A stretch of 64,000 bases of DNA, from the NCBI GenBank assembly GCA_017456015.1, contig JAFTLL010000004.1, positions 1 through 64,000 on the forward strand, given 5' to 3'. The position numbers were made by a program, and so were the translations under genes. The DNA is from Clostridia bacterium. GTDB taxonomy: Bacteria > Bacillota_A > Clostridia > Oscillospirales > Acutalibacteraceae. The notes below the pieces were generated by a model. It saw only the letters and a list, made by a program, of their open reading frames with translations, did not search any database and was not told the DNA's origin. Of the stretch, positions 1 through 64,000 are shown in pieces (position 1 is the stretch's first letter; each line of letters starts with the position of its first letter).

Positions 1-190
1 ATTAACACAGCTCTCGCTGTATCAACCTTCATTTAGAAGCTCTTCCGTCTCAGTCCAACACTTGCGTGTTGTTCCGTACAAATTACTTCTCCTGAGTTTC
101 TTTACTCATTCTCTTTGTCGGGTCCTTACTTATTGTCATCGGTGTTTAATTTTCAAGGTTCGCTTCTCGCGCTCCCCGTTTTGCGAGCGC
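1..190 (-). other. Probable leader of an rRNA operon transcribed out of the window
   Basis: Read on the minus strand, this stretch follows a strong promoter and contains ACCTTGAAAATTAAAC at 159-144. That resembles the conserved boxA-like sequence found ahead of 16S rRNA in Clostridia and Bacilli. Several short hairpins follow, for example ACAGCGAGAGCTGT close to position 10. No 16S sequence is reached before the window edge, so the assignment is inference from leader style. No convincing protein gene lies here; the short ORFs have no ribosome site or family likeness. Confidence 0.55.
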
Positions 191-193
191 CAG

Positions 194-225
194 ATTATAA
201 TACCAAATCCTCTCCCGATTGTCAA
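194..225 (-). promoter_or_regulatory. Strong sigma-A promoter for the putative rRNA operon
   Basis: On the minus strand there is TTGACA at 225-220, a 17-base spacer, then TATTAT at 202-197, overlapping an alternative TATAAT at 199-194. Transcription would run leftward into the rRNA-type leader. The near-perfect consensus fits a stable-RNA promoter. Confidence 0.65.
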
Positions 226-314
226 GTACTTTTTTACTTTTTTCGCACTTTTTTTCATTTTTTATTTTTAGATGGTTTTGCTTTGTTCGCACTATCAAAA
301 ATAGAGCAAAGTTC

Positions 315-343
315 TTTACTTTTTTTGGCAAATATGTTATGAT
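315..343 (+). promoter_or_regulatory. Candidate promoter for the VanZ-like gene
   Basis: TTTACT at 315-320 and TATGAT at 338-343 are separated by 17 bases. The predicted start lies only about 25 bases ahead of the TTG start codon at 374, leaving a short leader that holds the ribosome site. Confidence 0.4.
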
Positions 344-373
344 ACGATAATAAAAAGGAACGGAGCGCTCGGT

Positions 374-862
374 TTGAATTTTCTTTTATTAAAAAAATTT
401 TTCTGTTGGATTTTGGTTATTGCCTGCATGGTTTTAATTTTTTCTTTTTCTTCCCAAACCTCCGGCCAATCCACCGATACCAGCAATTCATTTATCAAAA
501 CCGTAATTTCATTCTTTTATCCGGCTTTTAAAGAGTGGACCTCTGCCGAGCAAGCGGAGCTTTACAATATATGCAGTCATTTGGTCCGCAAGCTTGCACA
601 TTTTTCTGTTTTCGGTTTGCTTGGCTTTCTGGTGACTCTTGCTTTATCCAATTATCGGTTATCCTATCGCCGTACCATTTTTTATTCCTTTTGCTTTTGT
701 GTGATTTACGCAATCAGCGATGAAATCCATCAAATGTTTGTTCCCGGCAGAGCACCGGGTTTTTTGGATGTGTTGATTGACGCCGTCGGTGCCCTTTTGG
801 GAAGCTGTATTATAATATGTATATTATATATAATAAGAGCATCTAAAAAGAGAAGGCAATAA
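374..862 (+). CDS. VanZ-like family membrane protein
   Basis: A 162-residue integral membrane protein with about four hydrophobic segments. The VanZ-family signature is clear: RKLAHF at 72-77, DEIHQMFVPGR at 116-126, and Asp132 and Asp136 in the following segment. VanZ itself gives low-level teicoplanin resistance, but most family members in Clostridia have no established role, so a specific resistance function should not be assumed. Translation probably begins at the TTG at 374, which has AAGGA and GGAG upstream at 356-366; no ATG gives a full-length family match. The gene stands alone between its own promoter and a terminator at about 891. Confidence 0.8.
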   Translation: MNFLLLKKFFCWILVIACMVLIFSFSSQTSGQSTDTSNSFIKTVISFFYPAFKEWTSAEQAELYNICSHLVRKLAHFSVFGLLGFLVTLALSNYRLSYRRTIFYSFCFCVIYAISDEIHQMFVPGRAPGFLDVLIDAVGALLGSCIIICILYIIRASKKRRQ

Positions 863-890
863 CGGCACATTTTCAATAGAAAATTACGGG

Positions 891-936
891 AAACATATCG
901 GGGTGTACTTTTATTACCCCGATATGTTTTATTTTT
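891..936 (+). terminator. Intrinsic terminator after the VanZ-like gene
   Basis: A 13-base perfect stem, AACATATCGGGGT at 892-904 pairing with 916-928, has an 11-base loop and is followed by a T-rich tract from 927. Confidence 0.8.
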
Positions 937-947
937 TGTATTTCTTG

Positions 948-976
948 TTGCATTTCCTATATTTATATGCTATAAT
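948..976 (+). promoter_or_regulatory. Sigma-A promoter of the Crp/Fnr-ABC importer operon
   Basis: TTGCAT at 948-953, 17-base spacer, TATAAT at 971-976. It lies just after the preceding terminator and about 40 bases before the start codon at 1017. Confidence 0.75.
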
Positions 977-1016
977 ATTAAAAATTGTTTCATTTGGGAC
1001 AAAAACGGAGGTGTTT

Positions 1017-1664
1017 ATGACGGAGATTTCGCAACGCCGCATTGCACTTGGGCGTCAGATTTTTTTGCAATGTCCGCTGTTTGCCGGTCTGGCACCGGAT
1101 GTTTGTGAAAAATTGTTTGACATCGCACACTTGCACCCTTTTGAAAAGGGCGACCCGCTTTACAAAAAGCGAAACCTTTGCTTTTTGCTATCCGGCAGTG
1201 CGAAGGTGCTTTCGCAGGATGGTTGTATGGTCATGCGCCGTATGCAAGCCGGTGAATTTTTCGGCGCAGCCGGTCTGTTTTGCACCGAAAGCGAAATCGG
1301 GAATGTCACGGCCTCCTCGCCGGGCATACTCGCATGCATCGATGAGTCGTATCTGCGGCGTCTGATGGAGGAAGAACCGCAATTCGCCGTAAATTACATC
1401 TGTTTTTTAAGCGGACGAATCCGGTTTCTAAACGATAAGATTTTCAGCTTGACCGGAAAGCGGCCCGAAGAACGCGTTTTGTACGTCCTGCAAAATCATG
1501 CCGATGCCGATGGCTGCGTCAACCTTCCTTTCAGCATGGGCGAACTTGCAAACCGACTGCACATCGGGCGTTCCAGTTTATACCGCGCAATCGACCGTTT
1601 GGTGTCCTCAAATCAAATAGAAAGAAAAAATCATTTATTTTATATCAAAGGAGATTTATTATGA
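1017..1664 (+). CDS. Crp/Fnr-family transcriptional regulator
   Basis: A 215-residue regulator. Residues about 20-115 form a cyclic-nucleotide-binding-type beta barrel (LLSGSAKVL, GEFFGAAGLF), and residues about 172-206 form the winged helix (FSMGELANRLHIGRSSLYRAIDRL). The ATG at 1017 is chosen because GGAGG precedes it at 1007-1012 and because the promoter at 948-976 would cut any longer form. No Fnr-type N-terminal cysteine cluster is present, so the ligand is unknown. The gene overlaps the downstream lipoprotein gene by ATGA and heads a four-gene operon with an ABC importer, so it probably controls that uptake system. The effector may be the transported compound or a redox signal; this is inference. 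Confidence 0.85.
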   Translation: MTEISQRRIALGRQIFLQCPLFAGLAPDVCEKLFDIAHLHPFEKGDPLYKKRNLCFLLSGSAKVLSQDGCMVMRRMQAGEFFGAAGLFCTESEIGNVTASSPGILACIDESYLRRLMEEEPQFAVNYICFLSGRIRFLNDKIFSLTGKRPEERVLYVLQNHADADGCVNLPFSMGELANRLHIGRSSLYRAIDRLVSSNQIERKNHLFYIKGDLL

Positions 1665-2644
1665 AACGCATTTTATCCGCATTATTAGCTGTTGCTCTTT
1701 GTCTTTCTTTTGTTGCTTGTAACCAAGCCGCAAAACCGAAGGACAACGAAGAGGTTGTACCTGTTGTTTACGGTATTAAAGGCCCGACTGCTGTCGGTCT
1801 GGTGAACATGATGGACGATGAAGACGACGATTACAAATTTCAAATTGTCGGCTCACCCGATGAAATCGTCGGAAAGATTGCAACCAAAGAGGTAGATATT
1901 GCCGCTATCCCGACCAACTTAGCCGCAAAGCTTTACAAAAAGACCGACGGCGGCGTTTTAATGCTGGCCTGCAATACCTTGGGCGTACTTTCGGTTATTG
2001 AAAACGGCAATACAATCAAATCGGTTGCCGATTTGAAGGGCAAAACCATTCTTTCCACAGGTCAAGGCTCTAATCCGGAATACATTTTAAAATATGTCCT
2101 TTCCGAAAATGGCATTGACCCGGAAAAAGATGTAACCTTACAGTTCGTTGACGACAACGACACCCTGTCCGCGCAATTGCTTGCTTCCGAAGCCGGCACC
2201 GTTGCCATGGTGCCGCAACCGGCCGCAACTGCCGTACTGGTTAAGGCAACACAGCAAAATCTGGCTTTGACCAAGGTTTTGGACATCAATACCGAATGGA
2301 ACAAGGTTGCCGAAAAGGATTCTTTGATTATGGGCTGTATGGTTGTTCGCAAAGAGTTTGCCGAGCAGAACCCTGCTGCCGTTAAAAAATTCTTGGATGA
2401 TTATCAGGATTCCATCAAAGAGGCGCAAACCGATATCGAGGATACCGCTGAACTTTGTGAAGAATACGGTGTTATTCCCAGCGCAGCGCTCGCACAGAAA
2501 GCAATTGGGCAATGCAACATCACCTATATTGCCGGAAGCGACATGCAAAAAGCCATAGAGCCTTATTTCCAGATTTTGTTCAACGCCGACCCCACTTCAA
2601 TCGGAGGAGCCGTGCCGGATGCAAACTTCTACTACACGAAGTAA
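1661..2644 (+). CDS. ABC importer substrate-binding lipoprotein (NitT/TauT-like)
   Basis: A 327-residue exported lipoprotein with a hydrophobic signal and a lipobox ending at Cys20 (LSFVAC). The mature part resembles the SsuA/TauA/NMT1 group of periplasmic binding proteins: VVYGIKGPTAVGLVN, EVDIAAIPTNLAAKL, and the LKGKTILSTGQGSNPEY segment. These proteins deliver nitrate, sulfonates, thiamine precursors or similar small molecules, and the exact ligand cannot be read from sequence. Translation is coupled to the regulator by ATGA overlap, with AAGGAG at about 1649. The permease gene begins inside its 3' end. Confidence 0.85.
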   Translation: MKRILSALLAVALCLSFVACNQAAKPKDNEEVVPVVYGIKGPTAVGLVNMMDDEDDDYKFQIVGSPDEIVGKIATKEVDIAAIPTNLAAKLYKKTDGGVLMLACNTLGVLSVIENGNTIKSVADLKGKTILSTGQGSNPEYILKYVLSENGIDPEKDVTLQFVDDNDTLSAQLLASEAGTVAMVPQPAATAVLVKATQQNLALTKVLDINTEWNKVAEKDSLIMGCMVVRKEFAEQNPAAVKKFLDDYQDSIKEAQTDIEDTAELCEEYGVIPSAALAQKAIGQCNITYIAGSDMQKAIEPYFQILFNADPTSIGGAVPDANFYYTK

Positions 2645-3383
2645 AAAGATTTTAAAAAGCTTTGGTGTCGCCTTCTTTTGGCTTGCTGTGTGGCAGGTCT
2701 TGGCAATTTGCGTCCAATCAGAAATATTAGTGCCTACCCCTGCCCTTGTTTTAAAGACATGGGCAGGGCTCGTTGTCTCCATTGACTTTTGGAAGGCCTG
2801 TGCTTTTTCCCTGCTGCGCATTACGGCCGGATTTTTGCTTTCCTGCTTCATAGGAGTTTCGCTGGGTGTTGTTTGCGAATGCATTCCTTTTTTTGGCACC
2901 TTATTGTCCCCGATTTTACATATTATTCGTGCGACACCGGTCATTTCATTCATCATTTTGGCTCTTGTTTGGATTCGCACCGATTATGTGCCGGTTTTTA
3001 TTTCATTTTTAATGGTGGTCCCGATTCTTTATGCCGCAACCCAAACCGGATTGCGTTCGGTTGACCGAAATCTGTTGGAAATGGCGCGGGTATTCCGCAT
3101 GAAAACTAAAACCGTTATGAAAACCATTTATTTGCCGACCGTTTTGCCGATTTTACTCTCCCAGGGAACGGTTGGTTTGGGGTTTGCATGGAAATCGGGT
3201 ATTGCCGCCGAGGTGATTTGTCTGCCCTTGCTTTCTATCGGGCTACAACTTAAAAATGCCAAAGCGCACATTGAAACCCCTGCTGTTTTTGCCTGGACGG
3301 CTACCATTATTCTTCTGAGTCTGCTTTTGGAGTGGCTTCTGCGGTGCCTATCGCGGCGCTATGAAGGGCGGTGGCATGTATGA
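2619..3383 (+). CDS. ABC importer permease (SsuC/TauC-like)
   Basis: A 254-residue BPD-type membrane protein with about six membrane segments. The EAA loop lies at about residues 154-173 (EMARVFRMKTKTVMKTIYLP), where it would contact the ATPase. The start at 2619 overlaps the lipoprotein gene by 26 bases and is supported by GGAGGAG about 9 bases upstream. It forms the membrane channel for the lipoprotein at 1661 and the ATPase at 3380. Likely a homodimer, since the operon has only one permease gene. Confidence 0.87.
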   Translation: MQTSTTRSKKILKSFGVAFFWLAVWQVLAICVQSEILVPTPALVLKTWAGLVVSIDFWKACAFSLLRITAGFLLSCFIGVSLGVVCECIPFFGTLLSPILHIIRATPVISFIILALVWIRTDYVPVFISFLMVVPILYAATQTGLRSVDRNLLEMARVFRMKTKTVMKTIYLPTVLPILLSQGTVGLGFAWKSGIAAEVICLPLLSIGLQLKNAKAHIETPAVFAWTATIILLSLLLEWLLRCLSRRYEGRWHV

Positions 3384-3922
3384 TTTCTTTACAAAAGGTT
3401 TGCTTTTCGTATGGGGAAAACACCGTGCTTCGTGATTTTGACTTAACCCTTCACGCTGGACAAACCCTCTGCCTTTACGGCCCGTCGGGTTGCGGAAAGA
3501 CAACCGTTCTGCGCCTAATTGCCGGACTCATCACACCCGACTCCGGTTCGGTTTCGGTTAAGGGAAAGGTTTCGATGGTATTCCAAGAAGACCGACTTGT
3601 CCCCTATCTGACCATCAAGGAAAATTTATTGGCAGTTGCCGAGCACTCGGATGTATTGCAAACCCTGGGCTTGGGTGAATATGAAAACGCAAACATATCG
3701 GATTTGAGCGGCGGTATGGCGCGTCGCGTTGCGATTGCACGTGCGATCAGTTACGGCGGTGACATCCTTTTATTGGATGAGCCCTTTAACGGGTTGGATG
3801 AAAAGAACAAACAAATTGCGGCGGCGCAAATCAAAAAACATTTTAAAGGGAAATGCATTGTTATGGTCAGCCATCAAAAGGAAGATATTGCTTTAATGGA
3901 TGCCGAAATATTTGCGTTATGA
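3380..3922 (+). CDS. ABC importer ATP-binding protein (short)
   Basis: The ATPase subunit, 180 residues. Walker A is GPSGCGKTT (34-42), the Q-loop FQE (68-70), the signature LSGGM (109-113), Walker B LLLDEP (130-135) and the switch His165. The ATG at 3380 overlaps the permease stop as ATGA and is preferred to a GTG nine bases earlier. The protein is clearly shorter than usual NitT/TauT ATPases (about 240-260 residues): the loop after the Q-loop is compact and nothing follows the H-switch region. All catalytic motifs remain, so it is probably functional. A strong terminator follows immediately. Confidence 0.85.
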   Translation: MISLQKVCFSYGENTVLRDFDLTLHAGQTLCLYGPSGCGKTTVLRLIAGLITPDSGSVSVKGKVSMVFQEDRLVPYLTIKENLLAVAEHSDVLQTLGLGEYENANISDLSGGMARRVAIARAISYGGDILLLDEPFNGLDEKNKQIAAAQIKKHFKGKCIVMVSHQKEDIALMDAEIFAL

Positions 3923-3967
3923 TAAAATGCAGTTTTGCGAAAGCAAAACTGCATTTTATATTTTCTT
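3922..3967 (+). terminator. Intrinsic terminator of the ABC importer operon
   Basis: A perfect 17-base stem (3922-3938 with 3943-3959) closed by a GAAA tetraloop and followed by TTTTCTTTT. The stem begins at the last base of the ATPase stop codon. Confidence 0.9.
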
Positions 3968-4013
3968 TTGCAAAAAAATATGCTATACTGATTTTTTGTA
4001 AAGGAGGTGCGCC

Positions 4014-5222
4014 ATGCATCTTATCATTATCGGCGGCGGTGCAGCCGGACTTTGCGCCGCGATTACCGCCAAGCGGCAAAACCCAAAATTAAATCTAACG
4101 GTTTTGGAATCGAATGACCGCGTGTGTAAAAAGTTGATTACCACCGGCAACGGCCGCTGCAACATCACAAACAAGGATTTGCATATTTTGCATTATCACG
4201 GCGGAACCGAACTTTGCTCGGTTTTGGACAACGATTTTATTATCCAATTTTTCGATTCCATAGGAACCGAGATTGTGTTTGAAGAAAGCGGCCGGGGCTA
4301 CCCTGCCTCCTACCAAGCACTCTCGGTTGTTGACAATCTGCGTTTTGCCTGCGAAAAATTGGGGATTGAAATTTGTACCGGACAGCGCGTCACCGACATT
4401 TCGGCCAATAAAGGCTGCTTTACCGTAACGGCGGCGCAGACCTTTTCTGCCGATGCCGTTTTACTTGCCTGCGGTTCTCCTGCCGGCGGCAAAATCGCAA
4501 GTGACAGCGGCTATGCCCTTTTAAAACGGTTTGGGCACAAGGTTTTGCCGGTTACGCCGGCCATTGTACCGATACAGACCGAGGTTTCTGTCCCGCGTCA
4601 ATTAAAGGGTATTAAGGTAAACGCTTCGGCAACCTTGTATATTGGTGGAAAAGCGGTGTGCAAGGAATACGGTGAGGTTTTATTCTGCGATTACGGCCTT
4701 TCCGGACCGCCGATTTTGCAGCTCGCAAGAGCCGCGGCATTCGGCAAACCGAACACCTATATTGAATTGGATTTGATGCCGGCGCTTTCGGCCGAAGCGG
4801 TTTTGCAAAAATTAACCCGGCGTGCCGCAGTTTTACACGACCGCGTCGCCGGAGAGTTTTTTACCGGTCTGCTCAACAAGCGGTTGGGTCAGGTGATTTG
4901 CAAAGTTTGTAACTGCAATTTGCAAATGCCCGCCCGTCAATTACCGTTAGAGCAACTTACTTCGGTGATTAAGGCGTTACATCTGCCGGTCACGGGGGTC
5001 TTGCCCCTTTCCCAAGCGCAGGTTGCCGCGGGCGGCGCCGATACCGCTGAATTTGGTTCTGACTTTATGTCCAAAAAGCAAGCCGGACTGTTTTGCGCCG
5101 GAGAAGTTTTGAATGTTGACGGCGACTGCGGCGGCTTTAACCTTGCTTTTGCTTGGTGTAGCGGTGCAGCTGCGGCAACGGCGGCTGTGCAATGGTTAGA
5201 GGAAAACCGAAATTTTGCATAA
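4014..5222 (+). CDS. BaiN/HI0933-family NAD(P)/FAD-dependent oxidoreductase
   Basis: A 402-residue flavoprotein of the HI0933 (BaiN/RdsA) family. The N-terminal dinucleotide fold has GGGAAG at residues 6-11, followed by the family hallmark KKLITTGNGRCNITN at about 40-55. A C-terminal FAD-contacting segment reads GEVLNVDGDCGGFNLAFAW. Members are soluble oxidoreductases whose substrates are mostly unknown; one is implicated in bile-acid dehydroxylation in Clostridium, but that role should not be transferred without evidence. The start has AAAGGAGGTG upstream. The gene appears monocistronic, lying between the importer terminator and the argG promoter. Confidence 0.88.
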   Translation: MHLIIIGGGAAGLCAAITAKRQNPKLNLTVLESNDRVCKKLITTGNGRCNITNKDLHILHYHGGTELCSVLDNDFIIQFFDSIGTEIVFEESGRGYPASYQALSVVDNLRFACEKLGIEICTGQRVTDISANKGCFTVTAAQTFSADAVLLACGSPAGGKIASDSGYALLKRFGHKVLPVTPAIVPIQTEVSVPRQLKGIKVNASATLYIGGKAVCKEYGEVLFCDYGLSGPPILQLARAAAFGKPNTYIELDLMPALSAEAVLQKLTRRAAVLHDRVAGEFFTGLLNKRLGQVICKVCNCNLQMPARQLPLEQLTSVIKALHLPVTGVLPLSQAQVAAGGADTAEFGSDFMSKKQAGLFCAGEVLNVDGDCGGFNLAFAWCSGAAAATAAVQWLEENRNFA

Positions 5223-5286
5223 AAATTGCATAATATTCGTTAAATATTACATAAATTCTGATAATTATTAAGGAATTGCTAATTTT

Positions 5287-5315
5287 TATGCAGAAAGGTG
5301 TTGACAACCTGCATA
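5287..5315 (+). promoter_or_regulatory. Candidate operator (inverted repeat) over the argG promoter
   Basis: TATGCAG at 5287-5293 and CTGCATA at 5309-5315 form a perfect 7-base inverted repeat centred on the -35 hexamer of the argG promoter. A repressor bound here would block RNA polymerase. Arginine operons are usually controlled by ArgR/AhrC, but the sequence does not clearly match the classical ARG box, so the binding protein is unknown. Confidence 0.35.
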
Positions 5316-5329
5316 TTCGGTTGTATAAT
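5301..5329 (+). promoter_or_regulatory. Sigma-A promoter of the arginine operon
   Basis: TTGACA at 5301-5306, exactly 17 bases, TATAAT at 5324-5329: full consensus. It lies about 40 bases ahead of argG. Confidence 0.85.
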
Positions 5330-5370
5330 TATCAAAGTCAAAAAAATCAAAGTTTTCGGAGGCAATAAAA

Positions 5371-6591
5371 ATGGATAAAAAAGATATTAAAAAGGTAGTA
5401 CTTGCCTATTCGGGCGGACTGGATACATCCATCATCATCCCTTGGCTTAAAGAAAATTACAACAACTGCGAGGTTATCGCTGTTTCGGGCAATGTCGGTC
5501 AGGCAGACGAATTAGAGGGTCTTGAAGAAAAGGCCATTAAAACGGGTGCATCAAAGCTCTATGTGCTCGACCAGACCGAAGAATATGTGAACGATTATAT
5601 CATCCCCACGATGAAAGCCGGCGCGGTATACGAGGATTATCTGCTCGGTACCTCACACGCGCGTCCCTGCATCGCAAAGGGTCTTGTTGAAATTGCAATT
5701 AAAGAGGGGGCCGATGCCATTTGCCACGGTTGTACCGGTAAGGGTAACGACCAAGTGCGTTTTGAGCTTGCCATTAAGCATTTCGCGCCCAATATGCCCA
5801 TTATTGCCCCTTGGCGTGAGTGGGATATCAAATCGCGTGAAGAGGAGATTGCATACGCCGAGGCGCACAATATTCCGCTGAAAATCAACCGCGAAACCAA
5901 CTATTCCAAGGATAAGAATTTATGGCATTTGTCCCACGAGGGTATGGACTTGGAGGATACCGGCAACGAGCCGATGTATGAAAAGCCCGGCTTTTTGGAA
6001 ATGGGCGTTTCGCCTATTGCCGCACCCGACAAGCCCACCTATGTAACCATCGATTTTGAAAAAGGTGTTCCCACCGCACTTGACGGTGTTAAAATGACCG
6101 CCAAGGAAATTATTTTAAAGCTGAACGAAATCGGCGGTGCAAACGGTATCGGTATCATCGATATTGTTGAAAACCGTCTGGTCGGCATGAAATGCCGCGG
6201 CGTTTACGAAACCCCCGGCGGCACAATCCTTTACAAGGCACACAATGTTTTGGAAACCATCTGTCTGGATAAAATGACCATGCACGAAAAGCAGAGATTG
6301 TCCATAACCTTTGCTGAACTGGTTTACAACGGTCAGTGGTTTACACCTCTCCGTGAGGCGCTCTCTGCCTTTGTTGACAAAACGCAGGAAAGGGTTACCG
6401 GTACAGTTAAATTAAAGCTGTATAAGGGCAATATGATAAACGCAGGCGTTTGGAGTCCCTATTCTCTGTACAGTGAGGAAATTGCAACCTTTGGTGAAAG
6501 TGATTACGACCAAAGGGATTCCGCAGGCTTTATTAACCTCTACGGTCTTCCCATTAAGGTTCAGGCTATTGTAGATGGTAATGACAAATAG
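5371..6591 (+). CDS. argG: Argininosuccinate synthase
   Basis: A 406-residue cytoplasmic enzyme that joins citrulline and aspartate, using ATP, to give argininosuccinate in arginine synthesis. The N-type ATP pyrophosphatase motif AYSGGLDTS sits at residues 12-20. Later family segments such as [14 protein letters not shown] and [12 protein letters not shown] are intact. Length matches the family (about 400). GGAGG lies nine bases before the ATG. It is first in the operon with argC-argJ-argB-argD-argF; argH, the next enzyme, is not in this window. Confidence 0.97.
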
Positions 6592-6598
6592 TTTTTAT

Positions 6599-6629
6599 AG
6601 TCCTGCACATTTTGTGCAGGACTACATCT
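6599..6629 (+). terminator. Hairpin between argG and argC, possible partial terminator
   Basis: A 10-base stem, AGTCCTGCAC at 6599-6608 with 6614-6623, followed only by a weak T-rich tract. It could reduce read-through or protect the argG mRNA end. No separate promoter was found before argC, so full termination seems unlikely. Confidence 0.5.
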
Positions 6630-6659
6630 ATTTTTATAAAAGCAAAAGGAAATTCAGAA

Positions 6660-7580
6660 ATGACGAAGGTTTTTATTGACGGCTCGGCAGGTACAACAGG
6701 GCTTAGAATACACGATAGATTAGCGGCAAGAGAGGATATTGAACTGCTCACCCTCCCCGAAGCACTTAGAAAGGACGATACTGCCCGTAAGGAGATTATA
6801 AACGCGGCAGATATTGTTTACCTTTGCTTGCCCGATGATGCGGCAAAGCAGGCGGTTTCCTTCATAAAAGGCAGCACCCGAGTGATTGACACCTCGACCG
6901 CACACCGAACCGATGAAAAATTTGTTTACGGTATGCCGGAGCTGACAGGGCTTTGTGAAAAAATTAAAAACGCGCAGTTTGTGGCAAATCCGGGCTGTCA
7001 TGCAAGCGGATTTATTGCGTTGATTGCTCCGCTTGTTGAAAGCGGAATCGTGGAAAAAGACGCGCTGCTTACCTGCACATCGCTTACCGGCTATTCGGGC
7101 GGCGGAAAGAAAATGATTGCCGAGTACGAAGCGGAAAACCGCGATTTATTACTGAACGCGCCGCGCCATTACGCACTTGGCGGCACACATAAGCATATAA
7201 AGGAAATGCTTGCCCTTACGGGTCTAAATTATCCTCCCGCATTCAGCCCCATCGTCGCACCTTTTTACAGCGGCATGCTGGTTACGGTGCCGCTTTTTGC
7301 TTCACAGATAAAGGGTGATGCCGAGGACATTAAAAACACATATAAAAATTACTATGCCGGAAAAATTATCCATACCGTCTACGACAAGAGCGAAAACGGC
7401 TTCTTATCTGCCGTAGGACTGGGCGGACGTGACGATATGGAAATTTCGGTTTTTGGAAATGACGAGCGTATTTTACTTGCCGCCCGTTATGATAACTTGG
7501 GCAAAGGTGCTTCGGGTGCGGCAATTCAGAATATGAACATCATGCTGGGTGTTCAGGAAGATACAGGACTTGAATTTTAA
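6660..7580 (+). CDS. argC: N-acetyl-gamma-glutamyl-phosphate reductase (type 2)
   Basis: A 306-residue NADPH-dependent reductase that converts N-acetylglutamyl phosphate to the semialdehyde, the third step of ornithine synthesis. The nucleotide-binding start is MTKVFIDGSAGTTGLRI, and the catalytic cysteine is Cys113 in NPGCHASG. Length and motifs match the shorter ArgC type 2 group. The ATG at 6660 is chosen for its AAGGA site at about 6645 and its fit to the family N-terminus; upstream in-frame TTG codons lie within the hairpin. Confidence 0.93.
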   Translation: MTKVFIDGSAGTTGLRIHDRLAAREDIELLTLPEALRKDDTARKEIINAADIVYLCLPDDAAKQAVSFIKGSTRVIDTSTAHRTDEKFVYGMPELTGLCEKIKNAQFVANPGCHASGFIALIAPLVESGIVEKDALLTCTSLTGYSGGGKKMIAEYEAENRDLLLNAPRHYALGGTHKHIKEMLALTGLNYPPAFSPIVAPFYSGMLVTVPLFASQIKGDAEDIKNTYKNYYAGKIIHTVYDKSENGFLSAVGLGGRDDMEISVFGNDERILLAARYDNLGKGASGAAIQNMNIMLGVQEDTGLEF

Positions 7581-7591
7581 CGGAGAAACTT

Positions 7592-8806
7592 ATGAAGATT
7601 ATACGTGGCGGCGTTTGTGCCGCAAAGGGATTTACGGCAAACGGCGTGCATTGCGGCATCCGTAAAAACCGTATTAAGAAAGATTTAGCCTTGATTGTAA
7701 GCCGTGTTCAAGCTTCGGCAGCAGCAGTCTATACAACCAATCTTGTAAAGGGCGCACCGCTTACTGTTACCAAAAATAACATTGCAAACGGCGTTGCACA
7801 AGCGATTATCTGCAACAGCGGCATTGCCAACACCTGCAATGCCAACGGGATACAAATTGCCACTGAAATGTGTGAGCTCGTCGAGAGCGCAACCGGTATT
7901 GCTGCCGATAACGTTATTGTGGCATCCACCGGTGTTATCGGCCAGCCACTTAATACTGTGCCGATAAAAAACGCCATGCAAACGCTTACCGATGGTCTAT
8001 CGGCAGAGGGCGGACTATCGGCTGCGCAGGCAATTATGACAACCGATACAGTAGAAAAAGAAATTGCCGTTGAATTTACCCTTTCAGGCAAAACCTGCCG
8101 CATTGGAGGTATTGCCAAGGGCAGCGGTATGATTCACCCGAATATGGCGACCATGCTTGTATTCCTTACAACCGATACCGCAATTTCCTCTGAAATGCTG
8201 AAAAAGGCGTTATCAAATGATATTGCAAACACCTTTAATATGCTTAGCATTGACGGTGATACCTCTACCAACGATATGGTTGCCATACTGGCAAACGGCC
8301 TTGCGGGCAACCCCGAAATCACCGAGGAAAATGAAGATTTCGCAGAATTCATGAAGGCACTGAACACCGTTACCGTTCATCTTTGCCGTACCATTGCAGG
8401 CGACGGCGAGGGCGCAACCAAGCTGCTGGAATGCAAGGTTTCGGGCGCTAACGATATTGAAACCGCCAAAACCGTTGCGAAAAGCGTGATATGTTCCAGC
8501 CTTTTAAAGGCGGCCATGTTCGGTGCTGACGCGAACTGGGGCAGAGTGCTGTGCGCAATCGGTTACAGCGGAGCAGATGTGGATGTTACGAAAATTGACG
8601 TTGCATTTTCATCGGATAAAGGTTCGGTTTGCGTTTGTAAAAACGGTGCGGGCGTAGATTTTTCCGAGGAGAAGGCAAAGGAAATTTTACTTCGGCCGGA
8701 AATAGAAATTTTAGTAAACCTCGGTAAGGGCGAATACTCCGCTACCGCTTGGGGTTGCGACCTTACCTACGATTATGTAAAAATAAACGGTGATTACCGT
8801 ACGTAA
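7592..8806 (+). CDS. argJ: Bifunctional ornithine acetyltransferase/N-acetylglutamate synthase
   Basis: A 404-residue enzyme that transfers acetyl from N-acetylornithine to glutamate, recycling the acetyl group; bifunctional forms also use acetyl-CoA. The self-cleavage site is visible as PNMATML, with the new N-terminal nucleophile Thr187, preceded by KGSGMIH. Processing would give alpha and beta chains. The ORF follows argC by 11 bases. Whether this copy is mono- or bifunctional cannot be decided from sequence; no separate argA was seen nearby. Confidence 0.95.
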   Translation: MKIIRGGVCAAKGFTANGVHCGIRKNRIKKDLALIVSRVQASAAAVYTTNLVKGAPLTVTKNNIANGVAQAIICNSGIANTCNANGIQIATEMCELVESATGIAADNVIVASTGVIGQPLNTVPIKNAMQTLTDGLSAEGGLSAAQAIMTTDTVEKEIAVEFTLSGKTCRIGGIAKGSGMIHPNMATMLVFLTTDTAISSEMLKKALSNDIANTFNMLSIDGDTSTNDMVAILANGLAGNPEITEENEDFAEFMKALNTVTVHLCRTIAGDGEGATKLLECKVSGANDIETAKTVAKSVICSSLLKAAMFGADANWGRVLCAIGYSGADVDVTKIDVAFSSDKGSVCVCKNGAGVDFSEEKAKEILLRPEIEILVNLGKGEYSATAWGCDLTYDYVKINGDYRT

Positions 8807-8820
8807 AGCAGGAGTTTAAA

Positions 8821-9690
8821 ATGTTAGACAATCATTTTTCAAATTCTGAGCGTGCTGAGGTTTTAACCCAGGCATTGCCCTACATTAAGCGTTATAACGG
8901 AAAAATCGTTGTAATTAAATACGGCGGCAATGCCATGGTCAACGAGCAATTAAAGCAGCAGGTCATGGAGGATATTGTACTTTTATGGCTGATCGGTGTT
9001 AAGGTTGTACTTGTTCATGGCGGCGGCCCCGAAATCAACGAAATTATGGGCAAGTTCGGTAAAAAAGCGGAGTTTGTAGACGGTCTCCGCGTTACCGATA
9101 AGGAAACGATAGATATTGTTCAAATGGTGCTTGCCGGCAAGGTGAATAAAACCCTTGTGAATCTGCTCGAAATGAAGGGCGGCAAGGCAATGGGTATTTC
9201 CGGCATGGACGGCCGACTAATTGAAGCCGAAATGAAGGACAAAAGGCTCGGTTATGTAGGTAAAATCACCAAGGTACATATACGCCCTATTTTAGATTTG
9301 CTTGAAAAGGATTATATTCCTGTTGTTTCAACCATTGGTTGCGATAAAAAAGGCAATGCCTATAATATTAACGGTGACACCGCCGCGGCATATATCGCCG
9401 GGGCGCTGAATGCCGAGCGACTGATAATGATGACCGATATCGCAGGAATTTTAAGGGATAAGGATGACCCCTCGACCCTGATTCCCGAGGTTGCCGTATC
9501 GGAAGCCAAAAAGCTTTATGAAGACGGCATTGTATCGGGTGGTATGATACCCAAGGTGGATTGCTGTATCGAAGCAATCGATAAGGGTGTTAAAAACGTA
9601 ATTATTATGGACGGACGCGTACCGCATTCCATACTGATGGAGCTTTTAACCGATGAAGGCAGCGGTACAATGGTCATGGGGGATAAATAA
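8821..9690 (+). CDS. argB: Acetylglutamate kinase
   Basis: A 289-residue amino-acid kinase that phosphorylates N-acetylglutamate with ATP. Motifs include VIKYGGNAMVN near residue 30, VLVHGGGPEIN, NGDTAAAYIA and GGMIPKV. The N-terminal extension (LTQALPYIKRYNGK) is the kind seen in arginine-inhibited hexameric enzymes, so feedback inhibition by arginine is plausible. The ribosome site is AGGAG seven bases upstream. The stop codon shares its last base with the argD start. Confidence 0.96.
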   Translation: MLDNHFSNSERAEVLTQALPYIKRYNGKIVVIKYGGNAMVNEQLKQQVMEDIVLLWLIGVKVVLVHGGGPEINEIMGKFGKKAEFVDGLRVTDKETIDIVQMVLAGKVNKTLVNLLEMKGGKAMGISGMDGRLIEAEMKDKRLGYVGKITKVHIRPILDLLEKDYIPVVSTIGCDKKGNAYNINGDTAAAYIAGALNAERLIMMTDIAGILRDKDDPSTLIPEVAVSEAKKLYEDGIVSGGMIPKVDCCIEAIDKGVKNVIIMDGRVPHSILMELLTDEGSGTMVMGDK

Positions 9691-10850
9691 TGGCAGAACT
9701 TGCGAATAGGGATAAATCCTTTATTGCGAATACATACAACCGTTTTCCCGTAGAAATCGTATCGGGCAAGGGCTCTACGGTTTATGATACAAACGGTAAG
9801 GCCTATATTGATTTGGGCTCGGGTATCGGTGTTACGGCCTTCGGTATTGCCGATAAACGCTGGATAGACGCTGTAACCAAGCAGATAAACCTTGTCCAGC
9901 ATACTTCAAACCTCTATTATACACAGCCTTGTGTGACGCTTGCCGAAATGCTTTGCCAAAAAACGAATATGCGCAAGGTTTTCTTTGCCAATTCGGGCGC
10001 CGAGGCGAACGAATGTGCCATAAAGGTAGCCAGAAAGTATGCCGCCGATAAAAAGGGCAATGAGTATAATGTCATTGTAACGATTGAGAACAGCTTTCAC
10101 GGCAGAACCCTTACCACCCTTTCGGCAACGGGGCAATCGCACTATCACGAATTGTTTAACCCCTTGACACCCGGCTTTGTACATACCCCTGCCAACGATA
10201 TTTCCGCACTTTACAAAACAGTTGAGGGAAATAAGGTTGCGGGCATTATGTTTGAATGTATTCAGGGCGAGGGCGGCGTTAAAAATTTAGATGCTGCGTA
10301 TATCAAAGAAATCGAAAAAATCGCAAAAGAAAAGGATATTGTTGTCATTGTTGACGAGGTGCAAACCGGTAACGGCAGAACGGGTAAAATGTATGCCTAT
10401 ATGCATTACGGCATACAGCCCGATGTTGTAACGACCGCTAAGGGTCTCGGCGGCGGCCTGCCAATCGGTGCGGCAATCCTGTCAGAAAAGGTGGAAGGCG
10501 TTCTCGGTTTCGGCGACCACGGCTCTACCTATGGCGGCAATCCCGTAGCCTGTGCCGCGGCGGTATCTGTAATAGAGCGTATAGACGATACGCTCCTTAA
10601 CGAGGTAACCGCAAAGGGCGAATATATAAAAAACGAATTTGCGGGCTTGACCGGTGTAGAATCTGTTTCGGGGATGGGTCTGATGGTCGGTATAAAAACC
10701 GTAAAGCCTGCCGCGGATGTAGTTAAGGCCTGTATGGAAAAGGGCGTGCTTTGTCTTACTGCTAAGGATAAGGTGAGATTACTCCCCGCGCTGAATATTC
10801 CGTGGGACGACCTAAAAAAAGCAGTTGATATCATAAAAGAAAGTTTGTAG
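9690..10850 (+). CDS. argD: Acetylornithine aminotransferase
   Basis: A 386-residue class III PLP aminotransferase converting N-acetylglutamate semialdehyde to N-acetylornithine with glutamate as donor. The PLP lysine is Lys251 in [13 protein letters not shown], and the cofactor aspartate is Asp222 in [22 protein letters not shown] at about 102-110 is also typical. Family length is normal. The start codon overlaps the argB stop by one base, which suggests coupled translation. Confidence 0.95.
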
Positions 10851-10858
10851 GTGATATT

Positions 10859-11842
10859 GTGAATTTAAAGGGCAGACATTTTTTAAAGCTTTTGGATTTT
10901 ACGCCAGAGGAGATTCTCTATTTAATTGATAAATCGGCTGAACTTAAAGCCAAGAAAAAGGCGGGTATACCGCACAAAACTTGTGAGGGTAAAAATGTAG
11001 CGCTTATTTTCGAAAAAACAAGCACACGAACCCGTTGCTCCTTCGAGGTAGCCGCAGCCGACCTTGGAATGCATCCTGTGTATTTAGACCCTGTGGCTTC
11101 GCAAATCGGCAAAAAGGAAAGCATTGCCGATACCGCACGTGTGCTCGGCCGTATGTTCGACGGCATCGAATACCGTGGCTTTGGCCAGGAAAGAGTTGAG
11201 GAATTGGCAAAGTATGCCGGCGTTCCGGTTTGGAACGGCCTGACAAACGAATTCCACCCCACACAAATACTCTCCGACTTTTTAACCATTAAGGAAAAGT
11301 TTGGTGCCTTAAAGGGTAAAAAGCTGGTCTATATGGGGGATGCCCGTTATAATATGGGAAATTCTCTTATGGTAGGCTGTGCCAAGATGGGAATGCATTT
11401 TGTAGCCTGCACCAATGAAAAATATTTCCCCGACAGCCAACTGATTTCGGAATGTGAAAAGCTTGCCGCCCAAAGCGGTGCAACGCTTACCTTTACCCCC
11501 GATGTTGATGTGGCTTTAAAGGGTGCTGATGTTATTTACACCGATGTTTGGGTATCTATGGGTGAGCCGAGCAGCGTATGGAAAGAGCGCATTGAGGATT
11601 TAACCCCTTACCGCGTTACCGCTGAGGTCATGAAAAAGGCAAAGGATACCGCAATCTTTATGCATTGCCTGCCTGCTTTCCACGACCTGAATACGACCGT
11701 CGGTAAAGAAATTTACGACAAATTCGGTATTGACTGTATGGAGGTTACCCACGAGGTGATTGAGGGCCCGCAGTCGGTCGTGTTCGATGAAGCCGAAAAC
11801 CGTATGCACACCATTAAGGCCGTTATGGCTGAAACACTTTAA
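10859..11842 (+). CDS. argF: Ornithine carbamoyltransferase
   Basis: A 327-residue transcarbamylase making citrulline from ornithine and carbamoyl phosphate. The phosphate-binding STRTR lies at residues 55-59, and [10 protein letters not shown] carries the catalytic cysteine loop. The start is a GTG at 10859 with an AGGTGAT site close upstream; the protein then begins [15 protein letters not shown] as expected. With argG at the head of the operon, only argH would be needed to finish arginine from ornithine. An anabolic role is favoured by context over the catabolic arginine deiminase pathway. Confidence 0.95.
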
Positions 11843-11876
11843 AGAATAAATACGGGAGTTTAAAATTAGAAAAGCT

Positions 11877-13436
11877 ATGCTTTTAATTCCGAATATAAAG
11901 TTGCCCCTGGGAACTGCGTTTGATAATGCCGATGCGCAGATTTGCAAACAACTTCGTATCTCCCCTTCCCATCTGATTTCGGCCGAATTGTTTCGCCGTT
12001 CGATTGATTGCCGCAAAAAGGAGCATATTCATTATACCTGCTCTTATTTGTTGCAGCTCAAAAAGGAAGATATGTACCTCAAACGGTTGCCGGGTGCGCG
12101 GCGCTATACCGCCCCGGAGTATACCTTCCCGAAAATCAACAGCGCGGTTCGCCCGATGGTTGTCGGGTTCGGCCCTGCCGGAATGTTCGCCGCCTATGTT
12201 TTAGCTCTTTGCGGTTTGCGGCCGATTGTTTTCGAGCGCGGCATGGAGGTTGAGAAACGAACCGAGGCGGTGCAGAAATTTATGCAGGGCGGTGAATGGA
12301 ATCCGCTGGGAAATATTCAGTTCGGCGAAGGTGGAGCCGGTACCTTTTCGGACGGAAAGTTAAATTCGGGTATTTCCAACCCCTATTGCCGATTTGTTCT
12401 GCAAACCTTTGTGGAATGCGGCGCCGACCCCGATGTTTTAATTGATGCCAAACCGCATATCGGCACCGATGTTCTTCGGTGCGTGATTAAAAATCTGCGC
12501 CTTAAAATTCTGTCTTTGGGCGGTGAAATTCATTTTGAAAGCTGTTTGTCTGCCGTCGGTATTGAAAAGGGACGGTTGACTTCGGTCAGGGTAACTACGG
12601 CACAGGGTGAAGCGACTCTTCCCTGCTCCCATATGTTGCTGGCCATAGGGCATTCGGCGCGGGACACCTTTCGTATGTTGTATGCCGCCGAGGTGCCGAT
12701 GGAGGCAAAACCCTTTGCCGTCGGTGCGCGCATTGAGCATAAACAGGAATGGTTGAACAAAGCACGCTACGGTGATACCGATAATCTGCCGCCGGCCGAT
12801 TATCATTTGTCAACCCATTTGCCGAACGGACGAGGTGTTTTCACCTTTTGCATGTGTCCCGGCGGTGTTGTGGTAAATGCCAAAAGTGACCCTGAGCATA
12901 TCGTTACAAACGGCATGAGTTACAGCAAACGCGACGGCGAAAATGCAAATAGCGCTTTGCTGACCGGTGTGTCACCAGAGGATTTCGGCACTAACCCGCT
13001 CGATGGTTTGGCATTGCAAGAACAAATCGAAGCGGCGGCGTTTCGGCAGGGCGCCGGTCGTCCTGTATGCCAGACTGTTGGTGATTTTTTAAACAACCGC
13101 CCGTCAACCGCGTCGGGAAAGGTTACGCCCTCGGTAAAACCCGACGTTGCGTTTGGGGATATTGCACCGCTGTTTCCGGAGTTTGTTGTCGACGCGTTGC
13201 GCCAAGGTATCCCCGCATTGGCACAAAAGTTGCCCGGATTTGACGATAGTGCTGCATTGCTCACCGCACCCGAAACCCGAAGCTCTTCTCCGGTGCGTAT
13301 TTTGCGCAATATCGAACGGCAAAGCCAAATCTCGGGGATTTACCCTTGCGGAGAGGGTGCCGGTTATGCCGGCGGTATTCTTTCGGCCGCAGTTGACGGT
13401 ATTGTCTCCGGCTTGGCGTTGGCCAAAACGCTTTAA
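11877..13436 (+). CDS. FAD-dependent dehydrogenase, COG2509 family
   Basis: A 519-residue flavoprotein. The family-specific N-terminal domain (about 1-85, beginning MLLIPNIKLPL) precedes a Rossmann FAD fold (VVGFGPAGMFAAYVLA near 95). A long conserved block follows (GNIQFGEGGAGTFSDGKL), and the protein ends in a C-terminal FAD loop (GIYPCGEGAGYAGGILSAAVDG). Substrate and pathway are unknown for the family. It lies 34 bases after argF and may be the last gene of the arginine transcript. The ATG at 11877 has only a weak ribosome site. A better GGGAG at 11854 would point to an ATT codon at 11865, so the true start is uncertain, although the ATG matches the family N-terminus. Confidence 0.85.
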   Translation: MLLIPNIKLPLGTAFDNADAQICKQLRISPSHLISAELFRRSIDCRKKEHIHYTCSYLLQLKKEDMYLKRLPGARRYTAPEYTFPKINSAVRPMVVGFGPAGMFAAYVLALCGLRPIVFERGMEVEKRTEAVQKFMQGGEWNPLGNIQFGEGGAGTFSDGKLNSGISNPYCRFVLQTFVECGADPDVLIDAKPHIGTDVLRCVIKNLRLKILSLGGEIHFESCLSAVGIEKGRLTSVRVTTAQGEATLPCSHMLLAIGHSARDTFRMLYAAEVPMEAKPFAVGARIEHKQEWLNKARYGDTDNLPPADYHLSTHLPNGRGVFTFCMCPGGVVVNAKSDPEHIVTNGMSYSKRDGENANSALLTGVSPEDFGTNPLDGLALQEQIEAAAFRQGAGRPVCQTVGDFLNNRPSTASGKVTPSVKPDVAFGDIAPLFPEFVVDALRQGIPALAQKLPGFDDSAALLTAPETRSSSPVRILRNIERQSQISGIYPCGEGAGYAGGILSAAVDGIVSGLALAKTL

Positions 13437-13444
13437 TTTATCAT

Positions 13445-13478
13445 AAAATCTGGTTAGGTACAACCTATCCGGATTTTG
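13445..13478 (+). terminator. Terminator after the arginine operon/COG2509 gene
   Basis: A 15-base stem (13445-13459 with 13463-13477) with one mismatch and one G-T pair closes on a three-base loop. The 3' arm ends in TTTT. Confidence 0.7.
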
Positions 13479-13591
13479 CTATGTCCGGCTGTTTTTATCC
13501 CAAAAACCAAAAATTGCTGAAATCGATGCCTTTTGGACAAATTCAAGCTATCCTTCAAGCCTATACCCTTCGTGCATTTACGTAAAAATTC

Positions 13592-13620
13592 TTGATTTGG
13601 ATGCTAATTAGTTGTATAAT
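13592..13620 (+). promoter_or_regulatory. Sigma-A promoter of the metF-metH operon
   Basis: TTGATT at 13592-13597, 17 bases, TATAAT at 13615-13620. The transcript would start about 25 bases before the metF ATG, leaving no room for a SAM riboswitch downstream of the promoter. Confidence 0.8.
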
Positions 13621-13651
13621 AAAGCCATAAATATTTTAAAGGATTTGTTCT

Positions 13652-14539
13652 ATGAAAATTATTGATTTAATTGCAAGCAACAAACTCTCGCTTTCCTTTG
13701 AGGTTTTCCCTCCCAAAACGCAAACCCGCTTTGAAAATGTCAAAGCTGCAACCGAGGAAATCGCAAAACTCTGCCCTTCTTTTATGAGCGTTACATACGG
13801 TGCAGGCGGCGGTACAAGCAAATATACCCTTGCTATTGCAGAAAACATTAAAAACCTTTACGGCGTTCCGACCTTGGAACACCTCACCTGTGTTTCTTCC
13901 ACAAAAGCAACGGTTAAACAAAAAATCGAGGAAATCAAGGCGGCCGGCATCGAAAATATTATGGCTTTGAGAGGTGACATTCCGCCTGCGCTTGAAGGAG
14001 CAGACCGAAGTGACTGGGATTATACCCACGCGATAGAGCTGGTTTTAGAGCTTAAAGCAGCAAGCCCCGATTTTTGTATCGGTGGTGCATGCTATCCCGA
14101 AGTGCATCCCGAAAGCGCAAACCAAACCGACGATATTAAATATCTCAAAGAAAAGGTGGACGCAGGTTGCGACTTCCTTACAACCCAAATGTTTTTTGAT
14201 AACAACCTTTTGTATAATTTCCTCTATAAAATTCGACAAGCCGGCATAACGGTTCCGGTTATTCCCGGTATTATGCCCATTACGAATGCCAATCAGGTAG
14301 AGAGGGCCGTCAAGCTTTCCGGCTCATTTATGCCGCAGCGGTTTAAAAGTCTGGTTGATAAATTCGGCGCTGACCCTGCCGCAATGAAGCAGGCCGGCAT
14401 CGCTTATGCCACCGACCAAATTATCGATTTGTATGCCAACGGTATTACCAATGTGCATGTGTATTCTATGAATAAGCCTGATGTTGCCGCAAAAATACAG
14501 AGCAACCTCAGCGACATATTAGGAAAATGCGTTCTGTGA
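13652..14539 (+). CDS. metF: 5,10-methylenetetrahydrofolate reductase
   Basis: A 295-residue FAD-dependent TIM-barrel enzyme that reduces methylene-THF to methyl-THF, the methyl donor for MetH. Characteristic segments are LSFEVFPPKT near residue 16, SVTYGAGG near 46, ALRGDIP near 106 and FDNNLLYNFL near 179. Length fits the bacterial enzyme. It overlaps the next gene by 13 bases and is followed by the MetH reactivation domain and MetH, so the operon supplies and uses methyl-THF. It lacks the C-terminal regulatory domain found in eukaryotes. Confidence 0.95.
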   Translation: MKIIDLIASNKLSLSFEVFPPKTQTRFENVKAATEEIAKLCPSFMSVTYGAGGGTSKYTLAIAENIKNLYGVPTLEHLTCVSSTKATVKQKIEEIKAAGIENIMALRGDIPPALEGADRSDWDYTHAIELVLELKAASPDFCIGGACYPEVHPESANQTDDIKYLKEKVDAGCDFLTTQMFFDNNLLYNFLYKIRQAGITVPVIPGIMPITNANQVERAVKLSGSFMPQRFKSLVDKFGADPAAMKQAGIAYATDQIIDLYANGITNVHVYSMNKPDVAAKIQSNLSDILGKCVL

Positions 14540-15123
14540 TTTTAACCAAAACCTATAAAGCCCTGCCCTTCGCAACAAAAGAAATATTGCGATACGCAGG
14601 CTGTAAAACGGCCGACGATGGGATAGCTGCGCTTTTAGATACCTGTCTGAAAGAAGTCCAGGACAAGCTCGTCTATAAAGTCTGCTACCGTGAACTGCCC
14701 ATATTCCTGAATGATAACATTTGCGATTTCGGGGTGTTTTCGGTGCATTCCCAAAACCTTGCGGCAAATTTAAAAGACGCAAAAAAAGTTGTTCTTTTTG
14801 CCGCAACCGTTGGAATCGAAATTGACAGGCTGATTGCAAGATACAGCAGAATTTCCCCTTCAAAAGCGCTGATGTTTCAAGCCATCGGAGCCGAGGGTAT
14901 CGAAAGCCTTTGCAATACCTTTTGCAAGGACCTTGCCCGGCAAATGGGTGTTGGTTTATCCCCTCGTTTCAGTCCGGGCTACGGTGATTTGCCGCTGGAT
15001 ACGCAAAAAAACATTTTTTCTGTTCTTGACTGTCCAAAACAGATAGGATTATCGTTAAACAACAGTCTGCTTATATCCCCGTCAAAATCGGTTACGGCAT
15101 TTACGGGCATATGTGAAAAATAA
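14527..15123 (+). CDS. Free-standing MetH reactivation (AdoMet-binding) domain protein
   Basis: A 198-residue protein matching the C-terminal activation domain of B12-dependent methionine synthase, here encoded as a separate gene. The hallmark RFSPGYGDLPL is at residues 147-157, the AdoMet-binding loop of the family. In full-length MetH this domain donates a methyl group from AdoMet to rescue inactive cob(II)alamin. The adjacent MetH (15143) ends after its B12 domain, so the two should work in trans. The 13-base overlap with metF and close spacing to metH support one transcript. Confidence 0.88.
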   Translation: MRSVILTKTYKALPFATKEILRYAGCKTADDGIAALLDTCLKEVQDKLVYKVCYRELPIFLNDNICDFGVFSVHSQNLAANLKDAKKVVLFAATVGIEIDRLIARYSRISPSKALMFQAIGAEGIESLCNTFCKDLARQMGVGLSPRFSPGYGDLPLDTQKNIFSVLDCPKQIGLSLNNSLLISPSKSVTAFTGICEK

Positions 15124-15142
15124 CCCCGTACAGAGGTGTTTT

Positions 15143-17551
15143 ATGACATTTTCAGAATTTTTAAATAACCATATTGTTTTTCTTGACGGTGCAATGGGAA
15201 CCATGCTCCAACAAAAGGGATTAAAGGCCGGAGAGCAACCCGAACGCTTTAACCTCTCGCACCCCGATATGATAACCGAAATTCATAAGGATTATTTTGA
15301 CGCGGGCAGTAATGTTGTCTGCACAAATACCTTTGGAGTAAATACACTTAAATTTTCTGATAGTGAGCTTGCAGAAATTATAAAAGCGGCTGTGGAAAAT
15401 GCAAAAGCCGCACGCGAGAAAAGCATTTCCAAAGGCGAAAAGTTTATTGCGCTGGATATCGGCCCTTCGGGAAAGCTTTTAAAACCGCTCGGCGACCTTG
15501 ATTTTGAAGATGCTGTCGGTGTATTTGCCAAAACCATAAAACTCGGCGTAAAATACGGCGTGGACCTCATTATCATTGAAACCATGAACGACTGCTACGA
15601 AACCAAAGCGGCGCTTCTTGCCGCAAAGGAAAACAGCAATCTGCCGGTACTGGTTTGCAATGTCTACGGAGAAGATGGCAAGCTTATGACCGGAGCAACA
15701 CCTGCTGCAATGACCGCCATGCTGGAAGGTCTGGGCGCCGATGCGATTGGTGCCAACTGCTCGTTGGGGCCGAAACAGCTGCGCCCGATTATCTGTGAAC
15801 TGTTGGAAAATGCATCGGTTCCGGTCATTTTGAAACCCAACGCGGGTCTGCCCAAGATGGTTGACTCGAAAACCGTTTTTGATGTAACGGCAGAGGAATT
15901 TGCCAATGATGTTACGGAATTTATTGTAGCCGGCGTTCGTATTGCAGGCGGATGCTGCGGTACAACACCCGAATATATTCAGACACTTTGCGCTAAATCC
16001 CGCGATTTCGCGCCCAAACCTATAAATTATAAGAATTTTACGGTTGTTTCCTCCTATACACACGCCGTAAAATTCGGCGAGCAACCCATTCTGATTGGGG
16101 AACGCATCAATCCCACCGGTAAAAAGCGCTTTAAACAGGCGCTGCTGGAAAACGATATGGATTATATTCTTTCGGAGGGTGTCAACCAACAGGAAAAGGG
16201 CGTGCATATACTGGATGTGAATGTGGGTCTGCCCGATATAAACGAAACGAAAATGCTCAAAAATGCCGTTTGCGAGTTGCAGGCGATTACTGACCTTCCC
16301 CTACAAATCGACACTGCGGATATTGGCGCTATGGAAGCGGCGCTTCGCCGCTACAACGGCAAAGCCATGGTAAACTCGGTCAACGGCAAGGAAGAAAGTA
16401 TGCACAGCGTGTTTCCGCTGGTGAAAAAATACGGCGGTGTGGTTGTTGCTCTCACATTAGACGAAACCGGCATTCCCGAAACGGCCGAAGGCAGAGTGGA
16501 AATAGCCCGAAAAATTCTAAGAACCGCCGCAAAGTACGGCATTGATAAAAAGGACATTGTTTTTGACACATTGGCAATGACAATCAGCGCCGGAAACACC
16601 GCCGCTGTCACCACCCTATCGGCGCTCAACTGCATAAAAAACACCCTTGGCTGCCATACTTCTCTGGGTATTTCCAATGTGTCTTTCGGGCTTCCGAACC
16701 GAGATGTCGTGAACAGCGTTTTCTTTTCCATGGCTCTCGAAAACGGGCTTTCGGCGGCAATTATGAATCCCTATTCTGCCGAAACGATGAAAACCTATTA
16801 TGCCTATAATGCCCTCAAAGGCCTTGACCAAAACTGCGCCCGATATATCAAGGTGGCAGAAACTTTTACTGTTGCTGCAAATACCGCTTCGGTTTCAGTA
16901 AATAAGCCAGACACGGCCGACTGTTCTACGCTTGGTCAGGCAATTATCAAGGGCTTCAAGGACAAAGCGGCCGAAATCACAAAAACGCTTTTAGAAAGCA
17001 CTGCGCCGCTTGAAATCGTAAATTCTCAAATCATTCCTGCGCTCAACACGGTGGGCATCGGTTTTGAAAACAAGAGCGTTTATCTGCCACAGCTGCTTAT
17101 GAGCGCGGAAGCTGCTAAAAGCGCCTTTGAAGTTATAAAGGCGTATATGGCAGGCGGGGAGAAATCTGCCGACAAAGGAACCATTGTGATTGCAACGGTA
17201 AAGGGCGATATTCACGATATCGGTAAAAATATCGTGAAGCTTATTTTGGAAAATTACGGTTTTCATGTTGTGGATTTGGGCAAGGATGTTGCGCCCGAAA
17301 ACATAGTAAGTACGGTGAAAGAACTGCACGCTCCGCTTGTCGGTCTTTCCGCACTTATGACGACAACCGTTCCTGCAATGGAAGAAACCGTAAGGCAGTT
17401 GAAAGTGAATGCACCATGGTGTAAAACCGTCGTGGGCGGCGCCGTACTAACCCAGGAGTACGCCGATAAAATCGGCGCCGACAAATATGCCAAGGACGCT
17501 ATGGAAACGGTACGCTACGCTGAAACTGTCATGGGTACAAAATCACATTAA
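15143..17551 (+). CDS. metH: B12-dependent methionine synthase lacking the activation domain
   Basis: A cobalamin-dependent homocysteine methyltransferase of 802 residues from the ATG at 15143, preferred over an in-frame start 30 bases upstream because AGAGGTG precedes it. The homocysteine domain has DGAMGTML (15-22) and zinc ligands Cys206, Cys271 and Cys272. The pterin-binding domain has LIGERINPTGKKRF (about 327-340). The B12 cap and B12-binding domain carry GDIHDIGKNI with the cobalt-ligating His691. The chain ends right after the B12 domain. The missing reactivation domain is supplied by the gene just upstream. Confidence 0.95.
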   Translation: MTFSEFLNNHIVFLDGAMGTMLQQKGLKAGEQPERFNLSHPDMITEIHKDYFDAGSNVVCTNTFGVNTLKFSDSELAEIIKAAVENAKAAREKSISKGEKFIALDIGPSGKLLKPLGDLDFEDAVGVFAKTIKLGVKYGVDLIIIETMNDCYETKAALLAAKENSNLPVLVCNVYGEDGKLMTGATPAAMTAMLEGLGADAIGANCSLGPKQLRPIICELLENASVPVILKPNAGLPKMVDSKTVFDVTAEEFANDVTEFIVAGVRIAGGCCGTTPEYIQTLCAKSRDFAPKPINYKNFTVVSSYTHAVKFGEQPILIGERINPTGKKRFKQALLENDMDYILSEGVNQQEKGVHILDVNVGLPDINETKMLKNAVCELQAITDLPLQIDTADIGAMEAALRRYNGKAMVNSVNGKEESMHSVFPLVKKYGGVVVALTLDETGIPETAEGRVEIARKILRTAAKYGIDKKDIVFDTLAMTISAGNTAAVTTLSALNCIKNTLGCHTSLGISNVSFGLPNRDVVNSVFFSMALENGLSAAIMNPYSAETMKTYYAYNALKGLDQNCARYIKVAETFTVAANTASVSVNKPDTADCSTLGQAIIKGFKDKAAEITKTLLESTAPLEIVNSQIIPALNTVGIGFENKSVYLPQLLMSAEAAKSAFEVIKAYMAGGEKSADKGTIVIATVKGDIHDIGKNIVKLILENYGFHVVDLGKDVAPENIVSTVKELHAPLVGLSALMTTTVPAMEETVRQLKVNAPWCKTVVGGAVLTQEYADKIGADKYAKDAMETVRYAETVMGTKSH

Positions 17552-17602
17552 CATTATCCCTGCCTGATTTCATATGTACGGGAACCGATAAAGCCGCATA
17601 TC

Positions 17603-17640
17603 AAAAACGAGGAGTGAAGTTCACTCCTCGTTTTTGTTGC
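17603..17640 (+). terminator. Intrinsic terminator of the metF-metH operon
   Basis: A 14-base stem (17603-17616 with 17622-17635) around a five-base loop, ending in TTTTTG. Confidence 0.9.
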
Positions 17641-17874
17641 CGTGTCGACCCCAGACATCACTCAAAGCATATTGCGAAAAATTTGCTTTACTACTACGGC
17701 TTGCAATAAAAAATATCTGTTTTTTAGAGGTATTATGGGTTATAAAGTCTTGCTTTTTAGGGTATGTGGTGATATAATGTGTATGATTATATTTGGAGTA
17801 TTATTGCCTATTGAAAATAATGGTATTTCTAATCCTATATTTATCGCGTGCAGTATGGATAAGGAGCGGTCTTC
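17641..17874 (+). other. Non-coding leader of the polysaccharide operon
   Basis: The stretch holds the promoter at 17750-17778 and roughly 90 bases of A/T-rich untranslated leader. A short open frame across it (17642-17902) has no ribosome site or family likeness and reads through the promoter, so it is not called. No tRNA or known riboswitch shape was recognised. Confidence 0.5.
17750..17778 (+). promoter_or_regulatory. Sigma-A promoter of the surface-polysaccharide operon
   Basis: TTGCTT at 17750-17755, 17 bases, TATAAT at 17773-17778. It is the only clear promoter before the 15-kb run of same-strand, closely spaced genes to 33106. Confidence 0.7.
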
Positions 17875-18873
17875 ATGTCCCAAAACAAGAAAAAGATTTT
17901 AATTTTTTGCCCATCCTTTTTCGGATATGAAAAAAGAATGGCTGATGCCTTTCAAAATGAAGGGTTTGAAGTTTTTCTTTACGACGAAAGACCGAGCAAC
18001 AGTTTTATCGGCAAGGTATCTTTAAGGCTGAACTTAAAGTTTTATAAGACAGTTGTAAGGAAATATATTAAACAAATTATAGAAAAAAATAAAAGTGTAA
18101 ATTTTGACTTTATTTTCGTTGTGAAAGGCGAAGCAATGGGCAAAAGAGAAGTTGCAATGCTTCGTAACGCTTATCCCAACGCAAAGACCGTACTGTATTT
18201 TTGGGATTCTGTTCGCAATGTGCCTGACGGAGAAAAGAAAATCGCTTTCTATGACCGTGTTTTCACCTTTGACCCTAATGACGCAAAGAAATACAATCTA
18301 CCCTTTTTACCTGTCCCTTACGGAAAGGAATATATAAAAAATGAGGGTGCAAGCGAATACACCTACGATGTCAGCTTTATCGGCACGGCCCATTCGATTC
18401 GTCCGCGCCTTGTAAAGCAAATCAAACAGCAGTGTGAGGCTATGGGGCGAAACTGCTTTACCTATTTTTATTCGCCGCACATTTTGGTGTTTTTGTTAAA
18501 CAAGCTTACAAACAAGGATTATAAATATATTTCACTCAAAGAGGTTCATTTTAAACCCCTTTCCACCCAAGAGGTTTGCCGCATTTATAATGCAAGCAAA
18601 TGTGTAATGGATATCGAGCATCCAAAGCAGCACGGTACAACAACAAGACCTGTCGAGATGCTTCCTATGAAAAAGAAAATCATTACCACAAACGCTTATG
18701 TAAAGGATTTTGATTTTTATAACGAGAACAACTTTCTAATTATTGATAGGGACAACCCTAAATTAGATGAAAGCTTTTTTGAAACCGAGTATCTTTCGGT
18801 AGACGATGCGGTTTTGTACAAATACTCTCCGTCCAGATTTGTTAAAACGCTTTTGGAAGATGCGCAACCGTAA
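17875..18873 (+). CDS. Glycosyltransferase-like protein (CgeB-type)
   Basis: A 332-residue protein that begins ILIFCPSFFGYEKRMADAF and carries the C-terminal pattern FKPLSTQEVCRIYNASK...MDIEHPKQHGTTTRPVEM. This resembles the CgeB/spore-maturation and GT-B-like proteins of polysaccharide loci. The C-terminal half would bind the nucleotide sugar; the donor is unknown. AAGGAG lies about 15 bases before the ATG. It is first in the operon. Alternatively it may be a non-catalytic member of this loose family; I see no diagnostic catalytic motif. Confidence 0.65.
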   Translation: MSQNKKKILIFCPSFFGYEKRMADAFQNEGFEVFLYDERPSNSFIGKVSLRLNLKFYKTVVRKYIKQIIEKNKSVNFDFIFVVKGEAMGKREVAMLRNAYPNAKTVLYFWDSVRNVPDGEKKIAFYDRVFTFDPNDAKKYNLPFLPVPYGKEYIKNEGASEYTYDVSFIGTAHSIRPRLVKQIKQQCEAMGRNCFTYFYSPHILVFLLNKLTNKDYKYISLKEVHFKPLSTQEVCRIYNASKCVMDIEHPKQHGTTTRPVEMLPMKKKIITTNAYVKDFDFYNENNFLIIDRDNPKLDESFFETEYLSVDDAVLYKYSPSRFVKTLLEDAQP

Positions 18874-18915
18874 AAAATCACACATAAAGCCTTTAAACGA
18901 TTTGGAGGATTTATT

Positions 18916-19884
18916 ATGCCGGATTTGGCTATCGATGTAATCGTCCCTGTATATAACGGGGAAAATTTTATTGAGCGTCTTATAAAAACTTTTGAAGAAC
19001 AAACATTCAAAGATTTTAAAGTAATTTTTGTTGATGACGGCTCAACAGACAACAGCCTTAACGTGTTACATGAAAAATTGAAAACCGTTACCTTTGAAAA
19101 TACAATCGTGCATCAAGAAAACGGAGGTTTGCCGAGCGCGCGAAACACGGGAATCAAAAATTCGGATTCACCTTGGATCACCTTTGTTGATTGCGACGAT
19201 ATATTAGATTGTCATTTTTTAGAGTATTTATTCAAGAGCGTCTCTGAAAATGACACCGTCTTGGGGTATTGCGGTTATCAATTTGTGCCGCACAATCAGC
19301 AAAACAAGATTGCCGCTGCCGGGAATTACGATTGCGAAGTAATCTCCGCCAGTGATTGCATGAAAGCGTATTATACCAATTGGGTCGGCGCTTGCAGTTT
19401 GATTATAAACAGAAAATACCTCTTTTCGAACGATTTGTTTTTTGACGAAAAATGTACATATTGCGAGGACATTCCTTTTATCACCCAAGTGATAGAGGCA
19501 ACAGGCCGGGTTTCCAAGGTCAATAACAATTTGTATATTTATTTGCTTCGCCAAGGCTCTTTAATACGTAATCCCAAAATTGAAAAATACAAGGTAGGCT
19601 TGGAAGGCTTTTTGCGTATGTCTGCAATATTAGAAAAAAAAGAATCAGACGCAGCAAAGGTTTTTTCAAACGTAGGCAAGGCTCGTTATATCATTGCCAC
19701 ATTGCGTAAAGGTGCCGTGCAGTTACCCTTCAAAAGCTTTAAAGCATTAACGGATTTTATAGACGTAAAGATGTTTAGGCACCAAATCAAAAACCTGTCG
19801 CTGCAACAAAAAATAGCGGGGTATTTGTACACAACCTCAAAGGTTTTGTTTTATTACAGTATACGGCTTTTGTTCAAAGACTGA
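18916..19884 (+). CDS. Family 2 glycosyltransferase
   Basis: A 322-residue GT-A fold enzyme: IVPVYNGENFIERLI at the N-terminus, the nucleotide-binding VDDGSTDNS near residue 40, ENGGLPSARNTGI near 73 and the metal-binding WITFVDCDD near 93. The C-terminal third is helical and basic, without clear membrane spans, so it likely acts on lipid-linked repeat units at the inner membrane face. GGAGG precedes the ATG. The linkage formed cannot be read from sequence. Confidence 0.88.
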   Translation: MPDLAIDVIVPVYNGENFIERLIKTFEEQTFKDFKVIFVDDGSTDNSLNVLHEKLKTVTFENTIVHQENGGLPSARNTGIKNSDSPWITFVDCDDILDCHFLEYLFKSVSENDTVLGYCGYQFVPHNQQNKIAAAGNYDCEVISASDCMKAYYTNWVGACSLIINRKYLFSNDLFFDEKCTYCEDIPFITQVIEATGRVSKVNNNLYIYLLRQGSLIRNPKIEKYKVGLEGFLRMSAILEKKESDAAKVFSNVGKARYIIATLRKGAVQLPFKSFKALTDFIDVKMFRHQIKNLSLQQKIAGYLYTTSKVLFYYSIRLLFKD

Positions 19885-19900
19885 TAAAGGAGTTTTAGGT

Positions 19901-20833
19901 ATGACAATCGGCGTTGCAATTGCGCTTTATAACGGAGCGAAATTTATAAAACTACAATTGGACTCTATAAGGCTTCAAAGCGTAGCACCGGATAAGGTGA
20001 TTTTATGCGATGACGGTTCCAATGATGAAACGATAGAAATTGTAAAGGATTATATAAAAACATTCGGTTTAGAAGATAAATGGCAGCTTGTAATCAATGA
20101 ACAAAATCTTGGGTATGCAAGAAATTTTTATAAGGCCATGCATCTTTGTGATACAGATTTGATTTTTTTGTGTGACCAGGACGACATATGGGAACTTGAT
20201 AAAATTCAAAAAATGGCGGGCGTAATGAAAAACCGTTCGGACATTCTCGTATTGGCCAGTAAATTCGGTATGATAGACGCAGATGGTAATGTTATGCACG
20301 GTTTGTTGGAAAAACGGGCTCGTCAAACCGAGGAGGTCAGAAGCATAACGCACATCGATTTGCTTCGAGCTTTTTATTGGCCGGGTATGATTATGGCGGT
20401 TCGCCGTGATTTTTTTGAAGGTATCTACGACTTGGTCAAGGACCATACCGTCGCACACGATAGAGTTTTATCCCATTTTGCAGCAGAAAAAGCGGGCTTT
20501 TATGAATACGACTATATCGGTGCATATCACAGACGCCATGGTAACAATACCGCAAACGAAGAACACAGAGTATGGAAACTTTTAAATTTAAAACGCAAAT
20601 TGAGGGATATGGCAGACCATAACGCTATGTTACAGGGATTGCTGGACATTCCATTGCCCTTTGCAAAGGATACGGTCAATTTAATTGAGGAAAATTTGCG
20701 TTTGTCTGAGATGAGAGAAAAAGCGGTAAAAAACAGAGATTTAAAGTTGCTGCGTGAAACATACAAAAATCGTCAGTTGATGCGCGTGACTTCATATATT
20801 TGTGATATTTGGTTAATTTGTTTCGGGAAATAA
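19901..20833 (+). CDS. Family 2 glycosyltransferase, rhamnosyltransferase-like
   Basis: A 310-residue GT-A enzyme: IGVAIALYNGAKFIKLQLDS, LCDDGSNDETIEI, NLGYARNFYKAM, then LIFLCDQDDIW with the DQDD motif common in rhamnosyltransferases of O-antigen and wall polysaccharide loci. The rfbABDC genes downstream make dTDP-rhamnose, which supports a rhamnosyl donor, but this remains inference. Spaced 16 bases from the previous gene with an AAGGAG site. Confidence 0.85.
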   Translation: MTIGVAIALYNGAKFIKLQLDSIRLQSVAPDKVILCDDGSNDETIEIVKDYIKTFGLEDKWQLVINEQNLGYARNFYKAMHLCDTDLIFLCDQDDIWELDKIQKMAGVMKNRSDILVLASKFGMIDADGNVMHGLLEKRARQTEEVRSITHIDLLRAFYWPGMIMAVRRDFFEGIYDLVKDHTVAHDRVLSHFAAEKAGFYEYDYIGAYHRRHGNNTANEEHRVWKLLNLKRKLRDMADHNAMLQGLLDIPLPFAKDTVNLIEENLRLSEMREKAVKNRDLKLLRETYKNRQLMRVTSYICDIWLICFGK

Positions 20834-20848
20834 TATAGGTGGTTGTAA

Positions 20849-22294
20849 ATGGAAAAAATTGCAAAAAACAAGGGGATTTTAATAAACAGAATCATTGCCG
20901 TCGTTGCGAGTGTCTTATTGTTAACATTCGGTATGATTATGGCAGAAATCAATCAATTTGTGACCGGCACCGTTCTTGTTGTCGGTGCGGTTTTACTGTA
21001 CTTTTTTATGGTGAATAAAATAAGCGATAAAAACTACTTATCTTTTTCAGCCGTATTTAATGCCGTGTGGATTGCTACGATCGGCTTGGCGCAGCTTCGT
21101 TTATTATCATATCAAAAAATATGGAGTCCGCGGACTTGGATTAGTGTAATTTTAACCACTGTTTTTATGCAAATCGCAATACCGTTCGGCCATAAAATCG
21201 GCAAAAAAATTTTTAACCGTTTCTATACAAAAAAGAGTGTGGAAATCGGCAGAGTCAAATTTGAATTTAAAAAGCAGCGCTTATTTTGGATATGCTTGAT
21301 TTCCACTATTGTTTCGGTGATTTTATTTGTTTGGAATATTTTTGTCAAAGGCTATGTCCCCTTTTTCTCAACAATGTTTAACGCCTATGCCTTTTTTTAC
21401 ACCAAAAGAATGGTCTTTGTGACCGCGGCCTGTGTAATCTCACCGATTGCCTATTGGTGCATTAAAAAGTGCGAATTGGCAAAAGGCAAAAAAATATGGA
21501 TGTATATATGTATCGCAATCAATACCTTTATTGTCCCTATCTTGCAGGTAAACCGAGGCGTTTTTGTTGTTGCGGCACTTATGCTGACCGCTGCTATTTT
21601 CTTTTTAAACGGCAAAAAATTCTTAGTGCTGTTACTTTGCTTGGTTGTGACATTTGGGTTTTATGAGGTTGGTTCGGTTGCAAGAAATTATACAAATGAA
21701 TATTTAATCAGCGTATTTGAGCCGACAAAATTCAATCCCTCCGATGAAGACCCTGATTCAAATGCGGAGGACCCCGACAGCAGTGACCCCGGAGATACAA
21801 ACGCAGGCGGTTTCCAACTTCCGGCAAAGCTTTCGTTTTTATACGGATACTTCACCATTAGTCATGACAATTTTAACCATGCCGTTATTAACGCCTCGGA
21901 ATACACCTATGGCGTGCGGCAATTGTCTCCCTTTAACGTAATTTTGAGAAGCCAAGCCATTTATGATGTGCTCGGTGATGCGGAATTTCATATGATAAAG
22001 CCCAATCTAAATACAGCCAACTTAATCAGTGGTGTATATTATGATTTGCGCGAATTCGGTGTAATCCTATTTGTAACGCTTTGGGGTTTGCTTTTAGGTG
22101 CTATCGAAATGCTTTACTTGAAAAGCAAGGGCGTATTTGCTTTGGCGGCACTCGGCAATGCATTGACACCGGTCGTGCTATCCTTCTTTGCATCCTGGTT
22201 CGAAAATTTCACACTATGGCTTTTCTGGGGAACGATATTCTTAATCATGTTGCTCGCCAGTATTACAATAACGCCGAAAACAAAAAAACAGTAG
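20849..22294 (+). CDS. Oligosaccharide repeat-unit polymerase (Wzy-like)
   Basis: A 481-residue membrane protein with roughly ten to twelve hydrophobic segments, fitting the Wzy/O-antigen polymerase group, which joins undecaprenyl-linked repeat units on the outer face of the membrane. Sequence conservation in this group is weak, so the call rests on topology and position between glycosyltransferases and rfb genes. Odd: a highly acidic low-complexity stretch at about residues 296-321 ([17 protein letters not shown] and following) sits after a membrane span, probably in an external loop. Its role is unknown. Confidence 0.72.
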
Positions 22295-22307
22295 GAGTGA
22301 ATTGCAT

Positions 22308-23201
22308 ATGAAAGGTATTATTTTAGCAGGTGGTTCCGGCACAAGACTTTATCCGCTTACCAAGGTTACCTCTAAGCAGCTTTTGCCGATTTATGATAAG
22401 CCTATGATTTATTATCCGATGTCGGTTTTAATGAATGCAGGCATTCGTGATATTTTAATCATTTCCACCCCGCAAGACACACCCCGATTCGAGGATTTGC
22501 TCGGCGATGGACATGCCTTTGGTGTCAATTTATCCTATGCGGTTCAACCCTCGCCTGACGGCTTGGCACAGGCATTTCTTATCGGTGCCGATTTTATCGG
22601 TGATGATACGGTTGCCATGGTTCTTGGTGACAACATTTTTGCCGGACACGGCTTGAAAAAGCGTCTGAAAACCGCAGTGGAAAACGCGGAAAGCGGAAAG
22701 GGCGCAACGGTTTTCGGTTATTATGTTGATGACCCTGAGCGTTTCGGCATTGTAGAATTCGATAAAAACGGACGGGCTATATCCATAGAAGAAAAGCCGG
22801 CGAAACCCAAGAGCAACTACTGTGTTACCGGTCTTTATTTCTATGACAACCGTGTGGTTGAATACGCAAAAAACCTTACCCCTTCGGCGCGCGGAGAATT
22901 GGAAATCACCGATTTAAACCGTATTTACCTTGAAAACGGTGACCTGAATGTTGAGCTTTTGGGTCAAGGCTTCACCTGGCTTGACACCGGAACACATGAA
23001 AGCCTGGTTGAGGCTACAAACTTTGTTAAAACGGTTGAAACCCATCAACACCGCAAAATTGCGTGTCTTGAAGAAATCGCTTACCTTAACGGTTGGATAA
23101 CCAAGGATGATGTTTTAGAAGTTTATGAGATTTTAAAGAAAAATCAGTACGGTCAATACTTAAAGGATGTCCTCGACGGCAAATATATCGATATTCTTTA
23201 A
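22308..23201 (+). CDS. rfbA: Glucose-1-phosphate thymidylyltransferase
   Basis: A 297-residue enzyme making dTDP-glucose from glucose-1-phosphate and dTTP, the first step of dTDP-L-rhamnose synthesis. The start [18 protein letters not shown] contains the nucleotidyltransferase signature; [16 protein letters not shown] and [10 protein letters not shown] are also typical. The ATG at 22308 is preferred to a TTG six bases earlier because GTAGGAGTGA is well spaced to it. Feedback inhibition by dTDP-rhamnose is known for the family. Confidence 0.96.
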
Positions 23202-23223
23202 TGGATAAAAAGGAGAAAAGGTT

Positions 23224-24243
23224 ATGAATATTATTGTTACGGGCGGCGCAGGTTTTATAGGAAGCAACTTCGTTTTCCATATGTTAAAAAAATATCCCGA
23301 TTACAGAATTGTTTGTCTTGATAAGCTGACCTATGCGGGCAATTTATCCACCTTGGCACCGGTTATGGAAAACCCCAATTTCAGATTTGTAAAGGCGGAT
23401 ATCTGCGACAGAGAAGCCGTATATAAGCTTTTTGAAGAAGAAAATCCCGATATTGTGGTAAACTTTGCGGCCGAAAGCCATGTGGACCGTTCCATCGAAG
23501 ACCCCGGTATCTTCCTGCAAACCAATATTATGGGTACCGCTGTTTTGATGGATGCTTGCCGCAAATACGGAATCACACGCTATCATCAAGTTTCTACCGA
23601 TGAAGTGTACGGTGATTTACCGCTTGACCGGCCTAACCTTTTCTTCACCGAAGAAACACCCATTCATACTTCTTCACCCTATTCAAGCTCTAAGGCAGGG
23701 GCTGACCTTTTGGTTTTGGCATATCACCGTACCTTCGGTTTGCCGGTTACCATCAGCCGTTGCTCGAACAACTACGGTCCTTACCATTTCCCCGAAAAGT
23801 TAATCCCCCTTATGATTGCCAATGCCCTGAACGACAAACCGCTCCCTGTTTACGGTGAAGGCTTGAATGTTCGCGACTGGCTGTATGTAGAGGACCACTG
23901 TAAAGCAATTGACCTTATTATTCACAAGGGCCGCGTGGGTGAGGTTTACAACATCGGCGGTCACAACGAAATGAAGAATATTGATATTGTTAAGATTATT
24001 TGCAAAGCCTTAAATAAGCCCGAAAGTCTTATTACCTATGTCACCGACCGTAAAGGCCATGATATGCGTTATGCTATCGACCCGACCAAGATTCACAACG
24101 AGCTTGGCTGGTTGCCCGAAACTATGTTTGCGGAGGGTATTCAAAAAACAATTCAGTGGTATTTGGATAATAAAGAATGGTGGGAAACCATTATTTCGGG
24201 CGAATACCAAAACTATTACGATAAGATGTACTGTAACAGATAA
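23224..24243 (+). CDS. rfbB: dTDP-glucose 4,6-dehydratase
   Basis: A 339-residue short-chain dehydrogenase-fold enzyme that turns dTDP-glucose into dTDP-4-keto-6-deoxyglucose with tightly bound NAD. GGAGFIGSNF near residue 7, the catalytic region STDEVYGDLP and YSSSKAGAD (Tyr and Lys) are present. Its product is the branch point for rhamnose (RfbC and RfbD) and, potentially, for the DegT aminotransferase at 32006 in the same operon. It overlaps rfbD by one base. Confidence 0.96.
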   Translation: MNIIVTGGAGFIGSNFVFHMLKKYPDYRIVCLDKLTYAGNLSTLAPVMENPNFRFVKADICDREAVYKLFEEENPDIVVNFAAESHVDRSIEDPGIFLQTNIMGTAVLMDACRKYGITRYHQVSTDEVYGDLPLDRPNLFFTEETPIHTSSPYSSSKAGADLLVLAYHRTFGLPVTISRCSNNYGPYHFPEKLIPLMIANALNDKPLPVYGEGLNVRDWLYVEDHCKAIDLIIHKGRVGEVYNIGGHNEMKNIDIVKIICKALNKPESLITYVTDRKGHDMRYAIDPTKIHNELGWLPETMFAEGIQKTIQWYLDNKEWWETIISGEYQNYYDKMYCNR

Positions 24244-25142
24244 TGAAGGTTTTTGTAACAGGTGTAGGCGGTCAATTGGGATTTGATGTCATGAACCAAC
24301 TGACCAAGCGCGGATACGAGGCAGTCGGAAGCGATATTTTAGATTCCTGCGGCTTTGAAAACTATATAAAGCTTGATATTACCGATGAGGCCGCCGTAAA
24401 GCAGGCTTTACTGAAAGTCAAGCCAGACGCGGTCGTGCACTGTGCCGCTTGGACAGCAGTGGACGCCGCCGAGGATGAAGAAAATCAGCAAAAGGTATAT
24501 GCTATCAATGCCGGCGGTACCGAAAATATCGCCAAAGCTTGTAAAGAACTGGACTGCAAGATGGTCTATATTTCTACCGATTATGTCTTTGACGGGCAGG
24601 GTGAAGCCCCCTGGCAGCCCGACTGCAAGGATTATGCCCCTTTAAGCGTTTACGGTAAAAGCAAGCTGGAAGGTGAATTGGCTGTAAGTCGCATTTTGGA
24701 AAAATACTTTATTGTCAGAATTGCTTGGGTGTTTGGGCTGAACGGCAAAAACTTTATTAAAACCATGTTGAATGTCGGCGCAAAGTATGATACGGTGCGT
24801 GTTGTTTGCGACCAAATCGGCACACCCACCTATACCTTAGACCTTTCGCGTTTGCTTGTTGATATGCTTGAAACCGAAAAATACGGTTATTACCACGCAA
24901 CAAACGAGGGCGGATTTATTAGCTGGTATGACTTTACCTGCGAAATTTTCCGTCAGGCAGGATACAAGACAAATGTTGTACCCGTAACAACCGAGGAGTA
25001 CGGTATTTCCAAAGCGGCAAGACCTTTTAACAGCCGTCTTGATAAATCAAAACTTACAGATAAAGGGTTTAAACCTTTGCCCGTTTGGCAGGATGCCCTT
25101 TCTCGTTATTTAAAGGAGATAGAGAAAAATGGGACAAATTAA
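24243..25142 (+). CDS. rfbD: dTDP-4-dehydrorhamnose reductase
   Basis: A 299-residue SDR-type reductase for the last step to dTDP-L-rhamnose. GVGGQLGFDV is at the N-terminus, CAAWTAVDAAEDE near residue 65, and STDYVFDGQ plus YGKSKLEGE (Tyr and Lys) form the active site. The gene order rfbA-B-D-C differs from the E. coli rfbBDAC order but is normal in Clostridia. It overlaps rfbC by 14 bases. Confidence 0.95.
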   Translation: MKVFVTGVGGQLGFDVMNQLTKRGYEAVGSDILDSCGFENYIKLDITDEAAVKQALLKVKPDAVVHCAAWTAVDAAEDEENQQKVYAINAGGTENIAKACKELDCKMVYISTDYVFDGQGEAPWQPDCKDYAPLSVYGKSKLEGELAVSRILEKYFIVRIAWVFGLNGKNFIKTMLNVGAKYDTVRVVCDQIGTPTYTLDLSRLLVDMLETEKYGYYHATNEGGFISWYDFTCEIFRQAGYKTNVVPVTTEEYGISKAARPFNSRLDKSKLTDKGFKPLPVWQDALSRYLKEIEKNGTN

Positions 25143-25731
25143 GGTTACAAAGTGCGATATAGAAGGTCTTTACGTCATTGAACCTGCGGTTCACGGCGAC
25201 GCAAGAGGTTATTTTATGGAAACCTACAATCAGCGCGATATGCAAGAAGCGGGACTGAATATGGTTTTTGTTCAGGATAACCAAAGTATGTCGGTTAAAG
25301 GTGTGCTTCGCGGGCTTCATTTTCAAAAGCAATATCCGCAAGGCAAGCTTGTGCGTGTAATTAAAGGCAGAGTTTTCGATGTTGCGGTTGACCTTCGTAA
25401 AGACAGTAAAACCTACGGCAAATGGTACGGCGTTGAACTCAGCGAAGAAAACAAAAAACAATTTTATATTTCCGAGGGCTTTGCTCACGGTTTTTTGGTG
25501 CTTAGTGACATAGCAGAGTTTTGCTACAAGGCAACCGATTTTTATCACCCGGGTGACGAAGGCGGCGTTGCTTGGAACGACCCCGAAATCAACATTCAGT
25601 GGCCGGAGCTTGTGGGTGAATATAAAGGCACCGCTTCGGCAGAGGGTTATACCCTTTCTGACGGCACTCTCCTGAATTTAAGCGAAAAAGACCAAAAAAT
25701 GGTAGGTTTGAAAGAAACTTTCAGTTTTTAA
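25129..25731 (+). CDS. rfbC: dTDP-4-dehydrorhamnose 3,5-epimerase
   Basis: A 200-residue cupin enzyme that epimerises C3 and C5 of dTDP-4-keto-6-deoxyglucose. The catalytic histidine is His64 in VLRGLHFQ; HGDARGYFMETYN and CYKATDFYHP are also conserved. AAGGAG precedes the ATG inside the end of rfbD. This completes the four-gene rhamnose pathway and implies a rhamnose-containing surface polymer. Confidence 0.95.
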   Translation: MGQIKVTKCDIEGLYVIEPAVHGDARGYFMETYNQRDMQEAGLNMVFVQDNQSMSVKGVLRGLHFQKQYPQGKLVRVIKGRVFDVAVDLRKDSKTYGKWYGVELSEENKKQFYISEGFAHGFLVLSDIAEFCYKATDFYHPGDEGGVAWNDPEINIQWPELVGEYKGTASAEGYTLSDGTLLNLSEKDQKMVGLKETFSF

Positions 25732-25742
25732 GGAGACTATAC

Positions 25743-26726
25743 ATGGAGAACCCATTGATTACCGTAATCGTTCCGGTTTATAAGGTGGAACCCTATTTAG
25801 AGCGCTGTGTTAAAAGTGTAATTAACCAGACCTACGAAAATCTTGAAATCATTTTAGTGGATGACGGTTCGCCCGATAATTGCGGTAATATGTGTGATGC
25901 ATTTGCAAAGCAAGACCCACGAATCCGTGTTGTCCACAAGGAAAACGGCGGCCTATCATCTGCAAGAAATGCAGGACTCGATGTTGCAACCGGCAAATAC
26001 ATCGGTTTTGTTGACTCCGATGACTGGATAGAGCCGGATATGTATGCACAATTATATTCTCTTCTCTCTCTGCACAATGTGAAAATTGCAGCCTGCGGAT
26101 TCCGGTGTGATTTTCCGTCCGGAAAAACGGTTTATATCAACCGTGATTACCCTGCAAACAAAGAGATTGAAGTCTTTTCAAAAACAGACGCTTTGCGCGA
26201 GCTTATTCTTGCGCGTAAAATTACCAACAGTGTATGTGATAAGCTGTTTGAAAAAAGTCTTTTCCAAACCTTCCGTTTTACGCAGGGTATCGTAAATGAG
26301 GATTTTGAAATGATGCCATTATGCGTAGAAGCTGCTGAAAGCGTGGTTTTTTGCCCTTCTCCGTTCTATCATTACATGATGACGGCGGAAAGCATAACCA
26401 GAGGGGCTTTTAAAGAAAGCCGTTTTACCGAAACCGATATAAGCCGGCGTCATCTGCAATTTTACAAAGAGAAATACCCCTCTCTTTATGCTTACGCTTT
26501 GGCGAAACATATTGGGTTGTGTTTAATCATTATTGATGACGCATCAAAGGATAGGGCGTTTTCCGAAAAAAGGGCTTCCCTTATAAAGGAAGTTAAAAGT
26601 TTCAAAATATCCGATTTTTTCAAGGTCTTAGATAAAAAGAGTAAAATCAAATTTTTACTTTTAAAAATAAACGTGCGATTATATATATTGTTTATGGATT
26701 TATACCGTATGTATAAGCACGAATAA
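25743..26726 (+). CDS. Family 2 glycosyltransferase
   Basis: A 327-residue GT-A enzyme: ITVIVPVYKVEPYLERCVKS, ILVDDGSPDNCG, ENGGLSSARNAGLD and YIGFVDSDDWIEPDMY carry the nucleotide- and metal-binding residues typical of this group. The basic C-terminal tail (KSKIKFLLLKINVRLYIL) may attach it to the membrane. Eleven bases after rfbC, same operon. Donor and acceptor unknown. Confidence 0.88.
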   Translation: MENPLITVIVPVYKVEPYLERCVKSVINQTYENLEIILVDDGSPDNCGNMCDAFAKQDPRIRVVHKENGGLSSARNAGLDVATGKYIGFVDSDDWIEPDMYAQLYSLLSLHNVKIAACGFRCDFPSGKTVYINRDYPANKEIEVFSKTDALRELILARKITNSVCDKLFEKSLFQTFRFTQGIVNEDFEMMPLCVEAAESVVFCPSPFYHYMMTAESITRGAFKESRFTETDISRRHLQFYKEKYPSLYAYALAKHIGLCLIIIDDASKDRAFSEKRASLIKEVKSFKISDFFKVLDKKSKIKFLLLKINVRLYILFMDLYRMYKHE

Positions 26727-26740
26727 AAGGTTTTGATTCA

Positions 26741-27709
26741 ATGCAAAAAAACGATATATTGGTTTCTGTAATTTGCACAACCTATAATCATCAAAAATTC
26801 ATCCAAAGTGCTTTGGATGGATTTGTTATGCAAAAAACAAATTTTTCTTTTGAGGTCTTGGTTCACGATGATGCTTCCCCGGACGGTACGGCACAGATAA
26901 TTAGGGAATATGCCGAAAAATATCCGGATATCATCGTTCCTATTTTGCAAACTGAAAATCAATATTCCAAAGGCGTATTAATCCTCAACGACATCCTTTA
27001 TCCGAAAGCGCGGGGAAAATATATCGCATTTTGCGAAGGCGACGACTTTTGGACCGACGAAAACAAGCTGCAAATGCAGGTGGATTTTCTCGAAAAAAAC
27101 CCGGATTGCACAGCATGTGTTCACAATACCGTAATGCACGATTGCAGCGGGTTCGCTAAGGACGAACTTATGGTACAAAATACATCGGAACATGACGTGG
27201 CATTTGAAGATGTGATTTGGGGTATGCGAAATGCATATCAAACGAGCTCCTTAGTGGTAAAAAAAGAGGCCCTTTTTAATGTCCCCTCTTTTTGCCAAAA
27301 TGCCTACAAGGCCGGATTCGGCGATTTCCCGAATGCCATTTGGTTTACAATTATGGGTAAAATCCACTTTCTGCCTTATACCATGTCTACTTATCGATTG
27401 ATGAGCAGCGCAAATTCATGGTCGGCAGATTCCTTTACAATAACAAAGCAAATCAAACATACAAACCATATGATTGATATGTTTGAAGATATTAAACCGC
27501 ATGTATCCGATGAAAGAGTCTCTTTGTTGGACAAGGCAATTCTATCACAGAAATTTCGCTTGTTAGAATTCAAAAAAGAGTATGACAAGATGAGAAAACC
27601 GCCATATGATAAAATTTGGCGTGCCCAACCTTTGATGTTTAAGATTAAAATTTATATAAAAAAGCTTTGTCCTTGGCTTTATAAGAAATTCAAAAGGTTG
27701 GGAGACTAA
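26741..27709 (+). CDS. Family 2 glycosyltransferase
   Basis: A 322-residue GT-A enzyme of the group starting VSVICTTYNHQKFIQSALDGFVMQ, with VLVHDDASPDGTAQII and FCEGDDFWTDENKLQMQ as the nucleotide- and metal-binding segments. It is closer to the WcaA/capsular transferases annotated in human-gut Clostridia than to the other three family 2 proteins here. Its stop codon directly abuts the flippase start, so the two are probably translated together. Confidence 0.87.
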   Translation: MQKNDILVSVICTTYNHQKFIQSALDGFVMQKTNFSFEVLVHDDASPDGTAQIIREYAEKYPDIIVPILQTENQYSKGVLILNDILYPKARGKYIAFCEGDDFWTDENKLQMQVDFLEKNPDCTACVHNTVMHDCSGFAKDELMVQNTSEHDVAFEDVIWGMRNAYQTSSLVVKKEALFNVPSFCQNAYKAGFGDFPNAIWFTIMGKIHFLPYTMSTYRLMSSANSWSADSFTITKQIKHTNHMIDMFEDIKPHVSDERVSLLDKAILSQKFRLLEFKKEYDKMRKPPYDKIWRAQPLMFKIKIYIKKLCPWLYKKFKRLGD

Positions 27710-29149
27710 ATGAAAAAGGCATTGATATGGAAACTTCTTGAACGCTTTGGTGTGCAAGGTGTACAGTTTGTTTTGCAAATCGTTTTAGCGCGCATACTCT
27801 CACCAGACGATTACGGCGTTCTTGCCATAATGGTCATTTTCACAACGATTGCAAATGTTTTTATACAAACCGGATTTAATACCGCACTGATTCAAAACAA
27901 GGATGTAACCGAAGAGGATTACTCTACGGTTCTTTGGATAACCTTAGGTATTGCCGGTATTCTTTATGGGGTTATTTTTTTCACCGCTCCCGCGATTGGC
28001 GGTTTTTATTCTAAGCCCGAGTTGATAACGCCGCTTCGTGTCTTGGCGTTAATGCTCTTCCCCGGCGCCCTTAATTCCATTCAGCTTGCAAAAGTAAGCC
28101 GAGAAATGGATTTTAAAAAGGTATTTTACAGCAATGTGGGTGCCATTATCGTATCGGGTGTTGCGGGTATTGCCGTTGCCGTACTCGGCGGCGGACTCTG
28201 GGCGCTTGTAATTCAAACCATGCTGAATATTTTTACTGCAACGGTTGTAATGCTATTCACTGCTAAGATTAAAATTTATTTTAAAATCAATTTTAATCGA
28301 GCAAAAGTGCTTTTTTCTTTTGGATGGAAATTACTCGTTTCAGCAGTTATAGATACCCTTTATCAAAATTTACAAAGCCTTGTAATCGGTAAAAAATATA
28401 ATAGCGAAACACTTGGCTACCATAATCGTGGACTGCAATTCCCTCAATTTTTAATTACAAGCATCAGCGGTGCCATTCAAAGCGTTATGTTGCCGGCATT
28501 ATCTGAAAAACAAGATAAAAAAGATGAACTAAAACATATGATGCGTAATGCGGTGGCGCTCAGCTCCTATGTTATTTTCCCTATGGCCTTAGGACTTGCA
28601 GGCGTAGCGACATCTTTTGTAAAACTGGTTTTGACAGACAAATGGTTGCCCTGCGTTCCGTATTTGCAAATCTATTGCTTTTCTTTTATTTTTTATCCTA
28701 TAAATGCATGTAATTTGCAAGCTATCAATGCAATCGGCCGAAGCGACTGGTTTTTAAAGATTGAGATTATCAAGAAAATATACGGCGTTATTGCGCTGAT
28801 AATTGCCATTTGCTTTTTCGAATCACCTATCGCTATTGCGTTGTCCGCAGTAATTACTACCGTTATCAGTTGTTTTGTAAACGCCGCGCCGAACAAAAAA
28901 TTGATATCCTATTCTTATATGGAACAAATCCAGGATATTTTACCGTCTTTTGTTATTTCGGTCATTATGTTCCTTGCCGTATGGGCTGTTGAATTGTTAG
29001 GACTTGGCGATTTTGTTACCCTTATTCTTCAAATCATTTTGGGTATAGCGTTATATTTGTTGATGTCCATTATCTTCCGTGTAAAACCTTTTGTACAACT
29101 TTTAAGTATTGCGAAAAATTTTAAAACCTCTTTGTTCAAGAACAATTGA
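27710..29149 (+). CDS. Wzx-type polysaccharide flippase (MOP superfamily)
   Basis: A 479-residue membrane protein with about twelve to fourteen spans. The N-terminus (FGVQGVQFVLQIVLARILSPDDYGVLAIMVIF) and the internal TGFNTALIQNKD region are typical of the PST branch of MOP exporters. It should flip undecaprenyl-linked repeat units to the outside, where the Wzy-like protein at 20849 polymerises them. Together they indicate the Wzx/Wzy route rather than an ABC exporter. Confidence 0.88.
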   Translation: MKKALIWKLLERFGVQGVQFVLQIVLARILSPDDYGVLAIMVIFTTIANVFIQTGFNTALIQNKDVTEEDYSTVLWITLGIAGILYGVIFFTAPAIGGFYSKPELITPLRVLALMLFPGALNSIQLAKVSREMDFKKVFYSNVGAIIVSGVAGIAVAVLGGGLWALVIQTMLNIFTATVVMLFTAKIKIYFKINFNRAKVLFSFGWKLLVSAVIDTLYQNLQSLVIGKKYNSETLGYHNRGLQFPQFLITSISGAIQSVMLPALSEKQDKKDELKHMMRNAVALSSYVIFPMALGLAGVATSFVKLVLTDKWLPCVPYLQIYCFSFIFYPINACNLQAINAIGRSDWFLKIEIIKKIYGVIALIIAICFFESPIAIALSAVITTVISCFVNAAPNKKLISYSYMEQIQDILPSFVISVIMFLAVWAVELLGLGDFVTLILQIILGIALYLLMSIIFRVKPFVQLLSIAKNFKTSLFKNN

Positions 29150-29185
29150 ATTTTACAAAAATAATCCGTAAAAGAGTGATGTTTA

Positions 29186-30346
29186 ATGAAAATTTCAAAT
29201 GCTGCAAACGCTGTTGAACCTTCGCTTACACGCAAGTTGTTTAATATGGCAAAAGCATATGACGATGTTATAGACCTTACCTTGGGGGACCCTGACATTG
29301 TGCCTTCTGAAAAAATCCGGGTGGCCGCGTGCGAAGCTATAATGGCAGGCAAAACGAGATATTCTGCGAATGCCGGTATGGCACCGTTAAGAGAAGCAAT
29401 TGCTGAAAACTTTAAAAGTGAATACGGTTTGGACATTGATGCTTTAAACCAAGTCGTTGTTACCGTAGGCGGTATGGAGGCATTATATCTTAGCCTTGCC
29501 TGTATGATAAATCCCGGTGACGAGGTTATCATTCTTGCGCCGTATTATGTGAATTATAAGCAAATGGTTTCTATGTGCTCCGGTGTACCTGTTATCGTAA
29601 ATACCAAAGAGGAAGACGGCTTTTCTGTTTCGGTTGAAATGCTGGAAAAGGTAATTACTGACCGTACCGTGGCTATCATTATAAATACCCCTTGTAACCC
29701 GACCGGCTCTGTGCTTGACCTTACATCATTAGAGGCCATTGCCCAGTTGGCTGAAAAGCATGACATCGCTGTTATTTCAGATGAAGTTTACCGCAGTCTG
29801 ATTTATGACAACGCCGAACACCAAAGTATCGCAAAATTGCCGGGCATGCTTGAACGCACTGTAATCATTGATAGTTTTTCAAAACGCTTTTCTATGACAG
29901 GTTATCGTGTCGGCTATGCCATTGCGCCTGCCGATTTTGCCGCTGCAATGATTAAGCTTCAAGAAAATGTTGCCGCCTGTACCGCTCTCCCCTCGCAATA
30001 TGCCGCCATAGCAGCTTTTGAAAATTGCAGAGAGGATACCTTTATCAAGGATGAATTTCAAAAACGCAGAGATTATATTTATAACGCAATCAATAACATT
30101 AAAGGTTTATCCTGTATAAAACCCAAAGCTACATTTTATTTATTTGTAAACATTAAAGAGACCGGGCTTGATGCGCTTACATTTGCTTATAAACTTTTAG
30201 AAAGCGAGCACGTAGCCGTAGTACCCGGTATCGCCTACGGAGAGGAATATACTGGCTATATTCGAATTGCATACACGATGAAAATCGAAATTCTCGAAGA
30301 AGCCGTAAGCAAAATAAATAAATTCGTTTCAAGCCTTAACAAATAA
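29186..30346 (+). CDS. Class I/II PLP aminotransferase
   Basis: A 386-residue fold-type I aminotransferase of the aspartate aminotransferase superfamily: NPTG at 171-174, Asp199 in ISDEVYR, and the PLP lysine Lys233 in DSFSKRFSMTGYRVG. The specific amino acid is not evident. It lies 36 bases after the flippase in the polysaccharide operon and is followed by an ATP-grasp ligase, GNAT and DegT aminotransferase. It may therefore make an amino acid used to decorate the glycan rather than serve general metabolism; that role is inference. Confidence 0.82.
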   Translation: MKISNAANAVEPSLTRKLFNMAKAYDDVIDLTLGDPDIVPSEKIRVAACEAIMAGKTRYSANAGMAPLREAIAENFKSEYGLDIDALNQVVVTVGGMEALYLSLACMINPGDEVIILAPYYVNYKQMVSMCSGVPVIVNTKEEDGFSVSVEMLEKVITDRTVAIIINTPCNPTGSVLDLTSLEAIAQLAEKHDIAVISDEVYRSLIYDNAEHQSIAKLPGMLERTVIIDSFSKRFSMTGYRVGYAIAPADFAAAMIKLQENVAACTALPSQYAAIAAFENCREDTFIKDEFQKRRDYIYNAINNIKGLSCIKPKATFYLFVNIKETGLDALTFAYKLLESEHVAVVPGIAYGEEYTGYIRIAYTMKIEILEEAVSKINKFVSSLNK

Positions 30347-30364
30347 GTATTTGGAGGTTGCTCT

Positions 30365-31564
30365 ATGAAAAAAATACTAATGCTCGGTGGCTCTATGCAG
30401 CAAATTCCGGCAATTAAGCAAGCAAAGGAAAAAGGATTGTTCACAATAACCTGTGATTACCTTCCGGACAATCCCGGTCACAAGTATTCCGATGCATTTT
30501 ATAATGTAAGCACAACCGATAAAGAGGCCGTATTAAAGCTGGCAAAAGAGCTTGATATTGATGGTATTGTTGCCTATGCTTCTGACCCTGCGGCACCAAC
30601 GGCCGCCTATGTTGCTCAAAAAATGGGATTGCCAGGAAATCCTTACGAAAGCGTTGAAATCCTTACACAAAAGGATTTGTTCCGTGATTTTTTGCAAAAG
30701 CACGGATTTAACACACCTATGGCCTGCGGTTATACCAATTTCGAAGATGCCAACGCCGATATTGAACGGTTTAAGTTTCCGGTAATGGTAAAACCGGTAG
30801 ATTCTTCGGGTAGCAAAGGTGTTGTAAAAATAGAAAGTAAAAATCAGCTCAAAGAAGCTGTTGAAGAAGCATTGTCCTATTCCCGTGCAAAACGAATCGT
30901 TATTGAAGAATTCATTCAAAAAAAGGGATATCAGATTTCAGGTGATGGGTTTTCGGTAAACGGCGAACTTGTATTTACAAGTTATGGCAACGAACTGTAT
31001 AGCGGAAAGGGAACACGTGAATACGTTGCACTTGGAGAATTTTGGCCTTCCCTGCTCTCACCTGATTTAAAGAAAAAGGTAGATAATGAGCTTCAAAAGC
31101 TGATTAAAGCGCTTGGCATGAAAACCTGCGCATACAACATCGAGGTTATATTGGATAAAAACGACGATGTTTATATTCTTGAACTCGGTCCAAGGAATGG
31201 CGGAAGCTATATTCCCCAACTAATAAAATATGCAACCGGTGTAGATTTAATTGACTACACCATTCGCGCGGCAGTAGGCGAGGATTGTTCCGATTTGAAG
31301 CCTGCTGAAACCAACGGTTGTTTTAGCAATTATATGATTTACAGTACCGTATCTGGTAAGTTTGATACACTGTGGTTCAGCGATTCCTTTAAAAAGAACA
31401 ACTTGTTAGATGTTTATTGCACCTATTCTGTCGGCGATGAAGTACACGCATACCAAAATACAACCCATTCCTTAGGCACCATCATCTTTAAAGCAAATAG
31501 CGTTGAAGAAATGATTGAACTGACAAATCATATGGAAAACAATTATAAGGTTATGGTCAAATGA
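30365..31564 (+). CDS. ATP-grasp ligase
   Basis: A 399-residue protein with an N-terminal pre-ATP-grasp domain (ILMLGGSMQQIPAIKQAKE), an ATP-binding core (FPVMVKPVDSSGSKGV near residue 140) and a metal-binding C-terminal strand (VYILELGPRNGGSYIPQ near 275). It resembles the carboxylate-amine ligases related to PurK and CarB, which form amides through acyl phosphates. The position between an aminotransferase and a GNAT/DegT pair suggests that it links an amino acid or other acid to an amino sugar. The substrate is unknown. It overlaps the next gene by four bases. Confidence 0.8.
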   Translation: MKKILMLGGSMQQIPAIKQAKEKGLFTITCDYLPDNPGHKYSDAFYNVSTTDKEAVLKLAKELDIDGIVAYASDPAAPTAAYVAQKMGLPGNPYESVEILTQKDLFRDFLQKHGFNTPMACGYTNFEDANADIERFKFPVMVKPVDSSGSKGVVKIESKNQLKEAVEEALSYSRAKRIVIEEFIQKKGYQISGDGFSVNGELVFTSYGNELYSGKGTREYVALGEFWPSLLSPDLKKKVDNELQKLIKALGMKTCAYNIEVILDKNDDVYILELGPRNGGSYIPQLIKYATGVDLIDYTIRAAVGEDCSDLKPAETNGCFSNYMIYSTVSGKFDTLWFSDSFKKNNLLDVYCTYSVGDEVHAYQNTTHSLGTIIFKANSVEEMIELTNHMENNYKVMVK

Positions 31565-32016
31565 GAGAGCTTATAAAAATAACCGATAAAAATGAAATTC
31601 TAAAATATTTGTATGAGTTTTCGGACGTTTTTCCCCATCTTTGTGAAAAAATCAAAAGTATGGAGGACTTTTCCGAAAAATTGAGTAAATTTTCGAATTT
31701 CTATATAGCCGCAGAAGACCGAATTGCGCTCGGCATTGCTGTGTTTTATTCTAACAATAAGATAGAAAAAAACGCTTATATTACCTTATTCGGATTAAAG
31801 GAAAGTGCAAGAAAAAAGGGGTTAAGCGAATGGATGCTCAGGCAATGTGAAGCACTTTCGAAAAAAGACGATATGAAAAAAATATCCTTAGAGGTCGACT
31901 GTGACAACACTACGGCTATTGCCTTTTATAAAAAGAATGGATACGCTATTAGCGGTCAATCTCAGCGAAACAGTATGTATATGTATAAAATAATAGGAGA
32001 AAATCATGATGATTAA
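31561..32016 (+). CDS. GNAT-family acyltransferase
   Basis: A 151-residue single-domain GNAT protein. The acyl-CoA pyrophosphate loop is degenerate but recognisable (ESARKKGLSEWMLRQCE near 79-95), followed by the strand-helix typical of the fold (ISLEVDCDNTTAIAFYKKNGYAISG). In this operon it probably N-acylates the amine introduced by the DegT aminotransferase that follows, as small acyltransferases do in other 4-amino-sugar pathways. It overlaps the ATP-grasp gene by four bases and the DegT gene by eleven. Confidence 0.75.
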   Translation: MRELIKITDKNEILKYLYEFSDVFPHLCEKIKSMEDFSEKLSKFSNFYIAAEDRIALGIAVFYSNNKIEKNAYITLFGLKESARKKGLSEWMLRQCEALSKKDDMKKISLEVDCDNTTAIAFYKKNGYAISGQSQRNSMYMYKIIGENHDD

Positions 32017-33106
32017 TGTTACCCGTTCATCAATGCCTGATTTTGCGGAATATTGCGAGGAGATAAAAGAGCTTTGGGAAAGCCATTGGCTGACAAACAT
32101 GGGTGTAAAGCATAAGCAACTCCAAGCTGCGCTTGCATCCTATCTTGACACACCCCATGTTGTCCTTTACACAAACGGGCATCTGGCGCTTGAAAATGTT
32201 ATTGCAGCATTTGATTTTCCAAAAGGAAGCGAGATTATCACCACACCTTTCACCTTTGCTTCAACAACCCATGCGATTGTAAGAAACGGGTTGGTTCCGG
32301 TATTTTGTGATATAAACGATGTGGATTATACCATAGATGTAACAAAACTTGAAGCGCTTATAACCGAAAAGACTTGCGCTATACTTCCGGTTCATGTTTA
32401 CGGTAATATTTGCAATGTAACAGAAATCGAAAGAATCGCCCAAAAATACAATCTTAAAGTGATTTACGATGCGGCGCACGCTTTCGGCGTATCACTAAGC
32501 GGCACGAATGTGGCGAATTTCGGTGATGCTTCTATGTTTAGCTTTCACGCGACAAAGGTATTTAATACAATAGAAGGCGGCGCGGTTACTTTTGCAGACG
32601 ATTCCTTTGTTCAACTGTTGAACGACCTTAAAAATTTTGGAATCAGAGGAGCCGGGGAGATTGCTTTTGTCGGCGGAAACGCAAAAATGAGCGAATTCCA
32701 AGCTGCGATGGGTATTTGCAATCTTCGCCACATTGATGGAGAAATCGAAAAACGAAAAGCCGTTGTTGCACATTACCGAAACAGACTCATAGGTATTGAT
32801 GGCATAAAACTATGCGCACCGCAGGATGGTGTTGTTTCAAATTATGCTTACTTCCCTGTTGTCTTTGACGGTTTTAAGTACACGCGTGATGAAGTGGCGG
32901 CTTGTCTTGGAAATGAAAACATTATAGCAAGAAAGTATTTTTATCCTCTTGTGAATGAATACACCTGCTATAAGGAATTACATACCGCCGATGTTACAAA
33001 AACACCCATCGCTAAACATATAGCCGATAGGGTTTTAACCCTGCCCCTTTATGCAGATTTAAGTATGGAAGATGTCGACAAAATTTGTGATTTGGTTCTG
33101 GGATAA
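32006..33106 (+). CDS. DegT/DnrJ/EryC1 sugar aminotransferase (VioA/DesI-like)
   Basis: A 366-residue PLP enzyme of the sugar-nucleotide aminotransferase family, with Lys184 in SFHATKVFNTIEGG and Asp155 in IYDAAHAFG. The SFHATK-FNT-EGG pattern resembles enzymes such as VioA and DesI that aminate C4 of dTDP-4-keto-6-deoxyglucose. That substrate is made by RfbB in this operon, so dTDP-4-amino-4,6-dideoxyglucose is a reasonable product, but the position of amination is inference. It is the last gene of the operon, with AGGAG ahead of two adjacent ATGs (32006, 32009). Confidence 0.83.
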   Translation: MMINVTRSSMPDFAEYCEEIKELWESHWLTNMGVKHKQLQAALASYLDTPHVVLYTNGHLALENVIAAFDFPKGSEIITTPFTFASTTHAIVRNGLVPVFCDINDVDYTIDVTKLEALITEKTCAILPVHVYGNICNVTEIERIAQKYNLKVIYDAAHAFGVSLSGTNVANFGDASMFSFHATKVFNTIEGGAVTFADDSFVQLLNDLKNFGIRGAGEIAFVGGNAKMSEFQAAMGICNLRHIDGEIEKRKAVVAHYRNRLIGIDGIKLCAPQDGVVSNYAYFPVVFDGFKYTRDEVAACLGNENIIARKYFYPLVNEYTCYKELHTADVTKTPIAKHIADRVLTLPLYADLSMEDVDKICDLVLG

Positions 33107-33145
33107 AAACAACAGCGGCGTGGGTTCCCACGCCGCTGTTGTTTT
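33106..33145. terminator. Bidirectional terminator
   Basis: A perfect stem of about 18 pairs (33106-33123 with 33128-33145) with a four-base loop, flanked by A and T runs. It ends the polysaccharide operon on the plus strand and the ferredoxin-like gene on the minus strand. Confidence 0.92.
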
Positions 33146-33846
33146 TAATCTAATATTCTTCCGTCCGTAGAGATGGTAACAACACGCCACGGAATAAATT
33201 TTCCGCTTGCTTGCAGTGCTCGCTTCGCGGCATTTTCAATACCGCCGCAGCAAGGTACTTCCATTCGAACAATCGCAGCACTTTTAATATTGTTATTTGA
33301 AATTATGGCCGTAAGCTTATCGGCATAATCGACCTCATCTAATTTCGGGCAACCGATTAATGTGATATGATTGCGTATAAATTCATTATGAAAATTTCCG
33401 TACGCATAGGCCGTACAGTCTGCGGCAATCAACAAGTTTGCACCCTCAAAATACGGCGCATTCACAGGCACCAATTTGATTTGAACAGGCCATTGCGAAA
33501 GTTCGCTTTGAGAAGTTACCGCAGGTTGCGTAGGTGAATCGCAGGCTTGTCTCTGAATGGCTTTTGAATTTGTTCCGGGGCAGCCGCAAGGAAGTGTCCC
33601 GGCTGTCTTTTTCTGTTTGGCCGCAAGAACTGCCGCTTCGTTATAAGCAGGTGCTTCTCTTTCCTCAAAGGTTATGGCATCGGTTGGACAAGCAGGCAAG
33701 CAATCACCTAACCCGTCACAATAATCCTCACGGGTCAGCTTTGCCTTACCATTTATCATTTCGATTGCGCCCTCATGGCAAGCGGCGGCACAAGCGCCGC
33801 AACCGTTGCATTTTTCTTCATCTATTTTAATGATTTTTCGAATCAT
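33145..33846 (-). CDS. 4Fe-4S dicluster-domain protein
   Basis: A 233-residue iron-sulfur protein. The N-terminal ferredoxin part has Cys13, Cys16, Cys19 and Cys23 (CNGCGACAAACHEGA) and a second set Cys43, Cys49 and Cys53 (YCDGLGDCLPACPTDA). A linker with CGCPG follows, then a C-terminal domain with ADCTAYAYGNFH, IGCPKLDE and PCCGGIENAAKRAL. Such proteins are common in strict anaerobes, often near hybrid-cluster or redox-stress genes; the exact role is unknown. AGGAG precedes the ATG. It is divergent from the Crp/Fnr gene at 33935 and probably under its control. Confidence 0.85.
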   Translation of the reverse strand: MIRKIIKIDEEKCNGCGACAAACHEGAIEMINGKAKLTREDYCDGLGDCLPACPTDAITFEEREAPAYNEAAVLAAKQKKTAGTLPCGCPGTNSKAIQRQACDSPTQPAVTSQSELSQWPVQIKLVPVNAPYFEGANLLIAADCTAYAYGNFHNEFIRNHITLIGCPKLDEVDYADKLTAIISNNNIKSAAIVRMEVPCCGGIENAAKRALQASGKFIPWRVVTISTDGRILD

Positions 33847-33877
33847 AATGTTTCTCCTCTCTTGATTTTATGCTTTA

Positions 33878-33919
33878 ATTATATTACAATAAACTAAAAA
33901 TTTCGGTTGTTTTTACAAC
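33878..33919 (-). promoter_or_regulatory. FNR-like operator and -10 element of the 4Fe-4S gene
   Basis: GTTGT (33906-33910), four bases, ACAAC (33915-33919) form a 5-4-5 dyad, the geometry of FNR-type sites. The minus strand has TATAAT at 33883-33878, which places the dyad centre about 41 bases upstream of the expected start, the classic class II activator position. The bases where a -35 would lie (CCGAAA) do not match consensus. The dyad also lies 15 bases before the regulator's own ATG. Confidence 0.5.
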
Positions 33920-33934
33920 GAAAAAGAGGTTTTT

Positions 33935-34606
33935 ATGAAAAAATATATTTCAGTTCTTAAACAAACCAAGCTTTTTTCAGGAGTCAGTGAAAAAGAAACA
34001 GAAGCTATGCTCGGTTGTTTAGACGCAAAGCTTAAAAGATATAAAAAGGGTGAATATATTTTCAGACAAGGCCAATTTTTAGAAAATATATCAATTTTGG
34101 TTAAAGGAAGCATTCTTATCCAATCCGAAGATTATTGGGGAAATCGAAGCATTGTTAACCATATCGGTGTAGGCGATATGGTCGGCGAAGCCTATGCAGG
34201 CGCCGATAATGTCCCCATTTTAAATGATGTTGTGGCAATGGAAGACTGTGATGTTGTTTTCTTTAATATCAATAAATTGCTGACAACCTGCTCCGCCACC
34301 TGCTGTTTTCATTCAAAGGTAGTACAAAATATGTTTTATACCGTTTCAGAAAAAAACAGGAAGCTTGTTCAAAAGCTGGGACATATTTCAAAGCGCTCCA
34401 CCCGAGAAAAATTGATTTCCTATTTGTCCGAAGAAGCAAAAAAACAAAACAGCAGTCATATCACCATTCCGTTCAATCGCCAACAGTTAGCAGACTTTCT
34501 TTCGGTAGACAGAAGCGCTATGTCAAATGAACTGTGCAAAATGCAAAACGAAGGTTTGTTGAACTTTAAAAAAAATCAATTCCAACTGATTCAAACCGAA
34601 AAATAA
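33935..34606 (+). CDS. Crp/Fnr-family transcriptional regulator
   Basis: A 223-residue regulator with an N-terminal sensor barrel (KGEYIFRQGQFLENISILVKG near 36-56) and a C-terminal winged helix (FNRQQLADFLSVDRSAMSNELCKM near 182-205). There is no Fnr-type N-terminal cysteine quartet, although Cys residues near 18, 109, 115 and 117 exist. It resembles clostridial regulators paired with ferredoxin-like or Hcp genes and may sense redox or nitrosative stress; that is inference. A 5-4-5 dyad between the two divergent genes is the likely binding site. Confidence 0.83.
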   Translation: MKKYISVLKQTKLFSGVSEKETEAMLGCLDAKLKRYKKGEYIFRQGQFLENISILVKGSILIQSEDYWGNRSIVNHIGVGDMVGEAYAGADNVPILNDVVAMEDCDVVFFNINKLLTTCSATCCFHSKVVQNMFYTVSEKNRKLVQKLGHISKRSTREKLISYLSEEAKKQNSSHITIPFNRQQLADFLSVDRSAMSNELCKMQNEGLLNFKKNQFQLIQTEK

Positions 34607-34664
34607 ATTGTATTTTTAGTAAATAATGCCTTCGTACTTTAACATAAACAAATCAAAATGCAAA

Positions 34665-34800
34665 TTCACACAGTATAAATCTCCTCTACTTACAGATAAT
34701 CGTATCACGATTTGAATAAAAAGAGGATTTATAAGGACAATTGTCCGTCGTGTTGATGAATGAGTTATAAAAACACAAAAGCCGCTTAGAGTCATATAAA
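34665..34800 (+). repeat. spoVT leader/start remnant, copy C
   Basis: The stretch aligns with the leader of intact spoVT (41824-41900). It shares CACAGTATAAAT at 34669-34680, then ACAGATAAT..TATCACGATTTGA, then AGAGGATTTATA. The start codon is lost; the frame resumes as IVRRVDE followed by a stop, matching IVRRIDD of SpoVT. The leader keeps an inverted repeat (AAATC-CCTCT with AGAGGATTT) and an inner hairpin AATCGT-ATC-ACGATT. It is a decayed copy, one of four in 8 kb. Confidence 0.72.
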
Positions 34801-34817
34801 TAGTCCGCTTTTGTTTT
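34776..34817 (+). terminator. Possible terminator of the Crp/Fnr transcript
   Basis: CAAAAGC at 34776-34782 pairs with GCTTTTG at 34807-34813 across a 24-base loop, followed by TTTT. The long loop makes it weak, and it overlaps the decayed copy C. Confidence 0.35.
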
Positions 34818-34871
34818 ATAGTCATCACGATAGAATGTGTCTGAAAAATATTATATAGTTTCTCCTGTATA

Positions 34872-34908
34872 GAAAAACGGTGGCATAGCCTTTTGGGCTT
34901 GCCACCGT
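34872..34908 (-). terminator. Terminator of the SDR gene
   Basis: On the minus strand, ACGGTGGCA (34908-34900) pairs with 34885-34877 and is followed by TTTTT at 34876-34872. An inner AGCC/GGCT pairing extends it. Confidence 0.85.
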
Positions 34909-34913
34909 AATCT

Positions 34914-35729
34914 TTATTTAAACTGTTTGCCGATTACACTCCCGCCGTCACACAGGATATCTACACCTGCAAGATAACCGTTGCGCTCATCCGCAACCGT
35001 TGCGATAGCATATCCTAACTCTTCGGGAGTGCCCATACGATTTTCTGCGGTAGTTTTCAACAAGCTGCCGCCCTCTTCCGCTTCCATTTTACCCATGTCG
35101 GTGGCGATGAGTCCGGGGCTCAGTGAAACTACACGAATCTTCTTTTTTCCGTACTCAAAGGCACATTTAGCCGCGTACCATATTACAAACTTTTTCGACA
35201 GCCCGTATGCCAGTCCGGATGATTTGTACTCATCCTTAATCATCTTGCTCATTCTAAGCGATTTTTTCAGGAACAATGCCTCATCCGTTTCGGCAAGGGC
35301 AAAGGTTTTCTTGTTAGAAAGAAAGTTCGGCAAAATGTAGGCGGAATTGGAAGACACATCAACAATAACGCTTCCTTCGGACATGAGCTTAGAAAATTCC
35401 TGATTGACATAGACGGTGCCCAATGCATTAACGCGCATAATCTGCTCGGGCTTTGCCATTGCAGGCGACAAACCCGCGGAATGAATCACATTTTTAATTT
35501 CGCCAAGACTTGCGGCGTATTCGGTTAACGATTTGACCTGTTCGCGTTTGGAGGTGTCACAGGTTTTGGCATATGCCTCATAGCCCAACGCTTCCAGTTC
35601 TTTTACTGCTTTTTCAAGTTTTGATAAGGTTCTACCGGCAACAACAATAATTTTATCCTTCGGCATAAATTTGGCGGCCGCAAGCCCCATACCGCTACCT
35701 CCGCCTGTAATCACACATACGTTTTTCAT
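34914..35729 (-). CDS. SDR-family NAD(P)-dependent oxidoreductase
   Basis: A 271-residue short-chain dehydrogenase with the cofactor motif TGGGSGMG at residues 8-15, a variant of the usual NAG motif (HSAGLSPA), SSNSAY as the serine region, and the catalytic YGLSKK. The C-terminal GYLAGVDILCDGGS is standard. The substrate is unknown. The 40-residue insert before the catalytic Tyr (ALAETDEALFLKKSLRM) is longer than in minimal SDRs. It is monocistronic, with its own promoter and terminator. Confidence 0.87.
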   Translation of the reverse strand: MKNVCVITGGGSGMGLAAAKFMPKDKIIVVAGRTLSKLEKAVKELEALGYEAYAKTCDTSKREQVKSLTEYAASLGEIKNVIHSAGLSPAMAKPEQIMRVNALGTVYVNQEFSKLMSEGSVIVDVSSNSAYILPNFLSNKKTFALAETDEALFLKKSLRMSKMIKDEYKSSGLAYGLSKKFVIWYAAKCAFEYGKKKIRVVSLSPGLIATDMGKMEAEEGGSLLKTTAENRMGTPEELGYAIATVADERNGYLAGVDILCDGGSVIGKQFK

Positions 35730-35760
35730 AATGTTCCTTCTCCTTCAACTTGTTTTTAGA

Positions 35761-35789
35761 ATTATAACATTCGTTGTAAGAAAGTTCAA
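35761..35789 (-). promoter_or_regulatory. Sigma-A promoter of the SDR gene
   Basis: On the minus strand: TTGAAC at 35789-35784, 17 bases, TATAAT at 35766-35761. Confidence 0.7.
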
Positions 35790-35844
35790 GCAAATTAAGG
35801 CGGAAAACTACATTGTTCCTAAAAGCATAAATTAACCGATGATT

Positions 35845-36756
35845 TTAATCTTGTTTTTCTTCGATAAGCAGATTTATGGCAAATTCCGCATATTTGGAAA
35901 GATGTTGGCCTCGGCGGGTAACGATGACCGGTTGCCGACGGTAGGTGTTATCCTTGATTTTAAAAAGGGTGATTTCTCCGTTACATAACGCACCTTCGCC
36001 GATAAATTGCAGCGGAACAAGTGTGGCTCCGATTCCGGCTTGCGCCATAGCCCATGCCGTTGTTATGCCTGCAACCTCCATAGCGATATGCGGATGAAAA
36101 TCCGATGCCGCACAAAGTCGATCAAACAATACTCGCATTTCCTTTGACGGGTCAACAACAACAAACGGAAGTTCTGCGCAATCTTTGAAAACAATTTCCG
36201 CAAGATTGCCTGACGGCGCATTCGGAATTTCTCCCAACATTTCGTTGGGAACGGCAAGTACCAAAGCATCCGGCTCAATGGGAGTGTATTCCAAAACAGA
36301 ATCATCCACCGGCAGGTTGACAATGGCGAAATCAAGCTTTCCGTCTATTACATCTTTGCGGATTTGTTCGCTGTTTGTATCATAAAGACTAATCTCAACG
36401 CCCGGAAACCGTTCACGAACCTTCTTAACGATGGCAGGAATTAAATAAAGACTTCTAAACGGAGAAGCCCCAATTACCAACCGCCCCCGTTCTCCGGTGC
36501 TGAAACTTTCCAGCGAACGCTTTAACTGCTCCTCTTTGTAAAGCAGTTCTTTGGCCTCTCGAATAAAATGTTCACCTGCCGGTGTCAGTCTCAGCGGAGC
36601 ACAATTGCGGTCAAACAACTTAACGCCTAAATCCTTTTCCAGCAACATAATCTGTTTGCTGAGTGCCGGTTGGGTAATATTTAATTTTTCCGAAGCCTTG
36701 GAAAAGTTGCATGTTTTGGCCAACTCAATTGCATATTGCAGTTGTTTGGGATTCAA
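35845..36756 (-). CDS. LysR-family transcriptional regulator
   Basis: A LysR-type activator with the winged-helix domain at the N-terminus (NPKQLQYAIELAKTCNFSKASEKL) and a substrate-binding-like effector domain from about residue 90 (GRLVIGASPFRSLYLIPAIV). The TTG at 36756 gives 303 residues, the family norm, and has a GGTGAT site just upstream. ATG codons at 36768 and 36795 are possible alternatives, the latter with AGAGG ten bases before it. It is divergent from the TRAP-type permease at 36926 and probably controls it, as LysR genes usually regulate the divergent neighbour. Confidence 0.82.
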   Translation of the reverse strand: MNPKQLQYAIELAKTCNFSKASEKLNITQPALSKQIMLLEKDLGVKLFDRNCAPLRLTPAGEHFIREAKELLYKEEQLKRSLESFSTGERGRLVIGASPFRSLYLIPAIVKKVRERFPGVEISLYDTNSEQIRKDVIDGKLDFAIVNLPVDDSVLEYTPIEPDALVLAVPNEMLGEIPNAPSGNLAEIVFKDCAELPFVVVDPSKEMRVLFDRLCAASDFHPHIAMEVAGITTAWAMAQAGIGATLVPLQFIGEGALCNGEITLFKIKDNTYRRQPVIVTRRGQHLSKYAEFAINLLIEEKQD

Positions 36757-36847
36757 TCTTATCACCATCCTAACGAATGATTTGAATGATTTCATATATA
36801 GCATACCTCTTGAACTGTGAAAATGCAAGAAAAAACTAAAAAAACGC

Positions 36848-36876
36848 TTGACAGTTTCCATTATGAGATGTATTAT
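36848..36876 (+). promoter_or_regulatory. Sigma-A promoter of the TRAP permease operon
   Basis: TTGACA at 36848-36853, 17 bases, TATTAT at 36871-36876, in the LysR-permease intergenic region. Confidence 0.75.
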
Positions 36877-36925
36877 AACTTATATGGAATGGGTTCTATA
36901 ACCAAAATAGGAGGAAGGTGTACAT

Positions 36926-38287
36926 ATGCCAATTGAAATTATATATTTGGCAGTCGTTTTCGCAGTTGCGATTATCTTTTTCTGTTTCCTGAAACGGCCC
37001 TTATACGAGTGTATGTTTTTAGCATTCATTGCGTTACTTGCCGTTACCGGAACTTGGAAAAATGTTGGAAACTACATTTGGGACGCTCTGCAAGAGCCCA
37101 CACTGTATGTTATCTTTGCATTTATTCTCTCCGCAGACCTGTTGTCAAAGACCTCTGTAATTGATGATTGTATAGCTATCATTCTTTCCATCTTCGGTCG
37201 GTTCAGAGGCGGTGCGGGATTTGTTGCTGTTATTGGAAGTTCCTATATGGGCTCCCTTTCCGGTTCAGGCCCCGGAAACGTTGCAACCACCGGTGTTTTC
37301 ACCATTCCGGCAATGATTCGCTCAGGTTTCCCCCGTCATTTGGCTGCAAATGTTGAGGCGCATTCCAGCACTATGGGAAATATGATTCCGCCCGCTGGTA
37401 TGATTGGTATTGCTTTTGCCATTCTTGACGGTCTTTACCCTGACACCTACACCATGCCGCAATATTGGATGCTCCTTTGGGGAATTGCCGTTTGGTTTAT
37501 TCTTCAGCGTATCGTGACCTTGTACTTTATGTGCAGATACTATAAGGTTGAACCTATGCAGAAGGAAGACATCCCCAGTTTTAAGGAATCTCTTAAACGC
37601 GGCTGGAAGGCGATTTTCCTTCCCATTATTGTATTTGTTCCCTTTATATTTACAAGCGAATTTGCTGATTTCTTCACTGCCCGTCTCGGCGACGGTGCAA
37701 AAGCGCTTAACAACAGTCTGCTCTTGATCATCCCCTCGCTGATTGTTATTTGCGGCGTCTTCCTTTCCGATAAGAAGACCAGAGCCAAAATGACAATGAA
37801 AAATATGTACAACGATATTGCCAAGGGTATGCTTAAAGTTGTTCCCACAGCAGCGTTGGTGTTGTTTGCATACTTTGTAAGCAATGTTTTCGAAAGCCTT
37901 CATGTTGAAGAAGCAATCGGCGCGTATTTTGCCACACTCAATTTAAGTAAGGTAGCTCTTTGCTTCCTGATTCCGCTTTTCTGCGCAATTCTCGGTATGC
38001 TTTTGCCCGGCTCGTCGCAGGTAAAGATTTTCGGCGGCGTCATCATCACAATTATGGCTGCGGCAGGTTGTCATCCAATGCTGGTTGCCGGTATGCTTCC
38101 CTGTATCTGCGGTGCTATGCACGGTGTTACTCCTCCTTATTGCGCATGTGTTTACACAGGTATGGGTATCGCGCAGGCTGAGCTGAAACCCACCCTGATG
38201 AATTGTGCAATCTGGATCACACTGCATTACTTACTGTCTGTATTGATATTGCTTGGCATTATCCCCGTTTGGGGACTGGTCGGTTAA
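36926..38287 (+). CDS. TRAP-type large permease (DctM-like)
   Basis: A 453-residue membrane protein with about twelve spans. The segment SGSGPGNVATTGVFTIPAMIRSG, followed by VEAHSSTMGNMIPPAG, is the conserved DctM/TRAP large-subunit transport core, repeated in weaker form in the second half (GMLLPGSSQVKIFGG). TRAP carriers use sodium or proton gradients to import carboxylates or similar acids with an extracytoplasmic DctP protein. No DctP gene lies nearby. The divergent LysR regulator probably responds to the substrate, which is not evident. GGAGG precedes the ATG. Confidence 0.82.
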   Translation: MPIEIIYLAVVFAVAIIFFCFLKRPLYECMFLAFIALLAVTGTWKNVGNYIWDALQEPTLYVIFAFILSADLLSKTSVIDDCIAIILSIFGRFRGGAGFVAVIGSSYMGSLSGSGPGNVATTGVFTIPAMIRSGFPRHLAANVEAHSSTMGNMIPPAGMIGIAFAILDGLYPDTYTMPQYWMLLWGIAVWFILQRIVTLYFMCRYYKVEPMQKEDIPSFKESLKRGWKAIFLPIIVFVPFIFTSEFADFFTARLGDGAKALNNSLLLIIPSLIVICGVFLSDKKTRAKMTMKNMYNDIAKGMLKVVPTAALVLFAYFVSNVFESLHVEEAIGAYFATLNLSKVALCFLIPLFCAILGMLLPGSSQVKIFGGVIITIMAAAGCHPMLVAGMLPCICGAMHGVTPPYCACVYTGMGIAQAELKPTLMNCAIWITLHYLLSVLILLGIIPVWGLVG

Positions 38288-38302
38288 GGGGGTTGAAGGA
38301 AT

Positions 38303-38611
38303 ATGCGTAAAAAGATTTTTAAAGTTTTTAATGTAACCTATGGCGTTCTTATGTCGATTTCCTTCTTTGGCGGCCTTCTTCCGTTATTTCCGTTCATTTT
38401 TGCTTTGATTGTTGGCGGTAATTTAGCAGAGAAAATCTCTGTGTTCCTCTATGATCAGTATTATCCTTGGGTAATCATTAGCGGCTCTTTTGCAGTCCTT
38501 TTCGGCTTGGTTGCTATGTATGTGGGCAAGTTGGAAGGCCTCAGCATTAAAAATGTAAGCGCCGATAAATCTTCAAACGACAGCGAAGCAGCAGAACCCG
38601 AAACAAAATAA
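38303..38611 (+). CDS. Small membrane protein, partner of the TRAP-type permease
   Basis: A 102-residue protein with two to three hydrophobic segments (GVLMSISFFGGLLPLFPFIFALIVGG; WVIISGSFAVLFGLVAMYVG) and a hydrophilic, acidic C-terminal tail. It follows the permease by 15 bases and shares its terminator. Position and size suggest a DctQ-like small subunit, but it is shorter than usual DctQ (about 160 residues, four spans) and no family motif is seen. Call it an accessory subunit by context only. Confidence 0.6.
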   Translation: MRKKIFKVFNVTYGVLMSISFFGGLLPLFPFIFALIVGGNLAEKISVFLYDQYYPWVIISGSFAVLFGLVAMYVGKLEGLSIKNVSADKSSNDSEAAEPETK

Positions 38612-38623
38612 TTTCAAGCTTAT

Positions 38624-38664
38624 AAAAACAGCCGAGTCCTTACGGACTCTGCTGTTTTTACTTA
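38624..38664 (+). terminator. Terminator of the TRAP permease operon
   Basis: AAAACAGC-GAGTCC pairs with GGACTC-GCTGTTTT around a TTAC loop, with one mismatched pair, followed by TTTTTAC. Confidence 0.85.
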
Positions 38665-38739
38665 TTGTTCGGGTTTCATTTACAGTAGAAAGTATAAAAG
38701 TTTTATTATCATATCATAAATAACTTAAAAATTAAATCC

Positions 38740-38868
38740 AGGCAATATAAATTTCTTCTATTAACAAATACTAATATTTCAATTTAAATTTAAAGGAAAT
38801 TTATATATCAAGGCAACTGGAATTGTGCGTCGCATTGAGGCTCGTGTTATAATAACACCAAGAGCTAT
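38740..38868 (+). pseudogene. Decayed spoVT start with its leader, copy D
   Basis: The leader matches that of spoVT (AAATCCAGGCAATATAAATTTC, split by changes; TTAACAAATA; TTAAAGGAAATTTATAT). The start codon has changed from ATG to ATC at 38808-38810. The frame then reads KATGIVRRIEARVIITPRAI, against KATGIVRRIDDLG-RVVIPKEI in SpoVT, before similarity ends at about 38868. The ribosome site (AAAGGA) and the inverted repeat pairing it with ATAAATTTC upstream survive. It cannot make SpoVT and is best read as a remnant. Confidence 0.75.
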
Positions 38869-38941
38869 AAACCCGCATAAACACTAGGGTTTTCGCTGAT
38901 TTTGCCCAACTTAATTTGCACAAATACATAAGATACATAGC

Positions 38942-38970
38942 AAAAGCGAGGGGAATTCCCCTCGCTTTTC
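38942..38970 (-). terminator. Terminator of the XRE regulator gene
   Basis: A perfect 12-base stem, AAAAGCGAGGGG at 38942-38953 with 38958-38969, and a four-base loop AATT. The minus-strand T run is short (TTTT). Confidence 0.8.
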
Positions 38971-38972
38971 GT

Positions 38973-39629
38973 TTAGTCTAAAACGATATCTTTTACGATC
39001 TCATCAAAATATTTGGATACAATATGCAAACAAAACTCTTTCATCATTTCAATATTTTCTTCTTTTCCGCCGTAGATTTTACCGGTAATGGGTGATTCCA
39101 ATTGTACCATAAAATCTTGTAAGAGTGCCATAGTGTCTTCACCGTTTGCAATATCTTTGTAACGCTTGATGTATTGCAACAATATGCCAAACCGTTCGTG
39201 TGAAATTAAGTCATTTAGTAGTTTAAGGGTTGCTTTCCCCTGTGCCATATTATACGGAACGATCTCTTTCTCATAATCAAAGCCAATCGCTTCGTAATCC
39301 TTTTTTATATGGTCGGTATTGCCGGTTGCCAAGAGTTGTAATCCTGTAAAAAATTTCATCGTATCGTCGGTAAGCCCAAGTTGATCGGCAGTTAAGTTGG
39401 AGTTTTTATCCTCACGAATATTGCTAAGTCCTACTAAATAATCGCAAGAAACGCCTAGATACTCTGCCATTTTTCCTGCAAGAGCAATATCGGGATTGCG
39501 TTTTCCTAAAATATAAAAATTAATGCTTTGCCGCGAACAATTTACCGCTTCGGCAAATTCCCCTTGTGAAATTCCTTTTTCAGAAAGAAGTTGTTCTAAG
39601 CGGTGTCCAAAAATTTGTTGCATTTCCAT
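38973..39629 (-). CDS. XRE-family HTH regulator next to the barnase-barstar pair
   Basis: A 218-residue protein. The Cro/C1-type HTH is at residues about 6-66 (LEQLLSEKGISQGEFAEAVNCSRQSINFYILGKRNPDI, written here as two joined parts: recognition region CSRQSINFY). A C-terminal helical domain of unknown function follows, with no known motif. The ATG at 39629 is preferred over a TTG six bases earlier because GGAGG is eight bases upstream. It is divergent from the RNase gene at 39819; a large inverted repeat and a consensus promoter lie between them, so it probably represses the toxin-immunity genes and itself. Confidence 0.82.
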   Translation of the reverse strand: MEMQQIFGHRLEQLLSEKGISQGEFAEAVNCSRQSINFYILGKRNPDIALAGKMAEYLGVSCDYLVGLSNIREDKNSNLTADQLGLTDDTMKFFTGLQLLATGNTDHIKKDYEAIGFDYEKEIVPYNMAQGKATLKLLNDLISHERFGILLQYIKRYKDIANGEDTMALLQDFMVQLESPITGKIYGGKEENIEMMKEFCLHIVSKYFDEIVKDIVLD

Positions 39630-39653
39630 ATTCAAAGCCTCCGAAAGTACATA

Positions 39654-39684
39654 TTTGTAGCATTGAAAATTAATGTGCTACAAA
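39654..39684. promoter_or_regulatory. Operator-like inverted repeat in the XRE-RNase intergenic region
   Basis: TTTGTAGCA at 39654-39662 and TGCTACAAA at 39676-39684 form a perfect 9-base inverted repeat with a 13-base spacer. A third half-site GTAGCA lies at 39706-39711 inside the spacer of the divergent promoter. This is a good candidate for XRE-protein binding. Confidence 0.62.
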
Positions 39685-39688
39685 ACTA

Positions 39689-39717
39689 TTGACAAATCAA
39701 CAAAAGTAGCATATAAT
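39689..39717 (+). promoter_or_regulatory. Full-consensus sigma-A promoter of the barnase-barstar operon
   Basis: TTGACA at 39689-39694, 17 bases, TATAAT at 39712-39717. The spacer contains a GTAGCA half-site, and the main inverted repeat ends five bases upstream, so a repressor could cover the promoter. Confidence 0.8.
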
Positions 39718-39818
39718 ATATTATAGCAACAACAGTATAGATTGTCAAGTCTTTGGCGGCGGGAAGATTTGAACTGTACTTTTGGGCTAAAGAATGGTAT
39801 AATACGAAAGGAGAAAGG

Positions 39819-40325
39819 ATGCATTCTAATAAGTATAAAAACTGGATAGCCATTTTAGATTTAAAAACATGTTTGGAGTGCAGAATGCGACATGGTCAAA
39901 TCTATTTGGCAGAGGAAATTGTAGATCCGGAGCCTCCCCTACACCCTAATTGTCGATGTGAAATAGAATGGGTAAAAGCTCTTTATGCAGGAACCGCAAC
40001 AAGCAAGGGGAATGACGGTGCTGACTGGTGGTTAAAATGGATCGGAAAACTTCCGGATTATTACATCACATCTACAGATGCCAAAAATCAGGGATATAAT
40101 CCGTATCTTGGGAATCTGTGGATGGTTGCGCCCGGAAAGATGCTTACCAAAGGAAAGTATAAAAACAAAAACGGTCATTTACCATCGGCACCCGGACGAA
40201 TTTGGTATGAGGCGGATATTAACTATACTTGGGGATATCGTGGTTCTGACAGAGTCTTGTTTTCGAATGACGGATTAGTGTTTGTAACATACGATCATTA
40301 TAAGACTTTTCAAGTTATTGTGTAA
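39819..40325 (+). CDS. Barnase-like ribonuclease with an N-terminal Cys/His domain
   Basis: A 168-residue protein. Residues about 76-168 match barnase: LPDYYIT, GNLWMVAPGK, GRIWYEADINYTWGY and YDHYKTF. The catalytic set is present: Glu131, Arg141, Arg145 and His160, equal to barnase Glu73, Arg83, Arg87 and His102. The position of barnase Lys27 is Ser85. The N-terminal part has C-x2-C (Cys18, Cys21) and PPLHPNCRC (His42, Cys45, Cys47), like the metal-binding motif of phage head-morphogenesis (Mu gpF/SPP1 gp7) proteins. No signal peptide is seen. AGGAG precedes the ATG. The barstar gene follows, so this is a toxin-immunity pair. Confidence 0.9.
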   Translation: MHSNKYKNWIAILDLKTCLECRMRHGQIYLAEEIVDPEPPLHPNCRCEIEWVKALYAGTATSKGNDGADWWLKWIGKLPDYYITSTDAKNQGYNPYLGNLWMVAPGKMLTKGKYKNKNGHLPSAPGRIWYEADINYTWGYRGSDRVLFSNDGLVFVTYDHYKTFQVIV

Positions 40326-40339
40326 AGAGGGAGAATGCA

Positions 40340-40669
40340 ATGAATTATTTTGAAGAACAGAATAGAAATGCTTTTAAACCTATCATAGAGAATCCCATTA
40401 TTTTAGATTTTTCTTCTTGTGAATATTTGGGAGAGATACACCTCGTTTTAAAAGAGAAATTTGGTCTTCCTGAATATTACGGCGAAAATTGGGATGCTCT
40501 TTGGGATTGCTTAGATGATAGGTTTTGCGAGGATAAAGATTTTGTAGTGGAGATATATGGATATACCAAATTAGAAAACGACTTGCGCGGTCATTGTGCT
40601 GTGATGCTGGAAGTTTTTGACGATGTCCACGAAGAGCATCCAAATGTAGTTTTTAAACTTATTTCATAA
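40340..40669 (+). CDS. Barstar-family ribonuclease inhibitor
   Basis: A 109-residue inhibitor. LPEYYGENWDALWDCL at residues 43-58 is the barstar helix that plugs the barnase active site. Asp52 and Asp56 correspond to barstar Asp35 and Asp39, and Asp95 may replace Glu76. The N-terminus is about 18 residues longer than classical barstar. It lies 14 bases after the RNase gene with a GGGAG site, so it is co-expressed and should neutralise the RNase in the cell. Confidence 0.9.
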   Translation: MNYFEEQNRNAFKPIIENPIILDFSSCEYLGEIHLVLKEKFGLPEYYGENWDALWDCLDDRFCEDKDFVVEIYGYTKLENDLRGHCAVMLEVFDDVHEEHPNVVFKLIS

Positions 40670-40685
40670 ACATTTTAAAAAGCCA

Positions 40686-40759
40686 ACCTCGCACAGTATA
40701 AAACTCCTTTGTTGACAGATAATAGAAATGTTATCAAATCAACAAAGGAGTTTTTATAT
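40686..40759 (+). repeat. spoVT-type leader, copy A, with RBS-sequestering hairpin
   Basis: After CGCACAGTATAAA, the leader has AACTCCTTTGTTGA at 40702-40715, which is exactly complementary to TCAACAAAGGAGTT at 40739-40752; an inner stem GATAA/TTATC continues it. The ribosome site AAAGGAG lies in the 3' arm, so the folded mRNA would hide it. It belongs to the same repeat family as the leaders at 34665, 38740 and 41824. Confidence 0.72.
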
Positions 40760-40939
40760 ATGAAAGCAACAGGTATTGTGAGAAGAATAGACGATTTGGG
40801 CAGAGTTGTCATTCCAAAAGAGATTCGCCGTACCATACGGATTCGTGATGGAGACCCGTCACAGACAACATTGACACCCTTCGACAAGTTTTGTTTGGCA
40901 ATACATAGTGTGGTGGAGAGATATTATAAATTAAAATAA
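40760..40939 (+). pseudogene. Truncated SpoVT/AbrB-type protein (copy A)
   Basis: A 59-residue frame starting MKATGIVRRIDDLGRVVIP. The first 33 codons encode 31 residues identical to intact SpoVT (41899). About 18 of those codons differ synonymously, so the copy was under protein-level selection in a diverged lineage rather than recently duplicated. Similarity stops abruptly at about 40858, after GDP, where the last strand of the AbrB swapped-hairpin fold should follow. The remaining 25 residues are unrelated. It is probably non-functional, but its start, ribosome site and a terminator at its end are intact, so a small product is possible. Confidence 0.7.
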
Positions 40940-40967
40940 CGGAGTGAAAAACCACTCCGTTATTTTT
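40933..40967. terminator. Bidirectional terminator
   Basis: A 13-base stem (40934-40946 with 40953-40965), six-base loop, flanked by A-rich and T-rich runs. It lies between the truncated SpoVT copy and the convergent DUF1835 gene. Confidence 0.85.
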
Positions 40968-41778
40968 ATGCGAGAGAAAGTGTTCTAGGCCAATAACAAT
41001 CGTAATCGTCAGTTTTTTCTTCGCATATTTTAATTTTACCGATTTCAATTAAATGTTCGATTCTTTCTGATATAAAAGCGACATCACAACCGCCTTGCCA
41101 TTTTCCTAACATTTTTCCCATAATAAAGGTTTGTGATTTTGGTTCATTACTTACAAAACTTAAAATAACATTATCAAAGAAATCTTCCTCAACACCAACA
41201 ATTGAACCATCTACTAAAATTCTTAAAGGAGCATTTTCTTCGATGAGATGTTTCCAAGTTTGCGAATATGCCAATATTTCATTTTTGTTGAGGATTTGAG
41301 ATTTTTCAGCAAATTCTGCCATAAAATATGGATTTCCAAAAGAGGCCCAGTTCCTGTTTTCGGATGTTTTATTTTTGATGTCATCATATTCATATCCAGG
41401 GCAAAAAACAACCGATATGTTATTTTCAAAACCTTTTACTAAATTGCAAAACCAATACAGCCCACAACGGTCGTTTGCATTATTACTTAGCCATAATCTA
41501 ATTTCCTGACCCTCAGACAATAAGTCTTTTAATATTTCTTGTGCCTTATATGCTTTTTTTAATTCCTTTTTATATTGCTTTCGCAATTCTTTTTCCGTAA
41601 CTGTTTTATAGAAATATTTTAATGTATCAACATTTCTTTTAGTTTGAATTTCAATTATATCTCCATCTAGACTTCCATAGTTCAAATGCAAATCTAATGG
41701 TAATACATTACTTTTAATAAGGTTTCTGACTTCAATCAACAAACCACCAACAGAATCACTGAAACAAATATCGAGCAT
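40966..41778 (-). CDS. DUF1835/DUF3658 domain protein
   Basis: A 270-residue cytoplasmic protein. The N-terminal part starts MLDICFSDSVGGLLIEV, the DUF1835 pattern. The C-terminal part (VILSFVSNEPKSQTFIMGKMLGKW ... ISERIEHLIEIGKIKI, in pieces) fits DUF3658. Family function is unknown. The central segment is lysine- and glutamate-rich with helical character. It sits between spoVT-start copies A and B and is convergent to copy A, so it looks like a passenger gene of this accessory region. No promoter was assigned. Confidence 0.72.
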   Translation of the reverse strand: MLDICFSDSVGGLLIEVRNLIKSNVLPLDLHLNYGSLDGDIIEIQTKRNVDTLKYFYKTVTEKELRKQYKKELKKAYKAQEILKDLLSEGQEIRLWLSNNANDRCGLYWFCNLVKGFENNISVVFCPGYEYDDIKNKTSENRNWASFGNPYFMAEFAEKSQILNKNEILAYSQTWKHLIEENAPLRILVDGSIVGVEEDFFDNVILSFVSNEPKSQTFIMGKMLGKWQGGCDVAFISERIEHLIEIGKIKICEEKTDDYDCYWPRTLSLA

Positions 41779-41823
41779 GATTTCACCGCCTTTAATTTAG
41801 TATAGCACATTTTATATTAAAAG

Positions 41824-41898
41824 TAAATCCAACCAGTATAATTCCCCACCTTTAACAAATAATAGTATCACGATTTGAAATTAAAGGAGAATTTATAT
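41824..41898 (+). promoter_or_regulatory. spoVT leader (copy B, intact gene) with RBS-pairing potential
   Basis: Starting AATCCAACCAGTATAATTCC, this is the fourth member of the leader family. AATTC-CC-CCTTTAA upstream can pair with TTAAAGGAGAATT at 41881-41893, which contains the ribosome site; an inner hairpin around AGT-ATC-ACG resembles copy C. The other three copies keep equivalent pairings despite different bases. A sigma-G promoter would be expected for spoVT but was not recognised with confidence. Confidence 0.6.
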
Positions 41899-42438
41899 AT
41901 GAAAGCAACTGGAATAGTTCGTAGAATAGATGATTTGGGTCGTGTGGTTATCCCGAAAGAAATTCGCCGCACTATGAGGATAAGAGAGGGAGACCCGTTG
42001 GAAATTTACACCGCCGCAGACGGAGAAGTCATCTTTAAAAAATATTCGCCGATAGGAGAAATGTCACAAACCGCCATTCAGTTTGCCGACGCACTTTCCA
42101 AGCACACCGAACTGCCGGTCATTATTACCGACCGTGACCACTGCATTGCGGCCGCCGGTATTGCCAAACGAGAAGCCATCGACCACCGAATTTCCCCCGC
42201 ACTGGAAGAAACCATGGAGGCGCGCCGAAGTTTTGTTTCTTCGTCCGAAGGCAAAAGTCTTGCCGCACTGGAAGGCTTGGAACGCCAGGTGGCGGTTGCT
42301 TATCCTATTCTTTGCGCCGGCGATGTACTGGGTGCTGTATTGCTCCTTTCGGATGAAGAGGGGCGCCACCCGAGTGAAACCGATATCAAATTGACCGCCA
42401 TTACAGCAAATTTTCTTGCCAAGCAAATGGAGGAATAG
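41899..42438 (+). CDS. spoVT: Stage V sporulation protein T
   Basis: A 179-residue transcription factor. The AbrB swapped-hairpin DNA-binding domain occupies residues 1-47 (KATGIVRRIDDLGRVVIPK; REGDPLEIYTAADGEVIFKKY, given in two parts). A GAF-like C-terminal domain follows (LPVIITDRDHCIAAAGI; AYPILCAGDVLGAVLLL). Length matches the Bacillus protein (178). SpoVT tunes late forespore gene expression. The start at 41899, not an in-frame ATG 24 bases earlier, follows AAAGGAG. Its presence indicates a spore-forming lineage. Three partial copies of its 5' end lie within 7.3 kb upstream. Confidence 0.95.
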   Translation: MKATGIVRRIDDLGRVVIPKEIRRTMRIREGDPLEIYTAADGEVIFKKYSPIGEMSQTAIQFADALSKHTELPVIITDRDHCIAAAGIAKREAIDHRISPALEETMEARRSFVSSSEGKSLAALEGLERQVAVAYPILCAGDVLGAVLLLSDEEGRHPSETDIKLTAITANFLAKQMEE

Positions 42439-42459
42439 TTATATTCACACCATTTGCAT

Positions 42460-42497
42460 ACCCCGTTCGCGCGAAAACGCCGGCCGGGGTCTTTTTG
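42460..42497 (+). terminator. Terminator of spoVT
   Basis: ACCCCG at 42460-42465 pairs with CGGGGT at 42485-42490, with inner GCG/CGC pairing, followed by CTTTTTG. Confidence 0.75.
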
Positions 42498-42557
42498 TAT
42501 CCGGAATTGCATTCTGTGAAAAAGTATGTTAAACTAAATGCAAAAGTTCATAAACAC

Positions 42558-42589
42558 TTTACATATTTGAGGTTTGACCTTGTTATAAT
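42558..42589 (+). promoter_or_regulatory. Possible promoter of the ABC exporter operon
   Basis: TATAAT at 42584-42589 is preceded by TTTACA at 42558-42563, but the 20-base spacer is long. A second A/T-rich -10-like sequence occurs near 42616. The exact start is uncertain. Confidence 0.35.
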
Positions 42590-42654
42590 GGTTGTGAAAT
42601 ATGATGAAATCATTATAATGATTATATTATGGTTTTCAAACAGGAGGAAATAAA

Positions 42655-43644
42655 ATGATTGAAGTTACCGGACTATCCAAAAAATATGGCGGATTTCTGG
42701 CGGTTGACCATATCGATTTTTCCATAAACGATGGTGAAATCGTCGGGTTTTTGGGACCGAACGGTGCCGGAAAGTCGACCATTATGAATATGTTGACCGG
42801 ATACCTTTCCCCTACCATGGGACAGATACGCATCGACGGATACGATATAATGGAAAACCCAAAAGAGGCAAAAATGCGCATCGGCTATTTGCCCGAAATT
42901 CCTCCGCTTTATCCGGACATGACTGTACGGGAATATTTGCAGTTTATGTTTGATTTAAAAAAGGTCGCATTGCCGAAAGCGCCTCACCTTGACGAAATCT
43001 GCCGTCTTGTAAAAATTGAGGATGTACAGGAACGGTTAATTAAAAATCTTTCCAAGGGATATCGCCAGCGTGTTGGCATTGCACAAGCACTCATCGGCAA
43101 TCCCGATGTACTGATTCTTGACGAGCCGACCGTAGGATTAGACCCGAAACAAATTATGGAAATCCGCAATTTGATTGTTCGGCTCGGTCAACAGCACACG
43201 GTCATTTTAAGTTCACACATCCTATCTGAAATTCAAGCGATTTGCCAACGCATTATCATTGTGAACAAGGGCCAAATGATTGCCGACGGAACCGAGGAAA
43301 CGCTGGCTAAGGCTGCCGAGCAGGACAGCCGCATTCGCCTACGTATTTTAGGCAAAAAAACCGATGCCGACCAAGCCTTGGCGTCACTGAAAGACGCCGA
43401 ATGGCAGTGTGAGGGTAAATTTGAACGCAATACTTACGACTATACCGTTACTTCAAAGAACGGAACCGACCTTCGTGCCGAGCTTTTTGCTTGTCTGCGC
43501 GATGCGGAGCTGACAATTTTAGAAATGCACAGCAGCCGCCCCACCTTAGAGGAACTTTTCTTACAACTGACACAGGAGAAAACACACGAAGTGTCTACCC
43601 CTGTTGCGGAATCCATTGATGCAACACAAAAGGAGGCGTTATAA
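42655..43644 (+). CDS. ABC exporter ATP-binding protein (GldA-like)
   Basis: A 329-residue ATPase with Walker A GPNGAGKST (34-42), an LSKGY signature variant typical of GldA/NatA-like proteins, Walker B VLILDEPTVGLD and a switch histidine in ILSSHILSEI. The C-terminal 100 residues form the extra domain common in this group. GGAGG precedes the ATG. It is first of four genes (ATPase, permease, GldG-like protein, DUF4340 protein) that form an ABC-2-type complex found widely in Bacillota; its substrate is unknown. Confidence 0.9.
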   Translation: MIEVTGLSKKYGGFLAVDHIDFSINDGEIVGFLGPNGAGKSTIMNMLTGYLSPTMGQIRIDGYDIMENPKEAKMRIGYLPEIPPLYPDMTVREYLQFMFDLKKVALPKAPHLDEICRLVKIEDVQERLIKNLSKGYRQRVGIAQALIGNPDVLILDEPTVGLDPKQIMEIRNLIVRLGQQHTVILSSHILSEIQAICQRIIIVNKGQMIADGTEETLAKAAEQDSRIRLRILGKKTDADQALASLKDAEWQCEGKFERNTYDYTVTSKNGTDLRAELFACLRDAELTILEMHSSRPTLEELFLQLTQEKTHEVSTPVAESIDATQKEAL

Positions 43645-44346
43645 ATGCAGGCCATATACAAACGCGAATTTAAATCTTTTTTCACTTCGCCGATCGGATA
43701 TGTGATTTTAGGTATTTTTTACTTTTTTCTCGGTTTTTTCTTTGCTTATCAGTTTAAATACGGTTATGCCGATGTTACTTTTACCTTTTCACAGATGTTT
43801 TCCATCAGTTTGTTTATCGTACCCATTATCACCATGCGGCTCATGAGTGAAGACAAGCGCCAGAAAACCGATCAGGCCCTGCTGACCTCTCCGGTCAGTC
43901 TTTGGGGCATTGTGCTGGGCAAATATTTTGCCGCGCTGACCGTTTTTGCGCTCGGCTATCTGCCCACACTGTTGCACACCATGATTTTAAGTTCCTACAC
44001 TACGGTGGAATGGCTTTTGTATTTCGGTAATCTGCTGGGCGCTTTGTTACTGGGTGCCTCAATGATTGCCGCCGGTTTGTTTATCTCCGGATTGACCGAA
44101 AGCCAAATCGTTGCCGCTGTCAGTACCTTTGCGCTTTCTTTGCTCATCATGCTACTGGACAGTTTTGCCGAACTGATTACCGCCGGCTTTTTTCAAAAAC
44201 TTGTGGAATGGTTTTCTTTTAGCGGCCGATACAACGCCTTTATGACCGGCATTGTCGATATTCCCAACCTTCTGTTTTTTATCAGCTTTGCGGCGATATT
44301 CCTGTTTTTGAGCGTCCGCGTGCTGGAAAAACGCAGATATGCGTAA
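43645..44346 (+). CDS. ABC-2-type permease (GldF-like)
   Basis: A 233-residue membrane protein with six predicted spans. It starts AIYKREFKSFFTSPIGYVILG, a hallmark of the GldF/NosY-like permease group, and contains TMRLMSEDKRQKTDQALLTSPVS after the second span (the coupling helix region). It is directly adjacent to the ATPase gene, with AAAGGAGG inside its end, and is followed by the GldG-like gene 13 bases later. Confidence 0.88.
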   Translation: MQAIYKREFKSFFTSPIGYVILGIFYFFLGFFFAYQFKYGYADVTFTFSQMFSISLFIVPIITMRLMSEDKRQKTDQALLTSPVSLWGIVLGKYFAALTVFALGYLPTLLHTMILSSYTTVEWLLYFGNLLGALLLGASMIAAGLFISGLTESQIVAAVSTFALSLLIMLLDSFAELITAGFFQKLVEWFSFSGRYNAFMTGIVDIPNLLFFISFAAIFLFLSVRVLEKRRYA

Positions 44347-44359
44347 AGGAGGGTGCCGT

Positions 44360-45910
44360 ATGAAACTATTTAAAAAGAAACCCACCGGTCTGCACAGTGC
44401 CTTTGCGCTGAAAAAAGGCGCCATGGCGACGGCTGTAACCGCAGCCTTTATTATCTGTCTTGTTTTGCTGAATGTATTGATAACGGTACTGGCAAATAAG
44501 CTGCCCCTGTCTTTCGACCTCACCGCCTCAAAAATCAATTCTATCAGCAGTGAGAATATAAAGTATATTCGTGCCGTCGAGCAGGATGTTTATATTTATA
44601 TGTATTCCTCCAAGGAGGATTATGTGGGCACTTATATGTCCCAATATGCCTACACCTACTACAATGCGCAGGATTCAACCGGCAAATACTTTGCGCAAAC
44701 GATCAGCCTGCTTGAAAAATACGGCAAATACAACGACCGAATACACATTGAATTTGTCGATGCAAATTCGGCCGATTCCACCAAGCTGAAAAATCAATTT
44801 GCCAACATGGAATTCGGCTTTGGCGACCTACTGATCGAATGTGCAATACCTATCAACGGCACGACCGTTACCCGACAAAAGGTCCTGCGCTTTGATGAGA
44901 TTTACGTACTCACAGATGAAACAGGATATGCCTCGGCCGGATATGCGCCCTATACGATTTCTCAAAACAACATTGAAACGGCGCTGACCAGCACGATTTA
45001 CAGTGTGACCAGCAAAAAGAGCATAAAGCTCGGTCTGCCGGCCGATTACTGCGACGTCAATGCTGTACAAGGTCTGCTGGCCACTTTGGAAAATTACAAC
45101 TATGAAATTATAGAAATCACCGGACCTACCTTGCAAGATATCGACTCCTCGATTGACATTTTGCTCATGTACGGATTGAAATCCGACCTTACGGCAGACG
45201 AAATTGCCGCTTTGGATACCTTTTTGGACAACGGCGGTAAAAAAGGCAAAACTCTGGTCTATTTCGCCGGCGCCGCTTCTCCCGCACTGCCGAATTTTGA
45301 AGATCTGCTGGCCAAATGGGGTATTCGATATGCTGACGGCTTCTTACATGAGACCTCCGAGGCAAATTATCTTGACAACAACCCGATGACCTTTGGTTCG
45401 GCCAACACCGGAAGCGAATATACCCAGCCGGTCAATGACAACAATTATTATTACATCAGCACCCAGAACCGGCCGATGGAAATTTTGGAGACCGAGGAAA
45501 ACAAAACCGTAACCGCCCTTTTAACCACCAGTGACACGGCGGTTATTCAAAAGACCAACGGGCAAACCTCCGAAAAAGGAACCATTCCGGTTGCACTGGC
45601 TTGTGCACACCAAAGTGAAAATGCGACAAGTTATGTTCTGGCCTTTTCCTCTCTGGATTTTCTTACCACCGCTTACAACGACAATGCATTGGTCGGTAAT
45701 ATTACCTTTGTTGCCGAAGCCATGAACTACACCGTCGGTCGCGAAGCAATCGATATTGCAATCACAGCCAAGTCGGTTGATATCGCTGATTTTTCCGCGC
45801 AGGTGAACGCACAAAACTCTCTGATGATTTATCTTATCTTTATGTTCCTCCTGCCCGTAGGTGTACTGGTCAGCGGCATCCTACTGTTTATTAAGAGGAA
45901 AAACCGATGA
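44360..45910 (+). CDS. GldG-family exporter component
   Basis: A 516-residue protein with one span near the N-terminus (about 24-45) and one at the C-terminus (about 487-510), leaving a large external domain. The domain resembles the GldG/IFT52-like ABC-type uncharacterised transport family: SLPLSFDLTASKINSIS-like entry, then DILLMYGLKSDLTADEIAALD. The start at 44360 is chosen for AAAGGAGGG upstream. It is thought to work with the GldA- and GldF-like proteins; in Bacteroidetes the relatives support gliding, but in Clostridia the role is unknown. Confidence 0.85.
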   Translation: MKLFKKKPTGLHSAFALKKGAMATAVTAAFIICLVLLNVLITVLANKLPLSFDLTASKINSISSENIKYIRAVEQDVYIYMYSSKEDYVGTYMSQYAYTYYNAQDSTGKYFAQTISLLEKYGKYNDRIHIEFVDANSADSTKLKNQFANMEFGFGDLLIECAIPINGTTVTRQKVLRFDEIYVLTDETGYASAGYAPYTISQNNIETALTSTIYSVTSKKSIKLGLPADYCDVNAVQGLLATLENYNYEIIEITGPTLQDIDSSIDILLMYGLKSDLTADEIAALDTFLDNGGKKGKTLVYFAGAASPALPNFEDLLAKWGIRYADGFLHETSEANYLDNNPMTFGSANTGSEYTQPVNDNNYYYISTQNRPMEILETEENKTVTALLTTSDTAVIQKTNGQTSEKGTIPVALACAHQSENATSYVLAFSSLDFLTTAYNDNALVGNITFVAEAMNYTVGREAIDIAITAKSVDIADFSAQVNAQNSLMIYLIFMFLLPVGVLVSGILLFIKRKNR

Positions 45911-46986
45911 AGGAAAACCAAGAAAACTCCACCATTTTTGTAAAGCGCACTTACGACAAGCCGCCGCGCAAAGCCAAAAAAACCGGGTTGCGGATACTTA
46001 TATATTTGCTTGCGGCCTGTCTTTTGGCCGCCGGAATTTATTTCGTTTCCACCCTCCTGCCGGACAAGAAGGACCATACACCGTCCGGCAGCTTACCGAC
46101 AACGCAGGTGCTGTATTTAAAAGCCGAAGATGTACAATCCATTTCGGTAAAAAACACTGCATCCTTTACGCTAAGCTACACAGCTGAAAACGGTAATGAC
46201 AGCCAATACATTTGGAAATTGGAGGGGGTCGATCCCGAAGTGACCGACGCCTCCCTGCTGCAAAGTTATGCCGAAGCGTTGCTCTCGATTGAAGCGTTGC
46301 GCACCATGACCGGCACCGAAGGAGATTACGGATTTTTAAATGACGGTTCCGGAATCACGATAACCTTAACCGACGGTACAAAGCATACTTTACAGTTCGG
46401 TGCAGAATCGATGGATGGCATCGGCAATTATATGCTGGTGGATAACCACACGGTTTATGTTGTGGACAGTTCCTTAGCTGAACAGGCTGCGGCAACACCG
46501 TCAGAATTTGCAAATTTAACCGTTTTGAAAGCGCTTTCCACCGAGGACTATGCCGAATATGTAACCGACAGTACTATCACCGGCTTCGACCGATTCGAAA
46601 TCACAAAAAAGGGTTCGGATACAGTTGTGATTACGGCCAAGCGGGCAGACGATGCTTTTGTATACGGAATCGAGAGCCCCAAAAGTGCCACCGTTGCCGC
46701 AAAGGATATGCAGCCCTTACTTTCCCTTTTACAAAGCGGACTGACGGCCGACGGGTTGTACAGCTACGGCATTTGTGACCCCGAAAACACCGGGCGCACC
46801 ATAACCTATGAGCAGTTTAAGGCAACCGCGGCCTACACCTTTTATATCAAGTTGGGTGACTGCGAGATTGAATTGGCCGTATCATCAGCAGATGATGACG
46901 GAAACCGTGCATTGGTTTGCAAAGGCAAAAACGCCACCTACCAAATTTCCGAAACGACCATACAGGAATGGGTCACACTTTTATAA
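45907..46986 (+). CDS. DUF4340-domain protein
   Basis: A 359-residue protein with a cytoplasmic N-terminus, one span at about residues 28-48 (LRILIYLLAACLLAAGIYFV) and a large external beta-rich domain matching DUF4340 (YLKAEDVQSISVKN; FLNDGSGITITLTDG; VYVVDSSLAEQ). DUF4340 proteins regularly accompany GldG-type exporters. It overlaps the GldG-like gene by four bases, so the two are probably made in fixed ratio. Function unknown. Confidence 0.85.
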   Translation: MKENQENSTIFVKRTYDKPPRKAKKTGLRILIYLLAACLLAAGIYFVSTLLPDKKDHTPSGSLPTTQVLYLKAEDVQSISVKNTASFTLSYTAENGNDSQYIWKLEGVDPEVTDASLLQSYAEALLSIEALRTMTGTEGDYGFLNDGSGITITLTDGTKHTLQFGAESMDGIGNYMLVDNHTVYVVDSSLAEQAAATPSEFANLTVLKALSTEDYAEYVTDSTITGFDRFEITKKGSDTVVITAKRADDAFVYGIESPKSATVAAKDMQPLLSLLQSGLTADGLYSYGICDPENTGRTITYEQFKATAAYTFYIKLGDCEIELAVSSADDDGNRALVCKGKNATYQISETTIQEWVTLL

Positions 46987-47023
46987 AAAAAGGACAGTTG
47001 GTTAAACCAACTGTCCTTTTTTT
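46985..47023. terminator. Bidirectional terminator
   Basis: A perfect inverted repeat of 19 bases (46985-47003 with 47005-47023), A-run on one side and T-run on the other, between the DUF4340 gene and the convergent lipid kinase gene. Confidence 0.92.
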
Positions 47024-47910
47024 CACACCACAATCCGCAGAGCGCGTTGTTTATTTTCAATCACATTTTCGTTCTTTCCGGCCTCATATTCACCGTCAAG
47101 CGACCAAGGCATCGGTTCTTCGGTTTGCACAATGATTTTTTTTGCGTGCAAAAATACGATGCTATCGTTATTCTGAAAATCCTGTTTTGCCAAGGCCGAA
47201 ATTAAATTTGCAAAATCTACCGGATTTTTGGGATTGCGCACCAAAACAAGTTCAAAATATCCGTCATTAAATTTGACGAGATTCTTTTTTAACCGGATGA
47301 TTCCGCCCAGTGAAGTGGAATTGCAAATCGCACCGAAAACATAATTATCACTGTAATCCACCCCGTCAGCCGTTACTTTTATGGAATATGCACGGATACT
47401 GCTCAAATCCTTTATCCCCTGGAAAACATACGCCAGATGGCCGAAGGTGTTTTTAATGTTTTGCTGGGTATTGTAGGAACTTTGGGTAAAGGCACCGAAA
47501 GAAGCCGTATAGGTAAAATAACGGTCATTGAAGCTGCCGACATCTATCGGAAAGGGGTCACCCTTTACGGTACGCCGGGTGTTCTTTTTCAAGTCACCCC
47601 GAATGCCGAGGGAGGTGGCAAAATCATTTGTGCTTCCGGCCGGAATATAGCCCAATTCCGGTGGGTTTTCCAATTGCATCAAACCGGTAACGGTTTCATT
47701 CAATGTCCCGTCCCCGCCGCAACAAACCACACGGTCAAACTGTTTTGCCTTTTCTAGTACGACGGCAGTTGCATCACCGCGTGCAGAGGTTTCAAACAAT
47801 TCCACCTCAACATTGCCGTATTTTTCATACATATCCAAAATGGAATACAAATTGCGTTTGCCGCTCATTCTGCCGGCCTTGGGATTTAGTATAAATAAAA
47901 CCTTCATCAT
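47023..47910 (-). CDS. Diacylglycerol/lipid kinase family protein (YegS/BmrU-like)
   Basis: A 295-residue enzyme of the DAG-kinase catalytic family. FILNPKAGR at the N-terminus and CCGGDGTLNETVTGL near residue 62 form the nucleotide site, and GYIPAGSTNDFATSLGI continues the substrate cleft. It probably phosphorylates diacylglycerol or a related lipid at the membrane, recycling lipid from wall polymer synthesis; the true substrate is unproven. It lies six bases after the pseudokinase gene, same strand, so the two form one operon. Confidence 0.87.
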   Translation of the reverse strand: MMKVLFILNPKAGRMSGKRNLYSILDMYEKYGNVEVELFETSARGDATAVVLEKAKQFDRVVCCGGDGTLNETVTGLMQLENPPELGYIPAGSTNDFATSLGIRGDLKKNTRRTVKGDPFPIDVGSFNDRYFTYTASFGAFTQSSYNTQQNIKNTFGHLAYVFQGIKDLSSIRAYSIKVTADGVDYSDNYVFGAICNSTSLGGIIRLKKNLVKFNDGYFELVLVRNPKNPVDFANLISALAKQDFQNNDSIVFLHAKKIIVQTEEPMPWSLDGEYEAGKNENVIENKQRALRIVV

Positions 47911-47916
47911 AACCTC

Positions 47917-49560
47917 CTAGTTCAGGCTGCTATCCGCACTTTCTTCCCCTTTGTAGGTATTATAATAAAGTGTAATGCGTGCATCCGGCAATACCTTGTC
48001 ACCGCTCTTCTGGTCAACCTCAATGATGACCGACGGCGTTTTGCTTTCGTCATATTTATCGACGATTTGCACCGAGCTGAAAGGGAATCCAGCCTCATAC
48101 AGTTTAAGCTTGGCTTCGTTTACCGTGCAGCCGATAAGATTGGGCACCGTAACTTTTTCCGCACCGAGGCTAATATAGAGGCTGACCTTTGTTCCTTTTT
48201 CAACCGCACTTTCGGCTTCGGGAGACTGCTTGAAAACGGTGCCGGCAGGATAATCATTGTTATATTCCTTGCTGACAATCTGGAATTCATAATAATCGGT
48301 ATAATCTAAATTTTCAATAATATCAGAATAGGATTGCCCGATAAACCGCGGCACTGCATAAAGACGCGCCGCAGTAGAAGAGGTGCTGTCGGCCGAGGGT
48401 GTTTGAGATACGGTTTCCGACACCAAAGAAGGCAGACTGCTGGTCGACGGTTCTTCATTTTTCTGCTTAAAGAACATGGCCAACAGCACAGCGAGGGCCA
48501 CAAGCACCACAATCGTTACACCGGCCGCAACAATGGCGTACCATTTACTATTGGAGCCTTTTTTCTTCTTCTCTTTTTTCGGTTTGGCTATCTTTCCGGT
48601 ATTGTACATTTGAATTGTAGCATTCATGAAATAAGAACGCATATCTTCTATCGATTGCATACGGTCTTCCGGCAGAATCTGCAATGCCACCGAAAGCATT
48701 TCCAAAATGTCGGGAGCAATGGCTTCGGCCGCTTTTTTCGGCACCGAAAGGGTATCGTTGTTCAAGCGTTCGGTCGCTTCAATGGGCGGATTACCGACAA
48801 AAACGCGGTAGATCGTAGCGGCGATGCCGTAAACATCGGTCCAGGGACCAACGGTACCAATACTGCCGTATTGCTCTATCGCTGCAAATCCGGGGAAAAG
48901 CTGCGGTGTTAAGAACTGGCCCTTCATACGGGCAGCACGGACACAAAATCCGCTGATACGGAGTTTTCCATCTTTACACAGAATTAAGGTGTCGGCCGAA
49001 AGACCGCCGTGCACGATGCCGGCATTATGCAAGGCCTTTACCGTCGACAGCATCGGCACGAACAGAGATTTGACCTGTTCGTAGGTCAATGTGCCGCCGT
49101 TGCGCAATAAGAATTCCCGAATCGGGATACCGCGCATCCGTTCGCTGACACGGTATGCCGTTGCATTTTCTTCAAATATATCAATGGTATTGAACAAGGC
49201 CGAAAGCCCGTTCAGACTGTACAAAGTTTTGCTCAACTCCAAAAATTGCAGAAGGGTATCATTAAACTCATATTCCTTGCCTTCTTGAATATGTACCTTA
49301 TTTTTATCCCTTGTGCAATGACCTTGCGGAAAGAACTCGCGAACCGTTACCGGAACACTGTTTTTGGTATCATAAGCAATGTAGGTAAAGCCTTCGCCGT
49401 TAACCTCCAACGTTTTGCCTATCACATATCTGCCCTGCAACAGAGTTTTCGGCATCAATGCATTCGGATTATCATGTTCACCGGCATAACCACACACAGG
49501 ACACGGGCCGCCGGTCAGCTTTTCATTCATACATCCCATACACAAGTTTTCTATATTCAA
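47917..49560 (-). CDS. PASTA-domain serine/threonine pseudokinase with zinc ribbon
   Basis: A 547-residue membrane protein: zinc ribbon (Cys7, Cys10, Cys20, Cys23), kinase-like domain (about 43-310), span (about 340-364), and two PASTA repeats (about 400-465 and 466-536). The kinase fold is recognisable, but key residues are replaced: Arg74 at the VAIK lysine (VTVREFFP), HGG at 184-186 where HRD is expected, and GFC at 204-206 in place of DFG. The glycine-rich loop is weak (EVNGEGFTYIA). It should therefore lack normal phosphotransfer. PASTA domains bind muropeptides or PASTA partners outside, so it may be a wall sensor or scaffold. It is upstream of the lipid kinase in one operon. Confidence 0.88.
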   Translation of the reverse strand: MNIENLCMGCMNEKLTGGPCPVCGYAGEHDNPNALMPKTLLQGRYVIGKTLEVNGEGFTYIAYDTKNSVPVTVREFFPQGHCTRDKNKVHIQEGKEYEFNDTLLQFLELSKTLYSLNGLSALFNTIDIFEENATAYRVSERMRGIPIREFLLRNGGTLTYEQVKSLFVPMLSTVKALHNAGIVHGGLSADTLILCKDGKLRISGFCVRAARMKGQFLTPQLFPGFAAIEQYGSIGTVGPWTDVYGIAATIYRVFVGNPPIEATERLNNDTLSVPKKAAEAIAPDILEMLSVALQILPEDRMQSIEDMRSYFMNATIQMYNTGKIAKPKKEKKKKGSNSKWYAIVAAGVTIVVLVALAVLLAMFFKQKNEEPSTSSLPSLVSETVSQTPSADSTSSTAARLYAVPRFIGQSYSDIIENLDYTDYYEFQIVSKEYNNDYPAGTVFKQSPEAESAVEKGTKVSLYISLGAEKVTVPNLIGCTVNEAKLKLYEAGFPFSSVQIVDKYDESKTPSVIIEVDQKSGDKVLPDARITLYYNTYKGEESADSSLN

Positions 49561-49663
49561 AAGATGCGCCTCCTACGGATTTTAAAATACAAAACTATAT
49601 TATATATCATAACTGATTTTACCATGAATTTCAACCATTGAATCGTAACAAATTCATGAACAA

Positions 49664-49690
49664 CAAAAGCGTCTCCTACGCAGGAAACGC
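49664..49690 (-). terminator. Terminator of the membrane glycosyltransferase gene
   Basis: On the minus strand, GCGTTTCCT pairs with AGGAGACGC (one G-T pair) around a GCGT loop, followed by TTTTGTT. Confidence 0.75.
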
Positions 49691-49699
49691 AATTTGTTT

Positions 49700-50956
49700 T
49701 TAGGATTGTTTCTTTCTTACCTCTTGCAAGGTCATTTTTTTGGTGTGTTCAATATGCTTCCACTCTACTTTTCTGAAAAGCGCCACAAGCGAAATCGGAA
49801 TATAGGTCATCATAAAGAGCGGAAAGGTTAAAATATAAAGGATTTTTTTGCAGGTTGTTGTGTGTATATGCTGCCACTCCGATAAGGTTGTAATCGTACC
49901 AATGCCCAAAAGCAAAAGATAGGCATTAGCGCAGGCCTGTAAAGCCGAGGTAATCACCACCGACGGATTTTGCCCCGACACAATATGCAAAATCATAGAG
50001 GTAAGATTCACAACAATGCTGAGCATGGTCACCACAATGGCCGGCATGATACACATGCACATATCGAAACGGGCAAATCCGTTCTTTTTGAAAATGCCGG
50101 TGAACAAGCTGCGTCCGTATTTGCCAAACACCTGCATATAGCCTCTTGCCCAACGCATACGCTGCCGCCAGCTTTGGGAAAAACGCACCGGTTGCTCATC
50201 ATACAGCTCGGCCGTCGGGCAGTAACCTATTTTTTCACCTTGAAGGCAGTTATATGCCGTGAATTCAATGTCTTCGGTCAGCAAAAAGAAATTCCAACCA
50301 CTTGCCTTTTCAATGACCTCACGCTTAAAACCGAAACCGGTTCCCGAAACAAAGCAGCTTGTATTTAAAAGCATACGGGCGTGGTTTAAAAATCGAGATT
50401 CCCTTAAAAACCAAAGGGCATAACCGGCAGAAATCCAATTGTCGCCATAATTTTTTGTATTACGATACCCGGTAACAATGTTATATCCGGCCGAGAAGGT
50501 TTTGTTGATTTCGGCGAGATAATGCTTGTCCAACAGATTGTCTGCGTCAAACACCATGAAAATGTCAAAGGCTGTCTGCCCATAATCTGCCCAAATCTGT
50601 TCCAACAGAAATTGCAAGGCATAGCCCTTACCTATCTTTGTCTTGTCATTACGCTCGTACACCGTTGCACCGGCCGCCCGTGCAACCTCGGCTGTCTTAT
50701 CGGTACAATTATCGGCCACAACAAACACCCGAAACAATTTTTTCGGATAGGTTTGCGCCAAAGCCGTTTGAATCAACTCGTCGATAACGCCCTCTTCATT
50801 TCTTGCACAGACCAGCAGGGCGTATGTGTGCTCTTTTGCCGCGGTATAGGTTTTGGATTTAAACACAAAAGGTACAACAAGATATACAAACTGATAAAAA
50901 TAACACAGAAAAAACAGACCGCCCAATATAAAATTGATTACCATAATCGTTTCCAT
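49700..50956 (-). CDS. Membrane-bound family 2 glycosyltransferase
   Basis: A 418-residue enzyme with one N-terminal span, a cytoplasmic GT-A domain and two to three C-terminal spans. The processive-type motifs are present: FVVADNCTDKT, FMVFDADNLLD, FLLTEDIEF and QRMRWARGY (QxxRW). This is the layout of chitin/hyaluronan/poly-GlcNAc synthase relatives, but many such clostridial proteins have unknown products. The start MET at 50956 has a weak ribosome site. A strong promoter and an 11-base inverted repeat lie upstream, implying tight regulation. Confidence 0.85.
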   Translation of the reverse strand: METIMVINFILGGLFFLCYFYQFVYLVVPFVFKSKTYTAAKEHTYALLVCARNEEGVIDELIQTALAQTYPKKLFRVFVVADNCTDKTAEVARAAGATVYERNDKTKIGKGYALQFLLEQIWADYGQTAFDIFMVFDADNLLDKHYLAEINKTFSAGYNIVTGYRNTKNYGDNWISAGYALWFLRESRFLNHARMLLNTSCFVSGTGFGFKREVIEKASGWNFFLLTEDIEFTAYNCLQGEKIGYCPTAELYDEQPVRFSQSWRQRMRWARGYMQVFGKYGRSLFTGIFKKNGFARFDMCMCIMPAIVVTMLSIVVNLTSMILHIVSGQNPSVVITSALQACANAYLLLLGIGTITTLSEWQHIHTTTCKKILYILTFPLFMMTYIPISLVALFRKVEWKHIEHTKKMTLQEVRKKQS

Positions 50957-51050
50957 AGATTTGCATTTAACCCCATTTTATCCATCCGGTTACTCTTCGA
51001 CGGTTTACGCAGATGCCGAAAAAACCAGAAACATATTTCCATCCTCAAAA

Positions 51051-51077
51051 AACTGTACTACACACCGTAGTACAGTT
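51051..51077 (-). promoter_or_regulatory. Perfect inverted repeat at the glycosyltransferase promoter
   Basis: AACTGTACTAC at 51051-51061 and GTAGTACAGTT at 51067-51077 are exact 11-base complements with a 5-base spacer. The dyad lies just after the -10 element, covering the expected transcript start: a typical repressor site. The cognate regulator is not identified; the neighbouring MocR gene is one candidate. Confidence 0.6.
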
Positions 51078-51079
51078 AA

Positions 51080-51108
51080 AGTATATTGTATTCCCCATCC
51101 CTTGTCAA
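51080..51108 (-). promoter_or_regulatory. Sigma-A promoter of the membrane glycosyltransferase gene
   Basis: On the minus strand: TTGACA at 51108-51103, 17 bases, TATACT at 51085-51080. Confidence 0.78.
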
Positions 51109-51129
51109 GGAAAAAATAGTTACAAGTCA

Positions 51130-52473
51130 TTACAAGGTGCCGTCTGCTTGTGTTTCAAGATGGTAGCCGGCATAATCCACAACAGCGGTTGCAGCATATT
51201 CCTGTCGCTCGAAAATATCAAATTTTGACAAGGGTGTTACCCGAATACCCCGCTCTTTTGCCAACGAAACCAGCTTATGCATACCGTCGGATGCAGACAG
51301 CGTCACCAGAAAATGCAGGCCAGCATCCTTCTCCTGTATGCGAAACGGGGTGTTCAATGCCTCTTGCATCAGGCGAATGACCGCATCCCGTTTTTTGCGA
51401 TACCGTATTTTCATCCGGCTGATATGCCGTTCAAAACCGCCGCTGCGAATAAAGGCGGCCAGCGTATACTGTTCCAAACTGGGTACAGTGCAGGCGTAAA
51501 AACGCAATTTTTCTTTGTATTGCTCCATCAAGGGTTCTGGCAATACCATATAACTGATACGAATGGAGGGCGCCAGCGTTTTGGAAAAGGTATTGATATA
51601 AATAACGCGGTTTCCGGCATCCATTTCAAACAAGGTCGGAATCGGACGGCCGACAAATCGAAATTCGCTGTCATATTCGTCTTCTAAAATATAGCCCTTG
51701 GCTTCGCTCGCCCAGTTGAGCAGTTCCTGCCGCCGAGCCACCGGCATAACAATACCGGTAGGATAATGGTGGGCGGGAGAAATATGCACAATCGATGCAT
51801 CGGTCGTGCGCAGTTGTTCTACCGAAAGGCCTTGCGCATCCAACGGAATTGGACGACATTCCACACCGTTTGCCGTATAGATTTTATAAATTTTACTGTG
51901 GCCGGGGTTTTCTACGGCGTAAACCTTGTCCCGTCCCAGAAGCTGTATCAGAAGATTATAAAGATATTCCGTACCTGCGCCAATAATAATTTGCCCCGCC
52001 TGCACGCGGATACCACGAAAATCGTATAAATAGGTGCAAATGGCTTTGCGTAGGGCATAAACACCGTTAAATTCCAAGGGAGCCAACAATTGCTCGCCCT
52101 GCTCGGCAATCACCCGTCGCATCATTCGACACCACAGAGCGAAAGGAAATCCCTCAGCAGAATATCCTGCCGTCGACGGCGGTTGCTCGGTTGAGAGAAA
52201 GGGCGTTTTAGGAGGCCGCGCAATCTGCGGGGCAACCTGATTGATAAAATAACCTTTTTTCTCCAACGGTGTGATATACCCTTCTGCCGCAAGCTGTGCA
52301 TAAGCATTTTCCACTGTAATCACGCTGATTTGCAAATGCTCGGCAAGCTTGCGCTTTGAAGGCAATTTTTCTCCGGCCGTCAAGCGACAGGAAAGAATGT
52401 CCTCTTTGATATGTAAGTACAACTGCTCATACATACTGTGTTTTCCGCGCGCATTTAAATCATAGGTCAGCAT
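51130..52473 (-). CDS. MocR-type GntR/aminotransferase regulator (PdxR-like)
   Basis: A 447-residue fusion. An N-terminal GntR winged helix (YEQLYLHIKEDILSCRLTAGEKLPSKRKLAEHL, here only named by its ends; about residues 14-80) joins a fold-type I aminotransferase domain (about 110-440) with the PLP segment NTFSKTLAPSIRISYM. MocR proteins use PLP as effector and often control vitamin B6 supply (PdxR) or amino-acid uptake. Here it is divergent from an ECF transporter S component, which fits control of B6 uptake, but that is inference. AAGGAG precedes the ATG. Confidence 0.87.
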   Translation of the reverse strand: MLTYDLNARGKHSMYEQLYLHIKEDILSCRLTAGEKLPSKRKLAEHLQISVITVENAYAQLAAEGYITPLEKKGYFINQVAPQIARPPKTPFLSTEQPPSTAGYSAEGFPFALWCRMMRRVIAEQGEQLLAPLEFNGVYALRKAICTYLYDFRGIRVQAGQIIIGAGTEYLYNLLIQLLGRDKVYAVENPGHSKIYKIYTANGVECRPIPLDAQGLSVEQLRTTDASIVHISPAHHYPTGIVMPVARRQELLNWASEAKGYILEDEYDSEFRFVGRPIPTLFEMDAGNRVIYINTFSKTLAPSIRISYMVLPEPLMEQYKEKLRFYACTVPSLEQYTLAAFIRSGGFERHISRMKIRYRKKRDAVIRLMQEALNTPFRIQEKDAGLHFLVTLSASDGMHKLVSLAKERGIRVTPLSKFDIFERQEYAATAVVDYAGYHLETQADGTL

Positions 52474-52492
52474 GGGTTCTCCTTTATCTGGT

Positions 52493-52510
52493 CTGATAAA
52501 AAATAATTAA
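52493..52510. promoter_or_regulatory. Candidate MocR operator
   Basis: TTTATC (52493-52498) and GATAAA (52505-52510) form a 6-base dyad around TGGTCT, at the ribosome site of the MocR gene in the MocR-ECF intergenic space. Short and A/T-rich, so only suggestive. Confidence 0.3.
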
Positions 52511-52577
52511 AATGGATATTTAAATAATACCACTTTTATTGTATCATAAATAAAACAAAAACGCAAGGAGAAGCAAA

Positions 52578-53102
52578 ATGAAGAAAACATATTTAATCAA
52601 ACTCGTATCAACCGCTATGTTTGCCGCACTTGCCTGCGTTTTTACCATAGCGATACAAATTCCGTCACCCATGGGCGGCTATATCAATACGGGTGATGGC
52701 ATCGTATTAACCGCCGGATGGCTATTGGGCGGTGGTTACGGTTTTTTGGCCGCCGGTGTCGGTTCCATGCTGGCCGATTTGTTCACCGGATACGCGCATT
52801 ACGCCATCGGCACCTTTTTAATTAAGGGCATCACAGCCCTGTTGGCCGCTTGGTTTTTCAATAGTTGTTTCAAACTTCTTCATTCCAAAATGGTCAGCCG
52901 CATTTTATCCGGCCTGCTGAGCGAACTCTTTATGGTGGTGGGTTATTTTTTCTACACCGGATTGTTCCTCGGAAAAGGTGTTGCAGCGGCAGTTAGCATA
53001 CCGGGCAATTTGGTACAGGGATTTGCCGGTATTGTTATCGGTATTCTCATAACCCAGTTCTTATTGCGAAATAAGACGATTTGTTCCCTGCTGAATTTAT
53101 AA
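52578..53102 (+). CDS. ECF transporter S component (possible vitamin B6 uptake)
   Basis: A 174-residue integral membrane protein with about six spans. The N-terminal pattern LVSTAMFAALACVFTIAIQIP and the loop GGYINTGDGIVLTAGWLLGGGYGF are typical of ECF S components, which bind a vitamin and use the shared EcfAA'T module encoded elsewhere. No energising genes lie here. The divergent MocR regulator suggests a pyridoxine-type substrate (PdxU/PdxU2 group), by context only. AAGGAG is well spaced before the ATG. Confidence 0.82.
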   Translation: MKKTYLIKLVSTAMFAALACVFTIAIQIPSPMGGYINTGDGIVLTAGWLLGGGYGFLAAGVGSMLADLFTGYAHYAIGTFLIKGITALLAAWFFNSCFKLLHSKMVSRILSGLLSELFMVVGYFFYTGLFLGKGVAAAVSIPGNLVQGFAGIVIGILITQFLLRNKTICSLLNL

Positions 53103-53126
53103 AGGTCCCCGTGTCCTTTTCAAGCA

Positions 53127-53155
53127 TTGCACTTTCAATTTTTTTATAGTATAAT
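53127..53155 (+). promoter_or_regulatory. Sigma-A promoter of the histidine phosphatase operon
   Basis: TTGCAC at 53127-53132, 17 bases, TATAAT at 53150-53155. The -10 overlaps the 5' arm of the preceding gene's terminator hairpin. Confidence 0.65.
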
Positions 53156-53191
53156 AGCATCGTACAGGTTGAACTGCCGATGCTATTTTTA
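53154..53191 (+). terminator. Terminator of the ECF S-component gene
   Basis: ATAGCATCG at 53154-53162 pairs with CGATGCTAT at 53178-53186, followed by TTTTTATA. Transcripts from the overlapping promoter would begin inside or after the first arm and so escape the hairpin. Confidence 0.7.
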
Positions 53192-53240
53192 TATATAAAT
53201 GCAACGGCACAAAAAACGAAAATGTATTTTGGTGATTCTT

Positions 53241-53786
53241 TTGAAAATCCTATTTTTAAGACATGGTGAAACCGAGTGGAATCGCGAGGGTAAAATTCAA
53301 GGCGGCGCCGATATTCCGCTGAATGCAGTCGGTCTTCGGCAGGCCGAGAAAATGCGAACACTTTTATGTGACCGTATGCCGGACTGTATCATTGCTTCGC
53401 CTCTAAAACGCGCCCTGCAAACGGCGGACGTGCTTGTGCAAGGCACCCGGATTCCCATTGTTACCGATGTGCGCCTTCGAGAACGCGGTTTTGGTGCCTT
53501 CGAAGGACAACCCATGCACGCAGTCGATTTTTCCGGCATCTGGTATCCTGACTGCGCCGAACCCCCAGAGGGGATTGAGCCGTTGGAGGATTTTGTGCGG
53601 CGTGTGGCCGATGCTTTGCGGGACATTCGCCATCAATATGCCGGCAAGCGCGTATTGGTTGTATCGCACGGCGGTGTGAGCATTGCTGCCAGCATTCTCA
53701 CCCACCACACACCGCAGAATCCCTACGCAAAGGCATTGTATATTGACAACTGTTCTGTTGCGGAATATTCAATTGATAAAATATAA
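53241..53786 (+). CDS. Histidine phosphatase family protein
   Basis: A 181-residue phosphoglycerate mutase-like enzyme with the catalytic FLRHGETEWN at residues 5-14, the second conserved part RALQTADVL and the C-terminal VVSHGGVSI. It could be an alpha-ribazole phosphatase or another small-molecule phosphatase; no motif decides this. The TTG at 53241 (protein begins MKILFLRHG) is chosen because GGTGAT lies just upstream; an ATG 42 bases earlier would add a basic tail and has no clear site. It precedes the DUF2156 gene by 15 bases. Confidence 0.85.
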   Translation: MKILFLRHGETEWNREGKIQGGADIPLNAVGLRQAEKMRTLLCDRMPDCIIASPLKRALQTADVLVQGTRIPIVTDVRLRERGFGAFEGQPMHAVDFSGIWYPDCAEPPEGIEPLEDFVRRVADALRDIRHQYAGKRVLVVSHGGVSIAASILTHHTPQNPYAKALYIDNCSVAEYSIDKI

Positions 53787-53801
53787 AGGAAATAAAAAGT
53801 C

Positions 53802-54701
53802 ATGGAGCAAGAAATTTTGCATTTTGAGGTCCCCGACATTTCGCACGCCGCGTGCGCCACATCCATTTTACAACGCCATTCTGAGCTTTGTTGTGAAGGG
53901 GCGTTTGCAAATGCGCTGATTTGGCAGAAATATTACGGACACCGCGTTGCCTTTGACGGTGACGCATTATATATGAAGCTTTATTTTGGAGGCCGCCATA
54001 TTTTCCTGCTGCCCTTTTGCGATGATATGCGCGCTGGGTGCGAAAAGATTTTTGCCTACTGCCGCCATAACAATATTCCCCTTTTTTTCCTGGCAGCCGA
54101 AGGAGAGCGTTTGAACCGTTTTCGTTCACTGTACGGAGAATCTTTTCTTTTCAATGAATCACGTGATGACTTTGAATACATTTACACCCGAGAAAAATTA
54201 GCGACGCTAAAAGGTAAAAAATTCCACTCCAAGCGAAACCACATTTCTGCCTTTTCTAAAAAGCACGACTGGTCTTTCGAGGCTATTGATGACACCAATG
54301 CCGACGAAGTTTTGGCTATGTCTGAAATTTGGGTAAAGGCGCATTATGACGGAACCAATCCCTCTCTGCTTGTAGAGCAGGAAAGCTTGAAAACCTTGTT
54401 ACGAAACCGCGAGTTGCTCGGCATTAAGGGCGGTCTGATTCGCACAGAAGGAAAGGTGGTTGCCTTTACCATTGCTTCCCCCATTGGCAAACACACCTAT
54501 GATGTGCATATGGAAAAAGCACTCACCGAGTACAGCACCGCCTATACAGTTATCAACCGCGCTTTTGCCCAATATCTAAACTGTACCTATTTAAACCGTG
54601 AAGATGATATGGGATTGGAAGGCCTACGCAAAGCCAAGCTCTCCTACCAGCCTGACATTTTACTAAAAAAATACACCTGTGTATATCGGGGTGACGCATG
54701 A
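53802..54701 (+). CDS. DUF2156 protein (phosphatidylglycerol lysyltransferase C-terminal-like)
   Basis: A 299-residue cytoplasmic protein of the DUF2156 family, two tandem GNAT-like folds related to the C-terminal domain of MprF. Diagnostic pieces are LKGKKFHSKRNHIS near residue 138 and NREDDMGLEGLRKAKLSY near 266. Free-standing members without the MprF membrane domain are common in Clostridia and have no proven activity. It overlaps the next GNAT gene by four bases. Confidence 0.85.
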   Translation: MEQEILHFEVPDISHAACATSILQRHSELCCEGAFANALIWQKYYGHRVAFDGDALYMKLYFGGRHIFLLPFCDDMRAGCEKIFAYCRHNNIPLFFLAAEGERLNRFRSLYGESFLFNESRDDFEYIYTREKLATLKGKKFHSKRNHISAFSKKHDWSFEAIDDTNADEVLAMSEIWVKAHYDGTNPSLLVEQESLKTLLRNRELLGIKGGLIRTEGKVVAFTIASPIGKHTYDVHMEKALTEYSTAYTVINRAFAQYLNCTYLNREDDMGLEGLRKAKLSYQPDILLKKYTCVYRGDA

Positions 54702-55447
54702 CAAAGGACGCATTTTTGGCGTTGTACCTCCGCTGTTTTCCGGAGGACACCGCGCAGGACGCATTGCAGGTTTGGCAACTTGCAAAATCAGGAAAAATAT
54801 TACACCATGAGACGGCGGGGCAACCGGTCGCCATGCTGGTGTTGCTACCGGCAGTCCTGCGTGCCGAAACACCCTGCACACTCTATTATATTTTTGCGGC
54901 CTGCACCCATCCCGAATTCCGCCGCCGCGGTATCATGGATGAGCTGCTGCATGCCGCTTATGACACCGCGATAACCGACGGACGGCAGGGTGTATTTTTG
55001 CGCCCGGCGAACCAAGCTTTGGCGCAGTATTACGCCAAAAGAAACTTTGCAGTTTTTTCCCGTTATCAAACCGAAACGCTGACTGCAAATCCGACAGCCG
55101 GCGCCTTTTCTTCTCTTTCGTTTTTGGAATTTTCCAAACGCCGAGCCGCTCTTTTACCGACACCTTATATAGAATGGGCGCCCGATTTTTTGCAAACCAA
55201 TTTTTCCTATTGCACCGCCTATGCCGATAAAGAAAATTTACTGATATGCGAAACGCAGGGCGACACCCTCTGCATACGGGAATGCTTTGGGCCGTCTGCG
55301 AATACATTTGCCGCGACGGTAGCCGCACAACTGGGTTGCTCTAAAATTCTCTGCCGGCGATTTGGCAGCGGTGCGCCCTACGCCATGGCCCACACCGCAA
55401 CACCTTTACCCGAAACCTATGTCGGCCTTACGCTCGATGTCTTTTAA
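54698..55447 (+). CDS. GNAT-family N-acetyltransferase (Eis-like)
   Basis: A 249-residue acetyltransferase. The acetyl-CoA loop is HPEFRRRGIMDELL near residue 72, followed by GVFLRPANQALAQYYAKRNFAVF, characteristic of the Eis-type two-domain GNATs common in Bacillota. The substrate is unknown; aminoglycoside or peptide targets are known for relatives only. It is last in the operon with the histidine phosphatase and DUF2156 genes. Confidence 0.82.
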   Translation: MTKDAFLALYLRCFPEDTAQDALQVWQLAKSGKILHHETAGQPVAMLVLLPAVLRAETPCTLYYIFAACTHPEFRRRGIMDELLHAAYDTAITDGRQGVFLRPANQALAQYYAKRNFAVFSRYQTETLTANPTAGAFSSLSFLEFSKRRAALLPTPYIEWAPDFLQTNFSYCTAYADKENLLICETQGDTLCIRECFGPSANTFAATVAAQLGCSKILCRRFGSGAPYAMAHTATPLPETYVGLTLDVF

Positions 55448-55448
55448 A

Positions 55449-55486
55449 AAAAAAGCCTTGAAACCGTATGGTTTCAAGGCTTTTTT
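55449..55486. terminator. Bidirectional terminator
   Basis: A perfect 17-base stem (55449-55465 with 55470-55486) with a GTAT loop, A-run and T-run on either side, between the GNAT gene and the convergent rhaB. Confidence 0.92.
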
Positions 55487-55493
55487 AATAAAC

Positions 55494-56894
55494 TTAATAT
55501 TCTTTTACGCCAAAGGATTTGAAAATAATCTCTCTGGCTTGCGGCAAATCGGTAAAGACACCGTCAGCCAGCATTTGCACGGTAAGGTTGCCGACCGCGG
55601 TCGCCTCGGTCGGTCCGGCATAGACCGGACGGCCGGTGGCCTTGGATGTCAGTTCACAAAGGTAGGTATCTTTGCTGCCGCCGCCGACCACATGAATTTT
55701 ATTGAATTTTCTGCCGGTAATATCCTCTAACTCTTCTACGGCACGGGCATAGCTTTCGGCCAAGCTGGCATAGACCACCAAGGCAAGCTGTCCGGGCGTT
55801 TCGGGAACCGGCTGACCGGTTCTGCGGCTGTAATCCTGCAACGCAGCAATCATACTGTCGGGTGCAAGGAAGCAATAATCCTCGGTATCTACACGGGTCG
55901 GGAAATCTGAAACCTCCATCGCCGCATTACACAAATCATCGAAGGAATACTTATCATTATACTCCTTTTTGAGCGATTGAATCATCCAAAGACCCATAAT
56001 GTTCTTCAAAAAGCGGAATCGGTAGTTATAGCCGCCCTCGTTGGCAAAATTGGCCTTACGTGCCTTTGCCGAGCAATCGGCCTGCATCCGCTCAATACCG
56101 ATGAGCGACCAGGTACCCGAACTTATGTAAACATAGTCATCTGCATTGGAGGGAACTGCGGCAACCGCCGAGCCGGTATCGTGAGAGGCCGGCAAAACCA
56201 CCTTGACATCAAAACCGACTTCGTCGCGAACTTCGGGGCGCAAACCGCCCAGTACCGTTCCGGGCACTGATACCTTTTGAAATATATCGGTGGGCAGACC
56301 AAGCATTTCAATCAATTCGAAATCCCAATCCTTGGAAACCGGGCTGAGCAATTGTGTGGTGGAGGCCTCGGTGTATTCGTTGGTTTTTACGCCGCTTAAC
56401 ATAAAGTGGAAATAATCCGGCACGGTTAAAAAGGTTTTTGCACGTTCTAAATATTCCGGGTGCTTTTCCTTAACGGCAACCAGTTGATATATTGTATTAT
56501 AGAGTTGCTTTTGAATGCCGGTGCGCGCATACAGCTCCTCAGCCGAGATGGTTTGGTAGACGACCTCGTCCATACCGTTGGTACGGCTATCGCGATAGCC
56601 GACCGTATTGCCGATGATTTTATCCTCTTTATCCAGCAGAACAAAGTCGACACCCCAGGTATCTACGCCCATGCTTACCGGAATTTTGCCAATTTCGCCG
56701 CACTTTTTCAGTCCGGCCTTAATGTTGGAAAACAGGCTTTCCAAATCCCAGCATAGTTCTCCGTCTTTCTTTACCAAACCGTTTTTAAACCGGTAAACCT
56801 CCTCTAATTCAAGAAGGCCGTTTTCACCGAGTGAACATAAAATATGCCGGCCGCTGGATGCACCGATATCCACGGCAAGATAGTATTTTTTCAT
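55494..56894 (-). CDS. rhaB: Rhamnulokinase
   Basis: A 466-residue FGGY-family sugar kinase. YLAVDIGASSGRHI at the start is the phosphate-1 motif typical of rhamnulokinase, VDTWGVDFVLLD is specific to RhaB, and LPASHDTGSAVAAVP and HVVGGGSKDTYL complete the ATP site. It phosphorylates L-rhamnulose in rhamnose catabolism. No rhaA or rhaD lies nearby, so it is a lone gene here. The ATG at 56894 has GGAGG eight bases upstream; longer frames lack a site. The gene is terminated by the hairpin at 55449. Confidence 0.93.
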   Translation of the reverse strand: MKKYYLAVDIGASSGRHILCSLGENGLLELEEVYRFKNGLVKKDGELCWDLESLFSNIKAGLKKCGEIGKIPVSMGVDTWGVDFVLLDKEDKIIGNTVGYRDSRTNGMDEVVYQTISAEELYARTGIQKQLYNTIYQLVAVKEKHPEYLERAKTFLTVPDYFHFMLSGVKTNEYTEASTTQLLSPVSKDWDFELIEMLGLPTDIFQKVSVPGTVLGGLRPEVRDEVGFDVKVVLPASHDTGSAVAAVPSNADDYVYISSGTWSLIGIERMQADCSAKARKANFANEGGYNYRFRFLKNIMGLWMIQSLKKEYNDKYSFDDLCNAAMEVSDFPTRVDTEDYCFLAPDSMIAALQDYSRRTGQPVPETPGQLALVVYASLAESYARAVEELEDITGRKFNKIHVVGGGSKDTYLCELTSKATGRPVYAGPTEATAVGNLTVQMLADGVFTDLPQAREIIFKSFGVKEY

Positions 56895-56924
56895 CGGGGT
56901 TACCTCCACTTGCGTTTTTCTTTC

Positions 56925-56953
56925 ATTATATAATAGATTCTGTAAAAAAACAA
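56925..56953 (-). promoter_or_regulatory. Promoter of rhaB
   Basis: On the minus strand: TTGTTT at 56953-56948, 17 bases, TATAAT at 56930-56925. The -35 lies within the end of the ribosomal-operon terminator. Confidence 0.5.
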
Positions 56954-57012
56954 GACTCTTTCTATGCAAAAACCGTTCCCCCAGAGGGGAACGGTTTTTA
57001 AAAAGTCTTGTT
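56944..57012 (-). terminator. Nested terminator of the alpha ribosomal operon
   Basis: The inner stem of 13-14 bases, AAAACCGTTCCCC with GGGGAACGGTTTT (56969-56999), lies inside an outer 9-base stem AACAAGACT/AGTCTTGTT (56949-56957 with 57004-57012). On the minus strand a T run follows both stems. The outer arm overlaps the rplQ stop codon. Confidence 0.88.
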
Positions 57013-57355
57013 ATTTTACAAGCTCAATAATAGCCATTTCAGACGCGTCACCGCGGCGTACATCTGTTTTGGTGATTCGGCAGTAACCGCCGTTGCGCTC
57101 CGAGTAGGAGGGTGCAATTTCATCATACAGCTTTTTAACAACGGATTCCTTGGTAATGAAAGCCATTGCCTGCCGCTTGCTGTGCAAGCTATTATCTTTC
57201 GCGAGTGTAATATATTTCTCGGCCATTGCGCGAACCTCTTTTGCACGGGTAACGGTCGTTTCGATTTTACCGTTTTCCAAAAGGAAGGTTACCATTCCTC
57301 TCAGCATGGCTTTTCTGTGGTCGCTTGTTCTACCGAGTTTCCTTGTTCCTGGCAT
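57011..57355 (-). CDS. rplQ: 50S ribosomal protein L17
   Basis: A 114-residue large-subunit protein. The start [20 protein letters not shown] and the segment [19 protein letters not shown] are family-typical, and length matches the short bacterial form. It lies 21 bases after rpoA and closes the operon. Confidence 0.97.
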
Positions 57356-57376
57356 TTATACGCACTCCTTCAAGCG

Positions 57377-58324
57377 TTATTCTTCAACGTTGCTAAGGCC
57401 AAATCCCAACGAATTCAATTTAGCAACAACTTCTTCGAGTGATTTACGGCCGAGGTTTCTTACCTTCATCATATCCTCTTCGGTTTTCTGAGTTAAGTCC
57501 TCTACCGTATTGATTCCTGCGCGTTTCAGGCAATTGAAACTGCGAACAGAAAGGTCAAGCTCTTCAATGGTCATCTCAAGTACCTTTTCTTTTCCGTCGG
57601 TAGCCCGTTCGATAAACACCTCGCCCGCCGAAGCTTCGAGGGAAAGGTCTACAAACAGGTTAAGATGTTCAGTGAGGATCTTGGCCGCTTTGGAAACCGC
57701 TTCGGTTGCGGTAAGAGTTCCGTTTGTCCATACCTCTAAGCATAGGCTGTCAAAATCGGTCACCTTACCCACACGGGTATTGCTCACGGTGTAGTTGGCC
57801 TTTACAACAGGAGTGTAAATAGAGTCTACCGGAATCACGCCGATAATTGTATTTTCTCCTTTGTTTTTATCCGAGGAAACATAACCTCTACCCTTATCAA
57901 CCGTAAGCTCCATAACCAGCTTCGCACCTTCTGCCAAGGTGGCAATGTGCAGTTCGGGGTTGAGAATTTCAACCTCAGAATCCGCTTTAATCGAAGCGCC
58001 GGTGACCTCACAGGGGCCAACCGCGTCAATGTAAACGGTTTTTACGCCTTCGCCATGCAGTTTGGGAATCAGGCTCTTAATATTCAGAACAATTTCGGTG
58101 ACATCCTCTTTTACACCGGGAATGGTGGAAAATTCATGCATTACACCGTCGATTTTAATCGAAGTAACTGCATATCCGGGTAAAGAAGACAGCAAAACAC
58201 GGCGCAAGCTGTTTCCTAAGGTCGTACCGTAGCCGCCTTGCAGCGGTTCAAGGACAAACTTGCCGTAGGTACCGTCCGAAGTCAAATCCAGTGCTTCAAT
58301 TCTGGGCTTTTCCATTTCTAACAT
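57377..58324 (-). CDS. rpoA: RNA polymerase alpha subunit
   Basis: A 315-residue alpha subunit. The N-terminal assembly domain contains [28 protein letters not shown] (given by its ends: [11 protein letters not shown] and SLRRVLLSS). The C-terminal domain has [22 protein letters not shown] and [10 protein letters not shown], which contact UP elements and activators. Normal length. Located between rpsD and rplQ, as in most Bacillota that keep rpsD here. Confidence 0.97.
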
Positions 58325-58367
58325 AAAAGCTCCATTTCTCTGCGCAAAATAAAATTTTGATTATCTC

Positions 58368-58395
58368 CCGAACCACTGCGCAGCGTGGCTCGGGC
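58368..58395 (-). other. Hairpin in the rpsD-rpoA gap
   Basis: CCCGA-CCAC at 58368-58377 pairs with GTGG-TCGGG at 58386-58395, with one mismatch and an eight-base loop. The 83-base gap is the longest in this part of the operon. It might be a processing or S4-binding feature; no T run follows, so it is not a terminator. Confidence 0.4.
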
Positions 58396-58407
58396 AGGGA
58401 AATTGCA

Positions 58408-59034
58408 TTATCTAGAATAGAACTCGACAATCAACTGTTCTTCAACCGGTGCATCGATTGCATCGCGCTCGGGCAGGTTGACAACCTTGACCGTCCATGC
58501 GTCACGGTTTACATCCATCCACGCGGGAACCGGACGGGCACTGTTGGCCTCGGCAACCGCTTTGATTTTCTCGCTGGCGCGGCTCTTCTCGCAAACGGTA
58601 ATGACATCGCCTGCTTTTAACAGGTAGGATGCAATATCCACGCGATGACCGTTTACCTCAAAATGGCCGTGACCGACAAGCTGACGTGCTTCGGCTCTCG
58701 AAGAAGCATAGCCTGCGCGGTATACCACATTGTCCAAACGGCTTTCCAGGATTTTCAACAGGTTTTCACCCGTTACACCCTGCTTGCGCTCTGCGATTTC
58801 AAAATAATGATGGAACTGAACCTCGTTCACACCATAGAAACGTCTTGCTCTCTGCTTTGCACGAAGCTGCAAGCCGTATTCAGATGTTTTTTTACGGCCC
58901 TGGCCATGCTGGCCGGGGGCATAGGCTCTACGGCCTACGGAACATTTTTCAGAGTAGCAGCGTTCGCCTTTTAAGAACAATTTTTGTCCTTCACGGCGGC
59001 ACAGTCTGCATACTGCTCCGGTATATCTAGCCAT
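58408..59034 (-). CDS. rpsD: 30S ribosomal protein S4
   Basis: A 208-residue primary 16S-binding protein. N-terminal part: [30 protein letters not shown] (a zinc-type C+ form with Cys9, Cys12, Cys26 and Cys31, given by its ends). The S4 RNA-binding domain [26 protein letters not shown] is present. The cysteines mark it as the zinc-binding paralogue. In E. coli, S4 represses the alpha operon translationally; a similar role here is possible but unproven. Confidence 0.96.
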
Positions 59035-59050
59035 CTAAAAGCACCTCCAA

Positions 59051-59452
59051 TTATACTCTTCTTCTCTTAGGCGGACGGCAACCATTGTGGGGAATTGGTG
59101 TTACGTCTTTAATCATGGTAACATCAAGACCGGCTGACTGCAATGCACGGATTGCAGCTTCGCGTCCGGCTCCGGGGCCCTTGATATATACTTCAACAGA
59201 TTTCAAACCATGCTCCATTGCGGCCTTTGCGGCTGTCTCGGCAGCACTCTGAGCAGCAAACGGGGTTGATTTTCTTGAACCTCGGAAGCCCAGTTCACCG
59301 GCAGATGCCCAGGACAGCGCATTGCCCTGTGTGTCGGTGATGGTTACAATCGTATTGTTGAAGGTTGACTGGATATGGGCAGCACCGCGCTCAATATTCT
59401 TTTTCTCGCGGCGTCTGCGGGTGGTAGCAACTTTTTTACCCTTTGTAGCCAT
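59051..59452 (-). CDS. rpsK: 30S ribosomal protein S11
   Basis: A 133-residue small-subunit protein of the platform. [20 protein letters not shown] near residue 25 and the C-terminal [18 protein letters not shown] are diagnostic. The basic N-terminal tail [18 protein letters not shown] is usual in Clostridia. Seventeen bases from rpsM. Confidence 0.97.
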
Positions 59453-59467
59453 ATTTTCTTCCTCCGC

Positions 59468-59836
59468 TTACTTCTTCTTGTTTGCAATTGTCTTCTTCGG
59501 ACCTTTGCGGGTACGCGCATTGGTTTTAGAGCGCTGTCCGCGAACCGGAAGACCCTTGCGGTGTCTTAAACCACGGTAACTGCCGATTTCAATCAAGCGC
59601 TTGATATCAAACGCAATCGCTCTGCGGCAATCACCTTCTACATTCAGATTCTTATCAATGTACTCACGCAGTTTTGATATTTCATCTTCTGTCAAATCCT
59701 TAACGCGCGTATCCGGATTTACACCGGTGGCGGCAAGAATCTTTTTTGATGTTGTAAGACCGATACCAAAGATATAGGTTAAACCAATCTCAACTCTTTT
59801 TTCTCTGGGAAGGTCAACACCTGCTATACGTGCCAT
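59468..59836 (-). CDS. rpsM: 30S ribosomal protein S13
   Basis: A 122-residue head protein contacting 23S rRNA and t[24 protein letters not shown] at the start (residues 1-21) and [20 protein letters not shown] near the end are typical. The ATG at 59836, two codons after an in-frame alternative, is chosen for spacing to GAGGTG and for family fit. Confidence 0.96.
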
Positions 59837-59870
59837 AAACACTGCACCTCACATTCTAAACTATTCAAGA

Positions 59871-59984
59871 TTAACCTTGACGCTGTTTGTGCTTGGGATT
59901 TTCACAGATAACCATGACTTTTCCCTTGCGCTTAATGATTTTGCATTTGTCGCAAATCTTTTTTACAGAAGGTCTGACTTTCAT
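59871..59984 (-). CDS. rpmJ: 50S ribosomal protein L36
   Basis: A 37-residue zinc-ribbon protein: [19 protein letters not shown], then [13 protein letters not shown]. Cys11, Cys14, Cys27 and His32 are the zinc ligands, so this is the C+ form. Short but unambiguous, with AGGAGG ahead of its ATG, between infA and rpsM as expected. Confidence 0.95.
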
Positions 59985-60016
59985 ACTAAATTACCTCCTA
60001 AAATAATAAGTATGAT

Positions 60017-60235
60017 TTACTTTGAGCGCCACGTAATGCGGCCTTTTGTTAAATCATAGGGTGACATTTCCACTGTGACTTTATCACCGGGAAGGATGCG
60101 AATGAAATTCATACGCAGCTTGCCGGAAATATGTGCCAGAATGGTATGCCCGCCCTGGATTTCAACCTTGAACATTGCGTTGGGCATAGCCTCAACAACA
60201 ACACCCTCTAATTCAATCATATCCTCTTTGGACAT
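60017..60235 (-). CDS. infA: Translation initiation factor IF-1
   Basis: A 72-residue S1-like OB-fold protein that occupies the A site during initiation. [37 protein letters not shown] and the C-terminal [11 protein letters not shown] are conserved. It directly follows the KOW-protein gene with no spacer. Confidence 0.97.
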
Positions 60236-60499
60236 TTAATCTCCCCCTTGTGGTTGGCCAGCGCCGAGAATATCGCGTAGCGCATGGCGAATTTGTTTGT
60301 TCGTTTTCATCTGTTCTTCTGTCAGCCGATGGTTGGTATTTCCGATATGTTTTTGGTTTTTCTGTTTCGGCCGATGTAGTGGCCTCGCCTTTCCGTCGCA
60401 CAGGGAGAGTGTTGTTTTTCCAACCGCAACAACGACCAAAAAACTACCTTTATCGCGCCCCGCAAGGGAACGGACAACCTGGCCTCGCGTAAATGACAT
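60236..60499 (-). CDS. KOW-domain RNA-binding protein (L14e-like)
   Basis: An 87-residue protein starting SFTRGQVVRSLAGRDKGSFLVVV, the KOW pattern, then DGKARPLHRPKQKNQKHIG. This is the L14e/L6e/L27e-like small protein often found between map and infA in Clostridia. It is not a standard ribosomal protein, and its function is unknown; an RNA- or ribosome-related role is inferred from fold and position. GGGAG-rich sequence precedes the ATG. Confidence 0.85.
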   Translation of the reverse strand: MSFTRGQVVRSLAGRDKGSFLVVVAVGKTTLSLCDGKARPLHRPKQKNQKHIGNTNHRLTEEQMKTNKQIRHALRDILGAGQPQGGD

Positions 60500-60514
60500 G
60501 CTCTCCCCTCCCCT

Positions 60515-61267
60515 CTAATCACATTTGGTCATGATTACAGGTCCATCTGCCGTAATGGCAATGGTGTGCTCAAAATGAGCAGACAGAGAGCCGTCGGAGG
60601 TAAGAACAGTCCAACCGTCAGGTAAGACTTTAACGCCGTAAGAGCCGGCATTGACCATTGGCTCGATTGCCAAAGTCATTCCGGGCACCAAGCGGACACC
60701 GTGTCCCGGTACACCGAAATTCGGTACCTCCGGTGCTTCATGAAGACTCGTACCTACTCCGTGCCCGACATATTGTCGAACCACCGAGTAACCACGCGCC
60801 TCGACATAATTCTGTACTGCTGCGGATATATCACCGACTCGGCCGCCCGGACGCGCCATTGCTATGCCTGCATACAGGCTTTCCCTGGTTGCGTCCATCA
60901 GCCGCTTTGCCTCGTCAGACACCGTGCCGCAGGCAAATGTGGCGGCGTTATCGCCGTGGAATCCGTTGATTACAGCACCCAAATCGACACTGACTATGTC
61001 GCCCTCGCGCAGCTTTCGCTGTTTGGAGGGTATGCCGTGAATTACTTCATCATTTATAGATATACAGGCCGTTGCAGGAAAGCCGCCATAGCCTTTAAAG
61101 TTGGGCTTTGCACCGCAGCTTAAAATGTACTTTTCGGCTATCCTGTCCAGCTCGGCAGTGGTAACGCCGGGCTCAATCGCCTGTCCTACCAATTGGAGTG
61201 CCTTTGCGGAAATCTCACAAGCTTCCCGCATTCGCACCAATTCTTTGGAGTTCTTTAACGTGACCAT
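60515..61267 (-). CDS. map: Type I methionine aminopeptidase
   Basis: A 250-residue metalloprotease removing N-terminal methionine from new proteins. Metal ligands lie in VSVDLGA, GFHGDNAATF, GHGVGTSLHEAPEVPNFG and LAIEPM, all present. Normal minimal length with no zinc-finger extension. It lies between adk and the KOW gene, each separated by under 20 bases. Confidence 0.96.
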   Translation of the reverse strand: MVTLKNSKELVRMREACEISAKALQLVGQAIEPGVTTAELDRIAEKYILSCGAKPNFKGYGGFPATACISINDEVIHGIPSKQRKLREGDIVSVDLGAVINGFHGDNAATFACGTVSDEAKRLMDATRESLYAGIAMARPGGRVGDISAAVQNYVEARGYSVVRQYVGHGVGTSLHEAPEVPNFGVPGHGVRLVPGMTLAIEPMVNAGSYGVKVLPDGWTVLTSDGSLSAHFEHTIAITADGPVIMTKCD

Positions 61268-61275
61268 CGCTCACT

Positions 61276-61905
61276 CTACTCCAATGCGCCAAAGGTCAGT
61301 CGGGTGGTATCTTCTACCCTTTCCTGTCCTTCGACGATACGCAGCTTTCCGGTTTTGCTGTAATAATCCTTTAAGGGTTCTGTTTGCTCATGATAAACCC
61401 TTAAACGGTCCATTACGGTTTCCGGAGCATCATCCTTACGTTGAACCAGCGCATCGCCGCAAGCGTCACAAACGCCTTCGGTCTTGGGCTTTTTGTACTC
61501 AACATGATAGGATGCACCGCATTTTGCACAAACTCGGCGTCCGGACATGCGGGCGGCAATTTTATCATCCGGTACCTCAATCGAGATAACCCTATCAATT
61601 GCAACGCCCATACGGTCCAAAGCTTCTGCTTGTGGAATCGTACGCGGAAAGCCGTCTAAAATAAAACCGTTTTCACAATCCTTCTGGGCTAAGCGTTCCT
61701 GGATGATACCGATAACGACCTCATCGGGAACCAGCTTGCCTTCATCCACAAAGGCTTTGGCTTTTTTGCCCATTTCGGTTTGGCTTTTGATGGCCTCACG
61801 AATGATATTGCCTGTGGAAATTGCAGGAATGGAAAGCTTCTCGCAGATTTTTTCAGCTTGCGTGCCTTTTCCGGCGCCGGGGGCGCCAAGCAGTATAAGT
61901 TTCAT
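61276..61905 (-). CDS. adk: Adenylate kinase
   Basis: A 209-residue enzyme interconverting ATP, AMP and ADP. The P-loop is GAPGAGKGTQ at residues 8-17, and the AMP site includes ISTGNIIREAI and GFPRTIPQAEAL. The LID has four cysteines (CAKC ... CDAC), so it is the zinc-binding form common in Gram-positives. The ATG at 61905 has AGGAGAG upstream and matches the family start MKLILLGAPG. Confidence 0.96.
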   Translation of the reverse strand: MKLILLGAPGAGKGTQAEKICEKLSIPAISTGNIIREAIKSQTEMGKKAKAFVDEGKLVPDEVVIGIIQERLAQKDCENGFILDGFPRTIPQAEALDRMGVAIDRVISIEVPDDKIAARMSGRRVCAKCGASYHVEYKKPKTEGVCDACGDALVQRKDDAPETVMDRLRVYHEQTEPLKDYYSKTGKLRIVEGQERVEDTTRLTFGALE

Positions 61906-61921
61906 AAAATCTCTCCTAACA

Positions 61922-63196
61922 TTAGTCAAGGAAGCCTTTGTAATGGCGCATCATCATCTGAGATTCCAGATTTTGTACGGTATCCAATGCAACGCCAACC
62001 AGAATCAGTACAGATGTACCTCCCAGGGAAACATTGATGCCGCCCACAGAACCGATTACAATCGGCAAAATGGCGATGACACTCAAAAATAGTGCTCCAA
62101 GCAATGTTATTCTTGACAAGATTTTTTGAATAAAATCAGAGGTGGGTTTGCCGGGACGAATACCGGGAATCGCACCGCTGTTCTTACGCAAGTTGTTTGC
62201 CATCTCTATGGGATTGTATTGAATGGTCACATAGAAATAAGCGAAGGCGATAATCATAATAAAATAAATTACCGCATAGAATATGCCCTGCACGCTGAAT
62301 AAGGTTAAAAACTTATACATCGAAGAGCTGGTGTTTTTCATGAAGGACAATATCATTGTCGGCAACATAAGAATGGAACTAGCAAAAATGATAGGCATTA
62401 CGCCGGACATATTTACCTTAATCGGAATATGAGAATTCTGACCGCCGTACATCTTACGGCCAACAACGCGTTTTGCATACTGTACCGGAATTCTGCGCTC
62501 TGCATTGGTCATCCAAACGATAAACGCAATGATAAGCAAAAATGCCAGAATGATTCCAATGACCGCTGCCTGCTGGTCCAACTTCCAATAGCCGACCAAG
62601 GTATTGAAGGTCTGCGGGCCTCTGGATATAATACCGGCAAAAAGCAGAACCGAGATGCCGTTTCCGATACCCTTGGTATCAATCTGCTCACCCAGCCACA
62701 TCATCAATGCAGAACCTGCGGTAAAGCACAGAATGATAACAATAGCTGCGAAAACCTTTGCGCCGCCGGTTACGCTGACATAACCGCCAGAGCTTAAATA
62801 CCAGTAATATGCAGAACCCTGGATCAATCCAAGAATTACGGTAGCAAAACGTGTGTATTTTGCAATACGCTTTTGCCCTTCTTCGCCCTCTTTTGCAATC
62901 CGTTCCAGCGGAGGAATTGCAACTGTGAGCAGCTGCATGATAATGGAGGCATTGATATACGGTGTAACGCTCATCGCAAAGATGGCACCGTATTCCAATC
63001 CGCCGCCCGTTAAAATGGACAAATAATTGAAAAATTCATTCGCAACCGTTCCAGAAGCCGATTTCAGCATGCTTACATCAATAAACGGAACCGGAATTAC
63101 CGAACCGATACGGAAAATGATGATAATGAAAAGCGTGAAAAGAATCTTCTTTCTCAGGTCAACAATTTTCCAGGCATTGCGAAATGTTTCAAACAT
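61922..63196 (-). CDS. secY: Protein translocase subunit SecY
   Basis: A 424-residue channel subunit with ten membrane spans. VDLRKKILFTLFIIIIFRIGS near the start, the plug region, and IPVQYAKRVVGRKMYGGQ in the fifth cytoplasmic loop are typical. It starts at the base after the rplO stop. SecE and SecG are elsewhere. Confidence 0.97.
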   Translation of the reverse strand: MFETFRNAWKIVDLRKKILFTLFIIIIFRIGSVIPVPFIDVSMLKSASGTVANEFFNYLSILTGGGLEYGAIFAMSVTPYINASIIMQLLTVAIPPLERIAKEGEEGQKRIAKYTRFATVILGLIQGSAYYWYLSSGGYVSVTGGAKVFAAIVIILCFTAGSALMMWLGEQIDTKGIGNGISVLLFAGIISRGPQTFNTLVGYWKLDQQAAVIGIILAFLLIIAFIVWMTNAERRIPVQYAKRVVGRKMYGGQNSHIPIKVNMSGVMPIIFASSILMLPTMILSFMKNTSSSMYKFLTLFSVQGIFYAVIYFIMIIAFAYFYVTIQYNPIEMANNLRKNSGAIPGIRPGKPTSDFIQKILSRITLLGALFLSVIAILPIVIGSVGGINVSLGGTSVLILVGVALDTVQNLESQMMMRHYKGFLD

Positions 63197-63637
63197 TTAA
63201 ACCACCTCTGCCTTTCCGCCGGCTGCCTCAATTTTTTCCTTAGCAGTAGCAGAAAAGGCAGCCGCTTTAACCGTAAGCTTTTTGGTGAGCTTACCGTTGG
63301 CAAGTACCTTTACGCCATTCAACTCTTTCTTGATAATACCTTTTTCAATAAGAGCAGCTGCATCAACGGTTGAACCGGCTCTGAATTTTTCTAAGGAAGA
63401 AAGATTGATAATTGCGTATTCCTTTGCAAAAATGTTATTAAAGCCTCTTTTCGGAACGCGGCGCTGCAAAGGCATCTGGCCGCCTTCAAAACCGATGCGC
63501 ATACCGCGACCGGCACGGGCTTTTTGACCCTTGTGTCCCTTACCGGCAGTTTTACCGTTGCCGGAACCATGACCTCTACCAATGCGCTTTGCTTCTTTTG
63601 TAGAACCAACTGCGGGAGAAAGTTCATGTAAATTCAT
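63197..63637 (-). CDS. rplO: 50S ribosomal protein L15
   Basis: A 146-residue protein: [39 protein letters not shown], and the [18 protein letters not shown] segment. The ATG at 63637 is preferred to one nine bases upstream for fit to the family start and spacing to AGGAGG. Confidence 0.97.
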
Positions 63638-63654
63638 CGTTCGCACCTCCTTGC

Positions 63655-63849
63655 TTACGCTTGTTCTACCTCGATGAGGTGGATAATCTTCTTGATTTTG
63701 CCCTGTGTCTGCGCATTGTCAGGCTGAAAACGACAATCGCCGATTTTGAAAAGACCGAGGGCATTGGCGGTAGCGATTTGGTCATCTTTGCAACCAATCA
63801 AGCTTTTTACCAATTTAATGTTAAGGCCTGCAACCTTTTTCTTAGCCAT
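63655..63849 (-). CDS. rpmD: 50S ribosomal protein L30
   Basis: A 64-residue protein with [20 protein letters not shown] and [22 protein letters not shown] (ends quoted; about residues 9-50), the L30 pattern. GGGGG-type ribosome site at about 63858. Between rpsE and rplO, as usual. Confidence 0.95.
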
Positions 63850-63862
63850 TGCAATATCCCCC

Positions 63863-64000
63863 TTAACCTAAAATTTCTTTTGCTGATTTGCCACGGATAG
63901 CCGCAATCTCATCAACATTGCGCAACGATGCCAGACCTTGAACCGTAGCACGAACTACGTTGCAAGGATTGTTCGAACGAAGCGCCTTGGTACGGATATC
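63863..64000 (-). CDS. rpsE: 30S ribosomal protein S5, C-terminal part (cut by window edge)
   Basis: The last 45 codons and TAA stop on the minus strand: [20 protein letters not shown], then [20 protein letters not shown] and KEILG. The [11 protein letters not shown] segment is the conserved S5 C-terminal pattern. The 5' part lies outside the window, so the feature is partial by position, not broken. Confidence 0.93.

Follow-up and report, generated by a model that had tools for sequence, protein, structure and literature searches.

Partial copies of the spoVT 5' end bound accessory gene cassettes in Clostridia and probably trace to serine-recombinase elements at codon 10/11

The window, the whole 64,000-nt stretch of Clostridia DNA analyzed here, holds an intact spoVT gene and, upstream of it, three incomplete copies of its 5' end with other genes in between. 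The initial annotation had placed spoVT starts at 34665-34800, 38740-38868, 40686-40858, and 41824-42438, all in the same orientation. These positions and the shared orientation were confirmed, with the refinement that the last stretch opens with a leader and the gene proper starts at 41899, and Pfam bore out the gene sets listed between the copies (SDR/LysR/TRAP, XRE-barnase-barstar, and DUF1835). The incomplete copies, referred to as D, C, and B, belong to two unit designs, type I and type II:

34671-34814, plus strand: copy D, a degenerate type I unit (leader, remnants of codons 1-10, core, tail)
34755-34756, plus strand: core GA of copy D, followed by the tail, which begins TGAATGAGTTATAA
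34914-35729, minus strand: SDR (Pfam), between D and C
35845-36861, minus strand: LysR (Pfam), between D and C
36926-38287, plus strand: DctM TRAP permease (Pfam), between D and C
38303-38611, plus strand: small ORF with no Pfam match, between D and C
38743-38975, plus strand: copy C, a type I unit whose start codon reads ATC (leader, codons through 10, GA, tail, hairpin)
38837-38838, plus strand: core GA of copy C, after codon 10
38973-39635, minus strand: XRE regulator (Pfam), between C and B
39753-40325, plus strand: barnase-like RNase with a Phage_Mu_F domain (Pfam), between C and B
40340-40669, plus strand: barstar (Pfam), between C and B
40694-40968, plus strand: copy B, a type II unit (leader, codons 1-33, type II tail, hairpin)
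40760-40939, plus strand: 59-aa ORF of copy B, spoVT codons 1-33 and tail in frame
40871-40884, plus strand: motif of copy B, TTGACA (40871-40876), N6, GA (40883-40884)
40966-41778, minus strand: DUF1835-DUF3658 protein (Pfam), between B and spoVT
41799-41828, minus strand: leftward promoter-like site of the DUF1835-DUF3658 gene, read from the sequence
41833-41898, plus strand: leader of spoVT, containing the boxes CAGTATAA and ATAATA (sequence and leader profile)
41899-42438, plus strand: intact spoVT (NCBIfam spore_V_T at 210.7 bits, short of the curated 235.9; E = 1.5e-62)
41929-41930, plus strand: predicted attachment core GA of spoVT, the first two bases of codon 11

The position of the predicted core in the window spoVT was taken from the junctions of codon-11 elements in other genomes. 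By consensus, we take the CAGTATAA and ATAATA boxes of the leader to be a sigma-G-type promoter. The leftward site combines a -35-like AAAAGTAAAT at 41819-41828 (read on the minus strand) with a -10-like AGTATA at 41799-41804, and judging from these motifs it would be the promoter of the DUF1835-DUF3658 gene. A hairpin covering the RBS was considered as a general leader feature and rejected, being strong in copy B and absent at the intact spoVT of the window.

The copies were scored with profiles trained without the window, and each stretch (D, 34640-34830; C, 38710-39000; B, 40670-40990) was compared with 300 dinucleotide shuffles of itself. In profile searches separate from this comparison, the leader model was matched by D (E = 2.5e-9), C (E = 7.7e-14), and B (E = 1.3e-39), the type I tail model by D over 34739-34814 (E = 8.9e-6) and C over 38814-38988 (E = 1e-41), and the type II tail model by B over 40847-40972 (E = 3.7e-29). 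None of the 300 shuffles reached the leader/start scores (D, 35.3; C, 51.4; B, 135.5 bits), the type I tail scores (D, 20.3; C, 128.0 bits), or the type II tail score of B (72.7 bits); the top shuffle score over all models was 6.1 bits, obtained with the type II model on copy D. D itself scored -1.9 bits with that model, a value reached by 14 of 300 shuffles, which is in keeping with its type I design. Since no shuffle reached the leader or type I tail scores of copies C and D, the possibility raised in the initial annotation, that these two are no better than shuffled leaders, can be set aside.

In related genomes, nearly all of them MAGs, a type I unit consists of the spoVT leader, codons 1-10, the core GA, and a conserved tail, while a type II unit consists of the leader and codons 1-33 fused in frame to a different conserved tail. 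The junctions are fixed, at the GA of codon 10/11 for type I and at codon 33 for type II. The copies had been read as decayed gene starts; they are indeed real copies, but rather than being merely decayed they follow two conserved designs with defined junctions. Nor are they gene starts alone, as in units C and B a tail follows and then a hairpin resembling a terminator (38930-38975 in C, predicted fold -22.3 kcal/mol; 40940-40968 in B, -11.2 kcal/mol). Single units fold into long hairpins; no consensus structure emerged when RNAalifold was applied to the mosaic alignment of type I units (energy 0, z 0.13). Of 80 related loci, 12 had units upstream of spoVT, and no unit on the opposite strand was detected at E ≤ 1e-4. 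Up to six extra spoVT starts lay within 10 kb at one locus (L042), which upholds the proposal of repeated events at the spoVT 5' end. Vescimonas fastidiosa MM35 carries a type II unit at a distance of 12.4 kb upstream of its spoVT.

Third codon positions of the type II units were variable across codons 1-33 and fixed in codons 38-39 (TTG in 25/26; third base of codon 39 A in 26/26), and this fixation in the tail points to conservation of the DNA, not the peptide. TTGACA-N6-GA, the right-end motif of the recombinase elements, occurred in 17 of 26 type II tails (shuffle mean, 0.02), the strict motif being missing from nine. It could be argued instead that type II units are kept for a functional SpoVT-like peptide of 60 aa, a DNA-binding decoy or antagonist, with the array as a by-product. 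The ORF stays in frame across diverse genomes, the tail residues are partly conserved, and a database search with the peptide returned at least 7,999 matches, the 120 listed all covering 90 to 100% of the query at 81 to 100% identity. However, where the tail is most conserved, it is the third codon positions that are fixed, and type I units encode only about 20 to 26 residues or have lost the start codon; we assign the peptide explanation little probability.

The initial annotation had noted the lack of an integrase and left the mechanism open. That view needs amending, as a clade of large serine recombinases was found in related genomes on elements whose insertion point in spoVT is precisely codon 10/11 and whose left ends match the type I tail. 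Seven of seven matches of ≥45% identity, the query included, had a recombinase-bearing right end at codon 11 (G184, G050, G579, G337, G175, G437, and G611), compared with 0 of 6 weaker matches in the same search, one of which was not located. The left end was seen in G184 and G050, the other five elements being identified from the right end. The type I tail model gave these two left ends 46.6 and 61.1 bits, respectively, and a plain spoVT start 14.7. When the two parts of the split G184 spoVT are joined at GA, they encode a SpoVT of 180 residues; the attL- and attR-type ends share the core GA, and joining of the flanks is predicted to restore the gene. Two observations weigh against the model: core-looking genes lie within the 66.9 kb that separates head from tail in G184, and G337 carries a further spoVT, intact, on a different contig. 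A tandem set of three recombinases was found in G175 alone, the other genomes having been examined for one homolog; in L295, all three recombinases carry the Pfam domains Resolvase and Recombinase. From these sequences, the spoVT-specific clade is the likely integrase.

We consider it probable that recombinase elements entering spoVT at codon 10/11, together with a cassette array built by homology, best explain the locus. Elements bearing one particular clade of large serine recombinases would use the spoVT 5' end for attachment, with GA at codon 10/11 as the core, and integration would split the gene after codon 10, giving a left junction made of promoter, leader, codons 1-10, GA, and the left end of the element. 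Since the left ends of elements match the type I tail, type I units would be such junctions from which the element has gone, i.e., attL-like scars. A type II unit would be the spoVT promoter, leader, and codons 1-33 joined to the right-end motif and core (TTGACA-N6-GA), an origin that we infer. A type II element would be expected to leave a headless spoVT with its break at codon 34, and none turned up among the related loci searched.

Viral and plasmid sequences were also searched. The exact tail pattern had no match in viral sequences, and the 40 translated of 80 viral loci were all AbrB-like (79 to 103 aa) or SpoVT-like (157 to 181 aa). Outside these 40, the viral contig L234 carries an element right end at codon 11 together with a type II unit. 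At the level of listings, 54 phage and 159 plasmid records matched the type II peptide, one phage record with 98% of the peptide covered at 59%.

It had also been proposed that each event leaves an older gene start behind. Type II units agree with this, codons 1-33 being closest to the spoVT of their own genome in 12 of 14 cases, but the type II copy of the window ranks only 6th of 14, and type I leaders showed no host preference (73.8% identity to the host's own versus 71.3% to those of other genomes; n = 18). Because of these two exceptions, units appear also to move or recombine between lineages. The host-like type II starts would suit homologous recombination alone, in which spoVT was partially duplicated once in an ancestor, the duplicate then spread by homology, and the recombinase elements merely use the same gene, as would the 64 of 65 array loci without a recombinase (tblastn found serine recombinases in the remaining one). 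Against this, the two codon-11 element left ends match the type I tail far above a plain spoVT start, and the type I junction falls at the exact recombinase core position, leaving this explanation very improbable.

Accessory segments in the window and related loci are flanked on both sides by spoVT-start copies, and cargo is common to different genomes at differing array positions, in keeping with the suggestion of a growing accessory hotspot. No conserved left neighbor emerged, as each upstream gene family occurred in at most 3 of 67 loci. PF00589 had matches in 12 of 12 genomes, none of them on the array stretches, and no integrase gene adjoined the array there; L279 has a tyrosine integrase 2.5 kb to the left of one of its units, and L286 has a distant homolog. 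For most leftward cargo genes, the unit supplies a promoter-like motif (72 units). Cargo left edges lie at the terminator and right edges near the leftward promoter of the unit, none at GA, which rules out codon 10 as a universal cassette edge. In L062 and L112, the cargo is 97 to 100% identical, and identity is lost close to the -10 box, some 100 nt ahead of the unit ATG.

These edges bear on the alternative that all steps are site specific, the cassettes being nonautonomous mini-elements that have the spoVT leader with codons 1-10 or 1-33 as their right end and are integrated by the recombinase in trans (compare cis-mobilizable elements). Junctions fixed in all units and type II units conserved at the DNA level with the right-arm motif would fit, and there is a known analogue in the 15 islands without an integration module described in PMC3146451. 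The L062/L112 cargo, however, loses identity near the -10 box and not at GA, with left edges at the terminator. This alternative would also need a B-P' x B-B' reaction, which to our knowledge serine integrases do not perform, and we regard it as unlikely.

Under the preferred combination of recombinase elements with homologous exchange, every unit would be a portable, promoter-bearing piece of spoVT. Recombination between such pieces would add or swap upstream genes while one complete spoVT is kept at the right end, and the outcome would be a one-directional array of short cassettes with no integrase required, in line with the finding of serine recombinases at just 1 of 65 loci. That homologous recombination does the adding of cargo is again something we infer; between portable starts it seems to fit best the gain of cargo with an intact spoVT, and over about 100 to 170 bases at 70 to 90% identity it may be inefficient.

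Whether gut Clostridia carry a large, unrecognized, integron-like cassette system, with spoVT as docking gene and no integrase in the array, we judge to be evenly balanced. If so, broken spoVT starts would be portable, self-restoring promoter/start modules, beside which defense, toxin-antitoxin, and metabolic genes are gained, swapped, and lost next to a sporulation gene. The numerous 60-aa proteins that databases label stage V sporulation protein T or AbrB/MazE/SpoVT would then be units of the system, a possible explanation for the many short proteins annotated as SpoVT. The spoVT start could serve as a marker for locating accessory and defense genes in uncultured spore formers, and the recombinase clade is named here with predicted attB and attP. 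Literature searches found no description of spoVT as an integration site or array.

The locus links elements that interrupt sporulation genes with tandem islands at a conserved gene. Skin (sigK), SPbeta (spsM), and yin (yabG) are likewise mobile DNA inserted within sporulation genes. They are phage-like, single insertions for which we know of no accumulated scars. The gin element in Bacillus cereus gerE, with three serine recombinases, also splits a sporulation gene, which its excision can restore (PMC5595907, in the text available); for the spoVT element, the split gene is seen and a joined gene is predicted from the G184 sequence. The target differs, and gin is not described there as leaving gene-start arrays. 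The Dehalococcoides ssrA islands, which use the serine recombinase DsiB, likewise line up in tandem as accessory islands beside a single essential gene (PMC3146451). A copy of the end of that gene bounds every island, and many lack an integration module. Their 20-bp repeat comes from the 3' terminus of an RNA gene, whereas a spoVT unit takes 100 to 170 nt from a protein-coding gene, covering its promoter, leader, and start; spoVT cassettes often hold one to few genes, and a recombinase is present at one array locus only. Unlike chromosomal integrons (PMC8876359), the spoVT array has no integrase beside it, its repeats derive from spoVT, and its leftward cargo genes mostly start from a unit with a promoter-like motif, but both are one-directional arrays of small cassettes separated by repeats.

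The initial annotation had placed four copies of the spoVT 5' end in the window; all four were present where it put them, and the gene sets between them matched its description. Of the three units upstream of the intact gene, D and C are of type I and B is of type II:

34671 onward, copy D, type I unit
38743 onward, copy C, type I unit
40694 onward, copy B, type II unit
41899-42438, intact spoVT

As a refutation test, the copies were scored with profiles trained without the window, using 300 dinucleotide shuffles per copy as controls. The leader/start profile gave 35.3 bits for D, 51.4 for C and 135.5 for B, the type I tail profile 20.3 for D and 128.0 for C, and the type II tail profile 72.7 for B, scores reached by 0/300 shuffles in every case, so that the leaders of C and D withstood the test. 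With the type II profile D scored low (-1.9 bits, reached by 14/300 shuffles), in keeping with its type I design. The top shuffle score over all profiles and copies was 6.1 bits.

Type I units consist of the leader, codons 1-10 ending AGAATNGA, a conserved tail beginning GGAATGCGTTATAATAGGGC... or GGCTCGTGTTATAATAACACC..., TATACATAGCAAAAGCGAGG and a terminator-like hairpin. In type II units the leader and codons 1-33, ending GACCCG, run into an in-frame tail of ~24-27 residues (xTTLTxFDKFCxAIHSVVxRYK), and the closest relatives also have a hairpin of the type I kind. We read the spoVT leader as probably carrying a sigma-G-type promoter. Across 26 type II ORFs (some related; two L294 ORFs with a different tail excluded), third codon positions were variable in codons 1-33 and fixed in codons 38-39 (TTG in 25/26; ACA-type third A in 26/26). 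TTGACA-N6-GA occurred in 17/26 tails, or 19/26 when relaxed, with all relaxed matches at offset 12; mononucleotide shuffles averaged 0.02.

Variants were also seen. A third tail, TTGTTGCTACACACC..., followed codon 33 in L294 (G295:C22) and L165 (G189:C15), and that of L294 includes a AAACCCGCAT..ACTGGGTTTT hairpin otherwise seen in type I tails. Loci L033, L052 and L011:2688 had a spoVT start with a deviating leader (..CTGGGTTTTTGGCACATTCTTAGAGTAGAGAAAAGGAG in L033), belonging to the intact gene in L033 and to a type II unit in L011; its hairpins weakly matched the type I tail model, and it is perhaps yet another element end. At several loci the leader is split, downstream of its ATAATA box but before the ribosome-binding site, by short hairpin-rich inserts resembling small MITE insertions, both in units and ahead of intact spoVT (L042:178, L061:5651, L080:3474, L024:7024 and others).

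Comparison of the upstream loci of relatives picked by spoVT bore out the proposal that spoVT starts bound variable cargo: at least one extra start was found in 12/80 relatives, and in 11/50 having at least 5 kb upstream (both E≤1e-4), and cargo was common to several genomes at differing array positions. The maximum was six extra starts within 10 kb (L042). No opposite-strand leader match was found among the 80 loci (E≤1e-4), and the sole downstream match, in L064, was an additional spoVT-like gene. When 12 whole genomes were queried with a unit, the matches lay upstream of spoVT on the spoVT contig with three exceptions: two matches on a separate short contig of G005 (C17, L112), which is another array piece, and one in G011, where a different contig begins with the match. 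Matches were present in 98/198 relatives of G001 (E≤1e-3), many being the plain spoVT start. The type I tail was counted in 18 of the 29 best new loci, which is not a prevalence since the loci were chosen as best matches. One named isolate with an array unit is Vescimonas fastidiosa MM35; its type II unit, which carries the annotation AbrB/MazE/SpoVT, has the same orientation as spoVT and lies 12.4 kb upstream of it. The type II peptide had at least 7,999 matches; among the 120 matches listed, lengths were 56-99 aa and query coverage 90-100%.

Codons 1-33 of type II units were 92.1% identical to the genome's own spoVT (n=14) versus 77.7% to others (n=182). The own gene ranked first in 12/14, the exceptions being window copy B (77%, 6th) and L166. 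Type I leaders showed no preference (73.8% to own vs 71.3% to other genomes, n=18).

The cargo examined included defence-type genes (TIR/ThsB-like, Schlafen AlbA_2, TOTE primase-helicase, NACHT/STAND, restriction-modification), barnase-barstar, genes without a Pfam match and sugar-use genes (by reading only). In the window's barnase-like protein (39753-40325), which matched no PADLOC model, a Phage_Mu_F domain precedes the RNase domain, with an overlapping barstar partner downstream. The gene left of the unit pointed leftward in 45 of 72 placed units, rightward in 24 and was absent in 3; a -35-like AAAAGTNAA motif accompanied 35/45 leftward versus 2/24 rightward genes. Counted from spoVT, a DUF4304 gene held the fourth position in L062 and the first in L079; it recurred in L112, L124 and L156 (77-94% identity). 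This cargo ended on the left at the terminator in 5/5 loci, with differing DNA beyond, where L112 and L124 have type I tail sequence in common. Between L062 and L112, cargo identity was 97-100% until ~100 nt before the unit ATG and 62-89% thereafter. These edges count against a purely site-specific process, in which a recombinase alone would build the arrays, as do arrays without recombinases: the 65 array loci (1.05 Mb, some overlapping) held serine recombinases in one and a tyrosine integrase in two. L279:226-3684 holds a tyrosine integrase ORF (Pfam) together with XRE, excisionase-like and replication-initiator-like ORFs (these three by reading); a type II unit follows 2.5 kb to the right.

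A Resolvase search matched in 17 of 19 array genomes. In G175 (L295), three tandem large serine recombinases lie directly left of a unit, and at its right end (..CTTGACATAATGG) the element abuts codon 11 of this unit, which is of type II. Homologs of the third recombinase were found in 11/245 genomes, and a second search, queried from G337, matched 13/396. Seven matches in the latter, query included, reached at least 45% identity (G337, G175, G050, G437, G184, G611, G579), and 7/7 right ends abutted spoVT codon 11 at GA, the predicted attachment core; the target was full spoVT in four (G337, G050, G184, G579) and a type II unit in two (G175, G437), while G611 was cut by a contig end. G337 has an additional intact spoVT on another contig. 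None of the six weaker matches (36-42%) was seen at spoVT (G618 was not located); four right ends joined recombinase genes (translation reading) and one spoVAC. The weaker matches of the 245-genome search (G229, G287, G359, G292, G136, G290) were likewise not at spoVT, and G177 (43%) was cut by a contig end. Viral contig L234 showed a codon-11 junction within a type II unit. TTGACA-N6-GA was present at 4/5 element right ends, L234 having TTGACG instead.

Related elements ended elsewhere: the right end of L308 (G136:C4) joins spoIVA (TIGR02836, E 1.3e-53), and that of L307/L359 (G292:C3) joins spoVAC, the gene immediately before spoVAD (TIGR02838, E 3.4e-12; NF006160, E 1.9e-14). This recombinase superfamily may also target sporulation genes other than spoVT.

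At the left ends of the codon-11 elements, G050 and G184 each had one exact spoVT head, in which codon 10 is followed by GA and sequence matching the type I tail model (61.1 bits, E 1e-18, and 46.6 bits, E 2.6e-14, respectively; 14.7 bits for a plain spoVT start). In G184, head and tail share a contig and a strand, with 66,892 bases between them; placed end to end at GA, they give the reading frame of a 180-residue SpoVT. ParA/ParB-like and conjugation-like ORFs lie near the head (reading only, no search); the middle of the span holds core-looking genes, so it is a candidate single element only. Fixed junctions and matching left ends both count against pure homology, by which recombination between repeated starts alone would generate the arrays.

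A mixed model, combining a site-specific recombinase with homology, is the likely explanation of the arrays. The site, junctions, recombinase clade, scars, arrays and cargo common between genomes are shown by the sequences; every unit would, in addition, act as a homology arm, and recombination at any unit would return a promoter, leader and start to spoVT, allowing arrays to grow.

No description of spoVT arrays was found in the literature searched, whose coverage mostly excluded subscription papers and preprints. The nearest array is that of the ssrA islands of Dehalococcoides (PMC3146451), and the nearest element is gin, which lies in gerE and has three serine recombinases (PMC5595907).
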